A stretch of 64,000 nucleotides of DNA from Nitrospirota bacterium (GTDB lineage: Bacteria > Nitrospirota > Thermodesulfovibrionia > Thermodesulfovibrionales > JdFR-88): contig JAKBYX010000003.1 in the NCBI GenBank assembly GCA_021840255.1, forward strand, positions 1 through 64,000, in the 5' to 3' direction. Positions 1-64,000 of this stretch are shown in pieces. The notes under the pieces are model-generated. The model made no database searches, was not told the origin of the DNA, and saw nothing but the letters and a program-made list of their open reading frames with translations. The stretch's first letter is position 1, and every line of letters begins with the position of its first letter. Made by a program: the position numbers and the translations under genes.

Positions 1-1
1 C

Positions 2-448
2 ATGTGCAAGGTCAGGGGGAAAGGGAAAAAAGAAAGGCTGGTGCCCGTCGGGAGCAAGGCGGTCTCGGCGCTCCGCGCCTATATGCTGGAGAGGTTTCTC
101 CTTAAGAGGTCACTGAAGGGCAGGGGAGCAAAGCAAGCGGAGGCCAATGCTGTGGCCGCGAATGACGCCCTTTTCATAAACAGGTCCGGGCGGAGACTGA
201 CCGAACGTTCAATAAGGCGTGTGGTTGTCGGATGCGCCGGGAAGGCCCTTTCAGGCAGAAAGGCCACCCCCCACACCCTGAGGCACACATTTGCCTCCCA
301 CCTTTTGCAGGCCGGGGCCGACCTGAGGGTGATACAGGAGCTCCTTGGCCATTCCAGCCTCTCCACCACCCAGAAGTACACCCATCTGGATATCGCGCAC
401 CTGATGGACGTCTACGACAAGGCCCATCCTCTTGCGGACGATGAGTGA
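2..448 (+). CDS. Tyrosine recombinase (XerC/XerD-like), C-terminal part
   Basis: C-terminal part of a phage-integrase-family site-specific recombinase, cut by the left edge of the window; the frame is open to the edge, so the first visible ATG need not be the true start. The catalytic residues are visible: His and Arg in HTLRHT, His in LLGHSS and the nucleophilic Tyr in TQKYTH, with a lysine-rich beta-hairpin ([15 protein letters not shown]) before them. The ending YDKAHPL resembles chromosomal XerC/XerD, which resolve chromosome dimers at dif, rather than phage integrases. XerC and XerD cannot be told apart from this half. The next gene on this strand is far away, so no operon is visible downstream. 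Confidence 0.88.
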
Positions 449-611
449 GCGAGGGCAGGGGAGGTAGTCTGAAGCCAGTCCCTCTGACTTTTTAAAAAGC
501 CTGATAACTCCCGCGTGCGGGCACTAAGAAATGGCGCGGGTTAGGCGTTATTTGATAGTTTTGTATTCCGAAGCTGGCGCAGGTTTCCGAAAGAATATAG
601 CAGCCGAAAGA

Positions 612-1252
612 TTATCCGCCATGGGGAGTAGTTCCGCCAAGATCAGCAAGGACCTGTTTCATACGAGGCTTCGGGATCGGAAAATTTTTCTTAACGGCAA
701 GCCAGACTTTGTTAAAATTGATTCCGAAATAAAAATGGCTTACCTTGTCTCTCATGCCGGCCATGTCACGCCAAGGGATATCTTTATATTTTTCTCTTAC
801 GGCATCCGGGATATTTTTTGTGGCCTCCCCAATTATTTCATTGTGCTCTTTACAGAAATTAAGTATTTTCGCAGCCCGTTCCGGCTTCGATCCAAGCCGT
901 TTGCTAAATGTCATTCTGTTCGGAAAATCTTTATCGGACCGGCCCTTGATATCAAGCTCGCCTTCAATAGGGAAACGACCAAGCTCGCGAATTAATTCGA
1001 TGTATTTTGTGATCAGGAAATCAATTGGAAATGCGGGAGTAAATGAGTTCGTTTGGCATCCAGCTTCTTTAAGCGCATCGCTCCACCGAAGCCAGAACTG
1101 GTGCCTAGGCAACTTGTAGTCCATTGGGTATAGCGAACTGGATCTTGAATGACCCCAGGCGTTTTTTTGAATTCCCACCATTGTTGTTCTCCTTCATGGA
1201 TGAGGTCATCCAGGCGCTTTAATATTTCCGGATTAATCATTCCCGTTCCCAA
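612..1252 (-). pseudogene. Mosaic remnant: unknown N-terminus, homing-endonuclease-associated-like repeat, HepT C-terminal half
   Basis: Three pieces lie in a row. The first frame (start near 1252) encodes MINPEILKRLDDL..., about 40 residues up to QDPVRYTQWTTSCL. From about 1130 the sense moves to another frame (FWLRWSDALKEAG, then ELGRFPIEGELDIKGRSD), which resembles the repeat found with homing endonucleases. In the same frame it passes into the second half of a HepT/DUF86 HEPN ribonuclease toxin: IIGEATKN, IPWRDMAGMRDKVSH with the R-x4-H motif, FNKVWLAVKKNFP. The N-terminal half of HepT and its antitoxin MntA are absent. The frame change and missing domains suggest a decayed locus, though the shorter frame could still be translated from an internal ATG near 1124. 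Confidence 0.6.
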
Positions 1253-1514
1253 AATAAACGCTTATTCCCATGAAAGATTTTCAATTGTAACCTTCGGAAT
1301 TATAACAGATTTAAAAACTGCGGTGTTCAGGGCGAATCTTAGCCTCAAAAGTAAGCTATGTACACTCAAGGTTAGAAGCGAGTACGGCATTGAGATACGG
1401 CTTGGCGGAAACCTGGGAGTGTATGAAAGATTTATTGCTTAGGGAGCCGGGCGGGTATGCCTGCGCATAACCCGGCCCCATGGAACAAATCCCTTATACC
1501 GTCTTTTTGAGAGA

Positions 1515-1847
1515 TCAGAAATCCGGGAACATCTTCAGGTGAAGGACTTTGCCTTCCCCCACAGTTGCCGCGGCTGAGAGGATACCGCCTTCTATATATT
1601 CCAGGTCGAACCCGTCGAATCCCCCGGACACAAACCCCTTGGCGTTTGCGGGGCATCCGCGCTCACACCCGGCTATCCCCCTTATCATCCCGGGGATGAT
1701 ATTGCGCACATCAAGCCCACGGATGTTTACGTTGTTTTTGGAAGCGAAGTCTTCGATCCGTTCGACAAATGAATCCAGATCAATGTGGAAAGGGTCATCG
1801 ATCTGGATGGACAGGGAGTCCTTTCCAATAGTTACATCCAATAACAC
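1515..1847 (-). CDS. Conserved-looking hypothetical protein, 110 aa
   Basis: I do not recognise this family. The start is GTG, chosen because AGGAGGT lies about nine bases upstream and the frame opens there. The protein is soluble, with no signal peptide or membrane segment. It begins with a short beta-rich region (LLDVTIGKDSLSIQIDD) and has a central glycine- and cysteine-rich patch, GCERGCPANAKGF, whose two Cys spaced CxxxC could bind metal or form a disulfide. It stands alone between the HepT remnant and an A/T-rich gap. Confidence 0.65.
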   Translation of the reverse strand: MLLDVTIGKDSLSIQIDDPFHIDLDSFVERIEDFASKNNVNIRGLDVRNIIPGMIRGIAGCERGCPANAKGFVSGGFDGFDLEYIEGGILSAAATVGEGKVLHLKMFPDF

Positions 1848-2309
1848 TGCAATTTACCTCCTTTGATGTAGGGCTGAATCGATAAACAAAAAAACAACGC
1901 AGTTCAAATCAAAAAACAAAAAGAGCAAAAGGCGCATCTATTATAAACAAGCAGCCTGAGAAAATTCACCGCAGACTTAATGTGTGACTTAATGTGAGTC
2001 CGGTCACAGCAAGTTAAATAATAAATTATTAAAATACATTGTAACTTAAAATTTAGACTTTCTTCTTGATGAGTAATGAGGTTTTAGTTTTTTATGGCCG
2101 TGCCTTTCCTTACTGTCCGTTCCCCCCAGGTCCAGATTTGGGGACCCACAAAAACCGGAAGCCCTTTTTTTCTCAGACCCAAGCGTATCCATGAAAAATA
2201 AAAAAATGGGACCATGCGTGGTGCGCGGCGGTCTTTCGCCCGTCTTAAGAAAAACTTTGGGAACAATTAAAACAAAAAAATGCAGTTTGAGCTGCAGGAG
2301 GTACCCGGA
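1848..2309. other. A/T-rich intergenic region
   Basis: No gene is supported here. The stretch is strongly A/T-rich near 1880-2060 and contains a direct repeat of GACTTAATGTG (about 1974 and 1986). It must hold the promoters for the divergent flanking genes, but I see no clear pair of -35/-10 boxes. Confidence 0.4.
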
Positions 2310-2516
2310 ATGACGAATGCAAAAAAAAGGAAACTGAACCAGACGAACTCTTGCGAGTGCAATGACGCCGGATGTCCTTATTGCCATGGGCGGTGCGCAA
2401 AGGAGGCCAAAAGAGGTCTGCACGAGGGCAGGGTTGTGCTCTGCGAGAAGTGCTTTCATAACGCGCTCTACGAGGGAGAGATCTTTGAGGAGGCCGCAAC
2501 CGCGAACCTTCACTAG
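2310..2516 (+). CDS. Small cysteine-rich (zinc-ribbon-like) hypothetical protein, 68 aa
   Basis: Start ATG at 2310 is preferred over the in-frame ATG at 2280 because GCAGGAGG precedes it at good spacing. The basic N-terminus (MTNAKKRKLNQ) is followed by CECNDAGCPYCHGRC and, after a charged linker, CEKC. Seven to eight cysteines in 68 residues suggest a small zinc-binding protein. Family and role are unknown; there is no signal peptide. A long inverted repeat follows the stop codon. Confidence 0.6.
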   Translation: MTNAKKRKLNQTNSCECNDAGCPYCHGRCAKEAKRGLHEGRVVLCEKCFHNALYEGEIFEEAATANLH

Positions 2517-2543
2517 CGGGAACGGAACTCTGGCATTTTGCGG

Positions 2544-2579
2544 GGGGCCCAAACTCACGATTTCCGGAACTTGGGCCCC
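2544..2579. repeat. Inverted repeat after the small Cys-rich gene
   Basis: GGGGCCCAA at 2544 pairs perfectly with TTGGGCCCC ending at 2579 across an 18-nt loop. There is no T-run on either side, so it is not a classical terminator, but it sits between two converging genes and may act as a bidirectional transcript end or an mRNA-stabilising hairpin. Confidence 0.45.
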
Positions 2580-2634
2580 AAGGCAAATCATCAGCATTTG
2601 TGGCGGCCAATAATACGGGCGTTCAGGAACCGGC

Positions 2635-3759
2635 TTATCTCTTGGTGATCTTCCGCAGCAACTTGCCGGGCAAGGTGTCAACCGCTTTTAGCGCGCCGTG
2701 CGGGCACACCTCCACGCAGCAATAGCACCTGATGCATTTGTCATAATCAAATTCGAGCTTTTTCTTTTTCTGTTCCTTTTTTACCTTTGGCCTTATCGCC
2801 TGCGCCGGGCAATATTTCCAGCATTCCCCGCACAGGACGCAGACGTCCTCATCGCTTTCCGGTCTCTGCACGAAGTGTTTTCTCAGTCCCCCGTGCATCC
2901 ACTTGGGACCAAAGACCAGTGAACCTGTAAGCGGGAATTTAAAATCCCTGACAACCGGCGCTTCCCCGTCTATGGACAGGTTCTCCGGCGCAAGCCCCAT
3001 ATCATGGGCGGCCCGCCATGTAAATAATTCATCGGGCTTGATGCCAAGCATCCCGCACGCCGCCTCATCAAGGGCAACCGCGTCGCTGCTGCCCATAAGC
3101 ACCCCTATCTGCCGCGGGGTCCCGCTTCTTCCCGGCCCTTGTCCTTCCATTGCGAGGATGCCGTCAAGGACGGTAAATGAAGGTTCTAGCGCCTTGTATA
3201 TCTCAACTAAAAGCCGGGCAAACATCTCCCTGTCGACGCCGGCCCTGAAATGCCACTCTGGTTTGCTCAGGCCGACTACGCAGCCAAACAGGTTTTTCAC
3301 TCCCAGGGTAAGGAGCATCTGGGCATGGGTCTTCAGCTTTGGCAGGTTGATGAGGACGTCCGCTTCGAGGGCGTCCTGTGCCAGGGAAAGAGTACGGAAC
3401 GGAGCGCCGGCGGCCACTGAAGCCGATCTCCTGAATTCCCTGAATTGCACCGGAAGTCCTTCAAGCGCATCCCTGATGCCGCTTTCCTTCAGGACTTTTT
3501 CGAAGGACCCCATTGCCGGGCTGTCCGAGATGACCGGACTGGCGCCGCGCTCAAGCACATACTCCACGGCGGCCTTCACCACCAGGGGATGCGTCACCAT
3601 GGCCTTTTCGGGAGAGGCCGGGGCAAGGAGGTTAGGTTTTATCACAACCCGGCAGTTCCGGGCCATGCCTTGACCGCCCAAGGCATCCATGATGCCAAAG
3701 AACACGGGCCTCAGGGTCCTGTAATCGTATTCCGCTTTTCTTATGATGACTTGGGGCAT
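2635..3759 (-). CDS. DUF362 domain protein with C-terminal 2x[4Fe-4S] ferredoxin domain
   Basis: 374 aa. The N-terminal ~280 residues match DUF362: VVIKPNLLAP near the start, SDSPAMGS, and NLPKLKTHAQMLLTLGVKNL in the middle. The C-terminus carries two ferredoxin clusters, CVLCGECWKYCP and CIRCYCCVEVCP, so two [4Fe-4S] centres are expected. Its function is unknown, but family members occur widely in anaerobes and are thought to be cytoplasmic iron-sulfur proteins. A lysine-rich stretch (KVKKEQKKKK) sits between the two clusters. It lies 76 nt downstream of cdsA in the same direction. Confidence 0.85.
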   Translation of the reverse strand: MPQVIIRKAEYDYRTLRPVFFGIMDALGGQGMARNCRVVIKPNLLAPASPEKAMVTHPLVVKAAVEYVLERGASPVISDSPAMGSFEKVLKESGIRDALEGLPVQFREFRRSASVAAGAPFRTLSLAQDALEADVLINLPKLKTHAQMLLTLGVKNLFGCVVGLSKPEWHFRAGVDREMFARLLVEIYKALEPSFTVLDGILAMEGQGPGRSGTPRQIGVLMGSSDAVALDEAACGMLGIKPDELFTWRAAHDMGLAPENLSIDGEAPVVRDFKFPLTGSLVFGPKWMHGGLRKHFVQRPESDEDVCVLCGECWKYCPAQAIRPKVKKEQKKKKLEFDYDKCIRCYCCVEVCPHGALKAVDTLPGKLLRKITKR

Positions 3760-3835
3760 AAAAATAAAAAATGCTTAAAGACCGTTTTTTATAAGCGAGG
3801 CATGCACGCTTTATTTTAAATTATGGATGAAAGTT

Positions 3836-4627
3836 TTAAAAAACCTTCACGCCAAGGAGGAGCAGTCCCCAGTAAAGGATGGGGGCCGAAAAAAGAGGCC
3901 CGTCCAGCTTATCGAGCATACCGCCGTGGCCGGGCAGGATACTACTTGAATCCTTTACCCCTGCGTCCCTTTTGAACATGGACTCCACCAGGTCGCCGGC
4001 TATGGCCGTTGTGCCCATCAGGAGCCCCAGCAGCGCCGCCGTGACGGATGAGATGCCAAGCGGGAAGACCAGGCTTGCGGCAAACCCGGCTGCGCTCCCT
4101 CCGATGACAGACCCGACAGCGCCTGCGATGGTCTTGTTAGGGCTGACTTCCGGGTATAATTTTCTTTTGCCCAGGCTGCGTCCGGCGTACAGCGCGGCGC
4201 TGTCTCCTATCCACACGGTGCCGTACAGGAATATTATCCAGTGCGCCCCGAAATCTCTCAGGAAGATCTGGTAGACGATAAGGCCCGGTATATACAGCAG
4301 AGCAGTGACTACCTGGGAGATGTCCTTCAGGGCGGAGGCGGGGCCGGTTTTAAACAGCCTTGCCGTGACCGTCACAAGCAGAAGAAACGCGTAGACGCCC
4401 GGAGGCGCCTGGCCGCTCAATGCCGCTGACGCCAGGAATAAAAGGCCAAGCCCCATGCCAACGGCCTTCATCGCCCCGCGGACGCCGTAAAAATGCAGGA
4501 ACTCCCAGAGGGCAAGCATGCCCATGAACGCGGCAAGGCCGTCAAACCATATGCCGGGGAGTCTTGTTATGTACAGATAGAAAACGGGTACAAGAACGGC
4601 TGCGGTCAGGAGCCTTTTGATTTGCAT
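3836..4627 (-). CDS. cdsA: Phosphatidate cytidylyltransferase
   Basis: 263-aa multi-spanning membrane enzyme that makes CDP-diacylglycerol from CTP and phosphatidic acid, the branch point of phospholipid synthesis. The CdsA signature is present near the C-terminus: MFKRDAGVKDSSSILPGHGG followed by MLDKLDG (Lys where most have Arg). The start is ATG at 4627, which overlaps the uppS stop by one base (TGATG); the frame is open further upstream but only inside uppS. The uppS-cdsA coupling is the usual arrangement in many bacteria. Confidence 0.93.
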   Translation of the reverse strand: MQIKRLLTAAVLVPVFYLYITRLPGIWFDGLAAFMGMLALWEFLHFYGVRGAMKAVGMGLGLLFLASAALSGQAPPGVYAFLLLVTVTARLFKTGPASALKDISQVVTALLYIPGLIVYQIFLRDFGAHWIIFLYGTVWIGDSAALYAGRSLGKRKLYPEVSPNKTIAGAVGSVIGGSAAGFAASLVFPLGISSVTAALLGLLMGTTAIAGDLVESMFKRDAGVKDSSSILPGHGGMLDKLDGPLFSAPILYWGLLLLGVKVF

Positions 4628-5340
4628 CAGAGCTTTACGGCCCCGAATCTCCTGTCGCGCACTTGATAGTCCCGGAGCGCCCCTAGGAGTTCCTCCCTGC
4701 CGAATTCTGGCCAGAGGGTGTCCGTGAAATACAGTTCGGAATAGGCCGACTGCCACAAGAGGAAATTGCTTATCCTCTTTTCCCCGGAAGTCCTTATTAT
4801 AAGGTCGGGGTCAGGCAGTCCCTTGGTGTCCAGGAGGTCCGCAAAGGAGCTTTCACTGATGTCCTGCGGGGAGGCGCCGGATTGCAGGGCCTTCTTTACC
4901 GCTCTTACTATCTCATCCCTGCCGCCGTAGCTTATGGCGGCGGTGAGCACCATGTTCTTGCAGGCGGACGTCAGCGCTTCTGCCTGCGCCACCAGGTTGC
5001 GCACCCCCTGGGGGAGTCTGTTTAAGTCCCCCGCGGCCCTGAAATGTATGCCTTCCTTAACGAACTCATACATCTCCCTGCGCAGGTACACCTCCAGGAG
5101 CTTCATTATCATGGCCACTTCCGCCTTTGGCCTTTGCCAGTTCTCAAGCGAAAACGCATAGAGCGTGAGCGCCTTAACGCCAAACTCCTTGGATGCCTCT
5201 ATTATTTCCTTTGCCCGCTCGGCCCCGCGCCTGTGGCCTTCCACCCGCGGCAGCCCCTTCATCTCGGCCCATCTGCCATTGCCGTCCATGATGATGCCGA
5301 CATGGCCGGGCATGTTCCCAGGCGGAAATTCCGGTTTCAT
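4627..5340 (-). CDS. uppS: Isoprenyl (undecaprenyl) diphosphate synthase
   Basis: 237-aa cis-prenyltransferase that condenses isopentenyl diphosphate onto farnesyl diphosphate to give undecaprenyl diphosphate, the lipid carrier for peptidoglycan. Motifs: HVGIIMDGNGRWA with the catalytic Asp at the N-terminus, LTLYAFSLENWQRP, and RTSGEKRISNFLLWQ near the C-terminus. It overlaps the upstream gene by four bases (ATGA) and cdsA by one, so the three are probably translated together. Length is typical of the family. Confidence 0.95.
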   Translation of the reverse strand: MKPEFPPGNMPGHVGIIMDGNGRWAEMKGLPRVEGHRRGAERAKEIIEASKEFGVKALTLYAFSLENWQRPKAEVAMIMKLLEVYLRREMYEFVKEGIHFRAAGDLNRLPQGVRNLVAQAEALTSACKNMVLTAAISYGGRDEIVRAVKKALQSGASPQDISESSFADLLDTKGLPDPDLIIRTSGEKRISNFLLWQSAYSELYFTDTLWPEFGREELLGALRDYQVRDRRFGAVKL

Positions 5341-7106
5341 TCACCCTCCAGGGGGTACATGTAGAGGCGGGTCGTGAACGGGGACTCGCCCTGAAGTATC
5401 TTGGCCATATTAAGCCCGAACACCGGGCTGGCAAGTATCATGAGGCGGTTTTTCGATGCGGCGAAATCCATGATTGTGCCGCCTATCTTGTCTCCCAACT
5501 GGAGTTCCTGCATGGCCGTCCCATTCCATCTGAGGACTGTTATGCGGGAATTCTTGTACCCCAGGCCATGGACCATATTTATCACGTACTGCCTGTCTAT
5601 GAGAAGGGCGTCGTGGCCCATGACCTCGATGTTGTCCTTGATAGACCAGTGGCCGTTGTCATTATCCAGCACCGGGCTTGTGCTGCTTTTTTTGAAGCTT
5701 TCCGGGAAGCCGCCGAAGCTGCCCCCGCTCTTCCAGACCGCAAGGCCGTTCTTGTCATACACGTTTATGAACCCGCGGTTGTCATAGGCTATCGTGAAGG
5801 TCTGGCCGCCATAGTTCATCGGGGAGAAATCGAACAGGTTCACGCCGGCAGGCAGTTGCAGCTTGCCGCCCCATACCATCCGGCCCCCGTCCAGCGTTAC
5901 ATTGTGCACACTGCCTGCGAACCCCTCGCTGAGACTTGCCTTCTGGGCATAGAGCCTGCCGCCGATCCACCTCAGGAAGCAACGGCCTTCCCACAGCTTG
6001 TGGAATGAGCCTTCCTTGAAGGAGTAGATCGAGGAGATCAAATCGTCTCCCCTTTTGGCCGCTATGATCACCTGCTCTTTTCTCCCGCCGGTCAGGCTTG
6101 CAGCCTGAACCCTCAGGAACTGGTCAGTCCTTGTGCCTTTTATCTCCGCTCCGTCCAGGGCAGGGGCCAGCAGGGAATTGCTTATATTGTAAAACGATAT
6201 GTCCCTGCTTGAAGCGATCGCAAGGAGCTGCTTGCCATTGCCAAGAACGTCCGCCAGGCAGATCATGTGAGCTCCGTACGGTACAGTGAACATTATGAGG
6301 GTATCGTTTTTCGGCGAAAAGAGCTTGTCCCCAAGGGTCATGTACTTAAGGTCTTTCTGGCCGATCATTGCTCCGGAGACCATTGCCTGGGTGCCATCGG
6401 AAGTCCATAAGAGCTTTTGTGTGAGGACTGCCCTTCCTTCGTCAGTCCCCCCGGACAGGACCAGAACGGCATCGGCCTTGAGCCGTTTGCCTTCGGCCAT
6501 GGCGTCTTTTTCATCATTCAGGGGGCTGGACAGCAGTTCGAACCTGTTTGTTTTTCTGATGAGATCAAAATACTGCTGTGAAAGCCCCCAGCTTACGTTC
6601 TTGAGCTGGTAGAAAAGCAGCCTCACCCTGGTGCCTGATATCCGGACGATGTCTCCGGCTGCGGCCTTGCCTCCTAGCATCTTAAATTCCACCTGGCTGC
6701 CGGATTTGCCGGCCAGGGTCTTTGTTGACTCGGCAGTCCCGGTAGGCTCTTCGACCCTCCAGAGCGGCTTGCCGGTGACGGGGTGATAAAACTCCGCGCC
6801 TTCTTTGAATACCGTGAAGCGCATGCCGTCTTTAACGGGTACTAGAGAATTGCTGATGGATGCCGTAAGGACCCCGTCTTTCACCGAGAGGACATCTCCG
6901 GACATTGGAGTGAAGAAGGAGACAAGGGCATCCTTTAGTGAATCCAGAGGCGATGCCGTTGCCAGCGTATTGCTAAAGCCGGTCTGAAGGGCTTCAGATG
7001 AAGCATCCGTACTGGCATACGCCCCGGAAACGGAAACCAGGAGCAGGAACGCTGAGACGGCTGCCAAAATGATTGGACAAGGCGTTTTTTTGGGTCTGTT
7101 GCGCAC
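5337..7106 (-). CDS. Secreted propeller-like hypothetical protein, 589 aa
   Basis: N-terminal signal peptide (PIILAAVSAFLLLVSVSGAYA, cleavage likely after AYA), so periplasmic or surface. The first third contains short beta-rich stretches (VKDGVLTASISNSLVPVKDG, GDIVRISGTRVRLLFY); the rest has recurring blades with DVLGNGKQLLAIASS and DNDNGHWSIKDN, like VCBS/FG-GAP or PilY-type repeats. No catalytic motif is visible. It is translationally coupled to uppS, which is unusual company for a secreted protein and may only reflect a shared promoter. Function unknown. Confidence 0.7.
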   Translation of the reverse strand: MRNRPKKTPCPIILAAVSAFLLLVSVSGAYASTDASSEALQTGFSNTLATASPLDSLKDALVSFFTPMSGDVLSVKDGVLTASISNSLVPVKDGMRFTVFKEGAEFYHPVTGKPLWRVEEPTGTAESTKTLAGKSGSQVEFKMLGGKAAAGDIVRISGTRVRLLFYQLKNVSWGLSQQYFDLIRKTNRFELLSSPLNDEKDAMAEGKRLKADAVLVLSGGTDEGRAVLTQKLLWTSDGTQAMVSGAMIGQKDLKYMTLGDKLFSPKNDTLIMFTVPYGAHMICLADVLGNGKQLLAIASSRDISFYNISNSLLAPALDGAEIKGTRTDQFLRVQAASLTGGRKEQVIIAAKRGDDLISSIYSFKEGSFHKLWEGRCFLRWIGGRLYAQKASLSEGFAGSVHNVTLDGGRMVWGGKLQLPAGVNLFDFSPMNYGGQTFTIAYDNRGFINVYDKNGLAVWKSGGSFGGFPESFKKSSTSPVLDNDNGHWSIKDNIEVMGHDALLIDRQYVINMVHGLGYKNSRITVLRWNGTAMQELQLGDKIGGTIMDFAASKNRLMILASPVFGLNMAKILQGESPFTTRLYMYPLEGE

Positions 7107-7185
7107 GGCTGAAACCTCCGCAATGTAATGGAAAATTATAACACAGGAGGCGGTTTGTTTAGGCGCGGAGCGGATTTGAGAGGGG

Positions 7186-8268
7186 CTAGAAATTCACTCC
7201 CAGGCCGGCATCCCCCCCGTAGATGCCGGTCCTGCTGTCAGGCTCATGGGCCAGCACCGGGTTGCCGTTTTTATCGAACACGGGTATTCCGTTTTTGGTC
7301 ATAGCGATGGATCCGCTGCCCCCTACCGGCCAGAACTGGTAATAAGGTGTCAGATAAACGAATATCCGGACCGGTTTGGCATGATTATTATAAATGTCAT
7401 AGGTGAAGGGCAGCTGCACCCCGAACCCCACCCTCTTTTTAAGGGTGAAGTCCATCTGGTCGAAAAGCCCTGCCACGTTGGTCTTCATTTGCATATCAAA
7501 AGGAATATGGAGGGCAGTGTCCAGGCCGGCCGTCAGCCGGTTTATTCTCCAGATGTAATTGAAACCGGCCGCGGCGAAATACCAGGTATATTTTTCGATA
7601 TAATCGGGCAGCGCGTCGGCCCCTCTCCACCATATCCGGTAACCTATCCCCAGATAAGGGGTGAGGGTGCTGGTGGAGGCATTCATGGCTTTGATACCAA
7701 AGTCCCCCTCATACTGGTATATCTTTTCGTGCGTGGAGGCCTTGTATGCTGTCAGCTGGCCCTCGAGGTTTTGTATGGCCCCGTCGTAGGAAGCGTTATA
7801 AGTCCAGTAATAATCCGCGGTAAGCCTGGTCCACACGGTCTTGTTTTCAAGCCTCGCCTGGATGTGCGCGCTGTTTAAATAGCCGTAATCGCGGTCCAGG
7901 GTACTGCCGTTTTGTTCTTCCGTGTAATCCAGATAACTGGCGTTATAGCCGCCCATCAATGTCAGGCCCAGATTGCCGGAGCCTGGATTGCGCGGGTCCA
8001 TCCCCCAGGCCGGGCCCGCAAAAACAGCCAGGCCGGAAAAAGAAAAAGAAAAAAATAAAACTGAAATTAAAATTAAAAAGTACAAAAACGGCGGGAATGC
8101 GGACAGACACACCGGAGCGTGGACCGGTCCTGCCATCATCTCTTCCGGTTTTTGCTGTAGATTTTTTGAGGGGCCCATTTTATTTTTCGTCCAGACTCTT
8201 GCAGTGAACATCTGACGCCGGCTCTGAGAAAGCTTAAGCGGTGGCCCCTGAATTGTCAAGAAATTCAT
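7186..8268 (-). CDS. Outer-membrane beta-barrel protein
   Basis: Up to 360 aa. A strongly hydrophobic stretch (FPPFLYFLILISVLFFSFSFS) with a likely cleavage site near AGPAWG indicates export. The mature part has alternating aromatic strands (NLGLTLMGGYNASYLDY, TRLTADYYWTYNASYDG, YFAAAGFNYIWRINRLTAGL) and ends in Phe, as outer-membrane barrels do. The start is uncertain: the A/T-rich tract encoding the hydrophobic core lies well inside the frame, and a pair of ATGs at codons 44-45 after GGAAGAG would give a more normal signal peptide. No gene in the same direction lies close upstream. Confidence 0.7.
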   Translation of the reverse strand: MNFLTIQGPPLKLSQSRRQMFTARVWTKNKMGPSKNLQQKPEEMMAGPVHAPVCLSAFPPFLYFLILISVLFFSFSFSGLAVFAGPAWGMDPRNPGSGNLGLTLMGGYNASYLDYTEEQNGSTLDRDYGYLNSAHIQARLENKTVWTRLTADYYWTYNASYDGAIQNLEGQLTAYKASTHEKIYQYEGDFGIKAMNASTSTLTPYLGIGYRIWWRGADALPDYIEKYTWYFAAAGFNYIWRINRLTAGLDTALHIPFDMQMKTNVAGLFDQMDFTLKKRVGFGVQLPFTYDIYNNHAKPVRIFVYLTPYYQFWPVGGSGSIAMTKNGIPVFDKNGNPVLAHEPDSRTGIYGGDAGLGVNF

Positions 8269-8358
8269 CTTTGCCGGCTGATTTGACAGCCGTTTTGAAT
8301 GTATAGTATCCTCAATGGAAATATTTTATTTTTTCAGACCCGAAAGAAGGTATCTCCA

Positions 8359-9792
8359 TTGTTCAGGACACAGGTTATGGTAATCCTTCCAGAGGCGATC
8401 CTGGCCGTGTCCGCAATGGCCATCCTGCTGCTGGACCTCGTCATAAAAAGAAAATCCGTCTTTGCCTTGCTCACCTGCGCGGCCGCGGCCGGCGCTTTTT
8501 TCGCCCTTACCGGCGGAAACCAGGGGGCCGCATGGGGAGGCATGTTCGTTGCTGACGGGTACAGTCTGTTTTTTAAGGTCATTTTTCTGATAGGCCTTGT
8601 GTTGCCGGCCATTGCGTCCGCCGGATATCTGGCTGTGGAAGGGGCGGAACATGGGGAATATTACGCCCTGATGCTTTTTGCCACCACGGGCATGATGGTG
8701 ATGGCCTCGGCTGGCGACCTTATAACCGTATACCTTGGTCTGGAGCTCATGTCCCTTTCACTATATGTGCTGGCGGGTTTCCTGCGCGGCAGCCTGCGCT
8801 CTAATGAAGCATCCCTGAAGTATTTCCTGCTTGGCTCGTTCGCCTCCGCGCTTCTTCTTTTCGGCATATCCCTTACCTACGGACTTACCGGCTCAACGGA
8901 GATCGGCCAGGTATCGTCGTACATAACGTCCCATGGCCTTTCCGGCAACCCCGTTCTGGCCTTTGCTACCATACTTTACGTAGCGGCCTTCGGGTTCAAG
9001 ATAGCGGCCGTGCCTTTCCATATGTGGGCCCCGGACGTTTACGAGGGTTCGCCCACGCCCGTCACCGCATTCATGTCCGTTGGCCCCAAGGCGGCCGGCT
9101 TTGCCGTTATCGGAAGGGTATTGATGCTGGCCCTGGGCCCGATGAGCTTCGAATGGACCGGCCTCATAATAGCGCTTTCCATCCTCAGCATGGTCGCGGG
9201 GAACATACTGGCCATAGCGCAGACAAACATAAAAAGGATGCTTGCCTATTCCTCCATAGCCCATGCCGGCTACGTGCTGCTGGGCATAGCGGCCGGAGGC
9301 GCGGAGGGACTTGCAAGCGCCATGAGTTACCTGTTCATATACGCGTTCATGAACATAGGGGCTTTTACGGTAGTGACACTGCTTACGACCGAAGGGGTCA
9401 AGGCCGAGGACCTGGATGAGTACTCGGGACTTTCAAAGACGCATCCTCTGCTGGCGGCCCTGATGCTGGTCTTCATGTTCTCCCTTACCGGCATACCTCC
9501 CACTGCCGGTTTTGCTGGGAAGTTCTACCTGTTCAGCACGGTCATCAAGGCAGGCTATCTGTGGCTTGCCGTTATAGCCGTGGTGATGAGCGTCGTGTCC
9601 GCCTATTTCTACCTGAGGGTTGTGATGTACATGTATATGAGAGAACCAGGTACGAAGGAACTCCGGCTGGAGCGCTCTTTGGGTGCAAGGGTCGCGCTGG
9701 GAATAACGGCATGTGCCGTCCTAGCGCTTGGCCTGATGCCCGCCGGGCTATTGGACCTGGCCCGCTCAGCCGCGGCAAGTTTCAGGGTGTAG
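8359..9792 (+). CDS. nuoN: NADH-quinone oxidoreductase subunit N
   Basis: Antiporter-like proton-pumping subunit of respiratory complex I, with about 13-14 membrane segments. Typical stretches: LGLELMSLSLYVLAGF, KYFLLGSFASALLLFG, FKIAAVPFHMWAPDVYEGSP, RMLAYSSIAHAGY, and FSLTGIPPTAGFAGKF. I prefer TTG at 8359, seven bases after AAGGT, giving ~477 aa, the usual length; an ATG at 8299 without ribosome binding site and an ATG at 8377 are alternatives. No other nuo gene is in the window; the next genes on both sides run the other way, so this copy stands alone. Confidence 0.92.
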   Translation: MFRTQVMVILPEAILAVSAMAILLLDLVIKRKSVFALLTCAAAAGAFFALTGGNQGAAWGGMFVADGYSLFFKVIFLIGLVLPAIASAGYLAVEGAEHGEYYALMLFATTGMMVMASAGDLITVYLGLELMSLSLYVLAGFLRGSLRSNEASLKYFLLGSFASALLLFGISLTYGLTGSTEIGQVSSYITSHGLSGNPVLAFATILYVAAFGFKIAAVPFHMWAPDVYEGSPTPVTAFMSVGPKAAGFAVIGRVLMLALGPMSFEWTGLIIALSILSMVAGNILAIAQTNIKRMLAYSSIAHAGYVLLGIAAGGAEGLASAMSYLFIYAFMNIGAFTVVTLLTTEGVKAEDLDEYSGLSKTHPLLAALMLVFMFSLTGIPPTAGFAGKFYLFSTVIKAGYLWLAVIAVVMSVVSAYFYLRVVMYMYMREPGTKELRLERSLGARVALGITACAVLALGLMPAGLLDLARSAAASFRV

Positions 9793-9849
9793 AAAACCGT
9801 AGATTTCTTTTTTTACAGTCTGTCAGAAGAGGAACGGTCCGGAGTGGCG

Positions 9850-11574
9850 TCAGGGTTCCGTCCGGGGCAGCGGTATCTTTGAGAGCACTTCCTGGGGAGT
9901 GGTTATGCCCGCAGCCACTTTGGCTATTGCCGCGTCCATAAGCGTTTTCAACCCATTGCGCCTTGCGGCCTCGAAAAGCGCATCTTCGTTCCTGTTATCC
10001 GAGATCAGCATCTTCAGGGAAGACCCTACCTCCAGGTATTCATATACGCCTGTCTGTCCGTAGTACCCGGTGTTGGAGCAGGCCGGACAGCCTTCCCCCT
10101 TGTAAAACTGTTTTATTCCCGCGAAGATGCCCGCGCCCGTGTCAACGGGGGGCTCCGCCGGGACCTTGCAATTTTCGCAGATCCTCCGCAGCAGCCTTTG
10201 CGCCAGTATTCCGCTTAAGGCGGAGCTTATGAAATAGGGCGGCAGGCCCATATCCGTAAGTCTTGCTATGGTGGCGACCGTGTCGTTGGTGTGCAGGGTG
10301 CTGAAAACCAGGTGGCCCGTGAGGGCAGACCTTATGGCAATTTCGGCAGTCTCCAGGTCCCTTATCTCCCCGACCATTATGATGTCCGGGTCCTGCCTGA
10401 GTATGCTCCTTAATGCGTTTGCGAATGTAAGGCCGACTGATTCATTCACCATGACCTGGGTGAGGTTATCTATCTTGTACTCCACGGGGTCCTCGATCGT
10501 CACAATGTTTTCCGAATCGGAGCGTATGCGGTTAAGGATGGCATATAAGGTGGTAGTCTTGCCGCTTCCCGTGGGCCCTGTTACAAGCAGCATGCCTTGG
10601 GGCTGGGAGAACGCCTTGAGGAGACGCTCATGCGTGTCTTCGGGAAGGCCCAGGTCCTCCAGGCTCTTGGTTCCCATATTATGGTTCAGCACCCTTATAA
10701 CGATCTTTTCTCCGTGAATGGAAGGCAGCACGGATACCCTCAGGTCTATGCTTGTGCCTTCCACTTTCAGGCACGCGCTTCCGTCCTGCGGCGTTCTTTT
10801 TTTTGTGATGTCCAGATTGGCCAGTATCTTTATCCTGGAGATTACATGGTTTTTAATCTGGTTTGGGAAGGTGAGGGCCTCTCTCAGGCTTCCGTCCACG
10901 CGGTAACGGACCCTGACGTCCTTTTCCCTGGGCTCTATATGGATGTCGCTGGAACGGGCCTTTATGGCATTTGAAAGGATAATGGTCACAAGCCTTATAA
11001 TGGGAGGGTCGTCACTGCCGAAGACGTCCCTGGGGTCCTTTTCATCCTCCTGGGTTTCCTGCACAAACTCTATATTTTCGGTCTCCTGTATCTCCTGGAG
11101 CACTTCCCATGTGCTTTTGCCTTCGGGTGCGCTCTCGGTGTTCCCGTAAAACTTCTCGATGGCCTCCAGGAGTGTGGACTCGCCGGCCACCAGGGGAATG
11201 ACGGAGGTCCTGCCCGTCCGGAACGATATCTCGTTTATGGTCTGAAAATCCAGGGGGTTTGTCATGGCCAGGTATAATTTCCGGTTTTCGACACAGACTG
11301 GAAGGACGCCTTTTTTCAGTGCGAGGTCCTTGGGTATAAGCGCCTTCATTTCCGCGTCCGCCGATGCCCCTTCGCCATGGAAGACATGCAGGGAAAGCTG
11401 AATTGAGAGGGCCTCGACTATCTCCTGCTCGCCCGCGTAGCCCAAGTCTATCAGCACCTGTCCCAGCCTCTGCCTGGTTTCCTTCTGGAGCGACAGCGCA
11501 TAGGCCAGTTGCTGCTCGTCGATTATCTTTGCATCTACCAGCAGTTCGCCGAATTTCTTTCTGACAAGGTTCAT
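9850..11574 (-). CDS. GspE/PilB-type secretion or type IV pilus assembly ATPase with tandem MshEN motifs
   Basis: 574-aa hexameric traffic ATPase. Residues ~1-70 hold two tandem MshEN-type motifs (KKFGELLVDAKI..., RLGQVLIDLGY...), known in relatives to bind cyclic di-GMP. The core has Walker A GPTGSGKTTTLYAIL, the Asp box and VGEIRDLETAEIA with the downstream His box (STLHTND). The C-terminus has the four-Cys zinc element CENC...CPAC. Which machine it drives (T2SS, MSHA pilus or type IV pilus) cannot be told, because no pilin, GspF/PilC or GspD gene is nearby. The T-rich tract just upstream of the ATG (11578-11601) is one of the simple-sequence tracts of this genome. Confidence 0.88.
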   Translation of the reverse strand: MNLVRKKFGELLVDAKIIDEQQLAYALSLQKETRQRLGQVLIDLGYAGEQEIVEALSIQLSLHVFHGEGASADAEMKALIPKDLALKKGVLPVCVENRKLYLAMTNPLDFQTINEISFRTGRTSVIPLVAGESTLLEAIEKFYGNTESAPEGKSTWEVLQEIQETENIEFVQETQEDEKDPRDVFGSDDPPIIRLVTIILSNAIKARSSDIHIEPREKDVRVRYRVDGSLREALTFPNQIKNHVISRIKILANLDITKKRTPQDGSACLKVEGTSIDLRVSVLPSIHGEKIVIRVLNHNMGTKSLEDLGLPEDTHERLLKAFSQPQGMLLVTGPTGSGKTTTLYAILNRIRSDSENIVTIEDPVEYKIDNLTQVMVNESVGLTFANALRSILRQDPDIIMVGEIRDLETAEIAIRSALTGHLVFSTLHTNDTVATIARLTDMGLPPYFISSALSGILAQRLLRRICENCKVPAEPPVDTGAGIFAGIKQFYKGEGCPACSNTGYYGQTGVYEYLEVGSSLKMLISDNRNEDALFEAARRNGLKTLMDAAIAKVAAGITTPQEVLSKIPLPRTEP

Positions 11575-11788
11575 GTTTTTTGTTTTTGTTTTTGTTTTTT
11601 TGCCTTAAGCCGCACCTTTTTAAAAATTTTTCAAACAAAAGACGGAAAAAAGAAAACCCCCCCGGCAGTCCGGGGCCTCGGTACTGCCACCCGGCAGTCG
11701 CGGAAGTGTTTTTATCTTTTAATCGGAACACAACAGGTAAAACTTTAAAAACTACGTATGGAGGGTTTTTGCTCCGCCTGGCTTCATT

Positions 11789-12058
11789 TTATTCGAACAG
11801 GCCTGAAAGGGTCTGGGTCTTTTCGGTGAGGCGCAAGGCCACTTCCTGCTGTTCTTTTCTGAGTTTATGGAACTCCCCCGCTATGTTCAAGGCGGCAAGG
11901 ATCGCGGCGTTCAGTGGAGCGATGCTGGGGGATTTATCAAGGATCTCCTTGATCTTCCCGTCCACGTAAGAGGCAAGCTCTTTCATCTCCTTTTCGGACG
12001 CGTCGCCCCGTATAGTGTATTTCTGCCCCAGAATTCGGATTTCGGCCTTGTTTTGCAA
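11789..12058 (-). CDS. zapA: Cell division protein ZapA
   Basis: 89 aa. The beta-hairpin EIRILGQKYTIRGDASEKE followed by LASYVDGKIKEI and a C-terminal coiled coil is the ZapA fold. ZapA bundles FtsZ filaments at the division site. It lies downstream of a small coiled-coil gene that may be a partner (see 12185-12478), 126 nt apart, in the same direction. Confidence 0.88.
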   Translation of the reverse strand: MQNKAEIRILGQKYTIRGDASEKEMKELASYVDGKIKEILDKSPSIAPLNAAILAALNIAGEFHKLRKEQQEVALRLTEKTQTLSGLFE

Positions 12059-12184
12059 ATCTATTTAAGGTGCCTGCCCGGCATTTTTAGGATTTTTTAA
12101 GCATTTTTGCGGTTTTTATTGCGTCTTTTTCTTTCCGGTTATCTTTTTTTTGTTTTCCCGTTTTTATTTTTTTATTTGCTTTTC

Positions 12185-12478
12185 TCAGGATTCAATGTTC
12201 TGCAGCTCGTTCAAAAGCCCTTCGATCTGGTCCCTGATGCTGTTTTTCTCGCCCGTTACGCGGAGCAGTTCCTCATTTTTGCTGTCCAACGTGGACTCCA
12301 GCTCGCTTACCCTTTTTTCCAGGGCCGTCTTGGCGTCCTTAAGGAGCCTTATCTTCTCAATGGCTCCGGATATCTGTGTTTCAAGGTTTTTCAACGTTTC
12401 CAACTCCTTGACCTCCTTGCCGTTTCCCGGCGTTTTTTGCCCCTCCCGGGCGCCGAATAAATTATGTTCTTCAGACAT
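12185..12478 (-). CDS. Coiled-coil protein (ZapB-like)
   Basis: 97 aa, taking ATG at 12478 as start; the frame continues upstream only inside the transglycosylase gene. Nearly the whole protein after residue 25 is heptad-rich (LETLKNLETQISGAIEKIRL..., ELLRVTGEKNSIRDQIEGLL). Its size, coiled coil and position directly before zapA suggest a ZapB-like partner, but the sequence alone does not prove this. Confidence 0.55.
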   Translation of the reverse strand: MSEEHNLFGAREGQKTPGNGKEVKELETLKNLETQISGAIEKIRLLKDAKTALEKRVSELESTLDSKNEELLRVTGEKNSIRDQIEGLLNELQNIES

Positions 12479-12491
12479 GTGCCGTTTCCGT

Positions 12492-14612
12492 TCAGGGATT
12501 TCCCGTTTTGTCAGCGAGGAAGAAGTCCTTAGTTGCCTCTTCACCGCCGTACCTGTAATAGGTGGTTATTATACGCTTTATGTAATTTTTTGTCTCGCCG
12601 TATGGGATGTCTTCAACGAACTCATCGAAGGAGGCGTAATTCCCCTCTGCCAGCCATTTCCTGACCACCGCCTCTCCGGCATTGTAGGCCGCCAGGGTGG
12701 GGGGGATGGCCCTGAAATCGTTATACAGCTTGTTCAGGTAGAAGGTGCCCAGGGCGACATTCGCATTTATGCTGTAAATGCTCTTTTTGTCTTTTATGAC
12801 GAGGCGCAAAGGGGCTGAGTATTTTTTGGCCGTTTGGGGCATGAGCTGCATAAGTCCTATTGCGCCCGCCCGGGAACACACCTGCGGATCAAAGCGGCTT
12901 TCCTCCCTCATAACGGACAGGACAAGGTACGGATCCAGCCCAGTGGTGGAGCAGTCTTTCTCTATGCGCCCCCAAAAGGCGTGCGGATACAAAACGTTTC
13001 TTGGCTGCATGTCCTCCGGCAGCCTCATTGCAACCGCGATCGCGTTCCTGAATGCCCCCATTTTTTTCAGCTGGTTGGCGATCCATATCAGGGTGTTTCT
13101 GTTCATGCAGTTCCTGGAGTCGTAGGCCAGGTCCGAAAGGGCCTCGTTCCTCAATCCGGCCGTCATAAGCACTTTGAACCTCATGAGCGCCGCGGAGTTT
13201 TTCAACTGCCGCACGGCCTGCTCCGGAAGGACCTCCTCTTTTATGGGGATGCCCGTCTTTAAGGAGGCCAGGACAGAATAATAACCCTCATCCTCACTGA
13301 CCAGTTTCCGGTATATGTCCTGGGCGTGGCCGGCGTTTGCGGTCCCACCGAGGCCTTCAAGGCTTTTGGCCTGCCAGTAGAGATATTCCGGCTCATCGTA
13401 AAGATTGGAGAGTTTTGAGAAGATGCGCGCCGCGTCCTTGTAATCTTTTTGCACGTAGTAAAGCCACGCGGTCTCCCACATGGCATCCTCCGCGATCCAT
13501 GGATATTTTTCACTGGCTTCCTTAAGCTCCAGGATCGCCCCCGCAAAATTATTGTCTTTTCTCCTTTCGATCGAGGCAAGATCCAATAGCAGATAGGAAG
13601 CCTTCCTGTCATTGGCGCTTGAAAGCTCATCGATCGCTTTTTTGAGATTATCCTCGTTACCCGCCCTGTAATATGCTCTTGCGGCTTTGTAGGTGTCCGC
13701 CACACTGGAATAAACGTCTGCCGCCTCGTTGTATCTTTTCTGCATGAAAAGGGCCCCACCTAGCAGATCCATCTTGTCTTTGAGGTAGCCGGGGTCGTCA
13801 GGCATCGAAAGGAGTTCATGTTCCGCCTCGCGCGGATGGGCGCTTCTCAGAAGGTTTTCCGCCCTCATGAGCGTTTCCTCCAGAGTGGGCTGCCTTCCAA
13901 GCTCCGCCAGGGCCTCAGCGGAGAGATTACCGGCCCGGACATAGATATTTTCCAGTATCTTCCCGGCCTCTATCTTATTGGCCTGTATGATATCAGCCGG
14001 CATCTTATCAGATGGTCCCGTCTTGCCTTTTTCCATGAGAAGCTGCGCAAGCCGGAGTTCCATGCCGTCGTGGCCGGGATAGCGCCTTGTGAAGTCCTCA
14101 AGCATCGGTATGAGAGTGTCTTTATCAGTGGCCATGCTTATGGCCATGAGCTTTGCCTTGGCTGCCAGGGGGGTCCGGGGATGGTTTTTCAATAATTCGT
14201 TCAGATAGCCTGCGGCGCGTCCCGGGTCTTTCATGTCCCAGCACATCCTGGCCTCATAGAAGCATACGTAATCATCCAGGAACGGAAGGCCCGCACGGGA
14301 TGCCCTGAATTCGGAAAGCGCCTGCTTGTAATCGCCGGACTTCATAAGGTTGACCGCATTCTGAAAATGCAGGGCAGCTGTTACATCGGGTGTGTTTTTG
14401 TTCTTTTCTTCCCCGGCCTGGTTGCCGGTGTCCAGGGGTTTTTTAAGTTTTTTTATGGAGATTATCGCTGGTGCGTTAAGTACCGCGGACGGAGTGTTGA
14501 GTGAAGCGGGTGTATTCAGTAAAGCGGCGGGCCCGGCAGCTGAGGCCAGGCGCGCCATCGCAACCGGTATGAGGAAAAACAGGATTAAAACCAAAAAAAA
14601 CTGCTTTTTCAT
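12492..14612 (-). CDS. Soluble lytic murein transglycosylase (Slt-type) with TPR-like superhelix
   Basis: 706 aa with an N-terminal signal peptide (FFLVLILFFLIPVAMARLASA). A long alpha-helical region of TPR-like repeats (for example FQNAVNLMKSGDYKQALSEF) covers roughly residues 80-530. The SLT catalytic domain is at the C-terminus: VMREESRFDPQVCSRAGAIG with the catalytic Glu, LMQLMPQTA, LAAYNAGEAVVRKW and YGETKNYIKRI. It cleaves peptidoglycan glycan strands in the periplasm, leaving anhydromuropeptides. It is followed by the coiled-coil gene and zapA in one direction, a cell-wall and division cluster. Confidence 0.9.
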   Translation of the reverse strand: MKKQFFLVLILFFLIPVAMARLASAAGPAALLNTPASLNTPSAVLNAPAIISIKKLKKPLDTGNQAGEEKNKNTPDVTAALHFQNAVNLMKSGDYKQALSEFRASRAGLPFLDDYVCFYEARMCWDMKDPGRAAGYLNELLKNHPRTPLAAKAKLMAISMATDKDTLIPMLEDFTRRYPGHDGMELRLAQLLMEKGKTGPSDKMPADIIQANKIEAGKILENIYVRAGNLSAEALAELGRQPTLEETLMRAENLLRSAHPREAEHELLSMPDDPGYLKDKMDLLGGALFMQKRYNEAADVYSSVADTYKAARAYYRAGNEDNLKKAIDELSSANDRKASYLLLDLASIERRKDNNFAGAILELKEASEKYPWIAEDAMWETAWLYYVQKDYKDAARIFSKLSNLYDEPEYLYWQAKSLEGLGGTANAGHAQDIYRKLVSEDEGYYSVLASLKTGIPIKEEVLPEQAVRQLKNSAALMRFKVLMTAGLRNEALSDLAYDSRNCMNRNTLIWIANQLKKMGAFRNAIAVAMRLPEDMQPRNVLYPHAFWGRIEKDCSTTGLDPYLVLSVMREESRFDPQVCSRAGAIGLMQLMPQTAKKYSAPLRLVIKDKKSIYSINANVALGTFYLNKLYNDFRAIPPTLAAYNAGEAVVRKWLAEGNYASFDEFVEDIPYGETKNYIKRIITTYYRYGGEEATKDFFLADKTGNP

Positions 14613-14763
14613 GCCCGAATTCTATCCCGAATATCATAGCTAAAACAGGTTTTTTAAGGCAACCCCTTTTTTTAAAAGGGGTTGCAAAACTCTTGATCGC
14701 TTCAGACCTGACCTGAACGGCCATGTCTTATTTGACTAATGGCTAATGGGAACAAAAAGAAAA

Positions 14764-14835
14764 AGGCGGCGAGCGGATTCGAACCGCTGCATCGAGGTTT
14801 TGCAGACCTCTCCCTTACCACTTGGGTACGCCGCC
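14764..14835 (-). tRNA. tRNA-Cys (GCA)
   Basis: Cloverleaf read on the minus strand: acceptor GGCGGCG pairs with CGCCGCC, anticodon loop contains TCTGCAAA giving anticodon GCA, and the T arm has GGTTCGAATCC. No encoded CCA follows. It lies 194 nt downstream of the tRNA-Gly on the same strand. Confidence 0.93.
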
Positions 14836-14870
14836 GGGATTACGCCTGTCTGAAAACGGATATTTGCTAT

Positions 14871-14960
14871 GTATTCCCTCGGGTCGGGCATCGAATGCAG
14901 GGAACTTTTGGTCCGTCACATTCGCTCGCTTGCCCTTCGGGGTTACGCGCGATATCCATT
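14871..14960 (+). repeat. Dispersed ~88-bp palindromic repeat, copy A
   Basis: The most diverged of four full copies. It keeps GGGCATCGAATG, GTCCGTCACATTCGCTCGC, TTGCCCTTCGGGG and ATATCCATT in order. It lies between the two tRNA genes, in the same orientation as the other copies (22559, 26077, 41683). Confidence 0.75.
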
Positions 14961-15029
14961 GAGTGCCCGGATATTTATTCGTCTGAAACAAAAAACAAAA
15001 AACTGCCCAGGGGCGCGATCTGAATCTGG

Positions 15030-15102
15030 AGCGGGCGACGGGATTCGAACCCGCGACCCCAACCTTGGCAAGGTTGTGCTCTACCAGCTGAGCTACACCC
15101 GC
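15030..15102 (-). tRNA. tRNA-Gly (GCC)
   Basis: Minus-strand cloverleaf: acceptor GCGGGTG with CGCCCGC, D arm TAGCTCAGCTGGTAGAGC, anticodon loop CTTGCCAAG with anticodon GCC, T arm GCGGGTTCGAATCCCGT. No encoded CCA. Confidence 0.95.
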
Positions 15103-15324
15103 ATTGCGCCCTCTGTGCATCTTTGCCCCTGCTTCCGGCGGGCTGGAAGCTATATTATTTACAATCCGGGACAAAAAATCAAGGAGGCGGATCGGCTTGC
15201 GCCAAACAAGGCAGACAGGATGCTCTTTCCCGGCGGCAATCAGGCCATTTCTACTTTGCCCAAAGTAGGACATTTCTATTTGGCCTTGACAAAACTGTTG
15301 CCTTGACAAAACTGGTGCCTTGCC

Positions 15325-15353
15325 TTGACTCCTCCGGGCAAAGCTGTTATAAA
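15325..15353 (+). promoter_or_regulatory. Strong sigma70-type promoter before the trp leader
   Basis: TTGACT at 15325-15330 and TATAAA at 15348-15353 are separated by exactly 17 nt, near-consensus for the housekeeping sigma factor. Transcription would start near 15360 and run toward trpE through a hairpin-rich leader. Confidence 0.6.
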
Positions 15354-15634
15354 TAAAGCATGTTTACCGGCACGTTTTCGGGCCATGCGCCGTCGGGATA
15401 TGGTCTTTTTCTTTCGGACCATGAGCTTCCGTTCAGGGGTTGGCGTCTCCAGAGGCCGCGGCCGGGAGGTTTTTCGCTATAGTTTTTTTAAATTAACGGT
15501 GAAAACTGCAGGGCCACGGGGAGAAATTGAAAGTTCTTTCCGTGGCCTTTTTATTTCATGAAAAACAAAGATTTTGGCCTCTGGGATAGGATATAATCCA
15601 GATTCGGGGCCTTAAGGGACACAGGAAAATAAAA
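15354..15634 (+). promoter_or_regulatory. Structured leader of the trp operon (possible attenuator) or a small RNA gene
   Basis: This part of the 532-nt gap between tRNA-Gly and trpE holds several hairpins. ATGGTC (15400) can pair with GACCAT (15417), and alternatively with an upstream GGCCAT, so two folds are mutually exclusive. A perfect terminator follows at 15512-15552. Reading on to trpE would need antitermination, or a second promoter: a TATAAT at 15592 has no good -35. No T-box consensus and no Trp-rich leader peptide is visible (one Trp in a possible 39-codon frame from 15360). The rest of the gap (15103-15324) holds an IS-end-like repeat only. Confidence 0.45.
15512..15552 (+). terminator. 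Intrinsic terminator upstream of trpE
   Basis: GGCCACGG (15512-15519) pairs with CCGTGGCC (15540-15547), followed directly by five T. There is no protein gene between the upstream promoter and this site, so it ends either a ~190-nt small RNA or an attenuated trp leader. Confidence 0.75.
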
Positions 15635-17299
15635 ATGAAGACACACGGAATTTCAGACATGGGAGTTACACCTGGCAGGCAGGAGTTCGCGGAGCTTGCC
15701 AAGAAGGGCAACCTTATCCCGGTTTACAGGGAGGTCTTTGCCGATACCATAACGCCTGTTTCCGCCTTTTTGCGGCTTGGCGAGCGGCCATCGTACCTGC
15801 TTGAAAGCGTAGTGGGAGGCGAAAAATGGGCAAGGTATTCCTTCCTGGGCCTCTCTCCAAAGGCAACTATCCGCGCATGGGGCAACAAGATGGAGATCGA
15901 CAGGCAGGGAAAGATCCAGGCGATGGAGGCCTCCGATCCGCTGGAAAAGGTCCGGGAATTTATGGGCGGCTTCAGGCCCGTTCTTTCCGGGGACTCCTCT
16001 TTGCCCAGGTTTTATGGCGGGTTTGTGGGCTACCTGGGTTACGACATGGTGAGGTTCATGGAAGAGCTGCCCGGAAAGGGACGCCCCGGCCTGGATATGC
16101 CAGACATGTTTTTGATGCTTACAGACACCATCCTGATATTCGACAGCCTGAAGCAGAAGGTAAAGGTGGTGGTAAACGTCCATCTTCCGGAAGATGGGGA
16201 AAGAGAAAAAGAAAAAGAAAACCTGGAAGAGGCATATGGCGAGGCCCTGCAAAAGATAGATTCCATTGTCCGCAGGCTCGCATCGGGGAAATGTAAAACC
16301 CCCGTAGGGGATATGGAGGGAGGGGACTTGGCCGGGATGGAAAGCGATCTTGGAGCGGCTCAGGGAGCCCCGGACGCCCCAAGCGGAGCTCCTGCCACCT
16401 CCTTCGTGTCCTCTTTTGGCGGCAAGGAAGAATTCATGCACGCTGTGGAACGGGCAAAACAGTACGTCATGGGGGGCGACGTAGTGCAGGTTGTCCTGTC
16501 CCAGCGTTTTCAGAAATCCACCCCAGCCCATCCATTCAGCGTTTATCGCGCCTTAAGGGCAATAAATCCCTCGCCATACATGTATTACATTGACACAGGG
16601 GAAGGCCATATCGTGGGGTCTTCGCCGGAGATACTGGTGCGGCTTGAGGAAGGCAATATAACTTTAAGGCCCATAGCCGGCACAAGGAGAAGGGGAAAAA
16701 CCCCGGAAGAGGACCATGCGCTTGAGAAAGAGCTGCTGTCGGACAAAAAAGAGATAGCCGAGCATATCATGCTTGTGGACCTGGGCAGAAACGATGTGGG
16801 CAGGGTAGCTGAGACCGGCAGCGTAAAAGTGCCTGAGTTGATGGTGGTGGAGCGTTACAGCCACGTTATGCATATCGTCTCCAATGTGGACGGCAGGCTT
16901 AAAGAGGGGCTTGGCCCTTTCGATGTGCTCAGGGCGTGTTTCCCCGCCGGCACGGTAAGCGGCGCCCCCAAGGTGCGGGCCATGGAGATCATTGATGAGC
17001 TGGAGCCTGTAAAGCGTGGCCCATACGCGGGGTCGGTCGGCTATGTCGGTTATTCCGGCAATATGGATACCTGTATAACCATAAGAACGCTTATAATGAA
17101 AGAAGGGATGGTGTACGTCCAGGCCGGGGCCGGCATTGTGGCGGATTCAGTCCCGGAGCTTGAATACGCCGAGACGGTCAACAAGGCCAGGGCAATGATG
17201 GAGGCCGTGGACACGGCCGAAAGAGTTTTTTCTGTTTTTTCGGAAAATTTGATGCCGAAAGACAATACGGATTCAGAGGGCCACAGAAAATGCTGCTGA
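15635..17299 (+). CDS. trpE: Anthranilate synthase component I
   Basis: 554 aa, first enzyme of tryptophan synthesis (chorismate to anthranilate with TrpG-supplied ammonia). The N-terminal domain holds the feedback motif [18 protein letters not shown]. The catalytic half shows [61 protein letters not shown] and the C-terminal [19 protein letters not shown] variable insert near residues 185-265 contains a charged stretch ([12 protein letters not shown]) and an Ala/Gly/Pro linker. Start ATG follows AGGA at about eight bases. It overlaps trpG by ten bases. Confidence 0.96.
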
Positions 17300-17865
17300 T
17301 GATTGACAATTACGATTCCTTCACCTATAACCTTGTGCAGTACCTTGGCGAGCTGGGAGAGGACGTGCGGGTTTACAGGAACAACAAGATAAGCGTCCGG
17401 GAGATAGGAGAGATGGCCCCGGACAAGATAGTCATATCTCCAGGGCCCTGCACCCCCAGGGAGGCTGGGATCTCCGTGGACACGATACGCGAGTTCGCCG
17501 GAAAGATCCCCATACTGGGGGTATGCCTTGGACACCAGTCCATAGGCGCGGCCTTCGGGGGAGAGATAGTGCGGGCCCAGGTGCTGATGCACGGCAAGAC
17601 GTCGCTTGTCTATCATAACGGGAAGGGCGTGTTCGAGGGCATACCCAGTCCGTTTGAGGCCACCAGGTACCATTCCCTCATAATAAGGAGGGAGTCGCTG
17701 CCGGACTGCCTGGAGATAACCGCCTGGACCGGGGCGGGGGAAATAATGGGTGTGCGCCACCGTGAATTCGAGGTGGAGGGCGTACAGTTCCATCCGGAGT
17801 CTATCCTTACGATGAAGGGGAAGGACCTGCTTGCAAACTTTCTAAGGATCGGGAGGCTGTCCTGA
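17290..17865 (+). CDS. trpG: Anthranilate synthase component II (glutamine amidotransferase)
   Basis: 191-aa class I glutamine amidotransferase that supplies ammonia to TrpE. Motifs: [20 protein letters not shown], the oxyanion motif [14 protein letters not shown], nucleophile Cys in [12 protein letters not shown] and the His/Glu pair in VQFHPES. Such proteins can also serve PabB; its place between trpE and trpD argues for tryptophan. Overlaps both neighbours, so translation is coupled. Confidence 0.95.
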
Positions 17866-18875
17866 TGATTAAAGAAGCCCTGAACATGCTTACTACTGGT
17901 ATGAATCTTAGCGAAGCCGAGATGGCGGAGTGCGTGGATGAGATAATGGAGGGCAAGGCAACGCCGGCTCAGATAGGGGCGTTCCTGACCGCGCTCCGGA
18001 TGAAGGGCGAAACGGTGGGTGAGATAACCGGGGCCGCCATGGCCATGAGGAAAAGGGCCATCAGCATAAAGTCGCCCCACGGGACTCTGGACACCTGCGG
18101 GACCGGAGGGGACATGTCCCGCTCTTTTAACGTCTCCACGATATCAGCGATAGTCGTTAGCGCCTGCGGCGTGCCGGTGGCGAAGCACGGCAACCGCTCG
18201 GTCTCAAGCGCCACCGGAAGCGCGGATGTGCTGGAGGCCCTTGGGGTAAAGATAGACCTTTCTCCTGAAAAGGTGGAAAAATGCCTTTTTGATACTGGGT
18301 TCGGCTTTCTTTTCGCCCCCCTTTTCCACCCCGCCATGAAATACGCCATCCTGCCCAGGAAGGAGATCGGCATCCGGACCATATTCAACATACTAGGCCC
18401 GCTTACGAACCCGGCGGGCGCAAGGAGACAGGTAATGGGAGTCTTCACGGACAAGCTCACCAACCCGCTTGCCCATGTGCTTGGCCAACTGGGGGCGGAG
18501 GACGCCATGGTGGTGCACGGGGAGGACGGCCTGGATGAGATAACCGTGTGCGACGGCACGGTGGTCTCCCGTTATGCCAATAACAATGTGCAGGATTTCA
18601 TTATATCTCCGGAGGATTTCGGCCTGAAAAGGGCGGAGCTGAAGGACATACAGGGGGGCGACAGGGACAGGAACGCGGCCATGGCCCTTGCGGTGCTGAG
18701 GAGCGAGCCCGGCCCCGGAAGGGACATTGTGCTGATGAACTCCGCTGCCGCGCTGCTGGTGGCAAACGCTGCCACCAGCCTTCGCGAAGGCTTCGATATG
18801 GCCGCGGAGGCGGTTGATTCCGGCAAGGCATTGAAGAAACTCCAACAGATAAAAGAGATGTCCCAGCTGGTTTAG
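17865..18875 (+). CDS. trpD: Anthranilate phosphoribosyltransferase
   Basis: 336 aa. Transfers the phosphoribosyl group of PRPP to anthranilate. The PRPP-binding motif is DTCGTGGDMSRSFNVST; KHGNRSVSSATGSADVLEALG and GPLTNPAGA are also typical. It overlaps the trpG stop by one base. No trpC, trpF, trpB or trpA follows; the next gene is lolD after 81 nt. Confidence 0.96.
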   Translation: MIKEALNMLTTGMNLSEAEMAECVDEIMEGKATPAQIGAFLTALRMKGETVGEITGAAMAMRKRAISIKSPHGTLDTCGTGGDMSRSFNVSTISAIVVSACGVPVAKHGNRSVSSATGSADVLEALGVKIDLSPEKVEKCLFDTGFGFLFAPLFHPAMKYAILPRKEIGIRTIFNILGPLTNPAGARRQVMGVFTDKLTNPLAHVLGQLGAEDAMVVHGEDGLDEITVCDGTVVSRYANNNVQDFIISPEDFGLKRAELKDIQGGDRDRNAAMALAVLRSEPGPGRDIVLMNSAAALLVANAATSLREGFDMAAEAVDSGKALKKLQQIKEMSQLV

Positions 18876-18956
18876 ACGGGAAAAAACAAAAAAATAAAAA
18901 AATTTTTTTGACAGAGAATTTTTGATTTGCCTTAAAGTTGATGGGGAATTTTTGAT

Positions 18957-19622
18957 TTGATAGAAACAAAGGGGCTTCAAAAAACATTCAGGCATCCGGC
19001 CGGAGAGCTCAATGTCCTTAAAGACATAGACCTCACGATAAAAAACGGGGAGATGGTAGCCCTTGTGGGGGCCTCCGGAGTGGGCAAAAGCACGCTCCTC
19101 CATATACTGGGCACCCTGGACCGGCCGACTGGCGGGCAGGTGCTGCACGACGGCACCGACGTGTTCAGGCTTTCCGAGAAAGCCATAACGGAGTTCCGGA
19201 ACAGGAGGGTGGGGTTCGTTTTTCAGTTCCACCATCTGCTGCCGGAGTTTACCGCCCTTGAGAATGTGATGATGCCGGGTCTCCTTGCCGGAAAGGCGGA
19301 CCGGGAGGAATTAAAGGATCGCGCCAGGGGGCTTCTGCAGGAACTGGGTCTTAAAGGCAGACTCCATCACAGGCCGGGGGAGCTTTCCGGGGGAGAACAG
19401 CAAAGAGTGGCCGTGGCCAGGGCGCTTTTTCTGAACCCTGACGTCGTGCTTGCAGACGAGCCCACCGGCAACCTGGACACCCGGACCGGGCAGGAGCTCT
19501 TTGATCTCCTTTCCCGGCTGAACGCCCAAAAAGGCATTACCTTTGTAATAGCCACGCATGACAAGGACCTCTCGGGCAGGTGCAAAAGGGTCATCTCCCT
19601 GGTAGACGGCAAGATCGTCTGA
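18957..19622 (+). CDS. lolD: Lipoprotein-releasing-type ABC transporter ATP-binding protein (LolD-like)
   Basis: 221 aa. Walker A GASGVGKSTLL, Q-loop with FVFQFHHLLPEFTALENVMMP, signature LSGGEQQRVAVARAL, Walker B VVLADEPTGNLD, H-loop ATHDKD. The region around HHLLPEFTALENV is typical of LolD, which powers release of lipoproteins from the inner membrane. The start is TTG at 18957, the only start that leaves room for the N-terminal strand; GGGG upstream is a weak ribosome site. No LolC/LolE permease is in the window. Confidence 0.85.
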   Translation: MIETKGLQKTFRHPAGELNVLKDIDLTIKNGEMVALVGASGVGKSTLLHILGTLDRPTGGQVLHDGTDVFRLSEKAITEFRNRRVGFVFQFHHLLPEFTALENVMMPGLLAGKADREELKDRARGLLQELGLKGRLHHRPGELSGGEQQRVAVARALFLNPDVVLADEPTGNLDTRTGQELFDLLSRLNAQKGITFVIATHDKDLSGRCKRVISLVDGKIV

Positions 19623-19804
19623 CGGAAAAATTTAAAAACCAAAATAAAAATAGCAGCTTGAATTTTTTGGCGTTCTCCTGGTTTCACGGCTTGCCCTTTT
19701 TGGGGGGGGAAAGGGGCGGAGCCCCATACTATATAGGGAGGGAAGGGTGGGATTAATAAAAAAGGACGTATCCATAGGAATCCCTAAATAGCCATTTTTT
19801 TATC

Positions 19805-20518
19805 TCAGACGGTTCTGGCAGCAGCCACACGGCCAGTGTCCTGCGAGACATCGCTGAGCTTCCCCGCGTGCATCCTGAACCTCCGTTTGGCCTTCTCCGC
19901 CAGAATCCTGTCGTGAGTGACAAGAACGAAGGTTATTCCCATATCCCGGTTGATCCTGTCAAAAAACTCCATCACTTCCGCCTCGGTCTCTTCGTCAAGG
20001 TCGCCTGTAGGCTCATCGGCCAGAAGCAGCTCTGGCCTGTTCATAATGGCTCTGGCTATCGCCACCCTGCGGCGCTGGCCGCCTGAAAGCTGGAAGGGGC
20101 GCGAATTGGCCCTGTCGGCAAGACCTACAAGCTCAAGGTATTCCAGCGCCCGTTTTTCCCTGCCGCCGTTGCGGTTCGGGGAAAAGATGGTGGGCAGCAG
20201 TAGGTTTTCCTTCGCGGTCAGGACGGGCACCAGTGAAGAGAACTGGAAAACGAAACCTATTTTGGACGCTCTGTAATCAGCCAGTCCGCTGTCACCCATG
20301 CTGTACACGTCCTGCCCGTCCACATAGATGTGGCCGGTGCTGGGGTTCAATACGCCGCCCAGGATCGAAAGCAATGTCGTTTTGCCGGAGCCGGAGTGCC
20401 CCATGATGGATATGAAGTCTCCTTTTTCCATGGTCATGTTTGCGTCGTGAACCGCCGTGAACTGCGAGTCCCCTATCTTGAAAACCTTGCTCAGGTGCTC
20501 TATGACAACTTGAGGCAT
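19805..20518 (-). CDS. MacB/LolD-type ABC transporter ATP-binding protein
   Basis: 237 aa from ATG at 20518, which has AGGAGAG seven bases upstream; the longer frame starts inside the neighbouring gene. Walker A GHSGSGKTTLL, Q-loop FVFQFSSLVPVLTAKENLLLP, signature LSGGQRRRVAIARAI, Walker B LLLADEPTGDLD, THDR. It belongs with the FtsX-type permease at 21211-22419, making a mechanotransmission-type exporter with a TPR lipoprotein encoded between them. Confidence 0.87.
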   Translation of the reverse strand: MPQVVIEHLSKVFKIGDSQFTAVHDANMTMEKGDFISIMGHSGSGKTTLLSILGGVLNPSTGHIYVDGQDVYSMGDSGLADYRASKIGFVFQFSSLVPVLTAKENLLLPTIFSPNRNGGREKRALEYLELVGLADRANSRPFQLSGGQRRRVAIARAIMNRPELLLADEPTGDLDEETEAEVMEFFDRINRDMGITFVLVTHDRILAEKAKRRFRMHAGKLSDVSQDTGRVAAARTV

Positions 20519-20534
20519 TCCCCTGCTCTCCTTC

Positions 20535-21203
20535 CTATGCGCCTGCCGCTTCCGCGGCGCTCTTGCCGGACTTGATTTTTCCCATAAGGTCATCCGCCAT
20601 TCCCTGGTCGAGCTTCTCCAGGGCCTCGTACTGCTTCATGGCCCCCTTTTTATCGGCCTGCTTCAGATACGCGTAACCCAGGTCATATCTTGCCGTGGCA
20701 TAGCGGGGGTTCAGTTTGATGGCCTTTTTAAAAGCGGCTATAGCCTTGTTGTTCTTCCCCGTCTTGCTGTACGCCACCCCAAGGTTATTGTAGGCTACGG
20801 CATAGAAAGGCATCATTTTGACGGCCTTTTCATAGGCGGGGACAGCCTCTTCCGGTTTGTTCGATGCGTCATAGGACATTCCAAGCTTCAGGTACGTATA
20901 GCCTTCGGGCTTCAGTTGCGCGGCCTTTTTATAGGCCTCCGCAGCCTTGTCAAACAGGTTGTTCTGGTCGTATATGTCCGCAAGGTCGTACCAGGCCTCA
21001 GCATCGTTCGGGTTTTGCTGGAGGTGTTTTTTCAGGGCGTGAAACTGCTGCAGGACGGCATTCGACTCGGAAGGTCCCAGCACTTTAGGCTGCTCTTTCT
21101 TTTTGGCGCAGGAGGACAAAACAGGCAGAGCGCATGCAAGCGCCACGCACAGGCCTGCCGCCCCTGCGGACCTGAGAAAACCTGAGAAAAGTTTTTGTTC
21201 CAT
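20535..21203 (-). CDS. TPR-repeat lipoprotein
   Basis: 222 aa. Signal peptide with lipobox ALPVLSSC at about residue 32, then KKK. Four or more TPR units follow (AEAWYDLADIYDQNNLFDKA, YTYLKLGMSYDASNKPEEA, AVAYNNLGVAYSKTGKNNKA, ATARYDLGYAYLKQADKKGA). It is probably an adaptor in the periplasm. It lies seven bases from the permease stop and 16 from the ATPase start, so it is part of the same transcription unit. Confidence 0.85.
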   Translation of the reverse strand: MEQKLFSGFLRSAGAAGLCVALACALPVLSSCAKKKEQPKVLGPSESNAVLQQFHALKKHLQQNPNDAEAWYDLADIYDQNNLFDKAAEAYKKAAQLKPEGYTYLKLGMSYDASNKPEEAVPAYEKAVKMMPFYAVAYNNLGVAYSKTGKNNKAIAAFKKAIKLNPRYATARYDLGYAYLKQADKKGAMKQYEALEKLDQGMADDLMGKIKSGKSAAEAAGA

Positions 21204-21210
21204 TTTCCTC

Positions 21211-22419
21211 TCATTCCCCTTTTCTTACCGCTTCATAAGGTTCCATCCTGCTTGCCATTGCCGCCGGTATGAGGGATGAAAGTATCCCCGTGAGCACGGC
21301 AAAGACCACTGCACCCACCACAAGCTCCGCCAGTGTCTGCGCGCCGGGCAGCAGGTAAGGCAGCTTCATGCTGTTGCGCAGCATGTCTTTGAAAAGATAA
21401 AGCAGCGCGGAGCCTACGGCAAGGCCAAGTATGCCTCCAGGCAGGGATATCCAGATGGCCTCGTTCATTATGAGCCCGAAGATGTGCCGTTTTTTTGCCC
21501 CCATGGCCATCATAAGGCCAAGCTCCCTCTGCCTTTCATTGACTATCATATAAAAGGCGAAGCCCATCATCAAAAGCGCCAGCACCCATATGATGAAGCT
21601 GGCCGCAACGATCCCCTTGAGCAGGCCAGCAAGCTGGTTCCTGACCGTGCTTATGACCTTGCCGGATGCGATCGCCTTGATGCCGGGGATGGCGCTCTCT
21701 ATCTTTATGGCGACCCTGTCCGGGCTGTACCCGGCCGCGTCTTTTACCAGAACGGCCGAGATCTGATTCCTGTTGATGGAGATGGGCTGTATGGCCCTGG
21801 ATTGGGACTCGCCGGCCATACTGTATGCCGCATTCATTGTCATGAAGACGGAACGGTCAAAGAAATCCATGCCGGTGGCCTCCATGATCCCCTTGACCTT
21901 AAAGGAGGTGCCGTAAAAAGGTATGGTGTCTCCCACCGCTACGGGCACCAGGCGTCCGACTATTATCTCGTTTCCCTTAAGCGGCTTTCCAAGGTGGTTG
22001 GCAAGCCATGGGGAGACGGTAAAGTCCGTCTTCGGATTGAACGCCACCAGGAACGTGTTCACGTTGAAACAGCAGGTGAAATTGGTCGGTTTTATAAAAA
22101 GTTGAGCGGAGACGCTCTTGACGCCTTCCACTTTTTTGACCTTATCCAGGACGGACCTGTCCATGTAAAAACTTTCGGGTTTGCCGGAAAGCAGGGCTGA
22201 GCGGGCCTCGCTCTCGTATTTATCCGGTACGACGAGCACGTCCGCGCCAAGCCTGTTGGTCCCTATTCTCAAGGCGTTTCTCATGCTGGAGATAAACAGT
22301 GTCGCGGAAAAGATGGTGCCTGTCACCACGGTGACTGCCAGCAGCAGAAGGACGCTCCGTATGACCTTTCTTCTTATGTTCTTGATGGCTACTGAAACGA
22401 TATTCAGTCTGGTTCCCAC
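21211..22419 (-). CDS. MacB/FtsX-family ABC transporter permease
   Basis: 402 aa. One N-terminal membrane segment (VIRSVLLLLAVTVVTGTIFSATLF), a large periplasmic domain of about 230 residues (DVLVVPDKYESEA..., NFTCCFNVNTFLVAFNP), then three C-terminal segments, the FtsX arrangement. This type moves substrates from the periplasm or outer leaflet rather than across the membrane. First gene of the ABC set; the haem-motif propeller gene lies 251 nt upstream. Confidence 0.85.
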   Translation of the reverse strand: MGTRLNIVSVAIKNIRRKVIRSVLLLLAVTVVTGTIFSATLFISSMRNALRIGTNRLGADVLVVPDKYESEARSALLSGKPESFYMDRSVLDKVKKVEGVKSVSAQLFIKPTNFTCCFNVNTFLVAFNPKTDFTVSPWLANHLGKPLKGNEIIVGRLVPVAVGDTIPFYGTSFKVKGIMEATGMDFFDRSVFMTMNAAYSMAGESQSRAIQPISINRNQISAVLVKDAAGYSPDRVAIKIESAIPGIKAIASGKVISTVRNQLAGLLKGIVAASFIIWVLALLMMGFAFYMIVNERQRELGLMMAMGAKKRHIFGLIMNEAIWISLPGGILGLAVGSALLYLFKDMLRNSMKLPYLLPGAQTLAELVVGAVVFAVLTGILSSLIPAAMASRMEPYEAVRKGE

Positions 22420-22558
22420 ACCGTTTCCCCTCTGCGGCTCTTGTATTTTTTAATGTAAAAACTTTCCCGCCGCACAAAAAGATTTAAATAGTAAAAGACC
22501 GGTTGCCTGGCGAACCTGTAGAAAGGGGGCGGAGAAAGGAAAGATCCCGCCCCCTCCC

Positions 22559-22646
22559 TTTTATGCCCTGCGGGCAGCGAATGTAAGGAATTTTCTATCC
22601 GTCACATTCGCCCGCCTGCCCTTCGGGGCCCGCTCGTTATCCATTT
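22559..22646 (+). repeat. Dispersed ~88-bp palindromic repeat, copy B
   Basis: Begins TTTTATGCCCTGCGGGCA and continues GCGAATGTAAGGAATTTTC, GTCACATTCGCCCGCCTG, CCCTTCGGGGCC and TATCCATTTT. Internal pairings are ATGCCC/GGGCA(T) and GCGAATGT/ACATTCGC. It lies between the propeller gene and the permease gene. Confidence 0.85.
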
Positions 22647-22668
22647 TATGCCCTGCGGGCATCGAATG
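22644..22668 (+). repeat. Partial copy of the palindromic repeat, copy B'
   Basis: The first 25 nt of the repeat (TTTTATGCCCTGCGGGCATC, then GAATG) recur directly after copy B and abut the stop codon of the propeller gene at 22671. Confidence 0.8.
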
Positions 22669-22670
22669 GC

Positions 22671-23735
22671 CTAGAACGTTTTGGGTTTGTGCTGCATCCC
22701 CCAGGCCACGGTTATGCCGCAGAGGTTCGGATGCCCCTCGTTCATCCTTATCTGGATGCCGTAAGCGCTGTGGCAACTCTGACAGACAGAGATGTCCCTC
22801 ACGATCTCATGCGTCCTGGCGTTCATCAGCATGAGCCTGCTGTCTTTCTGGTATGTCCTGGCCGGTATCAGGACCCATTTGCCGTCCGGGGTGAATTCAA
22901 GGTCGTGCGGGTAACGGTGCGCCGGCATAATTATATGGTCTATCACCTTGTTGGTCTTCGTCGAGATGACGACGATCTGGGACTTGTGGGTGGGCGGCTT
23001 CAGGCCGGGATCGAACTCATTGGGGGCCGTTACCCACAACTGGCTGCCGTCAGGGGACATCTGCATCTGGTGGAGGAAGGTCATCTGGGGGTCCGTTATC
23101 CTGTCGACGATCTTCTTGGTCTTCCAGTCCAGCACGTCAATGGCGCCTGCGGGCATATCGGACACGTAAGCGTATTTCTGGTTCTTTGTCCATTGTATGC
23201 CGCATACGGCCGCGCCGACCGGTATCTTGTCTACCAGCTTCATCGTCTTCCAGTCCCATTCATAAACATGCCCGTCGGCCATGTCCGTGAAATATACGTG
23301 CTTGCCGTTGGGGCCCATGACCGTGTCGCAGAACTTATGGCCCACGTGCATCTGCCTGGTCTTCACGCCGGTCTTCATGTCATATTCAAGGACGTTGCCG
23401 TCAAGCATGCTGACGATCAGTTTATCGCCGGGAACTATAGCGACACTGTGCATCCCGCCGCCGCCCTTGCTTGCCTCAATATGCAAACCGGCTACCACTC
23501 CTTCCATCTCGCTGCCAGCCTCGGTTATGGCTATCCTGTCGTTCTGGAGGTCTGAAGGCGATTTCCAATTGGCAAGGTTGACCATGGCGATATGGCCGCC
23601 TTCACCAGAGATGAAGGCTATGCCCGTCAAGTTTGGCATGCTGGCGGCCTGGACCGCTGCCGCGTGGGATGCTGAAAGATAATAACCTCCGGACAGCAAA
23701 GCGAGCGCCGCCATAATCAGCAAAACTTTCTTCAT
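22671..23735 (-). CDS. Secreted beta-propeller protein with a c-type haem motif (YncE/NirF-like)
   Basis: 354 aa, signal peptide (VLLIMAALALLSGGYYLSA... AQAA-type site). Repeated blades of the YncE/cytochrome-d1 type: VAIVPGDKLIVSMLDGNVLE, GPNGKHVYFTDMADGHVYEW, SPDGSQLWVTAPNEF, TPDGKWVLIPART. Near the C-terminus CQSCH is a classical CxxCH covalent haem site, so the protein may be a periplasmic cytochrome. No cytochrome maturation gene is in the window. Start ATG follows GGGAGGAATTAA. Electron partner and substrate are unknown. Confidence 0.75.
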   Translation of the reverse strand: MKKVLLIMAALALLSGGYYLSASHAAAVQAASMPNLTGIAFISGEGGHIAMVNLANWKSPSDLQNDRIAITEAGSEMEGVVAGLHIEASKGGGGMHSVAIVPGDKLIVSMLDGNVLEYDMKTGVKTRQMHVGHKFCDTVMGPNGKHVYFTDMADGHVYEWDWKTMKLVDKIPVGAAVCGIQWTKNQKYAYVSDMPAGAIDVLDWKTKKIVDRITDPQMTFLHQMQMSPDGSQLWVTAPNEFDPGLKPPTHKSQIVVISTKTNKVIDHIIMPAHRYPHDLEFTPDGKWVLIPARTYQKDSRLMLMNARTHEIVRDISVCQSCHSAYGIQIRMNEGHPNLCGITVAWGMQHKPKTF

Positions 23736-24089
23736 TTAATTCCTCCCTTTTGAAAAACTTTTCTTCCCTTTTAATTCCCCTCTTTTAGAAAAACCTGAAG
23801 ACCGCTGCTTTTTACGGAAAGAATTTTTCTAAGCGTTTCCACCTCCTTCCCACAGGATGGCAAAAAGCAAAAAACTTTTTTTGCGGATAAATGAAATTCC
23901 CCCTCTTGCTGGCCTAACTATATCGCAGCAAAATTGACGTTTTCAACTTGAAATTACAGTTATGAGAGGATGTCTTTATCGTGGATTGAAAAAACAGAAG
24001 AGCGAAAAATTGAGGGGGGCCGAGGCCCCCTCTCCGAAATAACAGGCCGTTTTTAAGGTTTTTTGTTTTTTGTTTTTTGTTTTTGCCGC
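23736..24089. other. Intergenic region with terminator and T-rich tract
   Basis: Between the propeller gene and the selenoprotein transporter. It contains the terminator at 24004-24032 and a tract of repeated TTTTTTG units at 24058-24085. No gene is supported. Confidence 0.5.
24004..24032 (-). terminator. Intrinsic terminator after the YeeE/YedE gene
   Basis: On the minus strand GAGGGGGCC pairs with GGCCCCCCTC around a two-base loop (24012-24032), followed by AATTTTT. It lies about 58 nt past the TAG stop at 24090, consistent with the readthrough reading of the gene. Confidence 0.65.
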
Positions 24090-25184
24090 CTAATCCCTCA
24101 TAGGCTTTATGAACTTGAAGTACACCATCGTCCAGTTGCCAAGAACGATAAAGAGGGTAGCGACGATTGAGGATACCGCCAAGGTCGACACACCGGTCAA
24201 CCCGTGACCGATGTTTCAGCCACCTGCCGTGGCGGCCCCGAAGCCCATCATCAGGCTTCCGCCAAATACGGTCATGAGCTCGGCTGCCGTGGGGACCTTC
24301 AGCTTGAATTCCTTGAGCGCCCGCGAGCTGAGGAAAGCGCCAAGCGGGACCATCAGGATGTATATGGCGCTCCAGGTTATCTTCAGCCCGAAGAAATCGA
24401 ACATGGGGTAGCCCGAGCCGCTGTTTCGCTGGATCACTGCCAGAAAGGCCTCCGACAGTGGCCCTGTGAAGGAAATCCCCCTGGGCATGCCGCCGTAAAC
24501 GCCTGAGGCCCACCAGGCCACTACAACCAGTATGCCTATCAGCGCCCCGGTGATAGACCACTTGTAGCCCTTGGCGGCGCTCTTCTCGAAAGGTTTCCCC
24601 TTGATGACGAATATCCCTGCCACTACGGTGAAAACCGCTATTATTATCCATTTTGCAAGGTGTCCGCCGCCAAAAAGGTCCGGCAGGCTGATGCCGTATA
24701 TGGTGCTTCCGTCAGGCGCGGTCATGGTTACCTTGTAGCTTCTCAGGAATTCATAAACGGGCCTCAGCACGCCCTTGGTGGTTGTGATGATCCCAAGGCC
24801 GAAGCCAAGTACGGCCACAACCGCTGAAGTGAGGCCTTCGCCCACCCTGTAGAGGACGCCGCTGCCGCATCCGCCGGCAAGCACGATGCCCAGGCCGAAG
24901 ATATACCCCCCCACTATGTTTGCCACCGGGGCAAAGACCTGTCTGGCGAGGGTGAATGGCCCGTATGCGTCGCCGCCCAGCCAGTGCATGTCCTCAAGAA
25001 AGTTTGCGCCTATCATGGCGATGATCAGGGCAAAGATATAAGCCCTGAAGAGGGTGAGATCATTGATGAAGATGACGTCCCTGAAAGCCGTGTTCATGCA
25101 ATACCTTCCTCGCTGCAGAACGAAGCCGAAAGCCAGCCCGATGAGCAGCGCCGTAAGCGCAATCATCACATTCCCCGGTTGCAT
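24090..25184 (-). CDS. YeeE/YedE-family sulfur/selenium transporter, selenocysteine-containing (in-frame UGA)
   Basis: 364 aa if UGA at 24216-24218 is read as selenocysteine (residue 323). Up to there it is a polytopic YeeE/YedE protein: QRGRYCMNTAFRD (Cys29) and LAGGCGSGVLYR (Cys106) are the first two conserved cysteines of the family. The third conserved site lies in ATAGG-U-NIGHGLTGV, with UGA in place of Cys; the frame then continues 41 codons through the expected last membrane segment to TAG. In the studied relative YeeE of Spirochaeta thermophila three such cysteines carry thiosulfate through the membrane. A 7-bp hairpin with loop CGGUGU follows the UGA. Start ATG at 25184 has AGGAGGAG upstream; a longer frame to 25229 has no such site. 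A TGC-to-TGA nonsense mutation is the alternative. Confidence 0.85.
24183..24202 (-). promoter_or_regulatory. Candidate bacterial SECIS element in the YeeE/YedE mRNA
   Basis: On the minus strand GGTTGAC (24202-24196) pairs with GTCGACC (24189-24183), seven pairs including one G-U, around the loop CGGTGT. The loop starts 21 nt after the UGA and has G in its second and third positions, matching known spacing (16-37 nt) and loop rules for bacterial SECIS. An alternative hairpin (ATCGGTCA with TGACCGGT) sits too near the UGA. Confidence 0.65.
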
Positions 25185-25274
25185 TACTCCTCCTTGATCG
25201 GTTTTTGGTCCCCTACGGGGATTTTTCAATTTTTGCTGCGAACATAATAATCAATAAAAATCGAAATTTCAATC

Positions 25275-26069
25275 TCATTCTCCAATTTTAGGTATTATGC
25301 CACTGATAAGTGCTTTTTTATAGACCCTCATGAAAAACCAGACAGACAGCAGTATATAAAGAATGTTGAGCCCGGCGGCATAGGCGAACTCTGCGGGAGG
25401 GAAGACCCCGCTGGATATGACGGACCTCATTCCCTCAAAGGCGTGTGAGGCCGGAATGAACATGGCGACGGTCCTCAGGGCGCGGGGCAATATCCTCACC
25501 GGGTAGAATACGGCCGAAAAGGGCAGGAAAAGGAAGGCAAGCGCCCAGGCCAGTATCTCCGCTTCCAGCCCGTAGCGCAAAATAAGGGCGGTGGTGAGTA
25601 TTCCTATGGTCCATCCCATCGCCACCAGGTTCAGGACAAGCGGCAGCAGGTATATGCCCAGCTTGAAGATGCTGAAGGAGTAAAGCAGCCATCCCAGGGA
25701 TGAGGTCACCGCGAAGGCCGCGATCACCTTTATGGCGCTTATTACCATGAGCGAGGAAAGGTATTCGGTGACCGTGACGGGCGCCACAAAGACGTTAATA
25801 AGATTCCTGGACCACATGTCTTCAAGAAAAGAGACCGATATCCCCTGTTCAGCCCTGAAAAGGACGTCCCAGAGAATAAGGGCCCCTATGAAATAGGAGA
25901 CGAACAACGGCATCCGCCCATGGGATGAGCGCTGCAGGTAAAGCGTGACGAATCCCCATAGCAGCAGGTCCATCGTAGGCCAGTAGAAGGTCTCAAGCAG
26001 CCTGGTAAGGCTTCTCCTGTAGAGATATATCTGCCTCAGGCAGAGGGCCGCTATATGACGGGGTCTCAT
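25275..26069 (-). CDS. ABC-2 type transporter permease
   Basis: 264 aa with six predicted membrane segments (PLFVSYFIGALILWDVLF, VIAAFAVTSSLGWLLYSFSI, ILAWALAFLFLPFSAVFYPV and others). The ABC-2 signature region is IPASHAFEGMRSVI near the C-terminus, and the N-terminal YWPTMDLLLWGFVTLYL is typical. Pairs with the ATPase gene upstream (26157). The start at 26069 has no Shine-Dalgarno; repeat copy C lies directly upstream and separates the two genes. Substrate unknown. Confidence 0.85.
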   Translation of the reverse strand: MRPRHIAALCLRQIYLYRRSLTRLLETFYWPTMDLLLWGFVTLYLQRSSHGRMPLFVSYFIGALILWDVLFRAEQGISVSFLEDMWSRNLINVFVAPVTVTEYLSSLMVISAIKVIAAFAVTSSLGWLLYSFSIFKLGIYLLPLVLNLVAMGWTIGILTTALILRYGLEAEILAWALAFLFLPFSAVFYPVRILPRALRTVAMFIPASHAFEGMRSVISSGVFPPAEFAYAAGLNILYILLSVWFFMRVYKKALISGIIPKIGE

Positions 26070-26076
26070 CGTCCGC

Positions 26077-26166
26077 TTTTATGCCCTGCGGGCATCGAAT
26101 GTAAGGAATTAGCCCCATTGATTGCATTCGCTCGTTTGCCCTGCGGGGTGCGCTCGCTATCCATTT
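26077..26166 (+). repeat. Dispersed ~88-bp palindromic repeat, copy C
   Basis: TTTTATGCCCTGCGGGCATC, GAATGTAAGGAATT, ATTGCATTCGCTCGTTTGCC, CTGCGGGGTGCGCTCGCTAT and CCATTT in order. One end supplies the last codons and stop of the ABC ATPase (stop at 26157) and the other end lies eight bases from the permease start, so the repeat fills the whole gap between two genes of one transporter. Confidence 0.85.
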
Positions 26167-26885
26167 CCAAGCACCTTGAAAAAAAGCTCTTCCAGGTTTT
26201 TTACATCGTACCGGCCGATGAGCTCGGCAGAGGGGCCCTCCAGCAGCGCCTTGCCCCCGTCCAGGAAAAGCACCCTGTCGGACACCTCCTGCATCTCCCA
26301 CAGGTTATGGGATGTGTACATTACGGAAAGGCCCTTTTCACGACTGAGCTCGACAAGCAGACGCCTCGTTCTTCTGGCTATCTCCGGGTCCAGTCCGGAG
26401 GTGGGCTCATCCAGCAGCAGCACCTCGGGGTCATTTATCATCGCTTTTGAGAGGCAGAGCCTCATCATCTGGCCGGAGGACAGCGTCTTTGCGCGTTTGT
26501 GCCGTTTGTCATACAGGCCGAACATCCTTAAGGCTGCGGCGCATTTCCGGGCGGGCTCCCTGACTTCGTACATTATGGCGTAGACCATGAGGTTCTCCCA
26601 TAACGTGAGCGTCTGGGGAAGAAAGACATAATTGGAGGCAAAGTTCATCCGTTTGAGTATGTCCGTCCGCGTGCGTGGAGAAAGGACCTTTCCGAATACA
26701 CGGATGGAGCCTTCAGTGGGAAGGATCAGCCCCAGGACCAGATGGATAAGTGTGGTTTTCCCGGCGCCGTTAGGGCCGAGGATACCAAGTATCTGGCCGC
26801 GTGAAAGGCTGAAGCTTATGTCCTTCAGCGCATACGAGCCGGGTTCGAATGACTTGCCAAGGCCTTCGATTTCCACAATGCCCAT
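26157..26885 (-). CDS. ABC transporter ATP-binding protein (ABC-2 exporter)
   Basis: 242 aa. Walker A GPNGAGKTTLIHLVLG, signature LSSGQMMRLCLSKAM (LSSGQ variant), Walker B VLLLDEPTSGLDPEIARR, switch His in YTSHNLWEMQEV. It should energise the ABC-2 permease at 25275. The last residues GNG and the stop are encoded by repeat copy C, suggesting that insertion of the repeat rewrote the 3' end. Confidence 0.87.
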   Translation of the reverse strand: MGIVEIEGLGKSFEPGSYALKDISFSLSRGQILGILGPNGAGKTTLIHLVLGLILPTEGSIRVFGKVLSPRTRTDILKRMNFASNYVFLPQTLTLWENLMVYAIMYEVREPARKCAAALRMFGLYDKRHKRAKTLSSGQMMRLCLSKAMINDPEVLLLDEPTSGLDPEIARRTRRLLVELSREKGLSVMYTSHNLWEMQEVSDRVLFLDGGKALLEGPSAELIGRYDVKNLEELFFKVLGNG

Positions 26886-26949
26886 AAAGCGAATCTATAT
26901 GCTTTTGGCGGCAGAGTCAATCCGCTGCTGACCGCTATCAAGCCCGTTC

Positions 26950-27001
26950 AAAAAAGGCGCCGGAGATGCCGGCACGGGTTATAGGAGAAGGTGCCGGCAT
27001 C
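26950..27001 (-). terminator. Probable terminator after the peroxiredoxin gene
   Basis: GATGCCGGCAC (26965-26975) and GTGCCGGCATC (26991-27001) form a perfect 11-bp inverted repeat with a 15-nt loop. On the minus strand a run of six T (26955-26950) follows after about nine bases, so it could end the peroxiredoxin transcript. Confidence 0.5.
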
Positions 27002-27128
27002 CCTGGCGCAATCAGGGGGAGGGATTTTTTTTCTTTCTCAAGGGGCAGGGCAGGGGAAGGAGGGGGTTGCTGTTTTTTACAGCTCTTCCCCCGCCCTGGG
27101 AGGAAACTGAAAAATTCCTGTGCCGGTG

Positions 27129-27755
27129 TTAATGTCTCAGGGTCTCCTGCTGGACGTATGCCCCTTCGGCCTTTCCCACAAACTCCGGGGCCGGCTTCAT
27201 GGTCTTTTCGCCCGGATGCCATTTGGCCGGGCATACTTCCTCCGGATGGCCTGCTTTGTAAATGTTGGCCTGCAGTTTCCTCAGCAGCTCTTCCGCGTTT
27301 CTTCCTACATCTATATGGTTTACCTCGGAGCTTACAACCACGCCTTCGGGGCTGATTATGAAAACACCCCTCTGCGCAAGGCCGCTCTCCTCGTCATAGA
27401 CGCCAAACATCCTGGAAAGCTTGCCTGCCGGGTCCGCGCCCATCTGGTATTTGACCCCCTTCAGCATGGGCTCATCCATCTGCCAGGCGAGGTGCACGAA
27501 TTTTGTATCGGTGCTTACCGTAATGAGCTCCGCACCACCGGCCCTGAAGTTTGCATGCTGGCCTGCCAGGTCAGCAAATTCGGTGGCTCAGACGAACGTG
27601 AAATCCGCCGGATAAAAGAAAAGCACCGTCCATTTACCTTTCTTTCTGAGGTCCGCTGAACGTATCTCCCCAAAACCGCCTGTTTCCGGGTCGAAGGTCT
27701 CGATCCTGAAATCAGATACCTTCTGTCCCACTCTAAGCCCGCAGCATCCTTCCAT
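27129..27755 (-). CDS. Peroxiredoxin (AhpC/2-Cys type) with selenocysteine at the peroxidatic site (in-frame UGA)
   Basis: 208 aa when the UGA at 27588-27590 is read as selenocysteine 56. The site lies in FYPADFTFV-U-ATEFADL, exactly where peroxiredoxins have the peroxidatic Cys (FTFVCPTE). The frame then runs on through TVSTDTKFVHLAW, GVFIISPEGVV and the resolving-cysteine region EEVCPAKWHPGE, so a Sec-Cys pair would reduce peroxides. A hairpin with loop UGGCA begins 13 nt after the UGA. The start is ATG at 27755, eight bases after AGGAGG; earlier ATGs are too near that site. Selenocysteine peroxiredoxins are known from other anaerobes (PrxU). The alternative, a nonsense mutation, would leave a 55-residue stub. 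Confidence 0.88.
27557..27575 (-). promoter_or_regulatory. Candidate bacterial SECIS element in the peroxiredoxin mRNA
   Basis: On the minus strand GCTGACC (27575-27569) pairs with GGCCAGC (27563-27557), six pairs with one A-C mismatch, around the loop TGGCA. The loop starts 20 nt after the UGA and has G in its second position, satisfying the known rules for bacterial SECIS. An alternative fold, CTGG/CCAG with outer TTTGC/GCAAA, places the loop at a similar distance. Confidence 0.62.
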
Positions 27756-27981
27756 ATTCATTTCCTCCTTTGCCGCCATTCTGTTTTGCCTGCTCTTTTC
27801 CAGTTTTTTAATTTGGATTCATTATCAGTATAGAAAGATTCTAAATTAAGCCGGAATGCATGTCAAGCAATAAAATATGGGACCGGAAATTGGACTGGGG
27901 GTGCTCCTCAACTGCCATTGGCATGCTGCCACCTATGGTTTTGACAGCGCCACAAAAAACAAAAAAGGTTTTTTTGTTTTT

Positions 27982-28233
27982 TCAGTGTCCCTTCAGCTTT
28001 CTCATGTCCTTCAGCCAGCGTCCGCATTTTGGGCATCTGTCCACCGGAAAGACCTCGATCTTAAGGAAAGCCCCTGTTTTTACTTCTATTTCGATGTATG
28101 GGACATCCATGAAGATCTGGCAGCAGTAATCCAGGCCGTCGTCCACGGGTTCGAAACTGTAGAATTCCCTCCACAGCCCGTCGGATTCCTCTTTCCCTAT
28201 ACCTCTGCGGTCGTTTTGATAATCCTTGTTCAT
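27982..28233 (-). CDS. Small hypothetical protein with C-terminal CPKC motif, 83 aa
   Basis: Start ATG at 28233 with a strong GGAGGAG upstream. The protein is acidic in the middle (FEPVDDGLDYCCQIFMDVPYI split by beta-like stretches) and ends DRCPKCGRWLKDMRKLKGH. The Cys-Cys pair at about residue 37 and the CPKC near the end could form one zinc site. I do not recognise the family. It lies on the same strand as, and upstream of, the peroxiredoxin gene, 226 nt away. Confidence 0.65.
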   Translation of the reverse strand: MNKDYQNDRRGIGKEESDGLWREFYSFEPVDDGLDYCCQIFMDVPYIEIEVKTGAFLKIEVFPVDRCPKCGRWLKDMRKLKGH

Positions 28234-28440
28234 GGGCTCCTCCGTAAAAAAAGGGAGAAGGATTTTTGTTTAAATGTTTGCTGGTTAAGGACTGCCTGTG
28301 GTCTTTACGGCCTGGCCCTAAAATTAAATTAAATTAAAAAATTAAAAACCCTGTCTGACTAAAGTCTAGCACTTGTCCGGAGTTTGTCCATAAAGATAAT
28401 CGCCCTTTACCTTGAGCCCGTTTTCTGGTAGAAACAGGAT

Positions 28441-29538
28441 ATGTGCAATATAAAATATGACGAACTGGGGCCGCTTAAGGTGCTCCATCTCCATTCCTCC
28501 AGTGCCGGGCTGAACGCCGTTGTGGTTGTGGACAACGTTGCGCTTGGTCCGGCGATGGGCGGGGTAAGGGTAAGACGCCAGGTGAATGCCGAGGAGGTGC
28601 GCAGGCTTGCGCGCACCATGACGCTTAAAAATTCCATTGCCGGACTGCCCCATGGCGGGGGCAAGGCCGGGATATCCCTGGACCCGTCGAGCCCTGACAA
28701 AAAAAAGGTCTTTCAGGCCTTCGCCGCTCTCACGGAGAACCTGAACGAATATATCCCCGGTCCGGATATGGGAAGCGATGAGGAGTGCATGGCCTGGATC
28801 TATGAAGAGACGGGGCGGGCGGTAGGGCTGCCTGAACGGATGGGCGGGCTGCCGCTGGACAGGCTGGGGGCTACCGGTTACGGACTCTCCGAATGCGCGG
28901 AGGTGGCCTGCCGTTATGCGGGCATCGGGCTTGAGGGGGCCAGGGTCGCGATACACGGTTTCGGGAGCGTGGGCAAGGCCGCGGCAAAGTTCATGGCTCT
29001 CAAAGGGGCAGTGATCGTCGCCGCGGCCGATATCGGCGGCACGGTCTTTGACCCGGCGGGCCTGGACATCGATGGCCTTGTCAAGGCCAAGGATAAAACG
29101 GGCAGCGTTGCGGGGTATCAAAGCGCCGGCGCCATGAGGCAAAAACCATGGGAGGTCCTGACCGCTCCATGTGATATCCTCATACCCGCCGCGACCGCCG
29201 ACGTCATAAATATAGACAATGCGGGCTCCATAAAGGCAAAGCTCATTCTCCAGGGCGCAAACCTGCCCGTGACCAGGCAGGCCGAGGAGGCGCTTCAAAA
29301 AAGAGGCATACTTTCCGTGCCGGATTTCATAGCCAACGCCGGAGGCGTTATCATGGCAGCGATGGAATACGCCAAAAAGGGAAAAGATGAGGCGTTCAAG
29401 ACCATATCCCGGAAGATCAGGGAAAACACGGAGCTGGTGCTGGAAAAGGCAAAAAAAGAGAACGAGTTGCCGGTAAAGGCCGCCACGGAACTGGCTCTGG
29501 GGCGCATAAAAGAGGAAATGGAAAAAGCCGGGCTATAA
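28441..29538 (+). CDS. Glu/Leu/Phe/Val dehydrogenase
   Basis: 365 aa, NAD(P)-dependent oxidative deaminase of amino acids to 2-oxoacids. N-terminal dimerisation/catalytic domain: LGPAMGGVRVR, MTLKNSIAGLPHGGGKAGI with the catalytic Lys, and PGPDMGSDEECMAWI. C-terminal NAD domain: VAIHGFGSVGKAAAKF. The length and AMGGVR/GGGKAGI motifs suit leucine/valine/phenylalanine-type enzymes, but glutamate cannot be excluded. Operons for 2-oxoacid dehydrogenase and acyl-CoA synthetase lie at 36.2-41.7 kb, which would process branched-chain 2-oxoacids. Its stop is 20 nt before the P-type ATPase gene. Confidence 0.85.
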   Translation: MCNIKYDELGPLKVLHLHSSSAGLNAVVVVDNVALGPAMGGVRVRRQVNAEEVRRLARTMTLKNSIAGLPHGGGKAGISLDPSSPDKKKVFQAFAALTENLNEYIPGPDMGSDEECMAWIYEETGRAVGLPERMGGLPLDRLGATGYGLSECAEVACRYAGIGLEGARVAIHGFGSVGKAAAKFMALKGAVIVAAADIGGTVFDPAGLDIDGLVKAKDKTGSVAGYQSAGAMRQKPWEVLTAPCDILIPAATADVINIDNAGSIKAKLILQGANLPVTRQAEEALQKRGILSVPDFIANAGGVIMAAMEYAKKGKDEAFKTISRKIRENTELVLEKAKKENELPVKAATELALGRIKEEMEKAGL

Positions 29539-29557
29539 AATCCTGTAAAATTTAGCC

Positions 29558-32287
29558 ATGTCCGCTTCAATTAAATTCGACCCGGCCAGAATAGAGGGGC
29601 TCACGGAGTCCGAAGCCGCCCGCAGACTTAAAGAGGACGGGCCGAATGAACTGCCCCAGTCCCGGAAAAAAAACCTGTTCAAGATCGCCCTGGGCGTCCT
29701 CAAGGAGCCGATGCTCCTGCTGCTGCTAGCTGGCGGGACCATCTACCTTTTTATTGGCGACAGGCAGGAAGCCTTGATGCTTCTGGGTTTTGTGGCTGTC
29801 GTCGCGGGCATCACCTTATACCAGGAGAACAAGACGGAGCGGGCGCTTGAGGCCCTGAGGGACCTGACGAGCCCCCGGGCCCTCGTTGTGAGGGATGGCA
29901 GGAACAGAAGACTGCCGGGCCGGGAGGTCGTGCGGGGAGATATTGTCGTCGTTTCTGAAGGGGACAGGGTGCCCGCCGATGGCGTAGTGCTCCACGGCCT
30001 CAACCTTTCGGTGGACGAGTCGCTCCTGACAGGGGAATCCGCGCCGGTAAGCAAAACGGCTTTTAAAAAAAATTCTGCCGGGGAAGCCGTTCCTTCCAGA
30101 GTGTCTCCCCCGGGGTTTTTAAGTTTAAGCGGCCCCTCGCCTTTCGTCTACTCGGGCACTCTGGCTGTCGCGGGGACGGGTATAGCCCAGGTCCTTGCCA
30201 CCGGTTCCGCCACGGAGATAGGCAAGATCGGAACGTCCCTCGAAAAAATAGAGCTGGAGCGCACTCCGCTCCAGCAGGAGACCGGCAGGCTCATCCGCTA
30301 CATGCTGGCGGCGGGCCTTTCATTGTGTGTGGTTGTCGTGGTGGCATACGGGATAACGAGGATGGACTGGCTGGGCGGCTTTCTAGCCGGCATCACGCTT
30401 GCCATGGCCGTTCTGCCCGAAGAGTTCCCGGTGGTGCTTACCGTTTTTCTGGCCCTTGGCGCGTGGCGGATGTCCGGTAAAAAAGTACTTACCCGCAGGG
30501 TGCCGGCTGTTGAGACCCTGGGGGGCGCAACCGTGCTGTGCGTCGATAAAACAGGCACACTTACCATGAACCGGATGGAGGTCAAAAAGATATTCCGGGC
30601 GGGAGGCGACGGTCCTTTTGCTTTTTTTGATTTTTTAAATTTTTTTGCCGGAGGCGGACCGGTGCCCGAGGAGTTTCACGAGGTGATCGAATACGCGATA
30701 CTGGCCAGCCGCAAGGACCCGTTTGACCCCATGGAAAAAGCCCTCAGGACGGCGGGCAGCCGCTGGCTCCAAAACACCGGGCATATCCATGAGGACTGGG
30801 AGCTGCTTCAGGAATATCCCTTGTCTAAGGAACTGATGGCGATGTCCCGTGTCTGGAAGGCGAAGGACGACAGCCGGTACGTTGTAGCGGCCAAAGGCTC
30901 CCCCGAGGCGGTGGCGGACATATGCCACATGGGAGAAAACGAGTTCCGCGCACTTGCCGCCCGGATAGATGAAATGGCGGCCGAAGGCCTGCGCGTCATC
31001 GGCGTTGCCAAATCAACGCTGGAGATAAAACCCGGGGCCGGCCCCCTTGGGCAAAAAACTCAAAAAAGTCAAAAAAAGCAAAAAAATCAAAAAAACGCTT
31101 TGCCGCCCGCTTTGCCAAATGAGCAGCACGCCTTTACGTTTGATTTTCTGGGGCTTGTGGGGCTTGCCGACCCGGTCCGCCCCGGCGTGCCGGAGGCCGT
31201 TGACGAGTGCCGGAGGGCCGGCATCAGGGTTGTGATGATAACGGGGGACTATCCGGTTACAGCCCGGGTAGTAGCTTCCCGGATAGGCCTTGGGAAAAAT
31301 ATCATTACCGGCCCGGAGCTTGAGGCGATGGGAGATGCGCAGTTGGGGGAAAAGATCGGCCTTGCCGATATATTCTGCCGCGTTACCCCGGACCAGAAAC
31401 TGCGGATAGTAAAAACTTTCAAGAGCAGGGGCGAGATAGTGGCGATGACGGGCGACGGGGTGAACGACGCTCCCGCCCTGAAGGCGGCCGACATAGGGAT
31501 AGCCATGGGCGGGCGAGGCACGGACGTGGCCAGGGAGGCGGCCTCGATAGTGCTCCTCGATGATGATTTTTCTTCCATAGTGCGCGGGGTCCGGATGGGG
31601 CGGAGGATACTGGACAACCTTAAAAAGGCGACAGTCTACGTGCTTGCGGTGCATGTCCCCATCGCTGGCATGTCCCTGATACCCGTTCTCCTTGGCATGC
31701 CGCTTGTGCTCCTTCCGGTGCACATAGTTTTTCTGGAGCTTATAATAGATCCCGCATGCTCAGTGGTGTTCGAGGCCGAGCCGGAAGAGGCGGATATAAT
31801 GGAACGCCAGCCGGGCGGGGCGGGGCAAAAAATGAAAAAGGAAAAGGGAAAATCCATTTTCACCGGCCGGATCGTGGCAACGGGCCTTTTGCAGGGGGCA
31901 AGCGTACTGGCGTTCGTGCTGGCGGTCTTCCTGTTTGCTTTTTCAACAGGCCGGGGGGAGGCGCAGGTGCGGGCCATGAGCTTTGCCACTTTGATCGTCG
32001 CAAACCTGGCCCTCATACTTACCAACCGTTCATGGCTGCTGACAGCGGCCGCCTCCCTGCGCGTGAAAAATGCCTCGTTATGGTGGGTCATAGGGGGGGC
32101 GGGCATATTTCTGGCCGCGGTGCTTTATGTGCCCTCCCTGAGAGAGGTATTCCGGTTCGGCAGGCTGGACTTCAGGGAACTGTCCGTTTGCCTGGGCGCC
32201 GGGCTGATCAGTGTCTTCTGGTTTGAATGGGTCAAGATAGTCAGGAGAAAGGCAGTAAAGCCCGGCTTTTTGGGCAAAGAGGCATAG
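29558..32287 (+). CDS. Cation-translocating P-type ATPase (P2-like)
   Basis: 909 aa. N-terminal cation ATPase domain (LTESEAARRLKEDGPNELP), actuator TGES motif in LLTGESAPVSK, M4 motif AVLPEEFPVVLTVFLALG, phosphorylation site CVDKTGTLTMNRME, hinge MTGDGVNDAPALKAADIGIA, and C-terminal membrane helices including VFLELIIDPACSVVFEAEP. The PEEFP in place of PEGLP leaves the ion uncertain (Ca, Mn or another). Two low-complexity stretches are inserted: a Phe-rich one (PFAFFDFLNFFAGG) after the phosphorylation site and a Lys/Gln-rich one (KTQKSQKKQKNQKN) in the nucleotide-binding part. Both coincide with A- or T-rich DNA tracts. Confidence 0.9.
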   Translation: MSASIKFDPARIEGLTESEAARRLKEDGPNELPQSRKKNLFKIALGVLKEPMLLLLLAGGTIYLFIGDRQEALMLLGFVAVVAGITLYQENKTERALEALRDLTSPRALVVRDGRNRRLPGREVVRGDIVVVSEGDRVPADGVVLHGLNLSVDESLLTGESAPVSKTAFKKNSAGEAVPSRVSPPGFLSLSGPSPFVYSGTLAVAGTGIAQVLATGSATEIGKIGTSLEKIELERTPLQQETGRLIRYMLAAGLSLCVVVVVAYGITRMDWLGGFLAGITLAMAVLPEEFPVVLTVFLALGAWRMSGKKVLTRRVPAVETLGGATVLCVDKTGTLTMNRMEVKKIFRAGGDGPFAFFDFLNFFAGGGPVPEEFHEVIEYAILASRKDPFDPMEKALRTAGSRWLQNTGHIHEDWELLQEYPLSKELMAMSRVWKAKDDSRYVVAAKGSPEAVADICHMGENEFRALAARIDEMAAEGLRVIGVAKSTLEIKPGAGPLGQKTQKSQKKQKNQKNALPPALPNEQHAFTFDFLGLVGLADPVRPGVPEAVDECRRAGIRVVMITGDYPVTARVVASRIGLGKNIITGPELEAMGDAQLGEKIGLADIFCRVTPDQKLRIVKTFKSRGEIVAMTGDGVNDAPALKAADIGIAMGGRGTDVAREAASIVLLDDDFSSIVRGVRMGRRILDNLKKATVYVLAVHVPIAGMSLIPVLLGMPLVLLPVHIVFLELIIDPACSVVFEAEPEEADIMERQPGGAGQKMKKEKGKSIFTGRIVATGLLQGASVLAFVLAVFLFAFSTGRGEAQVRAMSFATLIVANLALILTNRSWLLTAAASLRVKNASLWWVIGGAGIFLAAVLYVPSLREVFRFGRLDFRELSVCLGAGLISVFWFEWVKIVRRKAVKPGFLGKEA

Positions 32288-32367
32288 GCCGCCCCTTTAT
32301 TTCCATTTTCACATTTTTTTTTTTTTTTGATTGATTTGGCAAATATCTTTTTTATAAAATACCGGCC

Positions 32368-33225
32368 ATGAGACCTTTTCGTATGAACTTTCTTGTTCTT
32401 ATGGTCTTCATTGCCGCAGCCGCAACGTCCGGCTGTTCCAAGGGGAAGAACAGCGCCCCGGCGGACAGCACAAAAATACTCCGGTTGTCTACCACCACCA
32501 GCACCCTCAATTCAGGTCTTCTGGATGTCCTTCTTCCCGTGTTTGAGAAAGAATACGGTATGAAGGTCAGTGTCGCCGCTGTGGGCAGCGGGGCCGCCCT
32601 GGATCGTGCCAGGCAGGGGAAGGCCGATGTTGTTTTGTCTCACGCCAGGGTGTTGGAGGATAAATTCATAGCTCAGGGCTACGGGATCAACGCCGTTACG
32701 ATCATGTATAACGACTTTATAATACTGGGCCCTCCCGGTGACCCCGCCAAACTGAAAACCTCAGCGGACGCAAGGGATGCGTTCAGGAAGATCTATTTCG
32801 AAAAAGCGCCATTCATCTCCAGGGGGGACAGGTCCGGCACCCAGGTAAGGGAGCTGGAATTGTGGAAACTGGCGGGGGTCAAGCCGTCAGGAGGGTGGTA
32901 TAAGGAGGCTAAAAGCAGTATGCTCAAGACGCTCCAGATGGCCTCGAAGGAAAAAAGCTACTGCCTGTCTGACAGAAGCACTTACCTCTTCCACAAAAAG
33001 GAGCTGGAGCTTAATATAGTGTTTCAGGGCGACAGGCGCCTGTTCAATCCTTACAGGGTGACCGCCGTAAACCCCGCCAAGGTCCGAAGCGTCAACTACA
33101 AGGCAGCGATGCTGTTCGTGGATTTCATGAAATCGGACCCGATTCAGAAGCTCATAGGGGAGTACGGATCGAAGAGATTCGGGCAGCCCATATTCCATCC
33201 CCTCGTTCTTAAAAAATTGCCTTAA
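32368..33225 (+). CDS. Tungstate/oxyanion ABC transporter substrate-binding lipoprotein (TupA-like)
   Basis: 285 aa. Signal peptide with lipobox AAAATSGC, then the TupA signature LRLSTTTSTLNSGLLDVLLP, GSGAALDRARQGKADVVLSH and FISRGDRSGTQVRELELWK. In relatives the serine- and threonine-rich loop binds tungstate with high affinity. No TupB/TupC genes follow; instead the hybrid sensor kinase starts seven bases after the stop, so here the binding protein may act as a sensory co-receptor. Confidence 0.86.
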   Translation: MRPFRMNFLVLMVFIAAAATSGCSKGKNSAPADSTKILRLSTTTSTLNSGLLDVLLPVFEKEYGMKVSVAAVGSGAALDRARQGKADVVLSHARVLEDKFIAQGYGINAVTIMYNDFIILGPPGDPAKLKTSADARDAFRKIYFEKAPFISRGDRSGTQVRELELWKLAGVKPSGGWYKEAKSSMLKTLQMASKEKSYCLSDRSTYLFHKKELELNIVFQGDRRLFNPYRVTAVNPAKVRSVNYKAAMLFVDFMKSDPIQKLIGEYGSKRFGQPIFHPLVLKKLP

Positions 33226-33232
33226 AAAAAAT

Positions 33233-36193
33233 GTGAAAAAGCTTCAAACAAGGCTCCTTACCAATTTTCTTCCGCTTATCGCCATCCCGATGGTCCTGAT
33301 ATCCGCAGTTTCCGTATGGCTGTCCACAAGCATGCTGGTGGACAGCTTCAGGCAGCGGCTCAATGACAACTTGAGAGGTGCGGAGCTGGCCATTGACTTC
33401 GAGCAGGAGAAACTGGTCAACCGCGCCTATGCCATCGCATCTGATGGGTCCTTCGTCCGGCTGGTCAGAGAGCAGAACAAGCAGGCGCTGCTGGGCATAC
33501 TTGAAAGATCGATGGCTGTTTTCGGCACGGAAGGGGCCAGCGTTATCAACTCCGCGGGCGTGACCATCGCCAGCGCGCGTTATCCGGCCGGGTACGAAAA
33601 TTCCGTACATGCTGACCGTTTTGCAACGGCCGTTGGAGGGCATTCGGTAACTGGCCTTGTAAAGACGGATACCGGCATAAGCATCAATGTCATGATGCCT
33701 GTTTTTTCCGGGAAAAGCGTTGCCGGCGTGCTTGCTCTTTCTAATCTGATCGATTACGGCTTCATCTCCGAGATCAAGGCCAAATATGGACTGGATGTAA
33801 TGGTTTACACCGGCGGCCGGATGCAGGCCACTACCCTTCAAAACCCGGCTGCCGTTCGGGACGCGCTTGAACAGCTTGGGCATTACCCGGAGGGGATAAA
33901 AAAGAGCCGGATATTCGGAGATGTGGCTCTCGGAGGCGGGCGCTATTATGTGACAAGCCGGCCGATAGGGACCGGCAAAAAAAAGTTGGGGTATTTACTG
34001 CTTGCGCTTCCTTCCGGATACATTCACAGGCAGATAGAGTTTCTGGTGCTGTTCCAGGCCGCCATCCTGGGCATATTCCTGCTGGGTACGGTTCTTATAT
34101 CGCGTCTGGTCTCCGGCAAGATAGTGCGCCCCGTGGCGGCCCTGGCATCCATGGCGCAGGAAATATCCAAAGGCAACCTGTCCGGCCGGGTGGCTGTCTC
34201 TTCCAGGGACGAGATAGGGCAACTTGGAGACATGTTCAATAAAATGGCGTCAGACCTGGCACGGACGACCATATCCAAAAACTACATGGATACGATCATC
34301 CGCAGCCTTATAGATACCCTCATCATATTGTCGGTTGACGGCGCGATCGTACAGGCGAACGCGGCGGCCTGTTCTCTTTTGGGATACGGGGAGAAGGAGT
34401 TGGCCGGACTTCCTTTTCAAAAACTGATCGGCAGCAACGATGCCTCAATAATGCGCGGCATCCTGGCGGGACAGGCCATCGATCACGCCAGGGTGGCATA
34501 TATAACAAAAGACGGGAAAAATGTTCCCATGCTCTTTTCCGCATCCCCCATGTGCGGCGGCGACGGCAGGCTGATAGGCATGGTGTGCTCCGCATCGGAT
34601 TTTACGGAGCTCAAGCGGGCTGAACTGGCGCTTCGGAGGAGTGAGGAGTTCGTCTGGAGCATTTTGAATTCAGTGGATGAGGGTTTCATCGTCCTGGACA
34701 GGGACTTCCGTATACTCACCGCGAACAGGGCATATTGCAGCCAGGTGGGAGTTCCGTCCGGCGATCTCACCGGGAAACCCCTCACCGGAAGACATTGCTT
34801 CGAACTGTCTCACGGGTCTGACCGGCCCTGTTACGAGCTGGGTGAAGATTGCGCTGTCAGTCAGGTTTTTGCAACCGGCATGCCGCACACCGCCGTCCAC
34901 AGGCATCCCTCGCATGACGGCCAGATGGATTTCATAGAGACCAGGGCGTTTCCTCTAAGGGACGATTCCGGAAATGTGACCTCCGCCATAGAGATACTCA
35001 CCAATATCACGGGAAAACACCTCCTGGAGGAAGAGCGGCTCAAAACGCAGAAGCTAGAGGCCATCGGGACCCTGGCCGGCGGCATTGCCCATGATTTTAA
35101 CAACCTGCTGCAGGGCGTGTTCGGTTATATATCGGTTGCCCAGCTTACCATTGGGGACCGGCAGCGTGCCATCGCGGCGCTGAAGCAGGCGGAAAAGGCG
35201 CTGAAGCAGGCCGTTGGCCTGACAAACCAGCTCCTGACCTTCTCCAAGGGTGGGAAACCGGTAAAGGAAGAGGCCTCCATCCAGCCCATATTGGAAAACG
35301 CCGCCCGGTTTTCATTGAGCGGGTCCAGTTCTGAATACAGCATAACCTGGGACCACGACCTCTGGCCTGTGAATGCCGATACGGGGCAGATAGCGCAAGT
35401 CATCCAGAACATGGTTTTGAACGCGGACCAGGCCATGCCAAACGGAGGCAAAATAGAGATCACGGCGCGAAATGTTCCGGCATCCGGCCTCGCCCTGCCT
35501 GCATTGTCCGCATCACCCGCCTTGCCTGCATCACTTGAAAAGCAGGACTATGTGCTGATAGAGATCCGCGACAACGGACCGGGGATACCGGAATCATACA
35601 TATCCCGGATATTCGACCCTTATTTCACGACAAAAGAGAAAGGGAACGGCTTGGGGCTGGCGACATCATATTCGATCATCAGGAACCACGGTGGCCTGAT
35701 AGATGTCCGGTCTGTTTTGGGCAAAGGGACTGTTTTCTCAATTTATCTGCCGGCGGCCGTCACGAAACAAAAGGTCGACCCCGGCCCGAGTGCCGCGGTG
35801 TCCGAAGACCGGCGCGCAGGGAGGATACTGGTAATGGATGATGAGGATCTGATCCGCAGCCTCTTGCTCGAAATGCTGGATACCCTGGGACATCATGCGG
35901 AGCTTGCCGTCAACGGCGCGGAGGCCCTGGCCAAATACCGGGAAGCTATGTCGGAAGGGAGGCCTTTTGATGTTGTGGTCCTGGACCTTACCGTCCGCGG
36001 CGGGATGGGCGGGGCGGAAACGCTCCGGAGACTGCGGGAGCTGGACCCAGGGGTAAAGGCCATAATGTCCAGCGGATATTCCAATGATAATATAGCGTCC
36101 AGTTACCAAGACGCGGGCTTCAAGGCTTTTCTTAAGAAGCCCTACAGGATAGATGATCTGAGAAATGAACTGAACAGGCTGCTTTCTGAATAG
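33233..36193 (+). CDS. Hybrid sensor histidine kinase/response regulator (Cache-HAMP-PAS-PAS-HisKA-HATPase-REC)
   Basis: 986 aa from GTG. Two membrane segments (LPLIAIPMVLISAVSVWLS near the N-terminus and FLVLFQAAILGIFLLGTVLI at ~270-290) flank a periplasmic Cache-type sensor. HAMP follows, then two PAS domains; the second contains spaced cysteines (RHCFELSHGSDRPC, ELGEDC) as in PAS modules that may bind a metal or cluster. The H-box is GTLAGGIAHDFNNLL, N-box NMVLNADQAM, G-boxes IRDNGPGIP and KGNGLGLATSY. A C-terminal receiver domain has VVVLDL with the phosphoacceptor Asp and KKPY. Close coupling with TupA suggests sensing of tungstate or a related ligand, which is inference. Confidence 0.9.
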   Translation: MKKLQTRLLTNFLPLIAIPMVLISAVSVWLSTSMLVDSFRQRLNDNLRGAELAIDFEQEKLVNRAYAIASDGSFVRLVREQNKQALLGILERSMAVFGTEGASVINSAGVTIASARYPAGYENSVHADRFATAVGGHSVTGLVKTDTGISINVMMPVFSGKSVAGVLALSNLIDYGFISEIKAKYGLDVMVYTGGRMQATTLQNPAAVRDALEQLGHYPEGIKKSRIFGDVALGGGRYYVTSRPIGTGKKKLGYLLLALPSGYIHRQIEFLVLFQAAILGIFLLGTVLISRLVSGKIVRPVAALASMAQEISKGNLSGRVAVSSRDEIGQLGDMFNKMASDLARTTISKNYMDTIIRSLIDTLIILSVDGAIVQANAAACSLLGYGEKELAGLPFQKLIGSNDASIMRGILAGQAIDHARVAYITKDGKNVPMLFSASPMCGGDGRLIGMVCSASDFTELKRAELALRRSEEFVWSILNSVDEGFIVLDRDFRILTANRAYCSQVGVPSGDLTGKPLTGRHCFELSHGSDRPCYELGEDCAVSQVFATGMPHTAVHRHPSHDGQMDFIETRAFPLRDDSGNVTSAIEILTNITGKHLLEEERLKTQKLEAIGTLAGGIAHDFNNLLQGVFGYISVAQLTIGDRQRAIAALKQAEKALKQAVGLTNQLLTFSKGGKPVKEEASIQPILENAARFSLSGSSSEYSITWDHDLWPVNADTGQIAQVIQNMVLNADQAMPNGGKIEITARNVPASGLALPALSASPALPASLEKQDYVLIEIRDNGPGIPESYISRIFDPYFTTKEKGNGLGLATSYSIIRNHGGLIDVRSVLGKGTVFSIYLPAAVTKQKVDPGPSAAVSEDRRAGRILVMDDEDLIRSLLLEMLDTLGHHAELAVNGAEALAKYREAMSEGRPFDVVVLDLTVRGGMGGAETLRRLRELDPGVKAIMSSGYSNDNIASSYQDAGFKAFLKKPYRIDDLRNELNRLLSE

Positions 36194-36210
36194 AAAAGAA
36201 GGGCAGAGGG

Positions 36211-36924
36211 CTATACAAAAATCTTGGCGTCAAGCACGAAGGCGCCTTGTGGAAAAAGGGAAAGCGGGTTCAGGTCTATCTCTTTTATGAGCCCTGTGGC
36301 CATCAGCCTGGAGACCGTGACTATTGCGGCCGTGAGGGCCTTCAGATCCACAGGCGGGCGGCCGCGCATACCCTGAAGCACGCTTTGGCCCTTTATCCTC
36401 GATATAAGTTTTTTGGCCTCAACCGGCCCCGTTGGGGCCAGGGCGAAAGATACGTCTCTGAAGACCTCCGTGAAGATGCCGCCAAGCCCGAACATCACTA
36501 CCGGGCCGAACTGGGCGTCTATCAGCCCGCCCACTATGGCCTCTGTTCCGCCCTCGACCATTCGCTCGACCAGAACGCCCCGGGCCCCTTCCATCTCCAT
36601 CAGTTCGCGGACGGCCTCCAATAGCTCACTCTTCGTCTCTATCCGCAGCCTTATTCCTCCGGCCTCGCTCTTGGAGCGGATGCCAGGTGCCACCGTCTTT
36701 GCCGCCAAAGGTAAACCCAAGCGGCCCGTTTTTAAAAGGACCATTTCCCTCAACAGTTTCCTCTGTGGTTTTTCAATGAAAACGCCTTCAGGCACTGAAA
36801 GGCCAAGTCCGGAGAGCAGGTGTTTTGCCTCGTGTTCCATGGGCTGCGGGCCGGGTATTGCGCGCATGAATTCTTCAAACAGCTTTTTTTCTTTTTCTTT
36901 TTGTTTTTCTTTTTCTTTTACCAT
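36211..36924 (-). CDS. ADP-forming acyl-CoA synthetase, beta (ATP-grasp) subunit
   Basis: 237 aa. After a lysine/glutamate tract (VKEKEKQKEKEKKLF) encoded by a T-rich tract, the ATP-grasp_5 domain shows LGLPLAAKTVAPGIRSKSEA, GVLVERMVEGGTEAIVGG, FGPVVMFGLGGIFTEVFRD and LIKEIDLNPLSLF. With the alpha part it converts acyl-CoA + ADP + Pi to acid + CoA + ATP. Its start overlaps the alpha gene by seven bases. Confidence 0.87.
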   Translation of the reverse strand: MVKEKEKQKEKEKKLFEEFMRAIPGPQPMEHEAKHLLSGLGLSVPEGVFIEKPQRKLLREMVLLKTGRLGLPLAAKTVAPGIRSKSEAGGIRLRIETKSELLEAVRELMEMEGARGVLVERMVEGGTEAIVGGLIDAQFGPVVMFGLGGIFTEVFRDVSFALAPTGPVEAKKLISRIKGQSVLQGMRGRPPVDLKALTAAIVTVSRLMATGLIKEIDLNPLSLFPQGAFVLDAKIFV

Positions 36925-38351
36925 GAAAGTAGATGGCCCAGAGCCCGGACCGCCCGCTCCGGTGTGTCAAAGGAGGGTATCCCGGCCTTTCTGGCCTCGC
37001 GGCCAAGCTCCCTGCCGGCCTCGTCCTGCCCGGTATGGAGGACCATCGGCCTGCCGGTCCTTTTTTTGAAATCCGCAAGCATCCCGGCAAGGGCCGGCGT
37101 TATACCGGTGACCGCGGTAAGGGCGATTATTATAAACCCGTCGAAAAAAGAAAGGCCGTCCCCTAGCTCCCGTAGTATGTACAGGTAATCCCTGTCGCTG
37201 CCCTGGGCCGTAAGATCAAACGGGTTGCCCATGCCGTAAAACGGTGGGAAGATCTTTCTGAAATTTTCCAGGTTTGCCGGTGGTATCTCCGGTTGTTCAA
37301 AACCCTGCCTGGTGCATTCGTCGGAGGCCAGCACACCCGCCCCGCCTCCGTTTGTGAGGACCAGAACCCTGTTCCCTTTTGAGGTTTTTTTATTTTTATT
37401 TCTATTTTTATTTTTGTGCTTGAGGTCTTTCCACTGTGTCGAAAGGGCGAGCGCTCCATCCATTAGGTCCTCAAAATCACATGCCTCGAAGATCCCGTAT
37501 TGGGCAAGTACGGAATGGAATACCTCGTAGGCGCCCGCGAGTCTGCCCGTATGGGAAAAGGCGGCGGCCTGCCCCGCGGCCCCTTTCCCAGCCTTCAAAA
37601 TGATGAGGGGCTTTTTCTCTGAAAGGGCCTTTGCACGTTTTATGAATCTCCTGCCGTCCCGTACCGATTCCAGGTAGCAGATGACCGCCTCTGTCCCGGC
37701 ATCGTTTTCCAGGTACTCGTAAATGTCCGATTCATCGATGTCCGCCGCGTTTCCGTAATGGGCGGTGATGGAAACACCCATGTCCGTTTTTGCCATGCCC
37801 TCAAACAGAAGGGAGAGGACAGCCCCGCTTTGGGTGACTATGGCAGTGCCCCCGGCACGCGGGCGGGGCAGCCTTTCAGGAGGCAGTATGAATGTGTCCA
37901 GTCCCGTGGTGGCATTATAAACTCCCATGCAGTTAGGCCCCATAAGTATTATGCCGCCTTTACGCGCAGTCCTTAATACCTCATCCTGCAACCCGGCTTG
38001 TCCCGCCTCGGCAAAACCGGCGCTAACGACAAGGGCACAGGAAGCCTTACCGGTAAGGGCTTCCAGGATCGACGGCGTCTCGGGGGCGGGCCTTATGATT
38101 ATCGCCAGATCGATCTTTCCCTTTATCCCTTCGACCGAGGGATAGGCCTTTATGCCCATGAGGCGCGGGAATTTTGGATTTACCGGGAATATCCTGATTC
38201 GCCGCTTCAGCCTAAGAAGGTTTTTTAGCACAACCCCTCCGAGCTTGAGCTCAGAGTGGGAGGCGCCTATAACGGCAACGCTTTCCGGGTTAAAAAGACC
38301 GGAAAGGTCTTTTTCTTTTCTTTTTTGTTTTTTTTTAAGTGCTTTCAACAA
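36918..38351 (-). CDS. ADP-forming acyl-CoA synthetase, alpha subunit
   Basis: 477 aa. CoA-binding Rossmann domain (FNPESVAVIGASHSELKLGG), MGPNCMGVYN, then the succinyl-CoA-ligase-like region IVTQSGAVLSLLFEG and KAGKGAAGQAAAFSHTG, containing the His expected to be phosphorylated. A lysine/asparagine-rich linker (KHKNKNRNKNKKTSKGN) precedes LVLTNGGGAGVLASDEC. The N-terminus begins with a similar charged stretch (LKALKKKQKRKEKD). It starts just inside the E2 gene, so the operon is tightly coupled. Confidence 0.87.
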   Translation of the reverse strand: MLKALKKKQKRKEKDLSGLFNPESVAVIGASHSELKLGGVVLKNLLRLKRRIRIFPVNPKFPRLMGIKAYPSVEGIKGKIDLAIIIRPAPETPSILEALTGKASCALVVSAGFAEAGQAGLQDEVLRTARKGGIILMGPNCMGVYNATTGLDTFILPPERLPRPRAGGTAIVTQSGAVLSLLFEGMAKTDMGVSITAHYGNAADIDESDIYEYLENDAGTEAVICYLESVRDGRRFIKRAKALSEKKPLIILKAGKGAAGQAAAFSHTGRLAGAYEVFHSVLAQYGIFEACDFEDLMDGALALSTQWKDLKHKNKNRNKNKKTSKGNRVLVLTNGGGAGVLASDECTRQGFEQPEIPPANLENFRKIFPPFYGMGNPFDLTAQGSDRDYLYILRELGDGLSFFDGFIIIALTAVTGITPALAGMLADFKKRTGRPMVLHTGQDEAGRELGREARKAGIPSFDTPERAVRALGHLLSW

Positions 38352-39651
38352 ATATCAGCGCCGGGTCTTCCAGGAACCGGACGATCCTTGCCAGAAATTT
38401 TGAGGCTTCCGCCCCGTCCGCCACCCTGTGGTCGAAGGTAAGAGAAAGCGGCAGGACCTTTCTGGCCTCTATCTGGCCTGCAACCACCCAGGGTTTGTCC
38501 GTTATTCTGCCCGTGCCCAGTATCGCCACATCGGGGGAATTGATGACAGGGGTCGCGAAAAGCCCTCCGTAATGGCCGAAATTCGTGATGGTGAAGCTGT
38601 TGCCCCGCAGTCTCTCCAGGGTTATTTTCCGTTCCCTCGCCATCCCGGACAGCTCTTCCAGTTCTGTTGAGAGCTCAACGATGGTCTTTTTGTCCACGTC
38701 TCTTATCACGGGGACCATCAGACCCTCAGTGGTGTCGACGGCTATCCCCATGTTCACATATTTTTTGATCACTAACTCTTCCTCGCCCTCCGGCCCCTGG
38801 AGAGAGGCGTTCAGCACCGGATGCTCCTTCATGGCGTGCTGGGCGGCCTTGATGAAAAAGGGAAGGAAGGTAAGATGCACGCCGCGCTCCCTCAAGACCG
38901 TTTTTTCCCTTTCCCTTATCTCCCACAGCTCCGTCACGTCCGCCTCTTCGGTGACCGTGACCGATACGGTGTTCCTCTGGGCGGCAACAAGCTTTTTTGC
39001 AATGGCCCTTCTGATGCCCCGCAAAGGCACGCGTTCCACGGGACCGAACTCATCTCCGTTTTGTTTGAAGATCTCTCTGGAGGAGAACTTGAGCACGTCA
39101 TCCTTGGTGATAATGCCGCCAGGGCCGCTCCCCCTCAGATTTCGCAGCGCCGCCTCGCTGACGCCCATTTCCTTTGCAAGCTGCCTGGCTGCCGGGGCGG
39201 CAGCCAGCGGTTCTTCTTCGCTTTCCGGAAGCTCCCCTATCACTGTAACGGATTTTTTCCTTTTTCCATTTTCCTTGGCAGGGGCGGCGGATTTTTCAGG
39301 ATGAACTTCATAGATTGGAGGCTCCAGGGATATCTGCCCCGGCATAAGGAACTCCGGCCCGCCGTTTCCTTCTTCCTCCAGGGCCTTTTTCTTTTCCCCT
39401 GCGGATGCCTCTCCATTGGCAGCGATGGTCATGAGGACATCGCCCACCCTTACGGTTTCACCCTCTCCTTTTAAAAGTCTGCCAACCTTCCCACCCTGGG
39501 GGGAAGGCATTTCTACGACCGCCTTGTCCGTTTCCACCTCGAGCACGTTCTGGTGTTCGGAGATGGTATCGCCTTCCTTTACAAGCCATTTCCTGATCTC
39601 CGCTTCCGCTATTCCCTCTCCCAGGTCTGGCAGTTTGAATTCATATGGCAT
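38335..39651 (-). CDS. 2-oxoacid dehydrogenase complex, dihydrolipoyl acyltransferase (E2)
   Basis: 438 aa. Lipoyl domain with attachment Lys in VETDKAVVEMPSP, linker, E3/E1-binding domain (ARQLAKEMGVSEAALRNLRG), and catalytic domain ending FDHRVADGAEASKFL with the catalytic His and Asp. Only one lipoyl domain. The 2-oxoacid preference (pyruvate or branched-chain) cannot be read directly; the neighbouring acyl-CoA synthetase and amino-acid dehydrogenase favour branched-chain acids. No E3 gene is in the window. Confidence 0.92.
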   Translation of the reverse strand: MPYEFKLPDLGEGIAEAEIRKWLVKEGDTISEHQNVLEVETDKAVVEMPSPQGGKVGRLLKGEGETVRVGDVLMTIAANGEASAGEKKKALEEEGNGGPEFLMPGQISLEPPIYEVHPEKSAAPAKENGKRKKSVTVIGELPESEEEPLAAAPAARQLAKEMGVSEAALRNLRGSGPGGIITKDDVLKFSSREIFKQNGDEFGPVERVPLRGIRRAIAKKLVAAQRNTVSVTVTEEADVTELWEIREREKTVLRERGVHLTFLPFFIKAAQHAMKEHPVLNASLQGPEGEEELVIKKYVNMGIAVDTTEGLMVPVIRDVDKKTIVELSTELEELSGMARERKITLERLRGNSFTITNFGHYGGLFATPVINSPDVAILGTGRITDKPWVVAGQIEARKVLPLSLTFDHRVADGAEASKFLARIVRFLEDPALIFVEST

Positions 39652-39654
39652 ATT

Positions 39655-40617
39655 TCAATACCTCATCGCTTCTTCTATTTTGTTTTTAATTCTTTCAATG
39701 CCTGGCATGTAATAGTCCTCAAGCTTTGAAAAGGGGAGCACCACGTCATAGGCCGCAACCCGCAGAACAGGTCCCCTGAGATACGCGATGGCGTCTTCCG
39801 CAATGGTGGCCGCCACCTCAGAGGCAAACCCGCAGGTCTTTGGCGCTTCCTGCACGATAACGGCCCGGCCCGTCTTCCTGACCGAGCTCAGGACCATTTC
39901 CGCGTCCCACGGGCTCAGGCTCATCAGGTCTATAACATCGGCATCGAAACCGTTTGCCGCCTTCATGGTGCGCTGGAGCATGCTCCCCCAGGAGATGAGT
40001 GTAACGGCCTTGCCCTCCCTTGCCTTTCTCGCCCTGCCAAGCGGGATCGTGTATTGCTCCTCCGGGACGTCCTCCTTGATCATGCGGTAAAGCCTTGCCG
40101 GCTCAAGAAAGATAACCGGGTCCGGATCCCGTATGGCCGAAAGCAAAAGCCCCTTGGCCACGTATGGGCCTGACGGGACGGCCACCTTGAGACCCTGGAT
40201 GTGCGCAAAAAGCGCTTCGGTGCTTTCGGAATGGATCTCCAGGGCCTTTATTCCTGCGCCGTAAGGGGTCCTTATAACCAGAGGGCAGGTGAACCGGCCT
40301 CTGCTTCTGCTGCGCAGCCGTGCGGCATGATTTACTATCTGGTCGAAGGCCCCGTATATGAACCCCATGAACTGTATCTCCACCACCGGCAGAAGACCGC
40401 AGGCGGACATGCCTATGGCCGCGCCTACTATACCCGTTTCCGAAAGGGGGGTGTCCATTATGCGCTCTCCCCCGAACTTCTCGAACAGACCTTCCGTGAC
40501 CCGGAAGACCCCGCCGTCCCTGCCTACGTCCTCGCCCAGGATGACGACCGAGGGGTCCTTTTCCATTTCCTGGCGCAGGGCCATATTAAGGGCCTGGACC
40601 ATATTAACCGCTGCCAT
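39655..40617 (-). CDS. 2-oxoacid dehydrogenase E1 component, beta subunit
   Basis: 320 aa. Transketolase-like: LNMALRQEMEKDPSVVILGEDVGRDGGVFRVT, FGGERIMDTPLSETGIVGAA, EIQFMGFI, then C-terminal domain KAVTLISWGSMLQ and GRAVIVQEAPKTCGFASEV. Heterotetramer partner of the alpha subunit; the start codon overlaps the end of the alpha gene by one base. Confidence 0.92.
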   Translation of the reverse strand: MAAVNMVQALNMALRQEMEKDPSVVILGEDVGRDGGVFRVTEGLFEKFGGERIMDTPLSETGIVGAAIGMSACGLLPVVEIQFMGFIYGAFDQIVNHAARLRSRSRGRFTCPLVIRTPYGAGIKALEIHSESTEALFAHIQGLKVAVPSGPYVAKGLLLSAIRDPDPVIFLEPARLYRMIKEDVPEEQYTIPLGRARKAREGKAVTLISWGSMLQRTMKAANGFDADVIDLMSLSPWDAEMVLSSVRKTGRAVIVQEAPKTCGFASEVAATIAEDAIAYLRGPVLRVAAYDVVLPFSKLEDYYMPGIERIKNKIEEAMRY

Positions 40618-41678
40618 CAGCCTAAAAATTCCCTCATCTGCTGCGCCTCTCCGGGGGAAGGCTTCTCGAATGTATAGGCGAACATATCGTTGGCCGGTGG
40701 CGGCCCGATCTCTTCCATTTTGTGGTATGCCTCGTCTATGGCCTTTTCCGCCTGCTCCTCCGTCTGTTTCTGGAATTCGCCGTCTAAAAGACCCTCTTTC
40801 TCCATGTAAAGCCGCAGTCTTTTAACAGGGTCCCGGCCCTTCCATTCTTCAACCTCTTGCGCGGGGCGGTAGCGCGTGGAGTCATCGGCAGTGGTGTGGT
40901 CCGACAGGCGGTAGGTGAAACATTCTATGAAAGACGGCCCTCCGCCGCTTTTTGCCTTTTCTATGGCCTCCTTTGCGGCCTTGTAGACGGCAAAGACATC
41001 GTTGCCGTCCACCTGCAGGCCCGTAAACCCGTAGGCCAGGGCCTTCTGGGCCAGTGTCCCGGCCGCGGTCTGTCTTGAAAGGGGCACGGATATGGCCCAC
41101 TGGTTGTTCTGGCATATGAAAACCGCCGGCGCCCTGAATACCCCTGCAAGATTGAACGCCTCGTGGAAATCCCCCTTTGAAGTGGCCCCGTCGCCAAAGT
41201 AGGCCAGGGCCGCTTTTTTTTCTCCCCTGATCTTCATGGCCATGGCCGCCCCCGCGGCATGAGGCAGATGGGTGCCTACGGGCACGCACACGGGAAACAC
41301 GTTCAGACCGCCCGGACATTTCATCCCGCGTTCATCGCCGGACCAGTATTGAAATAACATATATAATGGGTACCCCATGGTTATCTGAACGCCTGTCTCC
41401 CTGAAGGAAGGGAATATCCAGTCTGTTTTCTCCGCGGCAAAGGCGCTTGCCACCTGGGCCGCCTCCTGTCCCCTGATAGAGGCGTAAGTGCCAAGTCTTC
41501 CTTCCCTCTGCAACTGCAGCGCCCGCTCATCGAAGGCCCTGGACAGGAGCATCATTTCGTATATGTGCTTTATCTCCCCGCCTGAAAGGCCGGGCATCAG
41601 GGTCTTGTCCGCGTTGCCCTCTTCATCAAGGATTTCCAGACGTTTTACGTCGAAGGATGCAATGCTTTTTTCGGGCAT
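40617..41678 (-). CDS. 2-oxoacid dehydrogenase E1 component, alpha subunit
   Basis: 353 aa, thiamine-diphosphate enzyme. Motifs: LSRAFDERALQLQREGRLGT, GTHLPHAAGAAMAMK, and the ThDP/Mg motif GDGATSKGDFHEAFNLAGV...QNNQWAIS, followed by RLSDHTTADDSTRYR (phosphorylation-loop type). It heads the five-gene operon. Repeat copy D begins five bases upstream of the ATG and there is no clear Shine-Dalgarno, so the repeat is part of the untranslated leader. Confidence 0.92.
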   Translation of the reverse strand: MPEKSIASFDVKRLEILDEEGNADKTLMPGLSGGEIKHIYEMMLLSRAFDERALQLQREGRLGTYASIRGQEAAQVASAFAAEKTDWIFPSFRETGVQITMGYPLYMLFQYWSGDERGMKCPGGLNVFPVCVPVGTHLPHAAGAAMAMKIRGEKKAALAYFGDGATSKGDFHEAFNLAGVFRAPAVFICQNNQWAISVPLSRQTAAGTLAQKALAYGFTGLQVDGNDVFAVYKAAKEAIEKAKSGGGPSFIECFTYRLSDHTTADDSTRYRPAQEVEEWKGRDPVKRLRLYMEKEGLLDGEFQKQTEEQAEKAIDEAYHKMEEIGPPPANDMFAYTFEKPSPGEAQQMREFLG

Positions 41679-41682
41679 GTCT

Positions 41683-41770
41683 TTTTATGCCCTCCGGGCA
41701 TCGAATGTAAGGATTCCTTGATCTGTCATATTCGCTCACTTGCGCTTCGGGGTGCACTCGCTACTCATTT
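41683..41770 (+). repeat. Dispersed ~88-bp palindromic repeat, copy D
   Basis: TTTTATGCCCTCCGGGCATC, GAATGTAAGGATT, GTCATATTCGCTCACTTGCG, CTTCGGGGTGCACTCGCTAC and CATTT. A complementary change (G to C within the small palindrome) and drift elsewhere show it is an older copy. It sits in the leader of the 2-oxoacid dehydrogenase operon. Confidence 0.83.
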
Positions 41771-42144
41771 TTCCTAAACGCAGTCTAGCAAGGGGAGAGT
41801 TGGCTGTCAACGCATTTGGCCATTACATCAGCCAGGCCTGCCCGCCCAGTAAACGGGGAAGTTTTAAGTTGTTTGGGCCGGGGAAAGTTTTAAGTTGTTT
41901 GGATTGTCCCGGGCGTGTTCCCAAGCCGGTAAAATTGACTTGACACCTCCCCATCCGTTTGCTAAAAGTTGGATAAGAGACAAACTCAAAAACTCAAAAA
42001 ACCTCGCGGGAAAAAGTTCTGTCAGGCGGCGTTCCGGAAAGACGTTCCTGAAAATCAAAAATCAAAAATCAAAAGAATCAAATCAAAAAGACCCGGGTTT
42101 AAAAACCAAAGTCCAAAACACAAGCAAAGGAGAGAAGAAAAACC
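41771..42144 (+). promoter_or_regulatory. Long leader of the twin secreted-protein genes with probable promoter
   Basis: No gene is supported. A direct repeat lies at 41855-41902. TTGACA at 41940-41945 and TAAAAG at 41963-41968 are 17 nt apart, a plausible sigma70 promoter for the genes at 42145 and 42649, giving a ~175-nt untranslated leader. The leader ends in an A-rich tract built of AAAATC units (42050-42090). Confidence 0.45.
41855..41902 (+). repeat. Tandem direct repeat
   Basis: GTTTTAAGTTGTTTGG preceded by GGGGAA(A) occurs twice, at 41855-41876 and 41880-41902. It lies just upstream of the probable promoter at 41940 and could be a pair of regulator sites or a simple duplication. Confidence 0.6.
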
Positions 42145-42570
42145 ATGAAAAGAATTATCGTGTTTACGCTGTTAGCATTTGTGCTGGCCCTGTTCTTTGG
42201 TGTGGCGGCGGCTATGGCGCAGGACGACTCGGGCGGGATGGACAACACGCCAGGCGGCGGCACATCCAACACCCCCGGTGGCGGATATGAACATCAGAGC
42301 AGCCTGGCTGGCGGCGCGCTTTACGCGCAGGGCGGTGTTAACCAAAGGGGAGAGCAGGGGCCTGGCATGAGCAACGCCACCGGGTTGCCCACCCTTTCGG
42401 GAGATTACTCCTCTACCTTCGAATCGGGCTCCATGGAAAGCGCCCAGCAGGTTTGTGATGAGGTTGCGCGCGCCAACAACAAGGCAAACTGCGCGGCGGC
42501 ATCTGTCACCACCCAGGGCACTGCCCCCGGGGTCCCGCCCAGACATATGTATTATTGCATCTGTAAATAA
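42145..42570 (+). CDS. Small secreted protein with four conserved Cys, paralog 1 (141 aa)
   Basis: Family not recognised. Signal peptide (IVFTLLAFVLALFFGVAAAMA, cleavage before QDD). The mature part starts with a Gly/Asn/Pro-rich stretch (GGMDNTPGGGTSNTPGGGY), then LSGDYSSTFESGS and a C-terminal AQQVCDEVARANNKANC...YYCICK. The four cysteines at the C-terminus (one each in QVC and ANC, two in CIC) are kept in the paralog, suggesting disulfides. GGAGAG lies about ten bases before the ATG. A near-copy follows 78 nt later. Confidence 0.75.
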   Translation: MKRIIVFTLLAFVLALFFGVAAAMAQDDSGGMDNTPGGGTSNTPGGGYEHQSSLAGGALYAQGGVNQRGEQGPGMSNATGLPTLSGDYSSTFESGSMESAQQVCDEVARANNKANCAAASVTTQGTAPGVPPRHMYYCICK

Positions 42571-42648
42571 AAAATAGATGCGAGGGCATCAGTTTTCCCT
42601 GCGGTATTTTTTGCCGCGGAAACCAAAACAAAGGAGAGAAGAAAAACC

Positions 42649-43062
42649 ATGAAAAGAATTACCCTGATTACGCTATTTGTGTTCGTGCTGGCCCTGTTCT
42701 TTGGTGTGGCAGCGGCTATGGCGCAGGACGACTCGGGCGGGATGGACAACACGCCGGGCGGCGGCACATCCAACACCCCTGGCGGCGGATATATGCATCA
42801 GAGCAGCCTGGCCGGAGGCACGCTTTACGCGCAGGACGGTATGAACCAGACGGGACAGCAGGGCCCTGGCATGAGCAACGCCACCGGGCTGCCCACGCTT
42901 TCGGGAACCCATACCTCGACTTTCCAGTCTGAATCCAAGGACACCGCCCAGCAGGTTTGCGATGAGGTTGCCCGCGCAAATAGCAAGGCAAGTTGTGACG
43001 CCCACGCCACCATGACCCCGGGAACCGCGGCAGGAAGCACATATTACTGCATATGCCAGTAG
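42649..43062 (+). CDS. Small secreted protein with four conserved Cys, paralog 2 (137 aa)
   Basis: Tandem duplicate of the preceding gene: the ribosome-binding region, start and signal peptide are almost identical in DNA, and GGMDNTPGGGTSNTPGGGY is unchanged. Differences gather in the middle and in the stretch before the last cysteines (TPGTAAGSTYYCICQ). All four Cys are conserved. Function unknown; predicted periplasmic or surface-located. Confidence 0.75.
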   Translation: MKRITLITLFVFVLALFFGVAAAMAQDDSGGMDNTPGGGTSNTPGGGYMHQSSLAGGTLYAQDGMNQTGQQGPGMSNATGLPTLSGTHTSTFQSESKDTAQQVCDEVARANSKASCDAHATMTPGTAAGSTYYCICQ

Positions 43063-43283
43063 CTGAGGGCACTGGAAAGCGGGGTCAGGCAGTGCAGCCA
43101 AGCCCGCTTCGGTAAAAAAGTAAAAACATACAAAACAAAATTTCCTTGAACGAGGAGGGCGCGGCACGGAAGGCATTTTCTTTAACCTGGGCAGAAATTC
43201 TCATCAGCCCGGGCAAAACAGGAAAGCCCTGCCGTACCGCGCCTCCCAAATAAAAAGATGTGAAGACGTATTGGAGGGTCCCC

Positions 43284-43421
43284 ATGAAAGTGGATCTCAG
43301 GAAGAAAGTCGGAAAGCTTAGTGACTTGACCGAGGACGAAAAGAACCTGCTTGCCGCGGCCCTGCTTTTCCCTTCACTGATCGCGACCCTGCTTTTTCTT
43401 CTTTCGCCCCTGTTCGCCTGA
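43284..43421 (+). CDS. Small membrane protein, 45 aa
   Basis: ATG at 43284 follows GGAGGG at good spacing. The sequence has a charged N-terminus (MKVDLRKKVGKLSDLTEDEK) and one membrane segment (LLAAALLFPSLIATLLFLLS) ending FA. It follows the twin secreted proteins by 221 nt on the same strand. Function unknown; too short for most gene finders. Confidence 0.6.
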   Translation: MKVDLRKKVGKLSDLTEDEKNLLAAALLFPSLIATLLFLLSPLFA

Positions 43422-43632
43422 ACGCCAACAAAGCCGGAAAATAAAATTTCTTCAATCCGGATATTTTTTCCGGGAAAGACAGGGGCGCGCCCGAAAGGAT
43501 TTTGCCCCGTTGCCCCCCGTCCGTACCATCGTTCATCAAAAAGGTCTGTCTTCCATTATGCTTTGGCGACCGGGTGCGAAGTTATCTGTTATAATTCTGC
43601 AGGTGTGCGTCCTGAAGAGATGAAAAATAAAC

Positions 43633-45627
43633 GTGACTAATAAAAATGAACGCATCATATTGAGTGTTTTTTTTGCGTTCACTGCAGCAATAGCCTTGTT
43701 CCTTTTTATTAAGGCTGAGCTTAGCCCGGACATTCCTTTCTTGCCCGGCAATCCGAATGCGGAATGGGTCCGGTATCCGCAGCCGCCCGGCGCCATGATC
43801 AAACCCAATTATCTGAATTCCGTATTTTCAAAAGAATTTGGGTTTACCCCCTCAGGCTCAAGAGTCCTGCTTGAGATACGGGCATTCAAACACTGGCGGC
43901 TCTTTATCAACGGAGAGGAAATACTGGCAAATGGTGATAGCGCAAACTGGAAAAAAATTAAAACTATTGACATTACCCATTATCTAAAGGCCGGACATAA
44001 TAATGATATTGCCGTTATGGTGAGCAATAGCTTTGGACCTCCTCTGCTATGGCTTTATGTCCACGGTATTTTGCCGGAAATAAAAACTGACGGAACATGG
44101 ATATCCGCATCCGGGAGCAGTCCGTATCTTCCGGCATCACTTGCCGATGACACCCGGATGTACAGTGCTTCTTTTCAAGCGGATACCCCCTGGGAATCCG
44201 TCTTAAAAAAATACCCCGAGCTAATTCTTTTTTTTATCCTATCCATATCCATATTTTTCATGGGGTCTCTCCTGAAGGAAAAGCACGAATGGGTTAATTC
44301 CTTATTTTCCCCCAGATCCGTTTTAGCGCTTGCGATTCTGTTTTTGGGCGCCATGTTTTTCAATAATCTGTTTAAGACCTCCCCCTTTGACGGATTTGAT
44401 CCGAAAGCCCACATAAATTACGTGGACTATATCCTGCAATTCCATTCTTTGCCGCTGGCGACCGACGGATGGGAAGCTTATCAGCCTCCGCTTTTTTATT
44501 CAATCGTGGCACTTTTTTTCAAGGCAATTAATCATCTGCTCTTAAATAAAAGCAAGGCATTTCTTCTTTCATTTAAACTTGTGACATTTTCTTGTGCGAT
44601 TGGCCAGGTTTATCTGGCCTACGTTGCCGCTAAAATACTTTTCCCCGGGGATAATTCCAAGCAGGTGCTGGCAACGGCGGTGGCCTCGGTGCTGCCAGTT
44701 AATATATACATCGCGCATTACATCAGCAATGAATCGTTATCGGCCTTTCTAATCAGCGCGAGCATTGTTTATACCCTCCGCCTTGTGACGCAGAAAGAAA
44801 ACCGACAGATTTCATCCTTCTGGTTTCTGGGTGTTCTTCTTGGCTTGTCCCTTTTAACCAAGATCACGATATTATGTTTCTTGCCCGTGCTTCTTTTTGT
44901 GATTTTATACGATGCCCTTAAAAAGCGGTCCGGTTTGGCGGAAACGGGCAAAATTTTTGCGGAGATCTTTCTGCCCGCAATTTTTATTTCGGGATGGTTT
45001 TATATAAGGAACTGGATGCATTTTGGCAAATTAATTGTTACAAATATGAGCCGTTCACTTGGTTTCTTATGGTGGCAGGACCCGGGATATCACACTTACA
45101 GGTATTTCACCAGATTTGGCATGGTATTTGTGAGGCCGTACTATGCAAGCTTTCATTCCTTTTTTGATGGAATTTATTCCACATTATGGGGTGACGGTTT
45201 TTATGGCGGAGCTCTCTTCTATAGAGCGGCGCCCCCATTCAGACCTCCGGCTCCATGGAACTATGAATATATGAATATTTTATTCATTCTTGCGTTGCCC
45301 GCCTCTGCCGCCATCCTGATCGGTCTGGGGCGATTGCTTTACGGGGCCGTAAAAGAGCTGAATAAGGGCTCCCTTCTGCTTGTAGGCTCTTTTTTATACA
45401 TGGGGTTTTCCATGATATACTTGTCTCTGAAATTGCCTTTTTATTCAATTGTTAAGGCTCACTATGGGTTGGGTCTTATGATCCCGATATCAATAGCCTG
45501 CGCGCTGGGGATTGACTTTTTGGATGAACAATTTAAAAAGGGCAAACTGGTAATAGCGAGGGCGTTTTTATTTGGCTGGTTCGGAGCGCTTATGATTACG
45601 GTTTTTTTCACGTTTACGATCCGCTAA
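43633..45627 (+). CDS. GT39/ArnT-like membrane glycosyltransferase with N-terminal jelly-roll-like domain
   Basis: 664 aa from GTG. After one membrane segment there is a ~150-residue extracytoplasmic region (VLLEIRAFKHWRLFINGEEI, HNNDIAVMVSNSFGPPLLW) resembling the sugar-binding jelly roll of glycoside hydrolases. Then come about ten membrane segments with GT39-like features: an acidic pair in the first loop (GFDPKAHINYVDYIL) and FYSIVALFFKAINH, SLLTKITILCFLPVLLF. It probably transfers a sugar from a lipid carrier at the periplasmic face. Base composition is more A/T-rich than neighbours, suggesting transfer. Acceptor unknown. Confidence 0.65.
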   Translation: MTNKNERIILSVFFAFTAAIALFLFIKAELSPDIPFLPGNPNAEWVRYPQPPGAMIKPNYLNSVFSKEFGFTPSGSRVLLEIRAFKHWRLFINGEEILANGDSANWKKIKTIDITHYLKAGHNNDIAVMVSNSFGPPLLWLYVHGILPEIKTDGTWISASGSSPYLPASLADDTRMYSASFQADTPWESVLKKYPELILFFILSISIFFMGSLLKEKHEWVNSLFSPRSVLALAILFLGAMFFNNLFKTSPFDGFDPKAHINYVDYILQFHSLPLATDGWEAYQPPLFYSIVALFFKAINHLLLNKSKAFLLSFKLVTFSCAIGQVYLAYVAAKILFPGDNSKQVLATAVASVLPVNIYIAHYISNESLSAFLISASIVYTLRLVTQKENRQISSFWFLGVLLGLSLLTKITILCFLPVLLFVILYDALKKRSGLAETGKIFAEIFLPAIFISGWFYIRNWMHFGKLIVTNMSRSLGFLWWQDPGYHTYRYFTRFGMVFVRPYYASFHSFFDGIYSTLWGDGFYGGALFYRAAPPFRPPAPWNYEYMNILFILALPASAAILIGLGRLLYGAVKELNKGSLLLVGSFLYMGFSMIYLSLKLPFYSIVKAHYGLGLMIPISIACALGIDFLDEQFKKGKLVIARAFLFGWFGALMITVFFTFTIR

Positions 45628-45730
45628 TCTGTCAGCTGATGAATACCGTCCTCCCTTAATGTTTTGCTTAACAGAATTTGTGCTTGCAGTCACTGACATT
45701 CTCAATTGCCAAGTAAGATAATTATTCCGG

Positions 45731-45761
45731 TTTGCAATTTTTTTTAAAAAAAAATTGCAAA
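45731..45761. repeat. Perfect inverted repeat upstream of the riboswitch
   Basis: TTTGCAATTTTTTTT pairs with AAAAAAAATTGCAAA with one extra A between: a 15-bp stem with almost no loop, 104 nt after the glycosyltransferase stop. It could be a terminator for that gene, since the U-rich arm lies within the stem, or a binding site. Confidence 0.6.
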
Positions 45762-45849
45762 GCCATCGAAAAGGCAAACCCCGGGTAACCGGGCGGCGCA
45801 AAGCTACCTGTCCCTTGCGGGATAGAGGGGCCGTCGAAGTGGCTGAATG
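45758..45849 (+). ncRNA. GEMM-like cyclic-dinucleotide riboswitch (probable c-di-GMP-I class)
   Basis: The core AAAAGGCAAACC is followed by a stem CCCGG with tetraloop GTAA and CCGGG, then GGCGCAAAGCTACC, a second stem TCCC-TTGC-GGGA, and GGGGCCGTCGAAGTGGC closing the base stem (GCCAT with GTGGC). GGCAAACC and CGCAAAGC are the hallmarks of the GEMM class. The base equivalent to G20 is G, which favours c-di-GMP over cyclic AMP-GMP. The 3' strand differs from the usual GGUUGCC, so the ligand is not certain. A terminator 12 nt downstream forms the likely expression platform. Confidence 0.62.
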
Positions 45850-45860
45850 TTTTATTTTTG

Positions 45861-45892
45861 AAAGCCCGCCTTTTCGAAGGCGGGCTTTTTTT
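45861..45892 (+). terminator. Intrinsic terminator of the riboswitch
   Basis: AAAGCCCGCCTT and AAGGCGGGCTTT form a perfect 12-bp stem with a TTCG tetraloop, followed by four more T (45889-45892). Placed between the riboswitch and the gene at 45993, it would stop transcription depending on ligand. Confidence 0.85.
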
Positions 45893-45992
45893 ATTGGGGC
45901 GGAATTATAAGAAAGAAAGGCCCCATTCAAGCCCGCCGGAATTCGCTTTTTTTTATGAGAAACAAAAAACACATAAATGGAGGTGTCGGATC

Positions 45993-46181
45993 ATGAGTAG
46001 TGCGTATGCGAAGGTAGGGCTTTCCGGGCATATTATGCTCGACAGAAAAACTCCTGCTGCTGATATTCGCGATATATGCAAGGATTTGGCAAAGGGAGAT
46101 AAAACTTTATACCATCGGCTCGTGGGCTTATGCCGGGTTTCCCGGAAACTGGGCTGTAAGGAGATCTACTTTACAGCATGA
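45993..46181 (+). CDS. Riboswitch-controlled small protein, 62 aa
   Basis: I do not recognise the family. ATG at 45993 has GGAGGT eight bases upstream. The protein is soluble, basic in the C-terminal half (LYHRLVGLCRVSRKLGCKEIYF), with two Cys. It is the first gene after the cyclic-dinucleotide riboswitch, so its expression is probably tied to that signal; its small size suggests a regulator or effector protein. Confidence 0.6.
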   Translation: MSSAYAKVGLSGHIMLDRKTPAADIRDICKDLAKGDKTLYHRLVGLCRVSRKLGCKEIYFTA

Positions 46182-46295
46182 ACGCCGGAGACCGGATCTT
46201 TGAATAACAGCTTTCCCGGCCCGCCGGCATGCGATAGAATAAGGCTGAAGAGGAATTTCAAAAACGTGCGGCAGATGCTGGAGAAGGAGCAAACT

Positions 46296-46604
46296 ATGTA
46301 TGCGGCAATTCGAAGGTTCGAGGGTATAAGCGATCCTGGAGAAATAGGGCGCAAGGTGAATGAAAGTTTCCTGCCTCTCATCTCCCGGATACCGGGGTTT
46401 GTGGCGTACTATTGGGTTGATGCGGGTGGTGGTGTGGTGATCTCCACCAGCATTTTCCAGGACAAAGCCGGGGCCGAGGAGTCTAACAGAATTGGTTTTG
46501 AATGGCTCGAGAAAAATAATTTGGCCCATCTGTTTCCAAAGCCTCAGATTGCTGTGGGCGAAGTTCTCGTGCACAAGGCTGAAGAGGTCGCAGCGCATGC
46601 CTAA
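46296..46604 (+). CDS. Dimeric alpha-beta-barrel (ABM-like) protein, 102 aa
   Basis: Start ATG at 46296 is preceded by AAGGAG; the frame also opens earlier. The sequence (MYAAIRRFEGISDPGEIGRK, LPLISRIPGFVAYYWVDAGG, VVISTSIFQDKAGAEESNR) fits the ferredoxin-like fold of antibiotic-biosynthesis-monooxygenase-type proteins, often degradative or stress enzymes of small quinones. The catalytic residues of that group are not certain. It could share the riboswitch-controlled transcript with the small gene 115 nt upstream. Confidence 0.65.
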   Translation: MYAAIRRFEGISDPGEIGRKVNESFLPLISRIPGFVAYYWVDAGGGVVISTSIFQDKAGAEESNRIGFEWLEKNNLAHLFPKPQIAVGEVLVHKAEEVAAHA

Positions 46605-46934
46605 ATAACAGGCAGCGCGCAAGTAATTCCAATTTGGCCGGCAGGTTGGAATTTGAAAGTGCAGGGCACAAATGCCGGGCCAATTGGCCGGCGCCTTAAG
46701 GACGGCATTAAAATATTCTAAACCAGCATTACCGCACGGACCTGGTTCTGAAAGAAATACCGCCCTTTGCACAAATCCGCAGATCTCTAGTTTTATCCTC
46801 ATTCAATAAATAATGGCGGAAGGAATAAAACTGGATTGAATACGCTTCGCGGTCGTTCATCGCGGAGTATTTTTTGCCTACCACAGCCTATCCCTTTAAA
46901 AATCCCTTTTTTCAATATGTTAAAATCAGGGGCC

Positions 46935-49112
46935 ATGACGCGTGCCTGCGGGGATATTGAATCGGCGATGCTTAAAATATTGAGGACGGATTTCGGTTTT
47001 CAGTCGTTCCGTCCCAATCAGGAAGGCATCATCAAAAGTCTCCTTGGCGGGCGCGACGTCTTCAGTGTGATGCCGACGGGCGCAGGGAAATCGCTCTGTT
47101 ACCAGCTTCCGGCGGTTATGATGGAGGGTACGGCTGTCATTATAAGCCCGCTCATCTCCCTGATGAAAGACCAGGTCGACGCCGCGCTTGAAAACGGCAT
47201 ACCATCCGCCTTCATGAACAGCACAATGGACAGCCGGGAAATATCGGATGTATACCGGCAACTCAAAGCGGGAGAAATAAAGCTGCTTTATCTCGCGCCC
47301 GAGCGTTTTGCCATGCCTCATTTCCTTGAGAGCCTTAAGACTTTTCAAGTCTCGCTTTTTGCGATAGACGAGGCGCACTGCATATCCGAATGGGGCCACG
47401 ATTTCCGTCCCGATTATCTCAGGCTCTCCGTAATACCAAAGGCCTTTCCTTATTTACCCGTTGCGGCTTTCACCGCCACGGCGACCCTCCGGGTGCAGGA
47501 GGAAATAATCCGGAAAATAGGTCTCCGGAATGCTTATACCGTGCGCGCCTCCTTTAACCGCGAAAATCTTTTTTACGAGGTAAAACAAAAAAGAAATCTG
47601 GAATTGCAAATGCTGGAATTCCTCATGGAACACAAGGGCGAGCCTGGCATTATCTACCGGACGACAAGGGATTCGGTGGCAGAGACGGCCTCTTTTCTGG
47701 TCTCGAAAGGGATCAAAGCGCTGCCTTATCACGCCGGGATCGGCCCTGGGGAGAGGACAAGAAACCAAGAGGCCTTCAACAGGGACGAAGTTCAAGTGGT
47801 CGTGGCCACCATAGCCTTCGGAATGGGTATAGACAAATCTAACGTCCGCTTTGTCATTCATGGAGACCTGCCGAAGAATGTAGAGGGATATTACCAGGAG
47901 ACCGGACGCGCGGGGCGTGACGGCGAACCCGCCCGCTGCCTCCTATTTTTCAGCAGGGGCGACATCCCTAAAATCCGCTATTTCATCGACCGGATCGAAA
48001 CCACCGATGAGCACTCCGCTGCGCTGGAGAAGCTGAACCAGATGGCTGGGTATGCGTCTCATAACATATGCAGGAGGAAACAGCTGCTCGGTTTTTTTGG
48101 CGAGAATTACCCTGGTGACAATTGCCACGCCTGCGATATCTGTTCGGGTTCGGCCGAACAGTACGACATGACGGTAGACGCCCAGATAATCATGTCAGCA
48201 GTTTCCAGGACAGGGCAGCGCTTCGGCATAGGACATATCATCGATGTGGTTACAGGCGCCGATACAAAGAATATCAGGGAACGCGGGCATAATGAGATAA
48301 AAACCTACGGTGCCGGAAAACAGAAAAACAAGAGGCATTGGCAGGACATAATTTATGAATTGCTCGCACAGGACCTCGTGGAACAGGAGGGCACTCCGTA
48401 CCCGGTGCTCAAACTTACCCGCAAAGGCCTTGACGTGCTCTACGGCAGGCAGCGGGCTTTCGGCTTAAAAAAGGAAGAGAGTGTTTTGTCGCGGCCGGCC
48501 GGAACAGAAGAATACGATCAAACCCTGTTTGAACGGCTCCGGGCACTGAGAAAAAGAATGGCCATAGAGCAGGATATTCCTCCTTACGTCATATTCTCCG
48601 ACAGGACACTGCACGAGATGTGCAGGCATTTCCCCGGCACAAAGGATGAAATGAGAAGTATCAACGGCGTAGGAGACACTAAACTGGAGCGATACGGAGA
48701 GGAATTCACGGGGGAAATAAAAAACTATATTCATGAAAACCCCGGCATTAACATCGAGAGAAAAACAGCGGACGTTTCCCGGCGCTCTCCCTCCAGCGAT
48801 AAAAAAGGCCAAAGCGCAAGGAACTCTTACGAGCTTTTTCAAAAAGGGTTGTCCATCGACGACATCTCTAAACAACGCGGCCTTGAGGCGGCCACCGTGG
48901 CTTCACATCTGGCACAGGCTATCCGGGAAGGCCATGACTTCGATATCGGCCGGATTATGGATCCGGCAAGACGGAAGGAAATTGAAGCGGTATTTTTGCG
49001 CCTCGGAGAATGGAAACTGAAACCAGTTGTAGAGCATTTCGGCGGGGCGGCCGGTTACGCTGAGGTGGGTCTGGTAAGGGCGTGGCTCCAGCGCAAGAAA
49101 AATAAGGAGTAG
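46935..49112 (+). CDS. recQ: ATP-dependent DNA helicase RecQ
   Basis: 725 aa from ATG 46935 (a frame to 46836 is open but begins with TTG and no family match). Helicase core: FRPNQEGIIKSLLGGRDVFS, Walker A MPTGAGKSLCYQLPA, DEAHCISEWGHDFRPDYLRL, FTATAT, YYQETGRAGRDGEPARC. The zinc-binding/RQC part includes CRRKQLLGFFGENY...CHACDIC. HRDC follows near residue 550 (LRALRKRMAIEQDIPPYVIF) and a C-terminal helix-turn-helix-like extension. RecQ unwinds DNA in repair and replication restart. Stands alone. Confidence 0.92.
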   Translation: MTRACGDIESAMLKILRTDFGFQSFRPNQEGIIKSLLGGRDVFSVMPTGAGKSLCYQLPAVMMEGTAVIISPLISLMKDQVDAALENGIPSAFMNSTMDSREISDVYRQLKAGEIKLLYLAPERFAMPHFLESLKTFQVSLFAIDEAHCISEWGHDFRPDYLRLSVIPKAFPYLPVAAFTATATLRVQEEIIRKIGLRNAYTVRASFNRENLFYEVKQKRNLELQMLEFLMEHKGEPGIIYRTTRDSVAETASFLVSKGIKALPYHAGIGPGERTRNQEAFNRDEVQVVVATIAFGMGIDKSNVRFVIHGDLPKNVEGYYQETGRAGRDGEPARCLLFFSRGDIPKIRYFIDRIETTDEHSAALEKLNQMAGYASHNICRRKQLLGFFGENYPGDNCHACDICSGSAEQYDMTVDAQIIMSAVSRTGQRFGIGHIIDVVTGADTKNIRERGHNEIKTYGAGKQKNKRHWQDIIYELLAQDLVEQEGTPYPVLKLTRKGLDVLYGRQRAFGLKKEESVLSRPAGTEEYDQTLFERLRALRKRMAIEQDIPPYVIFSDRTLHEMCRHFPGTKDEMRSINGVGDTKLERYGEEFTGEIKNYIHENPGINIERKTADVSRRSPSSDKKGQSARNSYELFQKGLSIDDISKQRGLEAATVASHLAQAIREGHDFDIGRIMDPARRKEIEAVFLRLGEWKLKPVVEHFGGAAGYAEVGLVRAWLQRKKNKE

Positions 49113-49296
49113 AAAATTTTCAGCATCGCTGCGGCATCGGCAGACCGAAACCAAATATTTTACCGTTGTCCGATCCGGCGTGCACACGGTCCCTTGTACA
49201 AATTATAAAAGGGCAACATAAGAGCCGCCCTTTTATTCAATACAACACAGCCTTCCGCTAAGCTGCTTGGCACTATGGCTAAGGAAGCCGTCAGGC

Positions 49297-51921
49297 TCAC
49301 TGTTGCCACAGGATTTCCGCCGCTTCGAGAGGGACCGAAACGCCGGGATAGTACGGTATCACACGCGTGGTATAATCCGCAGCAGGCCGGGTTGCAGGCA
49401 CTGCCGCACTGTAGGTGTAAAGGTTTACACCACCGGCGAGCTTCCGGACACGCGTCATTTCCACCATCTCCGGCTCTTCGCCGTTTATTCCATCCGCATA
49501 GAGTTCCACGCGAACGGCATCCGGATCGAGTCCGCCCAGATAGACCTGGGCTTCAAATTCATGGTTTTTCCCTGTTGTCCTCGCTGAAACCTCTCCGAAA
49601 TGCAGCTGGCTCCAGTTCCGTTCAACGGCACGCTTCCACTCCAGTATCCTGGAACCCATTGCGTCTTTATCTTCAGCCCGATTGCGGTAGGCAATGGCGG
49701 CGGGAATATAATATTTCTCCGTGTACTCTCTGACTGCCCTGTTTGCCGAATAACATGGCGTCAGCCGTGCCATGCTCTCGCGGATCCGCGAAACCCAGGC
49801 CGCCGGAATGCCATTTTTGCCACGGTCGTAAAATTCCGGTATCACCTTTGTTTCCAGCAGCTCATAAAGGGCATTGGCTTCAATGGAATCCCAGCCTGGG
49901 TCATCTCCATGCTCTTTCCCATCCCCAAGGGCCCAGCCTACTTCTGGCGTATATGCCTCGGCCCACCATCCATCGAGTTCAGACAAATTGAGCCCCCCGT
50001 TAACGAGCACCTTCATCCCGCTTGTCCCGCAGGCTTCCCAGGGCCGCCTGGGCGTATTGATCCAGACATCCACTCCTTGCGCCAGTTTCCCTGTCAACAG
50101 CATGTCATAGTCGCTAAGGAAGACTACATGCCTGCGCATTTCATTTTGGTTGATAAAACCGGTCCATTGCCTGATCAAGTCCTGTCCCGCCTTATCTGCC
50201 GGATGGGCCTTGCCGGCAATGATGAGTTGAACCGGCCTCTCCGTATCGGTGAGGATGCGCCTGAGCCTCTCAGGGTCGTGCAGAAGCAGGTTTGGTCTTT
50301 TATATGTTGCAAAACGGCGCGCAAAACCCAGTGTCAATGCCTTGGGATCAAAGATGCGCCTCGCATCTTCAGCCTCCGCAGGCAATGCGCCCAAGGCTTC
50401 CATCTGCCCGGGAAGACGGAAAGGCGCCAGTTGCAGGGAAAGACGGCTGCGCACATATTTAATCAGGGCTTGGCGGCTGGCGGTGCGGCAGTCCCAGATC
50501 CTTGAGTCCGGCAGTTTTTTTATGTTCTCTTCCAGGTTTGACAGATCGCCAAGCCAGCGGCCCTTTCCGCATGCGTCCGTCCACAAGGAGTCGGCCTCTT
50601 CCGAATCCCAGGTGGGCATATGGACCCCGTTCGTGACATAACCCACCGGCACATCGGCCGACGGCCACCGGGGGAAAAGGGATTCAAAAAGATGCCTGCT
50701 CACCTCGCCGTGAAGGCGGCTCACGCCGTTTACCACCCCGCTGCCCCTGATTGCCAGATACGCCATATTGAATGGTTCGGAGGGGTCTTCGGGATTCTGG
50801 CGGCCCAGTGCCAGCAGATCATCGATGGAGATGCCAAATGCTTTCTGCGCACGTGAACCAAGGTATTGCACTATGAGCGAAGGGGGAAAGCTGTCGAAAC
50901 CGGCGCCGACAGCAGTGTGGGTGGTAAAGAGGTTGCCCGCTTTGGTCGCGGCCAGCGCGGCCTCGAAAGTCTGTCCGGTTTCTTCCATAAAAGCCCTGGC
51001 GCGCTCCAAAATGGCAAATGCGGCGTGCCCTTCATTAAGGTGGCATACTTCGGGCCTGATGCCCAGGGCCCGCAGAAGCCTCCATCCTCCAATTCCCAGC
51101 ACCAGTTCCTGGAGAAGACGGAGTTCCTGATCGCCCCCGTACAGCTCGCTGGTAATCTGCCGCCTGGCGGGGGTGTTCGCCGGATCGTTGCTGTCCAGGA
51201 GATACAGTTTTGTCCGCCCCACCTGGACCTGCCACACCCGCAACCAGAGAGGATATCCAGGCAGTTCAATCCTGATCCTCAGCCACTCGCCGTTTTGTTC
51301 GCGCACAGGCATTACCGGCAACTGGCCGGTATCGTTGTACGGGAAGATGGCCCGTTGTTCTCCGTTCCTGTCTAACTCCTGGCGGAAATATCCCTGTTGA
51401 TACAGGAGCCCCACGCCGATGACAGGCACGCCAAGGTCGCTTGCCGTTTTGAGCTGGTCTCCGGCCACGTTGCCTAATCCGCCGGAATATATCGGCAGTG
51501 CCTCGCTCAGCATGAATTCCATGCTGAAATAGGCAACGGCAGTAAGAGGGGCATCGGGATGACTCTTTTGAAACCATGCGGGCGACTCTAAATTCCGGCG
51601 GTGGTCCTGCACGAGGTCAGACACCCATTGGGAAAAAGCCGGGTTGCCCAGAACGCTGCGGAGGCGGTCGAGCGAGACGGTCTGCAGTACGACCCAAGGG
51701 TTATATGTAAGTTCCCATAGTTCCGGGTCGAGCTGTTTCCATATTCCATCCGTGGCATGGTTCCAGTACCAGTGCATGTCCAGCGCCAGATCGGCAAGGG
51801 AATCAATACCCTCGACCTCGGCTGGAGACAGCTCTCTGAGCTTTCGCAGATAAGCGGATACCGGGCTGATTACACTATCCAGTGCCTGGTTGATCATTCT
51901 TTCCTGCATTTTCATATTCAT
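49297..51921 (-). CDS. glgP: Alpha-glucan (glycogen/maltodextrin) phosphorylase
   Basis: 874 aa of the long-N-terminus type, starting with the DUF3417-like region (LADLALDMHWYWNHATDGIWKQL). Motifs: AYFSMEFMLSEALPIYSGG, HLNEGHAAFAILERAR, FARRFATYKRPNLLL, and the pyridoxal-phosphate region WEACGTSGMKVLVNGG with the Lys in GMK, followed by LNLSELDGWWAE. It releases glucose-1-phosphate from storage glucan. ATG at 51921 or the ATG at codon 3 are both possible starts. No other glycogen gene is near. Confidence 0.92.
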   Translation of the reverse strand: MNMKMQERMINQALDSVISPVSAYLRKLRELSPAEVEGIDSLADLALDMHWYWNHATDGIWKQLDPELWELTYNPWVVLQTVSLDRLRSVLGNPAFSQWVSDLVQDHRRNLESPAWFQKSHPDAPLTAVAYFSMEFMLSEALPIYSGGLGNVAGDQLKTASDLGVPVIGVGLLYQQGYFRQELDRNGEQRAIFPYNDTGQLPVMPVREQNGEWLRIRIELPGYPLWLRVWQVQVGRTKLYLLDSNDPANTPARRQITSELYGGDQELRLLQELVLGIGGWRLLRALGIRPEVCHLNEGHAAFAILERARAFMEETGQTFEAALAATKAGNLFTTHTAVGAGFDSFPPSLIVQYLGSRAQKAFGISIDDLLALGRQNPEDPSEPFNMAYLAIRGSGVVNGVSRLHGEVSRHLFESLFPRWPSADVPVGYVTNGVHMPTWDSEEADSLWTDACGKGRWLGDLSNLEENIKKLPDSRIWDCRTASRQALIKYVRSRLSLQLAPFRLPGQMEALGALPAEAEDARRIFDPKALTLGFARRFATYKRPNLLLHDPERLRRILTDTERPVQLIIAGKAHPADKAGQDLIRQWTGFINQNEMRRHVVFLSDYDMLLTGKLAQGVDVWINTPRRPWEACGTSGMKVLVNGGLNLSELDGWWAEAYTPEVGWALGDGKEHGDDPGWDSIEANALYELLETKVIPEFYDRGKNGIPAAWVSRIRESMARLTPCYSANRAVREYTEKYYIPAAIAYRNRAEDKDAMGSRILEWKRAVERNWSQLHFGEVSARTTGKNHEFEAQVYLGGLDPDAVRVELYADGINGEEPEMVEMTRVRKLAGGVNLYTYSAAVPATRPAADYTTRVIPYYPGVSVPLEAAEILWQQ

Positions 51922-51993
51922 TCCCTCCGGTCTGTCACAGCAGAGCCAACCTGGCGTTTGATATTTAGAGCCTATCTCAAAAAGATCCCGGCT

Positions 51994-53115
51994 TTAAGCC
52001 ATCTTTCCTATGGTCTTCCGGAAGCGTGCGAGCGAAATAGAGAATAGTATCGCTCCGATAAGGATAAGAGCGGCAAAGTTTGGCCATACGGTTAAAAACC
52101 CGGCGCCGCGGAACAGGATGGCCTGGGCCAGCATGACAAAATGAGTATTGGGCGCCACCAGCATGATCTTCTGAACGAGTTGGGGCATGCTTTCGCGAGG
52201 GCTGGAAGCGCCTGAGAGTATCTGCATCGGCAACAGCACCAAAATAGCCATCAGGCCGAACTGCGGCATCGACCGGGCGGTAGTCCCAAGGAAAAAGCCC
52301 AGAGAAGTGGTCGCGAACAAATCGAGCGCCGCGCCCGCCATGAACAGAACAATGGAACCCTCTATGGGTGTTTTCAATACCCCTTTGATGACAACAAACA
52401 GAGAGCATGCCGAAGCGGCAAGGACAACCAGTGTCATGGCCCATAATTTGCTTGTCATGATCTCGAATGGGGTGATAGGCATGACAAGTAGATGCTCTAC
52501 CGTGCCGTGCTCCCGCTCGCGGATCAACGCCGCGCCGGTGAGTATGACCGCCAGCATGGTGATCTGGTTGATCAGTGCCATTGCCCCGCCGAACCAGATC
52601 CTATTTAAGTTCGGATTGAAGCGCGTCCGCAGGACAAGGTCAACGTTTGGGACAGTCCCAGCCTGGTTATTGCTAAGAAAATCGTTTATCTCACGGGAAA
52701 CTATGTTCTGTACATACCCGCTTCCGACGAGGGCCTGGCTCATTCTGGTGGCATCCACATTCAGTTGGATGGACGGTGTGCGGCCGGCCAGCACGTCGTG
52801 CTGGAAATCGGGGGGGATATCGAGGGCGAAAGTGTCAAGGCCGACATTCATCCTGGCATCCAGTTCAAAAGGGCTGATCAGTTCCGGATGGGTGAACAAG
52901 GGCGGATAGAACGCGTCCCTTATACGCATGGAAAGCTGCGAGCGGTCTTCATCGATAACTGCTATAGGCGCCTTATGCAGAGTCTCCGGAACGGCAGTGG
53001 CTGAGGAATAGATAGACAGGCTGAAGGCATAAGCGATCAGGGCAATCATCACAGGGTCGCGCATCAGGCTGCGCAGCTCTTTTATGCCCAGGTGGAAAAT
53101 ATTGGCTGGCCTCAT
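51994..53115 (-). CDS. ABC-2 multidrug transporter permease (YhhJ-like)
   Basis: 373 aa. N-terminal membrane segment, a periplasmic domain (FALDIPPDFQHDVLAGRTPS), and about five C-terminal segments with MLAVILTGAALIREREHGTVEHLLVMP, the ABC-2 signature. It lies two bases from the RbbA-like fusion gene. The set resembles E. coli yhiI-rbbA-yhhJ, a drug exporter linked to ribosome-associated RbbA. Confidence 0.88.
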   Translation of the reverse strand: MRPANIFHLGIKELRSLMRDPVMIALIAYAFSLSIYSSATAVPETLHKAPIAVIDEDRSQLSMRIRDAFYPPLFTHPELISPFELDARMNVGLDTFALDIPPDFQHDVLAGRTPSIQLNVDATRMSQALVGSGYVQNIVSREINDFLSNNQAGTVPNVDLVLRTRFNPNLNRIWFGGAMALINQITMLAVILTGAALIREREHGTVEHLLVMPITPFEIMTSKLWAMTLVVLAASACSLFVVIKGVLKTPIEGSIVLFMAGAALDLFATTSLGFFLGTTARSMPQFGLMAILVLLPMQILSGASSPRESMPQLVQKIMLVAPNTHFVMLAQAILFRGAGFLTVWPNFAALILIGAILFSISLARFRKTIGKMA

Positions 53116-53116
53116 A

Positions 53117-55918
53117 TCAGTTCTCCTGTTTCCTTAACAGGACGATCCCGAGGATAACCAGCACAGGGATGGCCAGTATCAGGGGGATAAATGAAGAGTG
53201 AAGGTCACTGAATCCAAGTCCTTTGGTGAAGGCGCCGCGCGTAATGACCATGAAGTGAGTGGTCGGATAAACCTCGCCAATCGCGGCCCCTGTCCCCGCC
53301 AAAGAGGAGACCGGATCATTGAGGCCGCAAAATTGGGTGGCAGGCAGCATTGTCAGTATGGCGGTGCCGAACACAGCGGCGACCTGGCTGCTGGTGAAAG
53401 ACGACATGACAAGACCGATAGAGGTAGCTACAATAACATAGAGCAACGCACCAACCGAGAGCGCAAGAAAACTGCCCTTCACCGGGACCTGGAACAGGGT
53501 GACCGCCATAAGGACCAACAGGATAAAATTTGCCAGGGCCATTGCAATATACGGCAACTGCTTGCCAAAAAGAAACTCCAAACGGGTTACCGGCGTCACA
53601 TACAGGTTGACAATCGACCCCATTTCTTTTTCCCTCACAACCGACAAGGCGGACAGCATGGCCGGGATCATCAGCAGTATCAGCGGAATCACCCCCGGGA
53701 CCATGGCAGGCAGGTCCTTTAGGCCCGGATTATAAAGGAACAGTGGTTCGATTGACGCCGCGCCGGCGGCCTGAAGCCCCTGTGTGGCCAGCCACTGATT
53801 ATTGACACCCTGTGCATAGTTTCGAACCGTTTCCGCCTCGGTCGGCATGGAGCCGTCAATCCAGACGCCGATGTTGACATTGCGGCCGCGCCGCAGGTTA
53901 CGGGCAAACCCGGGGGGGATCTCTATGGCCACACTGATCTTCCCCGATCTCATTCTCCGGTCCAGATCGGCGTAATTCTTAAGCGGAGGACGCTCTATGA
54001 AATAATGGGAACCTGCCATATTAAGTTCATAATCATGGCTCGTGACTGTCTGGTCATAGTCCAGCACGGCAAAATTAACATTCTCCACATCCATGGTCAC
54101 GCCAAAGCCCAAAGCAAACATCAGAAGCACGCTCCCCAGTAAAGACACTGCCATCCTGACTGGATCGCGCATTAATTCCAGAGACTCGCGCCTGCTATAA
54201 CTTAATATGCGCCTCAGATTAAAAAAACCTCCCAGCTCATCGGCCCGGGAAGAACCTTTGTCAGGCAAGGGCACATTGGCCTTTTCAGTTGCCTGTGCGG
54301 CAGGGCTTTCCGATTCATTCCCCGCCGCCTCTTCGAGGTAACTTATAAAGGCGTCCTCAAGGTTTTCCGCCCCGCGCTTTTCGATCAGCGCCGCCGGCTC
54401 ATCGCTCACCAGCACCCGGCCTGCGTGCATGAGCGAAATACGGTCGCAGCGCATGGCCTCATTCATAAAATGCGTGGAGACGAAAATGGTAACGTTATCG
54501 TTGCGCGCCAGATCGATCATGATCTGCCAGAAGACGTCGCGAGCCACCGGGTCAACACCAGAGGTCGGCTCATCCAGGATAAGGATTTCCGGCCCGTGGA
54601 TCATGGCTACCGCCAATTGCAGACGCTGACGCTGGCCCAGGGGCAGTGCATCGGGCAGATTATTCATTACGGCGGTCAGGCCGAAACGCCGGGCCATTTC
54701 CTGCACGCGGGTCCCGATCCTGTCTTCCGGCAATGTGAACAGGTGCGCGTGCAGTTCGAGGTTCTGCCGGACCGTAAGCTCGGTGTATAACGAAAAGGAC
54801 TGGGTCATGAAGCCCACACGCCTCCGCGTGCCGATATCGTGCGGGTCCACGGCCTGCCCGAAAAGCAGCGCCTGGCCCTCGCTCGGCGGCAAAAGGCCGG
54901 TCAGCATCTTCATCGTCGTTGTCTTTCCGCACCCGTTTGAGCCCAGGAAACCGAAGATCTCGCCGCGCTTTATGCGGAAACTAACATGGTCGACGGCGGT
55001 GAAATCGCCAAAGCGCATGGTAAGGCCATGCGCCTCGATAGCCGCTTCTTCCTTAACTCCAGCCTTGCGCGGCAGGATGATTACAGGCTTGTGTCCCTCG
55101 CGCTGCGCTTCCGGTAAAAGCGCAATAAAGGCTTCTTCGAGAGTGCCGCACTGCGTGCGCTCCAGGAGTTCTTTTGGCGTGCCCGTGGCAAGCACACGTC
55201 CGGCGTTTATCGCAACCAGCCAGTCAAAACGCGCGGCCTCCTCCATATAGGCTGTGGCGACCATAACGCTCATGCCGGGCCGGTTTGCCCGGATGCGGTC
55301 TATCAGTTCCCAGAACTGGCGCCGCGACAGCGGGTCGACTCCTGTGGTAGGTTCGTCGAGGATCAGCAGGTCGGGGTCATGGATGAGCGAGCAGCAGAGG
55401 CCGAGCTTTTGTTTCATGCCTCCTGAGAGCTTTCCGGCGGGCCGGCCCGGGAAAGGTGCCAGCCCCGTGGACTTCAGGAGATCATTTATCCGCCGTTCGC
55501 GCTCGCTGCCCCCCTGCCCGAACAGCCTTGCGAAGAACTCGACATTTTCAAACACAGAGAGTGTCGGATACAGGTTTTTCCCAAGCCCTTGCGGCATGTA
55601 CGCTATCCGGGGGCAAACCCTGCGGCGGTGTCCCGGATCGGCCATGCCGCCGCCCAGCACTTCGACCGTTCCCTCCTGGATCCGGCGTGCGCCGGCAAGC
55701 AGGGAAAACAGGCTCGATTTGCCCACGCCGTCCGGGCCGATGAAGCCAACCATGCACCCGGCCGGAAGTTCAAGATTGATATCGTCGAGCGCCAATGTTT
55801 TACGGTAACGAAGGCGGACCCCCTGTAATCTGGCCACGGCCAGCCTTGCGGAAGCACCATTTATTGGGATGTGCTCGTTCATAGCGGCGGTATTTTTACC
55901 CTGAGGTTGGGCGGCCAT
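53117..55918 (-). CDS. RbbA-like fusion: two ABC ATPase domains plus ABC-2 permease
   Basis: 933 aa. First ATPase domain: [43 protein letters not shown]. Second: [11 protein letters not shown], degenerate signature [27 protein letters not shown]. The C-terminal third is a permease with a periplasmic loop and [20 protein letters not shown]. Its start overlaps the HlyD-family gene by 40 bases, and the stop is next to the YhhJ-like gene. The fused design is that of RbbA/YhiH. Confidence 0.9.
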
Positions 55919-56949
55919 GGTTTTTTTTGATCAAGGCGGACATGGGCCACGCCCCGTACACCGGTCTTGATTCTGGTAATATACTTTCTCAGCCCCGCAG
56001 GAGGAATGTGAGCCTTGAACCGGAACATCAGCTTCTGGCGTTCTTCCTGTGTTTCCACGTATTTGGGTGTAAACTGGGCCTCGGCGGACACGAATGTCAC
56101 ATACGCAGGTATGACCCACTGCGGGGCGGCATCGAACACCAGGTGGACTTCCGTGCCAAGCGGGATCTTACCGGCCACATCTGTCGGCAGGAAGAAAGTC
56201 ATGTATACATCGGTCAGATCGACCAGGGTCAGCACCCGGCCCCCGTTGCCGACCACTTCGCCCGGCTGCGCGACCCGGTACTCCACACGCCCGTCACGGG
56301 GCGATTTCAGGACGCTGTCATTTATATTTGCCTGGACACGTTCTATAGTGGCCTGAGCGGCTTTGACGGCCGACTCCCTGGAGGCGATTTGTTCACGCGC
56401 AGTCACGATAGCGGCCTGGGCGGCGTCGACCTGTGCAAGCGCGGCCTTCAGCGAAGCGGCATCGCTCAGCACCTGTGCGCGATCATTGTCCTCCTGCTGC
56501 TGCGAAGTAGCCCCCTCCAAGACCAATATGGAAGAACGATTGAAGCTCTTTTTGGCCACATCGAGCTCAGCCTCGCGCTGCGCGACTACCGCCAGGTCCG
56601 CCGCTTTTTCGCTTTCCCTCTGGGCCAGTTCGCCCCGGGCGGTCGCAACATCGTTCATCGCCTTATGCCAATCGGCCACGGCCACCCTGCGCTGGGCTTC
56701 GAGAGCGTCCGTGTCCATTACCGCCACCACTTGCCCGGTCTTGACGAAGTCGCCCTCGTCCACAAGTATCGTCTTGATGCGCCCGGCCATTTTGGCCGCA
56801 ACGTCTACCTCGGTAGCTTCGAGCCGTCCGTTGCAGCTGGTTATCCAGGCATTTTTTTTCTTCCCTGCATATATATGCCAGACGGCAAAGGCCAGGATAC
56901 CGGCAACGAGCGTCACCACGGTCCTGAACAACCATTTTTTCTTCTTCAT
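55879..56949 (-). CDS. HlyD-family membrane fusion protein (periplasmic adaptor)
   Basis: 356 aa. One N-terminal membrane anchor ([19 protein letters not shown]), lipoyl-like half motifs ([38 protein letters not shown]), a long alpha-helical hairpin rich in Ala, Gln and Arg, and a beta-barrel region ([20 protein letters not shown]-type). Bridges the inner-membrane exporter and the outer-membrane channel. A charged tract (MKKKKWL) is typical of the N-terminus. Confidence 0.88.
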
Positions 56950-56956
56950 GGTTTTT

Positions 56957-58405
56957 TTATTGCCCTTTCTTCATTCCTTTAGCGGAGTCTGGTCCGGGTT
57001 TGGGCTGTGCTCTACCTATCGCGCCGCCCCCCAGAGCGGAATATAAATTGACATTGCTGGAAAGCAGCGCTTGACGCGCCTGCACCAGCGCCTGTTCGGC
57101 AGCGTATTGGTCCCGCTGGGCATCGAGCACCTCAAGGTATGAGGCCGCTCCATTCTGGTATCGCAACCAGGCCAGCCGTACGCGCTCGTTCTCGTCCGCC
57201 AGCGTGTCCTGCTGGGCGACAACCTGTTTTGCGAGCCAGCGGCGTTCCGCCAGCGCGTCAGCGACCTCGCGGAAGGCCGTCTGGATTGTTTTTTCGTAGC
57301 CTGCTACCGCTTCATTGCGAAGAGCTTTGGACAAGGCGAGGTTGGCCCGCAGCCGTCCGCCGGTGAAAATAGGCAGTGCTATACTGGGCGTAAAACTCCA
57401 GACACGGCTGCTCCAGCCGAAAAGGTGTTTCAGCTCCGTGCTGGCGGTGCCCAGGTCCCCTGTCATAGTAATGCTCGGGAAAAAGTCGGCGCGGGCGGCC
57501 CCGATATTTGCGTTTTCCGCTTTCAACTGATGCTCGGCGGCGATCACATCCGGACGGTTAAAAAGCAGGTCTGAAGGCAGTCCCGCCGGAATCTGCCGCG
57601 CAAAATAGGGCTGGACCTGCGACAGCAATTCAACGGAGGGCGTAACCGGGGCGCCAACCAGAAGTGTCAGCGCATTTAAGTTAAGATCGCGCTGGCGCTG
57701 TAAATCGGCCAGGTCGACACGGGCTTGATTCAGGAGTGATTCCGCCTGAACGGAATCCATTTTTGGCGCAGAACCTACCTCATAGCGTCTCCTGGTAATA
57801 CGATATGACTCCTGCCGGTCGGTAATCGTTTTCCGCGCGATGGCAATGCGTTCGTCCAATTCGCACTCCAACAGATAAGTATTGGCGACCTGCGCCACGA
57901 GACTGACAACGGCGGCGCGTCTGGCCTCCTCAGTGGCAAAGAATGATTCCAACGCCGCCTTTTTCAGGCTCCGTATCCGGCCCCAGAAGTCCAGCTCCCA
58001 TATGCTGAGATTGAGAGTGGCCGCGTATTCGGAGATGGTCAACGGAGAGCCGGTGAACGACAGATCGGCCGGCGTCCGCGACCGGCTGTAAAGCGCGCCG
58101 GCGCTGATGCTGGGCAGCAACTCGGAGCGTTGGATGCCATATTGGGCGCGGGCCTCTTCCACTCTCTGCATCGATATCCGCAGGTCACGGTTGTTTTCAA
58201 TCGCCTGGCTGATCAGCCCCTGGAGGCGCGGGTCCGTGAAGAAGTCGCGCCAGCCAAGCTGCCCGATATTTACTGGGACCTGTTTACCGGTTACTCCCGG
58301 ATACGATGCGGCCGTGGGTAAAGCAGGCCTCTTGTAGGACGGTATAAATGAGCAGCCTGCCAGAATCACTGTGAGAATGCAGCATAAGATCTTGTATTTT
58401 CTCAT
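56957..58405 (-). CDS. Outer-membrane efflux lipoprotein, NodT/TolC family
   Basis: 482 aa. Lipobox LTVILAGC at about residue 18 (signal peptide, then lipid-attached Cys). Two OEP repeats: QAIENNRDLRISMQRVEEAR and, in the second half, ADFFPSITMTGDLG and ALRNEAVAGYEKTIQTAF. Forms the outer-membrane channel of the exporter. Its stop is seven bases from the start of the adaptor gene, so the four genes (56957-58405 down to 51994) form an operon transcribed leftward. Confidence 0.9.
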   Translation of the reverse strand: MRKYKILCCILTVILAGCSFIPSYKRPALPTAASYPGVTGKQVPVNIGQLGWRDFFTDPRLQGLISQAIENNRDLRISMQRVEEARAQYGIQRSELLPSISAGALYSRSRTPADLSFTGSPLTISEYAATLNLSIWELDFWGRIRSLKKAALESFFATEEARRAAVVSLVAQVANTYLLECELDERIAIARKTITDRQESYRITRRRYEVGSAPKMDSVQAESLLNQARVDLADLQRQRDLNLNALTLLVGAPVTPSVELLSQVQPYFARQIPAGLPSDLLFNRPDVIAAEHQLKAENANIGAARADFFPSITMTGDLGTASTELKHLFGWSSRVWSFTPSIALPIFTGGRLRANLALSKALRNEAVAGYEKTIQTAFREVADALAERRWLAKQVVAQQDTLADENERVRLAWLRYQNGAASYLEVLDAQRDQYAAEQALVQARQALLSSNVNLYSALGGGAIGRAQPKPGPDSAKGMKKGQ

Positions 58406-58857
58406 CAGCTACCGTCCTTACCACAGGTAAAGAGCTCACGGCCGCCGGGATGCAGCCCCTATTCGTTTGTTAAAGGTTATCACCAACCGGATAAATTTCA
58501 ATGGTGATGAGCGAGCGGGACACGGTAATCATCTTTACCATTGCACATGGCAGCAGGTTGATAGGATAATCCCACTTGTCAGAGCAAAAAGCGCACAATA
58601 ATTTCCGTTTTAAACATGCAAAATGGCTTACTCCCTTTCAGACGAGGAGTCCTGTGAGTATTATTGTTTCCTTCTCCTTTTCTCAAAAACCAGGCCGCTG
58701 AATTCCTTGCCGCCGGGCTGATTCCCGCGGATACACATCACATAAACTCTTTTATAAAGTGCTTATGTGGACAGTATCATGGCCCGGCGGATTATGATGA
58801 GACCGGAAGGCTTTTCCATTTCAAAAACAAAAGCCTAAGCCGGAAAGGAGCTTTTTT
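58406..58857. other. Intergenic region, divergent
   Basis: 452 nt between the efflux operon and a rightward HTH gene. It should hold both promoters. I see no repeat, RNA or reading frame with a ribosome site. Confidence 0.4.
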
Positions 58858-59295
58858 ATGGATGCGTTTGATTTTCTCCCGCAGCTTGCAAAAACGGGAA
58901 AAGACAGGAAAAAGGAGGCCAAGATCGCCGGGCAAAGGCGGGCGATGGCCAAGGCGCTCCTGGCCACGGGACGGTCATACCGTGAGGTGGCCGAGGCCCT
59001 GGATATCAGCGTGGGCAGCGTGCACAATATCATGAAAGAGTCCAGCGAGGACATAATGCGGATTCTGAAGGAAACGCAGGCGCGGCACGCCATGAAGTGC
59101 CTTTTGCTTTCCGATCATATCCTGGGCAGGATATCGGATTCCGACATAAACCATGCCTCACTAAGAGAGAAAGTCATTGTATCGGCAATACTGTCTGACA
59201 AGGCGTTGAAGTTTGAAACAATGCCAACTTTGGAGGGATCCCCGGCCAATAACGATCCGCAGGGAGGCTCAATCGAGGGCGAGACCCGGGCATAA
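58858..59295 (+). CDS. Helix-turn-helix DNA-binding protein, 145 aa
   Basis: ATG at 58858 with AAAGGAG eight bases before it. After a basic N-terminus (KKEAKIAGQRRAMAKALL) comes an HTH, TGRSYREVAEALDISVGSVH, then a helical region (DIMRILKETQARHAMKCLLL) and a disordered Pro/Gly/Glu-rich tail. The architecture resembles small phage-terminase or transposon-related binding proteins, but no such genes are beside it. It is the last gene before the tRNA-Arg fragment. Confidence 0.65.
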   Translation: MDAFDFLPQLAKTGKDRKKEAKIAGQRRAMAKALLATGRSYREVAEALDISVGSVHNIMKESSEDIMRILKETQARHAMKCLLLSDHILGRISDSDINHASLREKVIVSAILSDKALKFETMPTLEGSPANNDPQGGSIEGETRA

Positions 59296-59452
59296 ATCGG
59301 AAGCTTGAACAGCCGGGCGCAAAAAATCTTTTAAAAACGGGAAATTAAGATTTTTCTCTTGAACACGGAACGCAAAAAGGAAGGCTGCTTCCTGATTTTA
59401 TTTGCGTACTCAAAGTGATTCGAGAGGTTTTTTATATCCGGCAAGAGTAAAG

Positions 59453-59494
59453 CGCGCCCAGAGGGATTCGAACCCCCGACCTGCGGATTCGTAG
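59453..59494 (-). repeat. tRNA-Arg 3' fragment, probable island attachment site (att)
   Basis: On the minus strand the 42 nt run from CTACGAA (anticodon loop, anticodon ACG) through TCCGCAGGTC, the T arm GGGGGTTCGAATCCCTC and the acceptor TGGGCGC with discriminator G. The 5' half is missing: in place of the GCGGA stem there is GCAAT. This is the usual footprint of tyrosine-integrase insertion at a tRNA 3' end. The element should extend rightward, with the intact tRNA-Arg at its far end. Confidence 0.78.
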
Positions 59495-59662
59495 ATTGCT
59501 TTAATTCAAGCGGCTTACCTTTCATATCTTTTCAAATCCTTGTTTTTTCTAACTTTTTGCCCTCTCTGGAAATAAGATAATAGGCTATCTTTACTCATCT
59601 TTTCAGATATGCACTGCATAAAAAATGCATAGGCTTGCAGCCTGCGGATATGCTGTCTGAAA

Positions 59663-59687
59663 GGCCGGGGTAACTCCGGCCCTTTTT
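59663..59687 (+). terminator. Terminator-like hairpin, first copy of the island GGYAACT hairpin
   Basis: GGCCGG (59663) pairs with CCGGCC (59676-59681) around GGTAACT, followed by CTTTTT. No gene on this strand ends nearby. The GGYAACT loop recurs in four other island hairpins. Confidence 0.65.
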
Positions 59688-59782
59688 ACCAGGACGGTTA
59701 ATTAACCAGTCCATCAGGGTTAAGGGATTCAGGGCAAAATCTCTAAAAAATTGCTATCATAGCGCGAAGGAGGGGAAAGGAA

Positions 59783-60133
59783 ATGAAAAAAGTCTTAATT
59801 CTGGGAGTTCTAGTCTTTCTATTTATCGTGACAGGTTGCGCCGCTACAAGTTCAGGACCTCTTCCGTTCGGAAAAGATACTTACATGATAACATCTTCTG
59901 CTTCTACATTAGGCGACTTTGGGCATCCATTAACTGTTGCTGTCAAAGAAGCAAATGCTTATTGCATCAGAAAAGGAAAAGTATTTGTACCAGAAAACAC
60001 TTCGTATGTACCCATGGCTTTTGGAAGACCAGAGCATGCTCAATTGATCTTTCGCTGCGTTGACAAAAACGACGTGGAGAATCAAAGACCAAACTGGAGA
60101 AAAGAGCCTGATACGGTCATTGAGAACAGATAA
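59783..60133 (+). CDS. Small lipoprotein, 116 aa
   Basis: Lipobox LFIVTGC at residue 19 after a short hydrophobic signal; mature part begins AATSSGPLPFGKDTY. It contains two further Cys (NAYCIRKG, IFRCVDKND) and no recognised domain, but resembles small surface lipoproteins common on islands. GGAGGGGAAAGGA precedes the ATG. It is three bases from the next gene's start. Codon use is A/T-rich compared with the chromosome part. Confidence 0.75.
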   Translation: MKKVLILGVLVFLFIVTGCAATSSGPLPFGKDTYMITSSASTLGDFGHPLTVAVKEANAYCIRKGKVFVPENTSYVPMAFGRPEHAQLIFRCVDKNDVENQRPNWRKEPDTVIENR

Positions 60134-60135
60134 GT

Positions 60136-60768
60136 ATGCAAACGCTTAAAGACCTTCGCGGGAAAATGTGGTTTCGGGCTTTGATCGTTCTCTATTGCGC
60201 AATGTACTTGCCATATTTGCTTCTTTTAATTACAGGTTCGGTCAATTACGGCCGAAAGTATTATGATTCTGTCCAGTGGGAGGTAGGCCCATGGTCCGTG
60301 GTCAGCACCACACCTTATGGCGATCATGTTCTTGATAAAATGGCAGGCGTAAAGCCCACTACATATAAGGTTACCGACCCCACCAGTGGAATTAGTTTGA
60401 AGCTTGAAGGATATAACCCGCCTTCTCTGAATGTGATAGACGCAGCATTTGCGAAGGCAAAAATAGCCTATGATAAGGCCATTAAAGTAGCGGGCAAAGA
60501 CAAAACACTGGCAACATCCTATGAGGCCATAAAAGCGGGGAAGGATATAACTGACTTGGCCTATGATGAAGCTATACAAGCGGGCGGAGTGGGCATCAAT
60601 GGATACATGCTAGAAAAGATTACGATACCAAGTCATTATACTTGGGACTTCAAAATGCTCACTTTTTTTATCGTGATCTTTTCTGCCGTATATTTTTTTG
60701 TAATGGAAATATTAAAACGAGCCTTTTATTACATTGTGCTAGGTAAAGCATTTCCTGCAAAGGAATAA
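60136..60768 (+). CDS. Hypothetical membrane protein, 210 aa
   Basis: Two membrane segments, one near the N-terminus (ALIVLYCAMYLPYLLLLITG) and one near the C-terminus (LTFFIVIFSAVYFFVMEIL), flank an extracytoplasmic region of about 130 residues. Family not recognised. It follows the lipoprotein gene by two bases and is probably co-transcribed and functionally linked with it. Confidence 0.7.
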   Translation: MQTLKDLRGKMWFRALIVLYCAMYLPYLLLLITGSVNYGRKYYDSVQWEVGPWSVVSTTPYGDHVLDKMAGVKPTTYKVTDPTSGISLKLEGYNPPSLNVIDAAFAKAKIAYDKAIKVAGKDKTLATSYEAIKAGKDITDLAYDEAIQAGGVGINGYMLEKITIPSHYTWDFKMLTFFIVIFSAVYFFVMEILKRAFYYIVLGKAFPAKE

Positions 60769-61011
60769 ACTAGGTTTTGCGGGCCGGTAACTCCTAACCG
60801 TCTGCACCTGAGAAGTAGGGAGAGCCAAAGAAACGGCATGGGAAAGAAAAAAGAAACAATCTTCGATTTTGATTTGGCCGCTAAAAATCTTTGGCAGGCA
60901 ATTAATAAAAAAAAGATGGAGGTTATTTTTAAAGCTGCTAAGAATACTGAACATTTTCAGGAATTAAGAATAACAATGAGGGACATTTCTCATATTATTT
61001 CAATTGGTTGT

Positions 61012-61266
61012 CTAGAAGGCGAGAAATCCGGGAAGCGTCCCCGTATTTTTGTGGATTTGGTCCGTTCCGAGCTTTTTGATGTGCGACGTGGGTATGGGTT
61101 TGCCTTCCTCCACGATGTCTTCAATATAAAGCTCAAGGGCCTGGATAATGTCTTTTTTGGCTTCGGCCTCACTGCCGCCCGAACCATACACGCCTGGCAA
61201 GTCAGGGATATATGCCCACCACTTGCTGTCTTCCTGGACAAGGACTATGGGATATGTCAGGCTCAT
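61012..61266 (-). CDS. HicB-like antitoxin domain protein (solitary)
   Basis: 84 aa from the ATG at 61266 (an upstream ATG at 61284 is also in frame). YPIVLVQEDSKWWAYIPDLP, GVYGSGGSEAEAKKDIIQAL and YIEDIVEEGKPIP are the partial RNase H fold of HicB. A HicA toxin gene is not seen on either side, so it may be an orphan antitoxin or part of a decayed pair. The longer rightward frame over the same DNA is its antisense shadow. Confidence 0.75.
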   Translation of the reverse strand: MSLTYPIVLVQEDSKWWAYIPDLPGVYGSGGSEAEAKKDIIQALELYIEDIVEEGKPIPTSHIKKLGTDQIHKNTGTLPGFLAF

Positions 61267-61343
61267 TCGATTACATGATGGCATACCAAACCGGAAATAT
61301 CAAATTCCGGGCGCTATACAAAAACTATACAGAGAAAAGTACC

Positions 61344-61371
61344 GGGCCTGGGGCAACTCAGGCCCTTTTTT
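61344..61371 (+). terminator. Terminator-like hairpin, second perfect copy of the island GGYAACT hairpin
   Basis: GGGCCTG (61344-61350) pairs with CAGGCCC (61359-61365) around GGGCAACT, followed by six T. Directly after it lies TGCTATCAT, the extended -10 of the next small gene, so the hairpin overlaps that promoter. Confidence 0.65.
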
Positions 61372-61417
61372 ATGCTATCATGAGGTCAACATTCAGGAAA
61401 ATCAAAGGAGAGGGACT

Positions 61418-61612
61418 ATGCACAAGATTTCAGAGGAAGTAAGAAAGGCGGTGGAAGAGGTAGAACGCCAACGGTCTCCAGAGCAGAAGCAGAGAGACGA
61501 GGCTTACTCAGCCGCGCTAAAGGAAGGGCCGGTTTCGATATGGGAAACCATGCCTCCGATGATCTCCACGCGCTCTATCAAGACGGCAAAGTCTCAGAAG
61601 CAAGAGCCTTAG
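61418..61612 (+). CDS. Small hypothetical protein, 64 aa
   Basis: ATG at 61418 follows AAAGGAGAGGG. A charged helical N-terminal half (HKISEEVRKAVEEVERQRSP, then EQKQRDEAY) and a short C-terminal part. No known domain. An extended -10 TGCTATCAT with GCAACT 17 nt upstream gives it its own promoter. Confidence 0.55.
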   Translation: MHKISEEVRKAVEEVERQRSPEQKQRDEAYSAALKEGPVSIWETMPPMISTRSIKTAKSQKQEP

Positions 61613-61654
61613 CCACGGTTACATCGAATGCCGGGGCCTGGGGCAACTCAGTCC

Positions 61655-62014
61655 CTATTTGCCCTCGATGCTTTCCAGGCCGGTTAGCAAGCCCTTGAGG
61701 ACGGAAAAGAAGATGACCTGTTTTGCTTTTGGCAGCTTGCGGACAAGCATTGCCATTTCAGCTATCTGAGCTTCCGTTTTCTTGTCAATTTTCCCGGTAG
61801 GCACCTTTACAAGCTCGGATAGGGGCACGTTCAATGCCTTAGCCACCTGGTAATAGGTGAGAATCCCGGCATTGCTTTTCCCGCGCTCGATGTCCGAAAT
61901 GAAAGTGGGATGGAGTCCCGCTAATTCGGCAAGCTTCTCCTGAGAAATCTTTCCGGCTTTCCGCATACGCCTTAATCTTTCCCCGATTAACAATAAAAAA
62001 TCGTTTGTTTTCAT
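61655..62014 (-). CDS. XRE-family helix-turn-helix regulator, 119 aa
   Basis: HTH at residues ~10-65: IGERLRRMRKAGKISQEKLA, GLHPTFISDIERGKSNAGI, YQVAKALNVPLSELVKVP. The C-terminal helical part (AQIAEMAMLVRKLPKAKQVI) is probably for dimerisation. Typical regulator of a mobile element; a short A/T-rich promoter region with TAGACTATCGTCTA at 62050-62063, a palindrome, lies just upstream and may be its operator. Confidence 0.85.
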   Translation of the reverse strand: MKTNDFLLLIGERLRRMRKAGKISQEKLAELAGLHPTFISDIERGKSNAGILTYYQVAKALNVPLSELVKVPTGKIDKKTEAQIAEMAMLVRKLPKAKQVIFFSVLKGLLTGLESIEGK

Positions 62015-62049
62015 GAGGATAGAATAAGGAAAGCAGGGCGGGGAAATTA

Positions 62050-62063
62050 ATAGACTATCGTCT
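62050..62063. promoter_or_regulatory. Palindromic candidate operator upstream of the XRE regulator
   Basis: TAGACTATCGTCTA is close to a perfect palindrome (TAGAC-TATC-GTCTA) and lies 36 nt upstream of the XRE start, in the interval between the divergent XRE gene and the lipoprotein gene at 62235. A natural autoregulatory site for an XRE repressor. Confidence 0.4.
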
Positions 62064-62234
62064 ATATAATTCCTTGAAATATAGTCATTCCTCTATGTAA
62101 AATAAGCCCGGCCTCGCCAACTTCAAGGAAATACGGGCAATGACTGGAAGAGGCCAGGCAGGGCAACTCATGCGTTTTTGTATGCTATTATGAATACGAT
62201 TCGGGGGGAAAGATAATGAAAAGGGAGGGTGAAA

Positions 62235-62693
62235 ATGAAGAAATGGTTTTTAGCTGGCTTGCTTTTATTTCTTACGGCTTGTGGGGGCGGCGGGGGAAAT
62301 AGCAACAATGCGCCTGCATCCGCCTTAGTAAACGCAACCGGCACCTGGAGCGGCCAATACACTTCAACCGTATATGGTGCTCAGACCGTAACGCTTAATC
62401 TTATGCAGCAGGGCAACAGCATCACAGGGACATATGCCGCATCTACAGGGGCTGACGGGCAGATAACCGGCACGGTCAGCGGCGATACAACATATGTGAA
62501 TCTATCCGTAACGGCGGGCAATTGTTCAGAAACGGGCGCGGGTACCGGCATCATTGACGATCAGGTCACTCCCAATACCATGAGTTTCAGTTACAAGGGC
62601 AGCTCAAATTGTGGCGGCACCGAAAGCGGAACCGGCAACTTAATAAGACAGCCCACTGGGGGTGGAAGCAGCGCGTCAAACAACGTGCGATAG
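62235..62693 (+). CDS. Gly/Thr-rich lipoprotein, 152 aa
   Basis: Start ATG at 62235 after GGGAGGGTGAA. Lipobox LLLFLTAC with Cys at about residue 16, then GGGGGNSNNAPAS. The remaining sequence forms short beta-like repeats (GTWSGQYTSTVYGAQTVTLN, LMQQGNSITGTYAAS, GDTTYVNLSVTAGNCS), like small lipocalin-type or beta-sandwich surface lipoproteins. Two Cys in the C-terminal half may pair. An extended -10 TGCTATTAT with GCAACT 17 nt upstream lies before it. Confidence 0.72.
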   Translation: MKKWFLAGLLLFLTACGGGGGNSNNAPASALVNATGTWSGQYTSTVYGAQTVTLNLMQQGNSITGTYAASTGADGQITGTVSGDTTYVNLSVTAGNCSETGAGTGIIDDQVTPNTMSFSYKGSSNCGGTESGTGNLIRQPTGGGSSASNNVR

Positions 62694-62784
62694 AAGATGG
62701 CTCCGAAAGCAGGACCAGCAATTTAATAAATCAAACAATCTTAATGCGATTGCACCCTTTGCATGCAGAAATGAGGGTACGGGA

Positions 62785-63075
62785 ATGAAAAAGAAATGGA
62801 TTCTTATGCTTGCCTTGATACTGGCCCCGTTCGTATTATCTGCATGTCATAAAACAGAAAACAAGGCCATAGGGCGCTATAAATTGTGGCGAGAGGGTGA
62901 CAATACATGGCTATTCGATACTGCGACCGGTAAGACATGCGTTGAGTTTGCCCCCAGTGCTTTTTGGAATTCTCCTAAAGGCACCACCGAAGGATGTGCG
63001 GAGTTGGGATGGATAGCAGGTTCCGCAGCCAACATGAATAGTGATTTCAAGCCGGTGAAGGATGGCGGCCGCTAA
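62785..63075 (+). CDS. Small lipoprotein, 96 aa
   Basis: ATG at 62785. Signal with lipobox FVLSAC at residue 21, then HKTENKAIGRYKL. Two further Cys (GKTCVEF, TEGCAELG). The repeated motif GRYKLWREGDNTWLFDTATG suggests a small beta fold. No known family recognised. It follows the preceding lipoprotein gene by about 90 nt. Confidence 0.68.
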   Translation: MKKKWILMLALILAPFVLSACHKTENKAIGRYKLWREGDNTWLFDTATGKTCVEFAPSAFWNSPKGTTEGCAELGWIAGSAANMNSDFKPVKDGGR

Positions 63076-63128
63076 GAAGTAAAAACTAGCCCAAAAACGG
63101 CGCGGGAAGAGGATTGTAAAAGAAGGCA

Positions 63129-63584
63129 ATGAAAAAGAAAGGATTTGTTCCTGCCTACCGACTAGGATTAAAAAATTGTCTGACCCCCTCAGAAGATGTT
63201 ATGCAAAAATGGCTATGGCTGCGAGCCGTTGAATGGTGCGGCTTTCCGTTCTTTGTTACACAACCCATAGTTCCAGTTTTATTTATTTTTTTCCCCGTTC
63301 TGAAAGTTTTGATCGGATTATATCTTGTTGGCTTTTTATGGACATTCGTGCGGTATTCTTTTGTTAATGTGTTTCTCGCCAATAATGCCAGTATTTTTGT
63401 CGCAAGACTAAAATGGCCGGCATGTATTGGCAGTTTTATTTATCTCGTTGTCCATAAGCAGTGGTTTCCAGCGCTCTTGTCTTTGCTCTGGCCGTTTCTT
63501 GCTGGTTTAATCATCATTCCTGGCAAGGTCGGCATAATCGAATTATCTTTTGCTAGGAAAATTGGTTATGTCGAAGAGGAATGA
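63129..63584 (+). CDS. Hypothetical membrane protein, 151 aa
   Basis: Three to four membrane segments (FPFFVTQPIVPVLFIFFPVL, LIGLYLVGFLWTFVRYSFV, ALLSLLWPFLAGLIIIPG). Basic N-terminus, acidic end (YVEEE). No recognised family. A/T-rich codon use as in the other island genes. Preceded by AAGG. Confidence 0.68.
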   Translation: MKKKGFVPAYRLGLKNCLTPSEDVMQKWLWLRAVEWCGFPFFVTQPIVPVLFIFFPVLKVLIGLYLVGFLWTFVRYSFVNVFLANNASIFVARLKWPACIGSFIYLVVHKQWFPALLSLLWPFLAGLIIIPGKVGIIELSFARKIGYVEEE

Positions 63585-64000
63585 AACTCATTGCTGGCCT
63601 TCTCAGATTGTCAGTGCAGAATCTTAAGTTTGCTCGTTTTATGGAAAACGCCGTTTGTTGCCCGGGAGGGCTTGTTCCGTTTGTTCGTTCTGTTCGTTTG
63701 TTAAGGCTTTGGAAGTTGTGGGATTTAGCCCGGAAGTGATCATTTTCCTTCCTCTCAATGCGGCGGCCTCCCTGCCGGTCGGCCGCCTGACCCTCCCCGC
63801 CTGCCTAACATCTGTGATACCTTTCCTTGGCGGTCGCTTTTTATGGCCCGTATCGCCGTCGCGCCCTGAAATCTGACAAATTCACAAAGATAACAAAGTT
63901 ATCGAATCGGACATTTTCACAAAGAAACAAACTCCGTTATTGTCTCTACCAAAACCCTTCAAAAAGAATCTTCCGCGGCAGACCACCTCTGCCCAGTGGA
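63585..64000. other. Right end of window, no gene seen
   Basis: 416 nt. Two loosely repeated segments (GACAAATTCACAAAGATAAC and GACATTTTCACAAAGAAAC near 63875 and 63910) may be part of a repeat. No reading frame with a ribosome site is supported. Confidence 0.4.

Follow-up and report, generated by a model that had tools for sequence, protein, structure and literature searches.

Two groups of described systems come closest to the locus considered here. The bacterial cis-defensins (CS-αβ), as described in PMC11561630, are small proteins with a signal peptide, an N-terminal tail, a β-α-β-β order of elements and a C-terminal C-x-C, and follow the cysteine pattern CX(2,18)CX(3)CX(2,12)CX(4,17)CXC. 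Genes of the Yip1 family are placed within leaderless and circular bacteriocin clusters in extracts of three reports (PMC10707071, PMC9484092, PMC8534725), and an extract of a fourth has YknW, a Yip1 protein, working with the efflux pump by which cells are protected against the peptide toxin SDP (PMC4887032). A literature search on secreted cysteine-rich proteins of the Nitrospirota found no paper. The locus lies in a 64-kb stretch of Nitrospirota DNA, analysed as a whole and called the window below.

The locus carries two tandem genes on the forward strand, W1 (42145–42570, 141 residues) and its paralogue W2 (42649–43062, 137 residues), the products of which are 77% identical. Both proteins have an N-terminal signal peptide, called by eye, a Gly/Asn/Pro linker and four cysteines, at residues 104, 116, 138 and 140 in W1 and 104, 116, 134 and 136 in W2. 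In W1 the signal covers approximately residues 1–25, and a disordered linker leads to a core which begins at residue 80. The DNA of the twins forms a 300-nt direct repeat, 88% identical, starting 29 bases before each start codon. A gene for a 45-residue membrane protein with one hydrophobic segment follows at 43284–43421 (+), within a 53-residue reading frame which starts at GTG. In all of this the sequence-only reading was borne out: its reading frames sit at the coordinates it had given, the twin secreted proteins show the signal peptide, Gly/Pro/Asn stretch and four cysteines it had described, and the near-identical DNA around their starts and the one-segment membrane protein after them are both present. 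Comparative evidence shows that W1, W2 and the 45-residue frame are real genes: the cysteine proteins have relatives in 11 of the 12 genomes of the same family, and the coding sequences are under purifying selection (ω against the orthologues in genome G001 of 0.12 for W1, 0.17 for W2 and 0.32 for the 45-residue protein). Lipoproteins can be set aside, as the first cysteine of both W1 and W2 is residue 104 and neither has a lipobox cysteine at the cleavage site; LPAM_1 scores 13.3 bits in the W1/W2 search, against a cut-off of 20.

An alignment of upstream DNA from the source genome (G000), G001 and G002 reveals a conserved promoter-like site, TTGACA-17-TAAAAG, at 41940–41968 (+), below which runs an A-rich leader of about 170 nt (41973–42144) that is not unusually structured (fold z-score 0.10). 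The long leader and upstream repeat pair of the earlier description are thus both found. The pair, however, consisting of two 22-nt copies 26 nt apart (41855–41876 and 41881–41902; 41855–41902 overall, +), lies upstream of the promoter-like site and for that reason is not part of the leader. Nor is it a dispersed element, the two copies being the only ones in the genome, and neither G001 nor G002 has it in the upstream DNA that was aligned. A second, divergent promoter-like site, TTGACA-17-TAGACT (41782–41810, −), conserved in G001 and G002, precedes the neighbouring gene at 40617–41678 (−), which we take from reading its sequence, not from a family search, to be pdhA-like (E1 alpha). Between W2 and the gene for the 45-residue protein lies a long imperfect hairpin (43155–43250, +; fold z-score −3.27 for 43063–43283), with no match in Rfam and none at the sequence level in L006 of G001; elsewhere in the genome the interval 43063–43283 has one short 80% match, outside the hairpin. 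Neither the leader nor the intergenic stretches contain a recognised Rfam RNA. Further downstream, past the next gene, a c-di-GMP-I riboswitch (45763–45838, +; 52 bits, gathering threshold 35) is situated between a gene for a large PMT_2-like membrane protein and small downstream ORFs. It is not tied to the cysteine-protein array, as a scan of 17 further such loci detected none. Among those of other genomes, the G009 locus region has a c-di-AMP riboswitch (L080, 11355–11487, +), and G004 a DUF3800-V RNA (RF02964; L073, 750–847, −).

The sequence-only reading had assigned the proteins to no known family, and this holds for Pfam, NCBIfam, the PHROGs and PDB sequences: W1, W2 and the 45-residue protein have no Pfam or NCBIfam match above curated cut-offs, no PHROG or PDB sequence family fits the cysteine proteins beyond weak matches, and 24 aligned members give scattered weak Pfam matches only. 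A profile built from 20 cores was searched in 12 genomes of one GTDB family (f1) and in the rest of the order. It recovered 29 members in 11 of the 12 f1 genomes, at one to four copies per genome. Homologues, whose absence, together with that of expression, had been named as what would refute the earlier proposal, therefore exist, and the suggested search for more copies was also productive, the source genome having a third member (C29:57959) which belongs to a six-cysteine subgroup. The one f1 genome with no member, G006, also lacks the 45-residue protein and Yip1 genes. No convincing member turned up in the 164 further genomes of the order that were searched, nor in a 395-genome sample of the phylum once its f1 genomes are set aside, and a search of viral contigs, a set distinct from phage and plasmid record collections, found no relative. 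Several matches of the core beyond the family were rejected: that in G224 is an ordinary stretch without a cysteine-protein reading frame, those in G070, G023 and G078 span 19–26 residues (E 0.0016–0.009), and that in G022 has three internal stops and is not recovered by the profile search.

What the members share is a C-terminal core of about 53–64 residues with the plan C-x11-C-x(11-21)-C-x-C. Wherever both of the first core cysteines are present (28 members), exactly 11 residues separate them, and in 29 of 29 the C-x-C sits no more than 7 residues from the C-terminus; the linker often has an M-x-N-(T/A)-P-like motif, present in 19 members. The mature proteins contain four cysteines in 24 members, six in four and three in one, G010 C137:6694, where a cysteine is replaced by tryptophan. 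The number is therefore even in 28 of 29, which suggests disulfides and is the chief argument for them. The structure prediction that the sequence-only reading had proposed gives, with AlphaFold2 and an alignment of four close sequences, a β-α-β-β core (mean pLDDT 80, pTM 0.67). Full-length W1 is modelled with the same order of elements and an unstructured linker, at low confidence (pLDDT 53.6). Foldseek returned no match to the core model at E ≤ 0.001, which does not demonstrate a new fold. The best VIA-align row is a weak one, to a designed mini protein (Z 4.3, 44 residues, 2.2 Å); other weak rows include brazzein (Z 3.0), defensin and scorpion toxin (Z 2.3–2.6) and the APP copper-binding domain (Z 3.4).

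The likeness to cis-defensins can be judged on this basis. Small size, a signal peptide, an N-terminal tail, the predicted β-α-β-β order and the final C-x-C are held in common with the systems described in PMC11561630, and the six-cysteine subgroup has the same cysteine order. In contrast to those systems, the helix of the present family lacks C-x3-C, the fold similarity is weak and W1 and W2 are acidic. None of the 29 members matches the cysteine pattern given in that text, so membership of the cis-defensins is rejected; G-X-C (the γ-core, at the cysteine in the strand that follows the helix) is found in two members, neither of them W1 or W2.

A set of four nearly invariant cysteines, two of them in C-x-C, could also belong to a periplasmic metal-binding or redox protein, and both the weak match to the APP copper-binding domain and the aldehyde ferredoxin oxidoreductase gene that G004 and G005 carry close to the locus would fit such a role. 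The details of the family fit it poorly: the six-cysteine members have gained their N-terminal cysteine and helix cysteine together, as a pair, C-x-x-C occurs in none of the 29 sequences, and, the pdh genes apart, no metal or redox gene was recognised next to the twins in the window. A metal or redox function seems rather improbable.

The 45-residue protein has relatives in seven of the 12 f1 genomes. In six of these (G000, G001, G002, G004, G005 and G011) its gene lies some 60–250 nt 3′ of a cysteine-protein gene on the same strand; the G007 copy has no such neighbour. The remaining five yielded no relative, and as four of them (G003, G008, G009 and G010) carry cysteine proteins, the 45-residue protein is not obligate. 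A Yip1-family gene (PF04893) is present in eight f1 genomes, each time less than 5 kb from a cysteine-protein gene; of three such proteins checked against Pfam, two score above the Yip1 cut-off and that from G008 gives no match. None was found in G000, G001, G003 or G006, nor in the window, and Yip1 genes occur in four genomes of other families which have no cysteine-protein genes. For these reasons the link between Yip1 and the cysteine proteins is suggestive only.

Small secreted cysteine proteins in tandem, followed by a tiny membrane protein and with a Yip1-family gene nearby in eight genomes, recall a bacteriocin- or defensin-like system, in which exported disulfide peptides would act on neighbouring cells and the 45-residue protein, together with Yip1 where present, would protect the producer. 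The published association of Yip1 genes with bacteriocin clusters and the cooperation of YknW with a protective efflux pump, as given in the extracts (PMC10707071, PMC9484092, PMC8534725, PMC4887032), lend weight to this, as does a strand order equal to that of the cis-defensins, ending in C-x-C. The bawcin and circular clusters resemble the locus in their small peptide genes, tiny membrane protein and nearby Yip1 gene. They differ from it in that the cysteine proteins bear a Sec-type signal and are neither leaderless nor circular, that no HlyD/ABC set lies next to the twins, and that the source genome yielded no Yip1 gene. Within the family itself, several observations run counter to a bacteriocin-like role. 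Mature W1 and W2 have pI values of 4.6 and 4.5, no dedicated transporter is present at the window locus, four genomes have the cysteine-protein genes without a detected 45-residue protein, and other families have Yip1 without cysteine proteins. Most bacteriocins, moreover, do not show such purifying selection or such nearly universal retention at a single site. Such a role is a live rival but judged unlikely, and its most specific form, a new kind of secreted, half-defensin-like interbacterial effector system of the Nitrospirota, built from arrays of β-α-β-β proteins with two or three disulfides and with self-protection by the 45-residue and Yip1 proteins, very unlikely.

The pdhA gene lies divergently beside the first cysteine-protein gene in eight genomes (G000, G001, G002, G004 and G007–G010), a fixed place as expected of a resident rather than a mobile gene; in G005 it is about 12 kb away, and G003, G006 and G011 gave no match to it at E ≤ 1e-40. 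Such conservation might reflect nothing but inherited synteny, the cysteine proteins being ordinary lineage-specific small secreted proteins which share no function with their neighbours (the 45-residue, Yip1 and pdhA genes). All the genomes come from one GTDB family, neither pdhA nor Yip1 has a plain link to secretion, and Yip1 exists elsewhere without the cysteine proteins. The pairing with the 45-residue gene is nevertheless kept in G005 and G011, where it does not lie beside pdhA, and synteny as the whole explanation has a low probability.

The earlier description held the duplication to be recent on account of the near-identical DNA around the starts, a view that does not survive comparison with the sister species G001. 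Across the twins of the two genomes, 16 sites group the copies within a genome and 19 group the orthologues. The former fill the 5′ part of the gene and the latter the 3′ part, such that 31 of the 35 sites agree with the best single cut and none of 20,000 shuffles was as well ordered. In the first two-thirds each copy pairs with its own twin, the signal and linker of the twins differing at 25 of 237 bases. In the last third each pairs with its orthologue: W1 and W2 differ there at 29 of 63 bases, W1 and its orthologue at 21 of 75, and W2 and its orthologue at 17 of 63. This ordering indicates that the duplication of W1 and W2 predates the split between the two species, and that gene conversion later homogenised the 5′ two-thirds encoding the signal and linker. 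In G008 (L079, about 7391–7780) a stretch between intact copies three and four looks by eye like the tail end of a further cysteine-protein gene, which would point to gene birth and death.

The account preferred here, given about an even chance of being correct, is that the locus encodes a lineage-specific exported module, stapled by disulfides and with a structural or binding task in the envelope or matrix, together with a small inner-membrane partner. The cysteine proteins would be exported by Sec and their signals cleaved, leaving a mature protein made up of a flexible linker and the C-terminal β-α-β-β core. The core would most probably be held by two disulfides, in which the helix cysteine and the β2 cysteine are proposed to pair with those of the C-x-C in the final strand. 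The protein would act beyond the inner membrane, where a structural or binding role in the envelope or extracellular matrix is the likeliest, and the 45-residue protein in the inner membrane may be its partner as an anchor, an export helper or a protector. The reality of the genes, the family, the core pattern and the conserved neighbours are established and favour this account; export, disulfides, partnership and role are inferences. Against disulfides stand the three-cysteine G010 copy and the uncertain state of the periplasmic oxidation machinery: in a search directed at DsbA and VKOR, DsbA-family matches pass the cut-off, weakly, in six of the 12 f1 genomes and VKOR in none. The shallow alignment of four close sequences behind the core model and the low confidence of the full-length run also count against the account. 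The four genomes which have cysteine proteins without a detected 45-residue protein weigh against an obligate partnership.

The locus thus presents an unnamed, apparently exported family with a fixed cysteine plan, kept by nearly all genomes of a single bacterial family and accompanied by a membrane protein so small that annotation could easily miss it. It also provides a case of gene conversion keeping the signal and linker alike while the last β-hairpin diverges. Should the proteins be peptide effectors with a protector, defensin-like and Yip1-linked systems would extend to the Nitrospirota; should they form a structural module, the family would be a lineage marker of the envelope.
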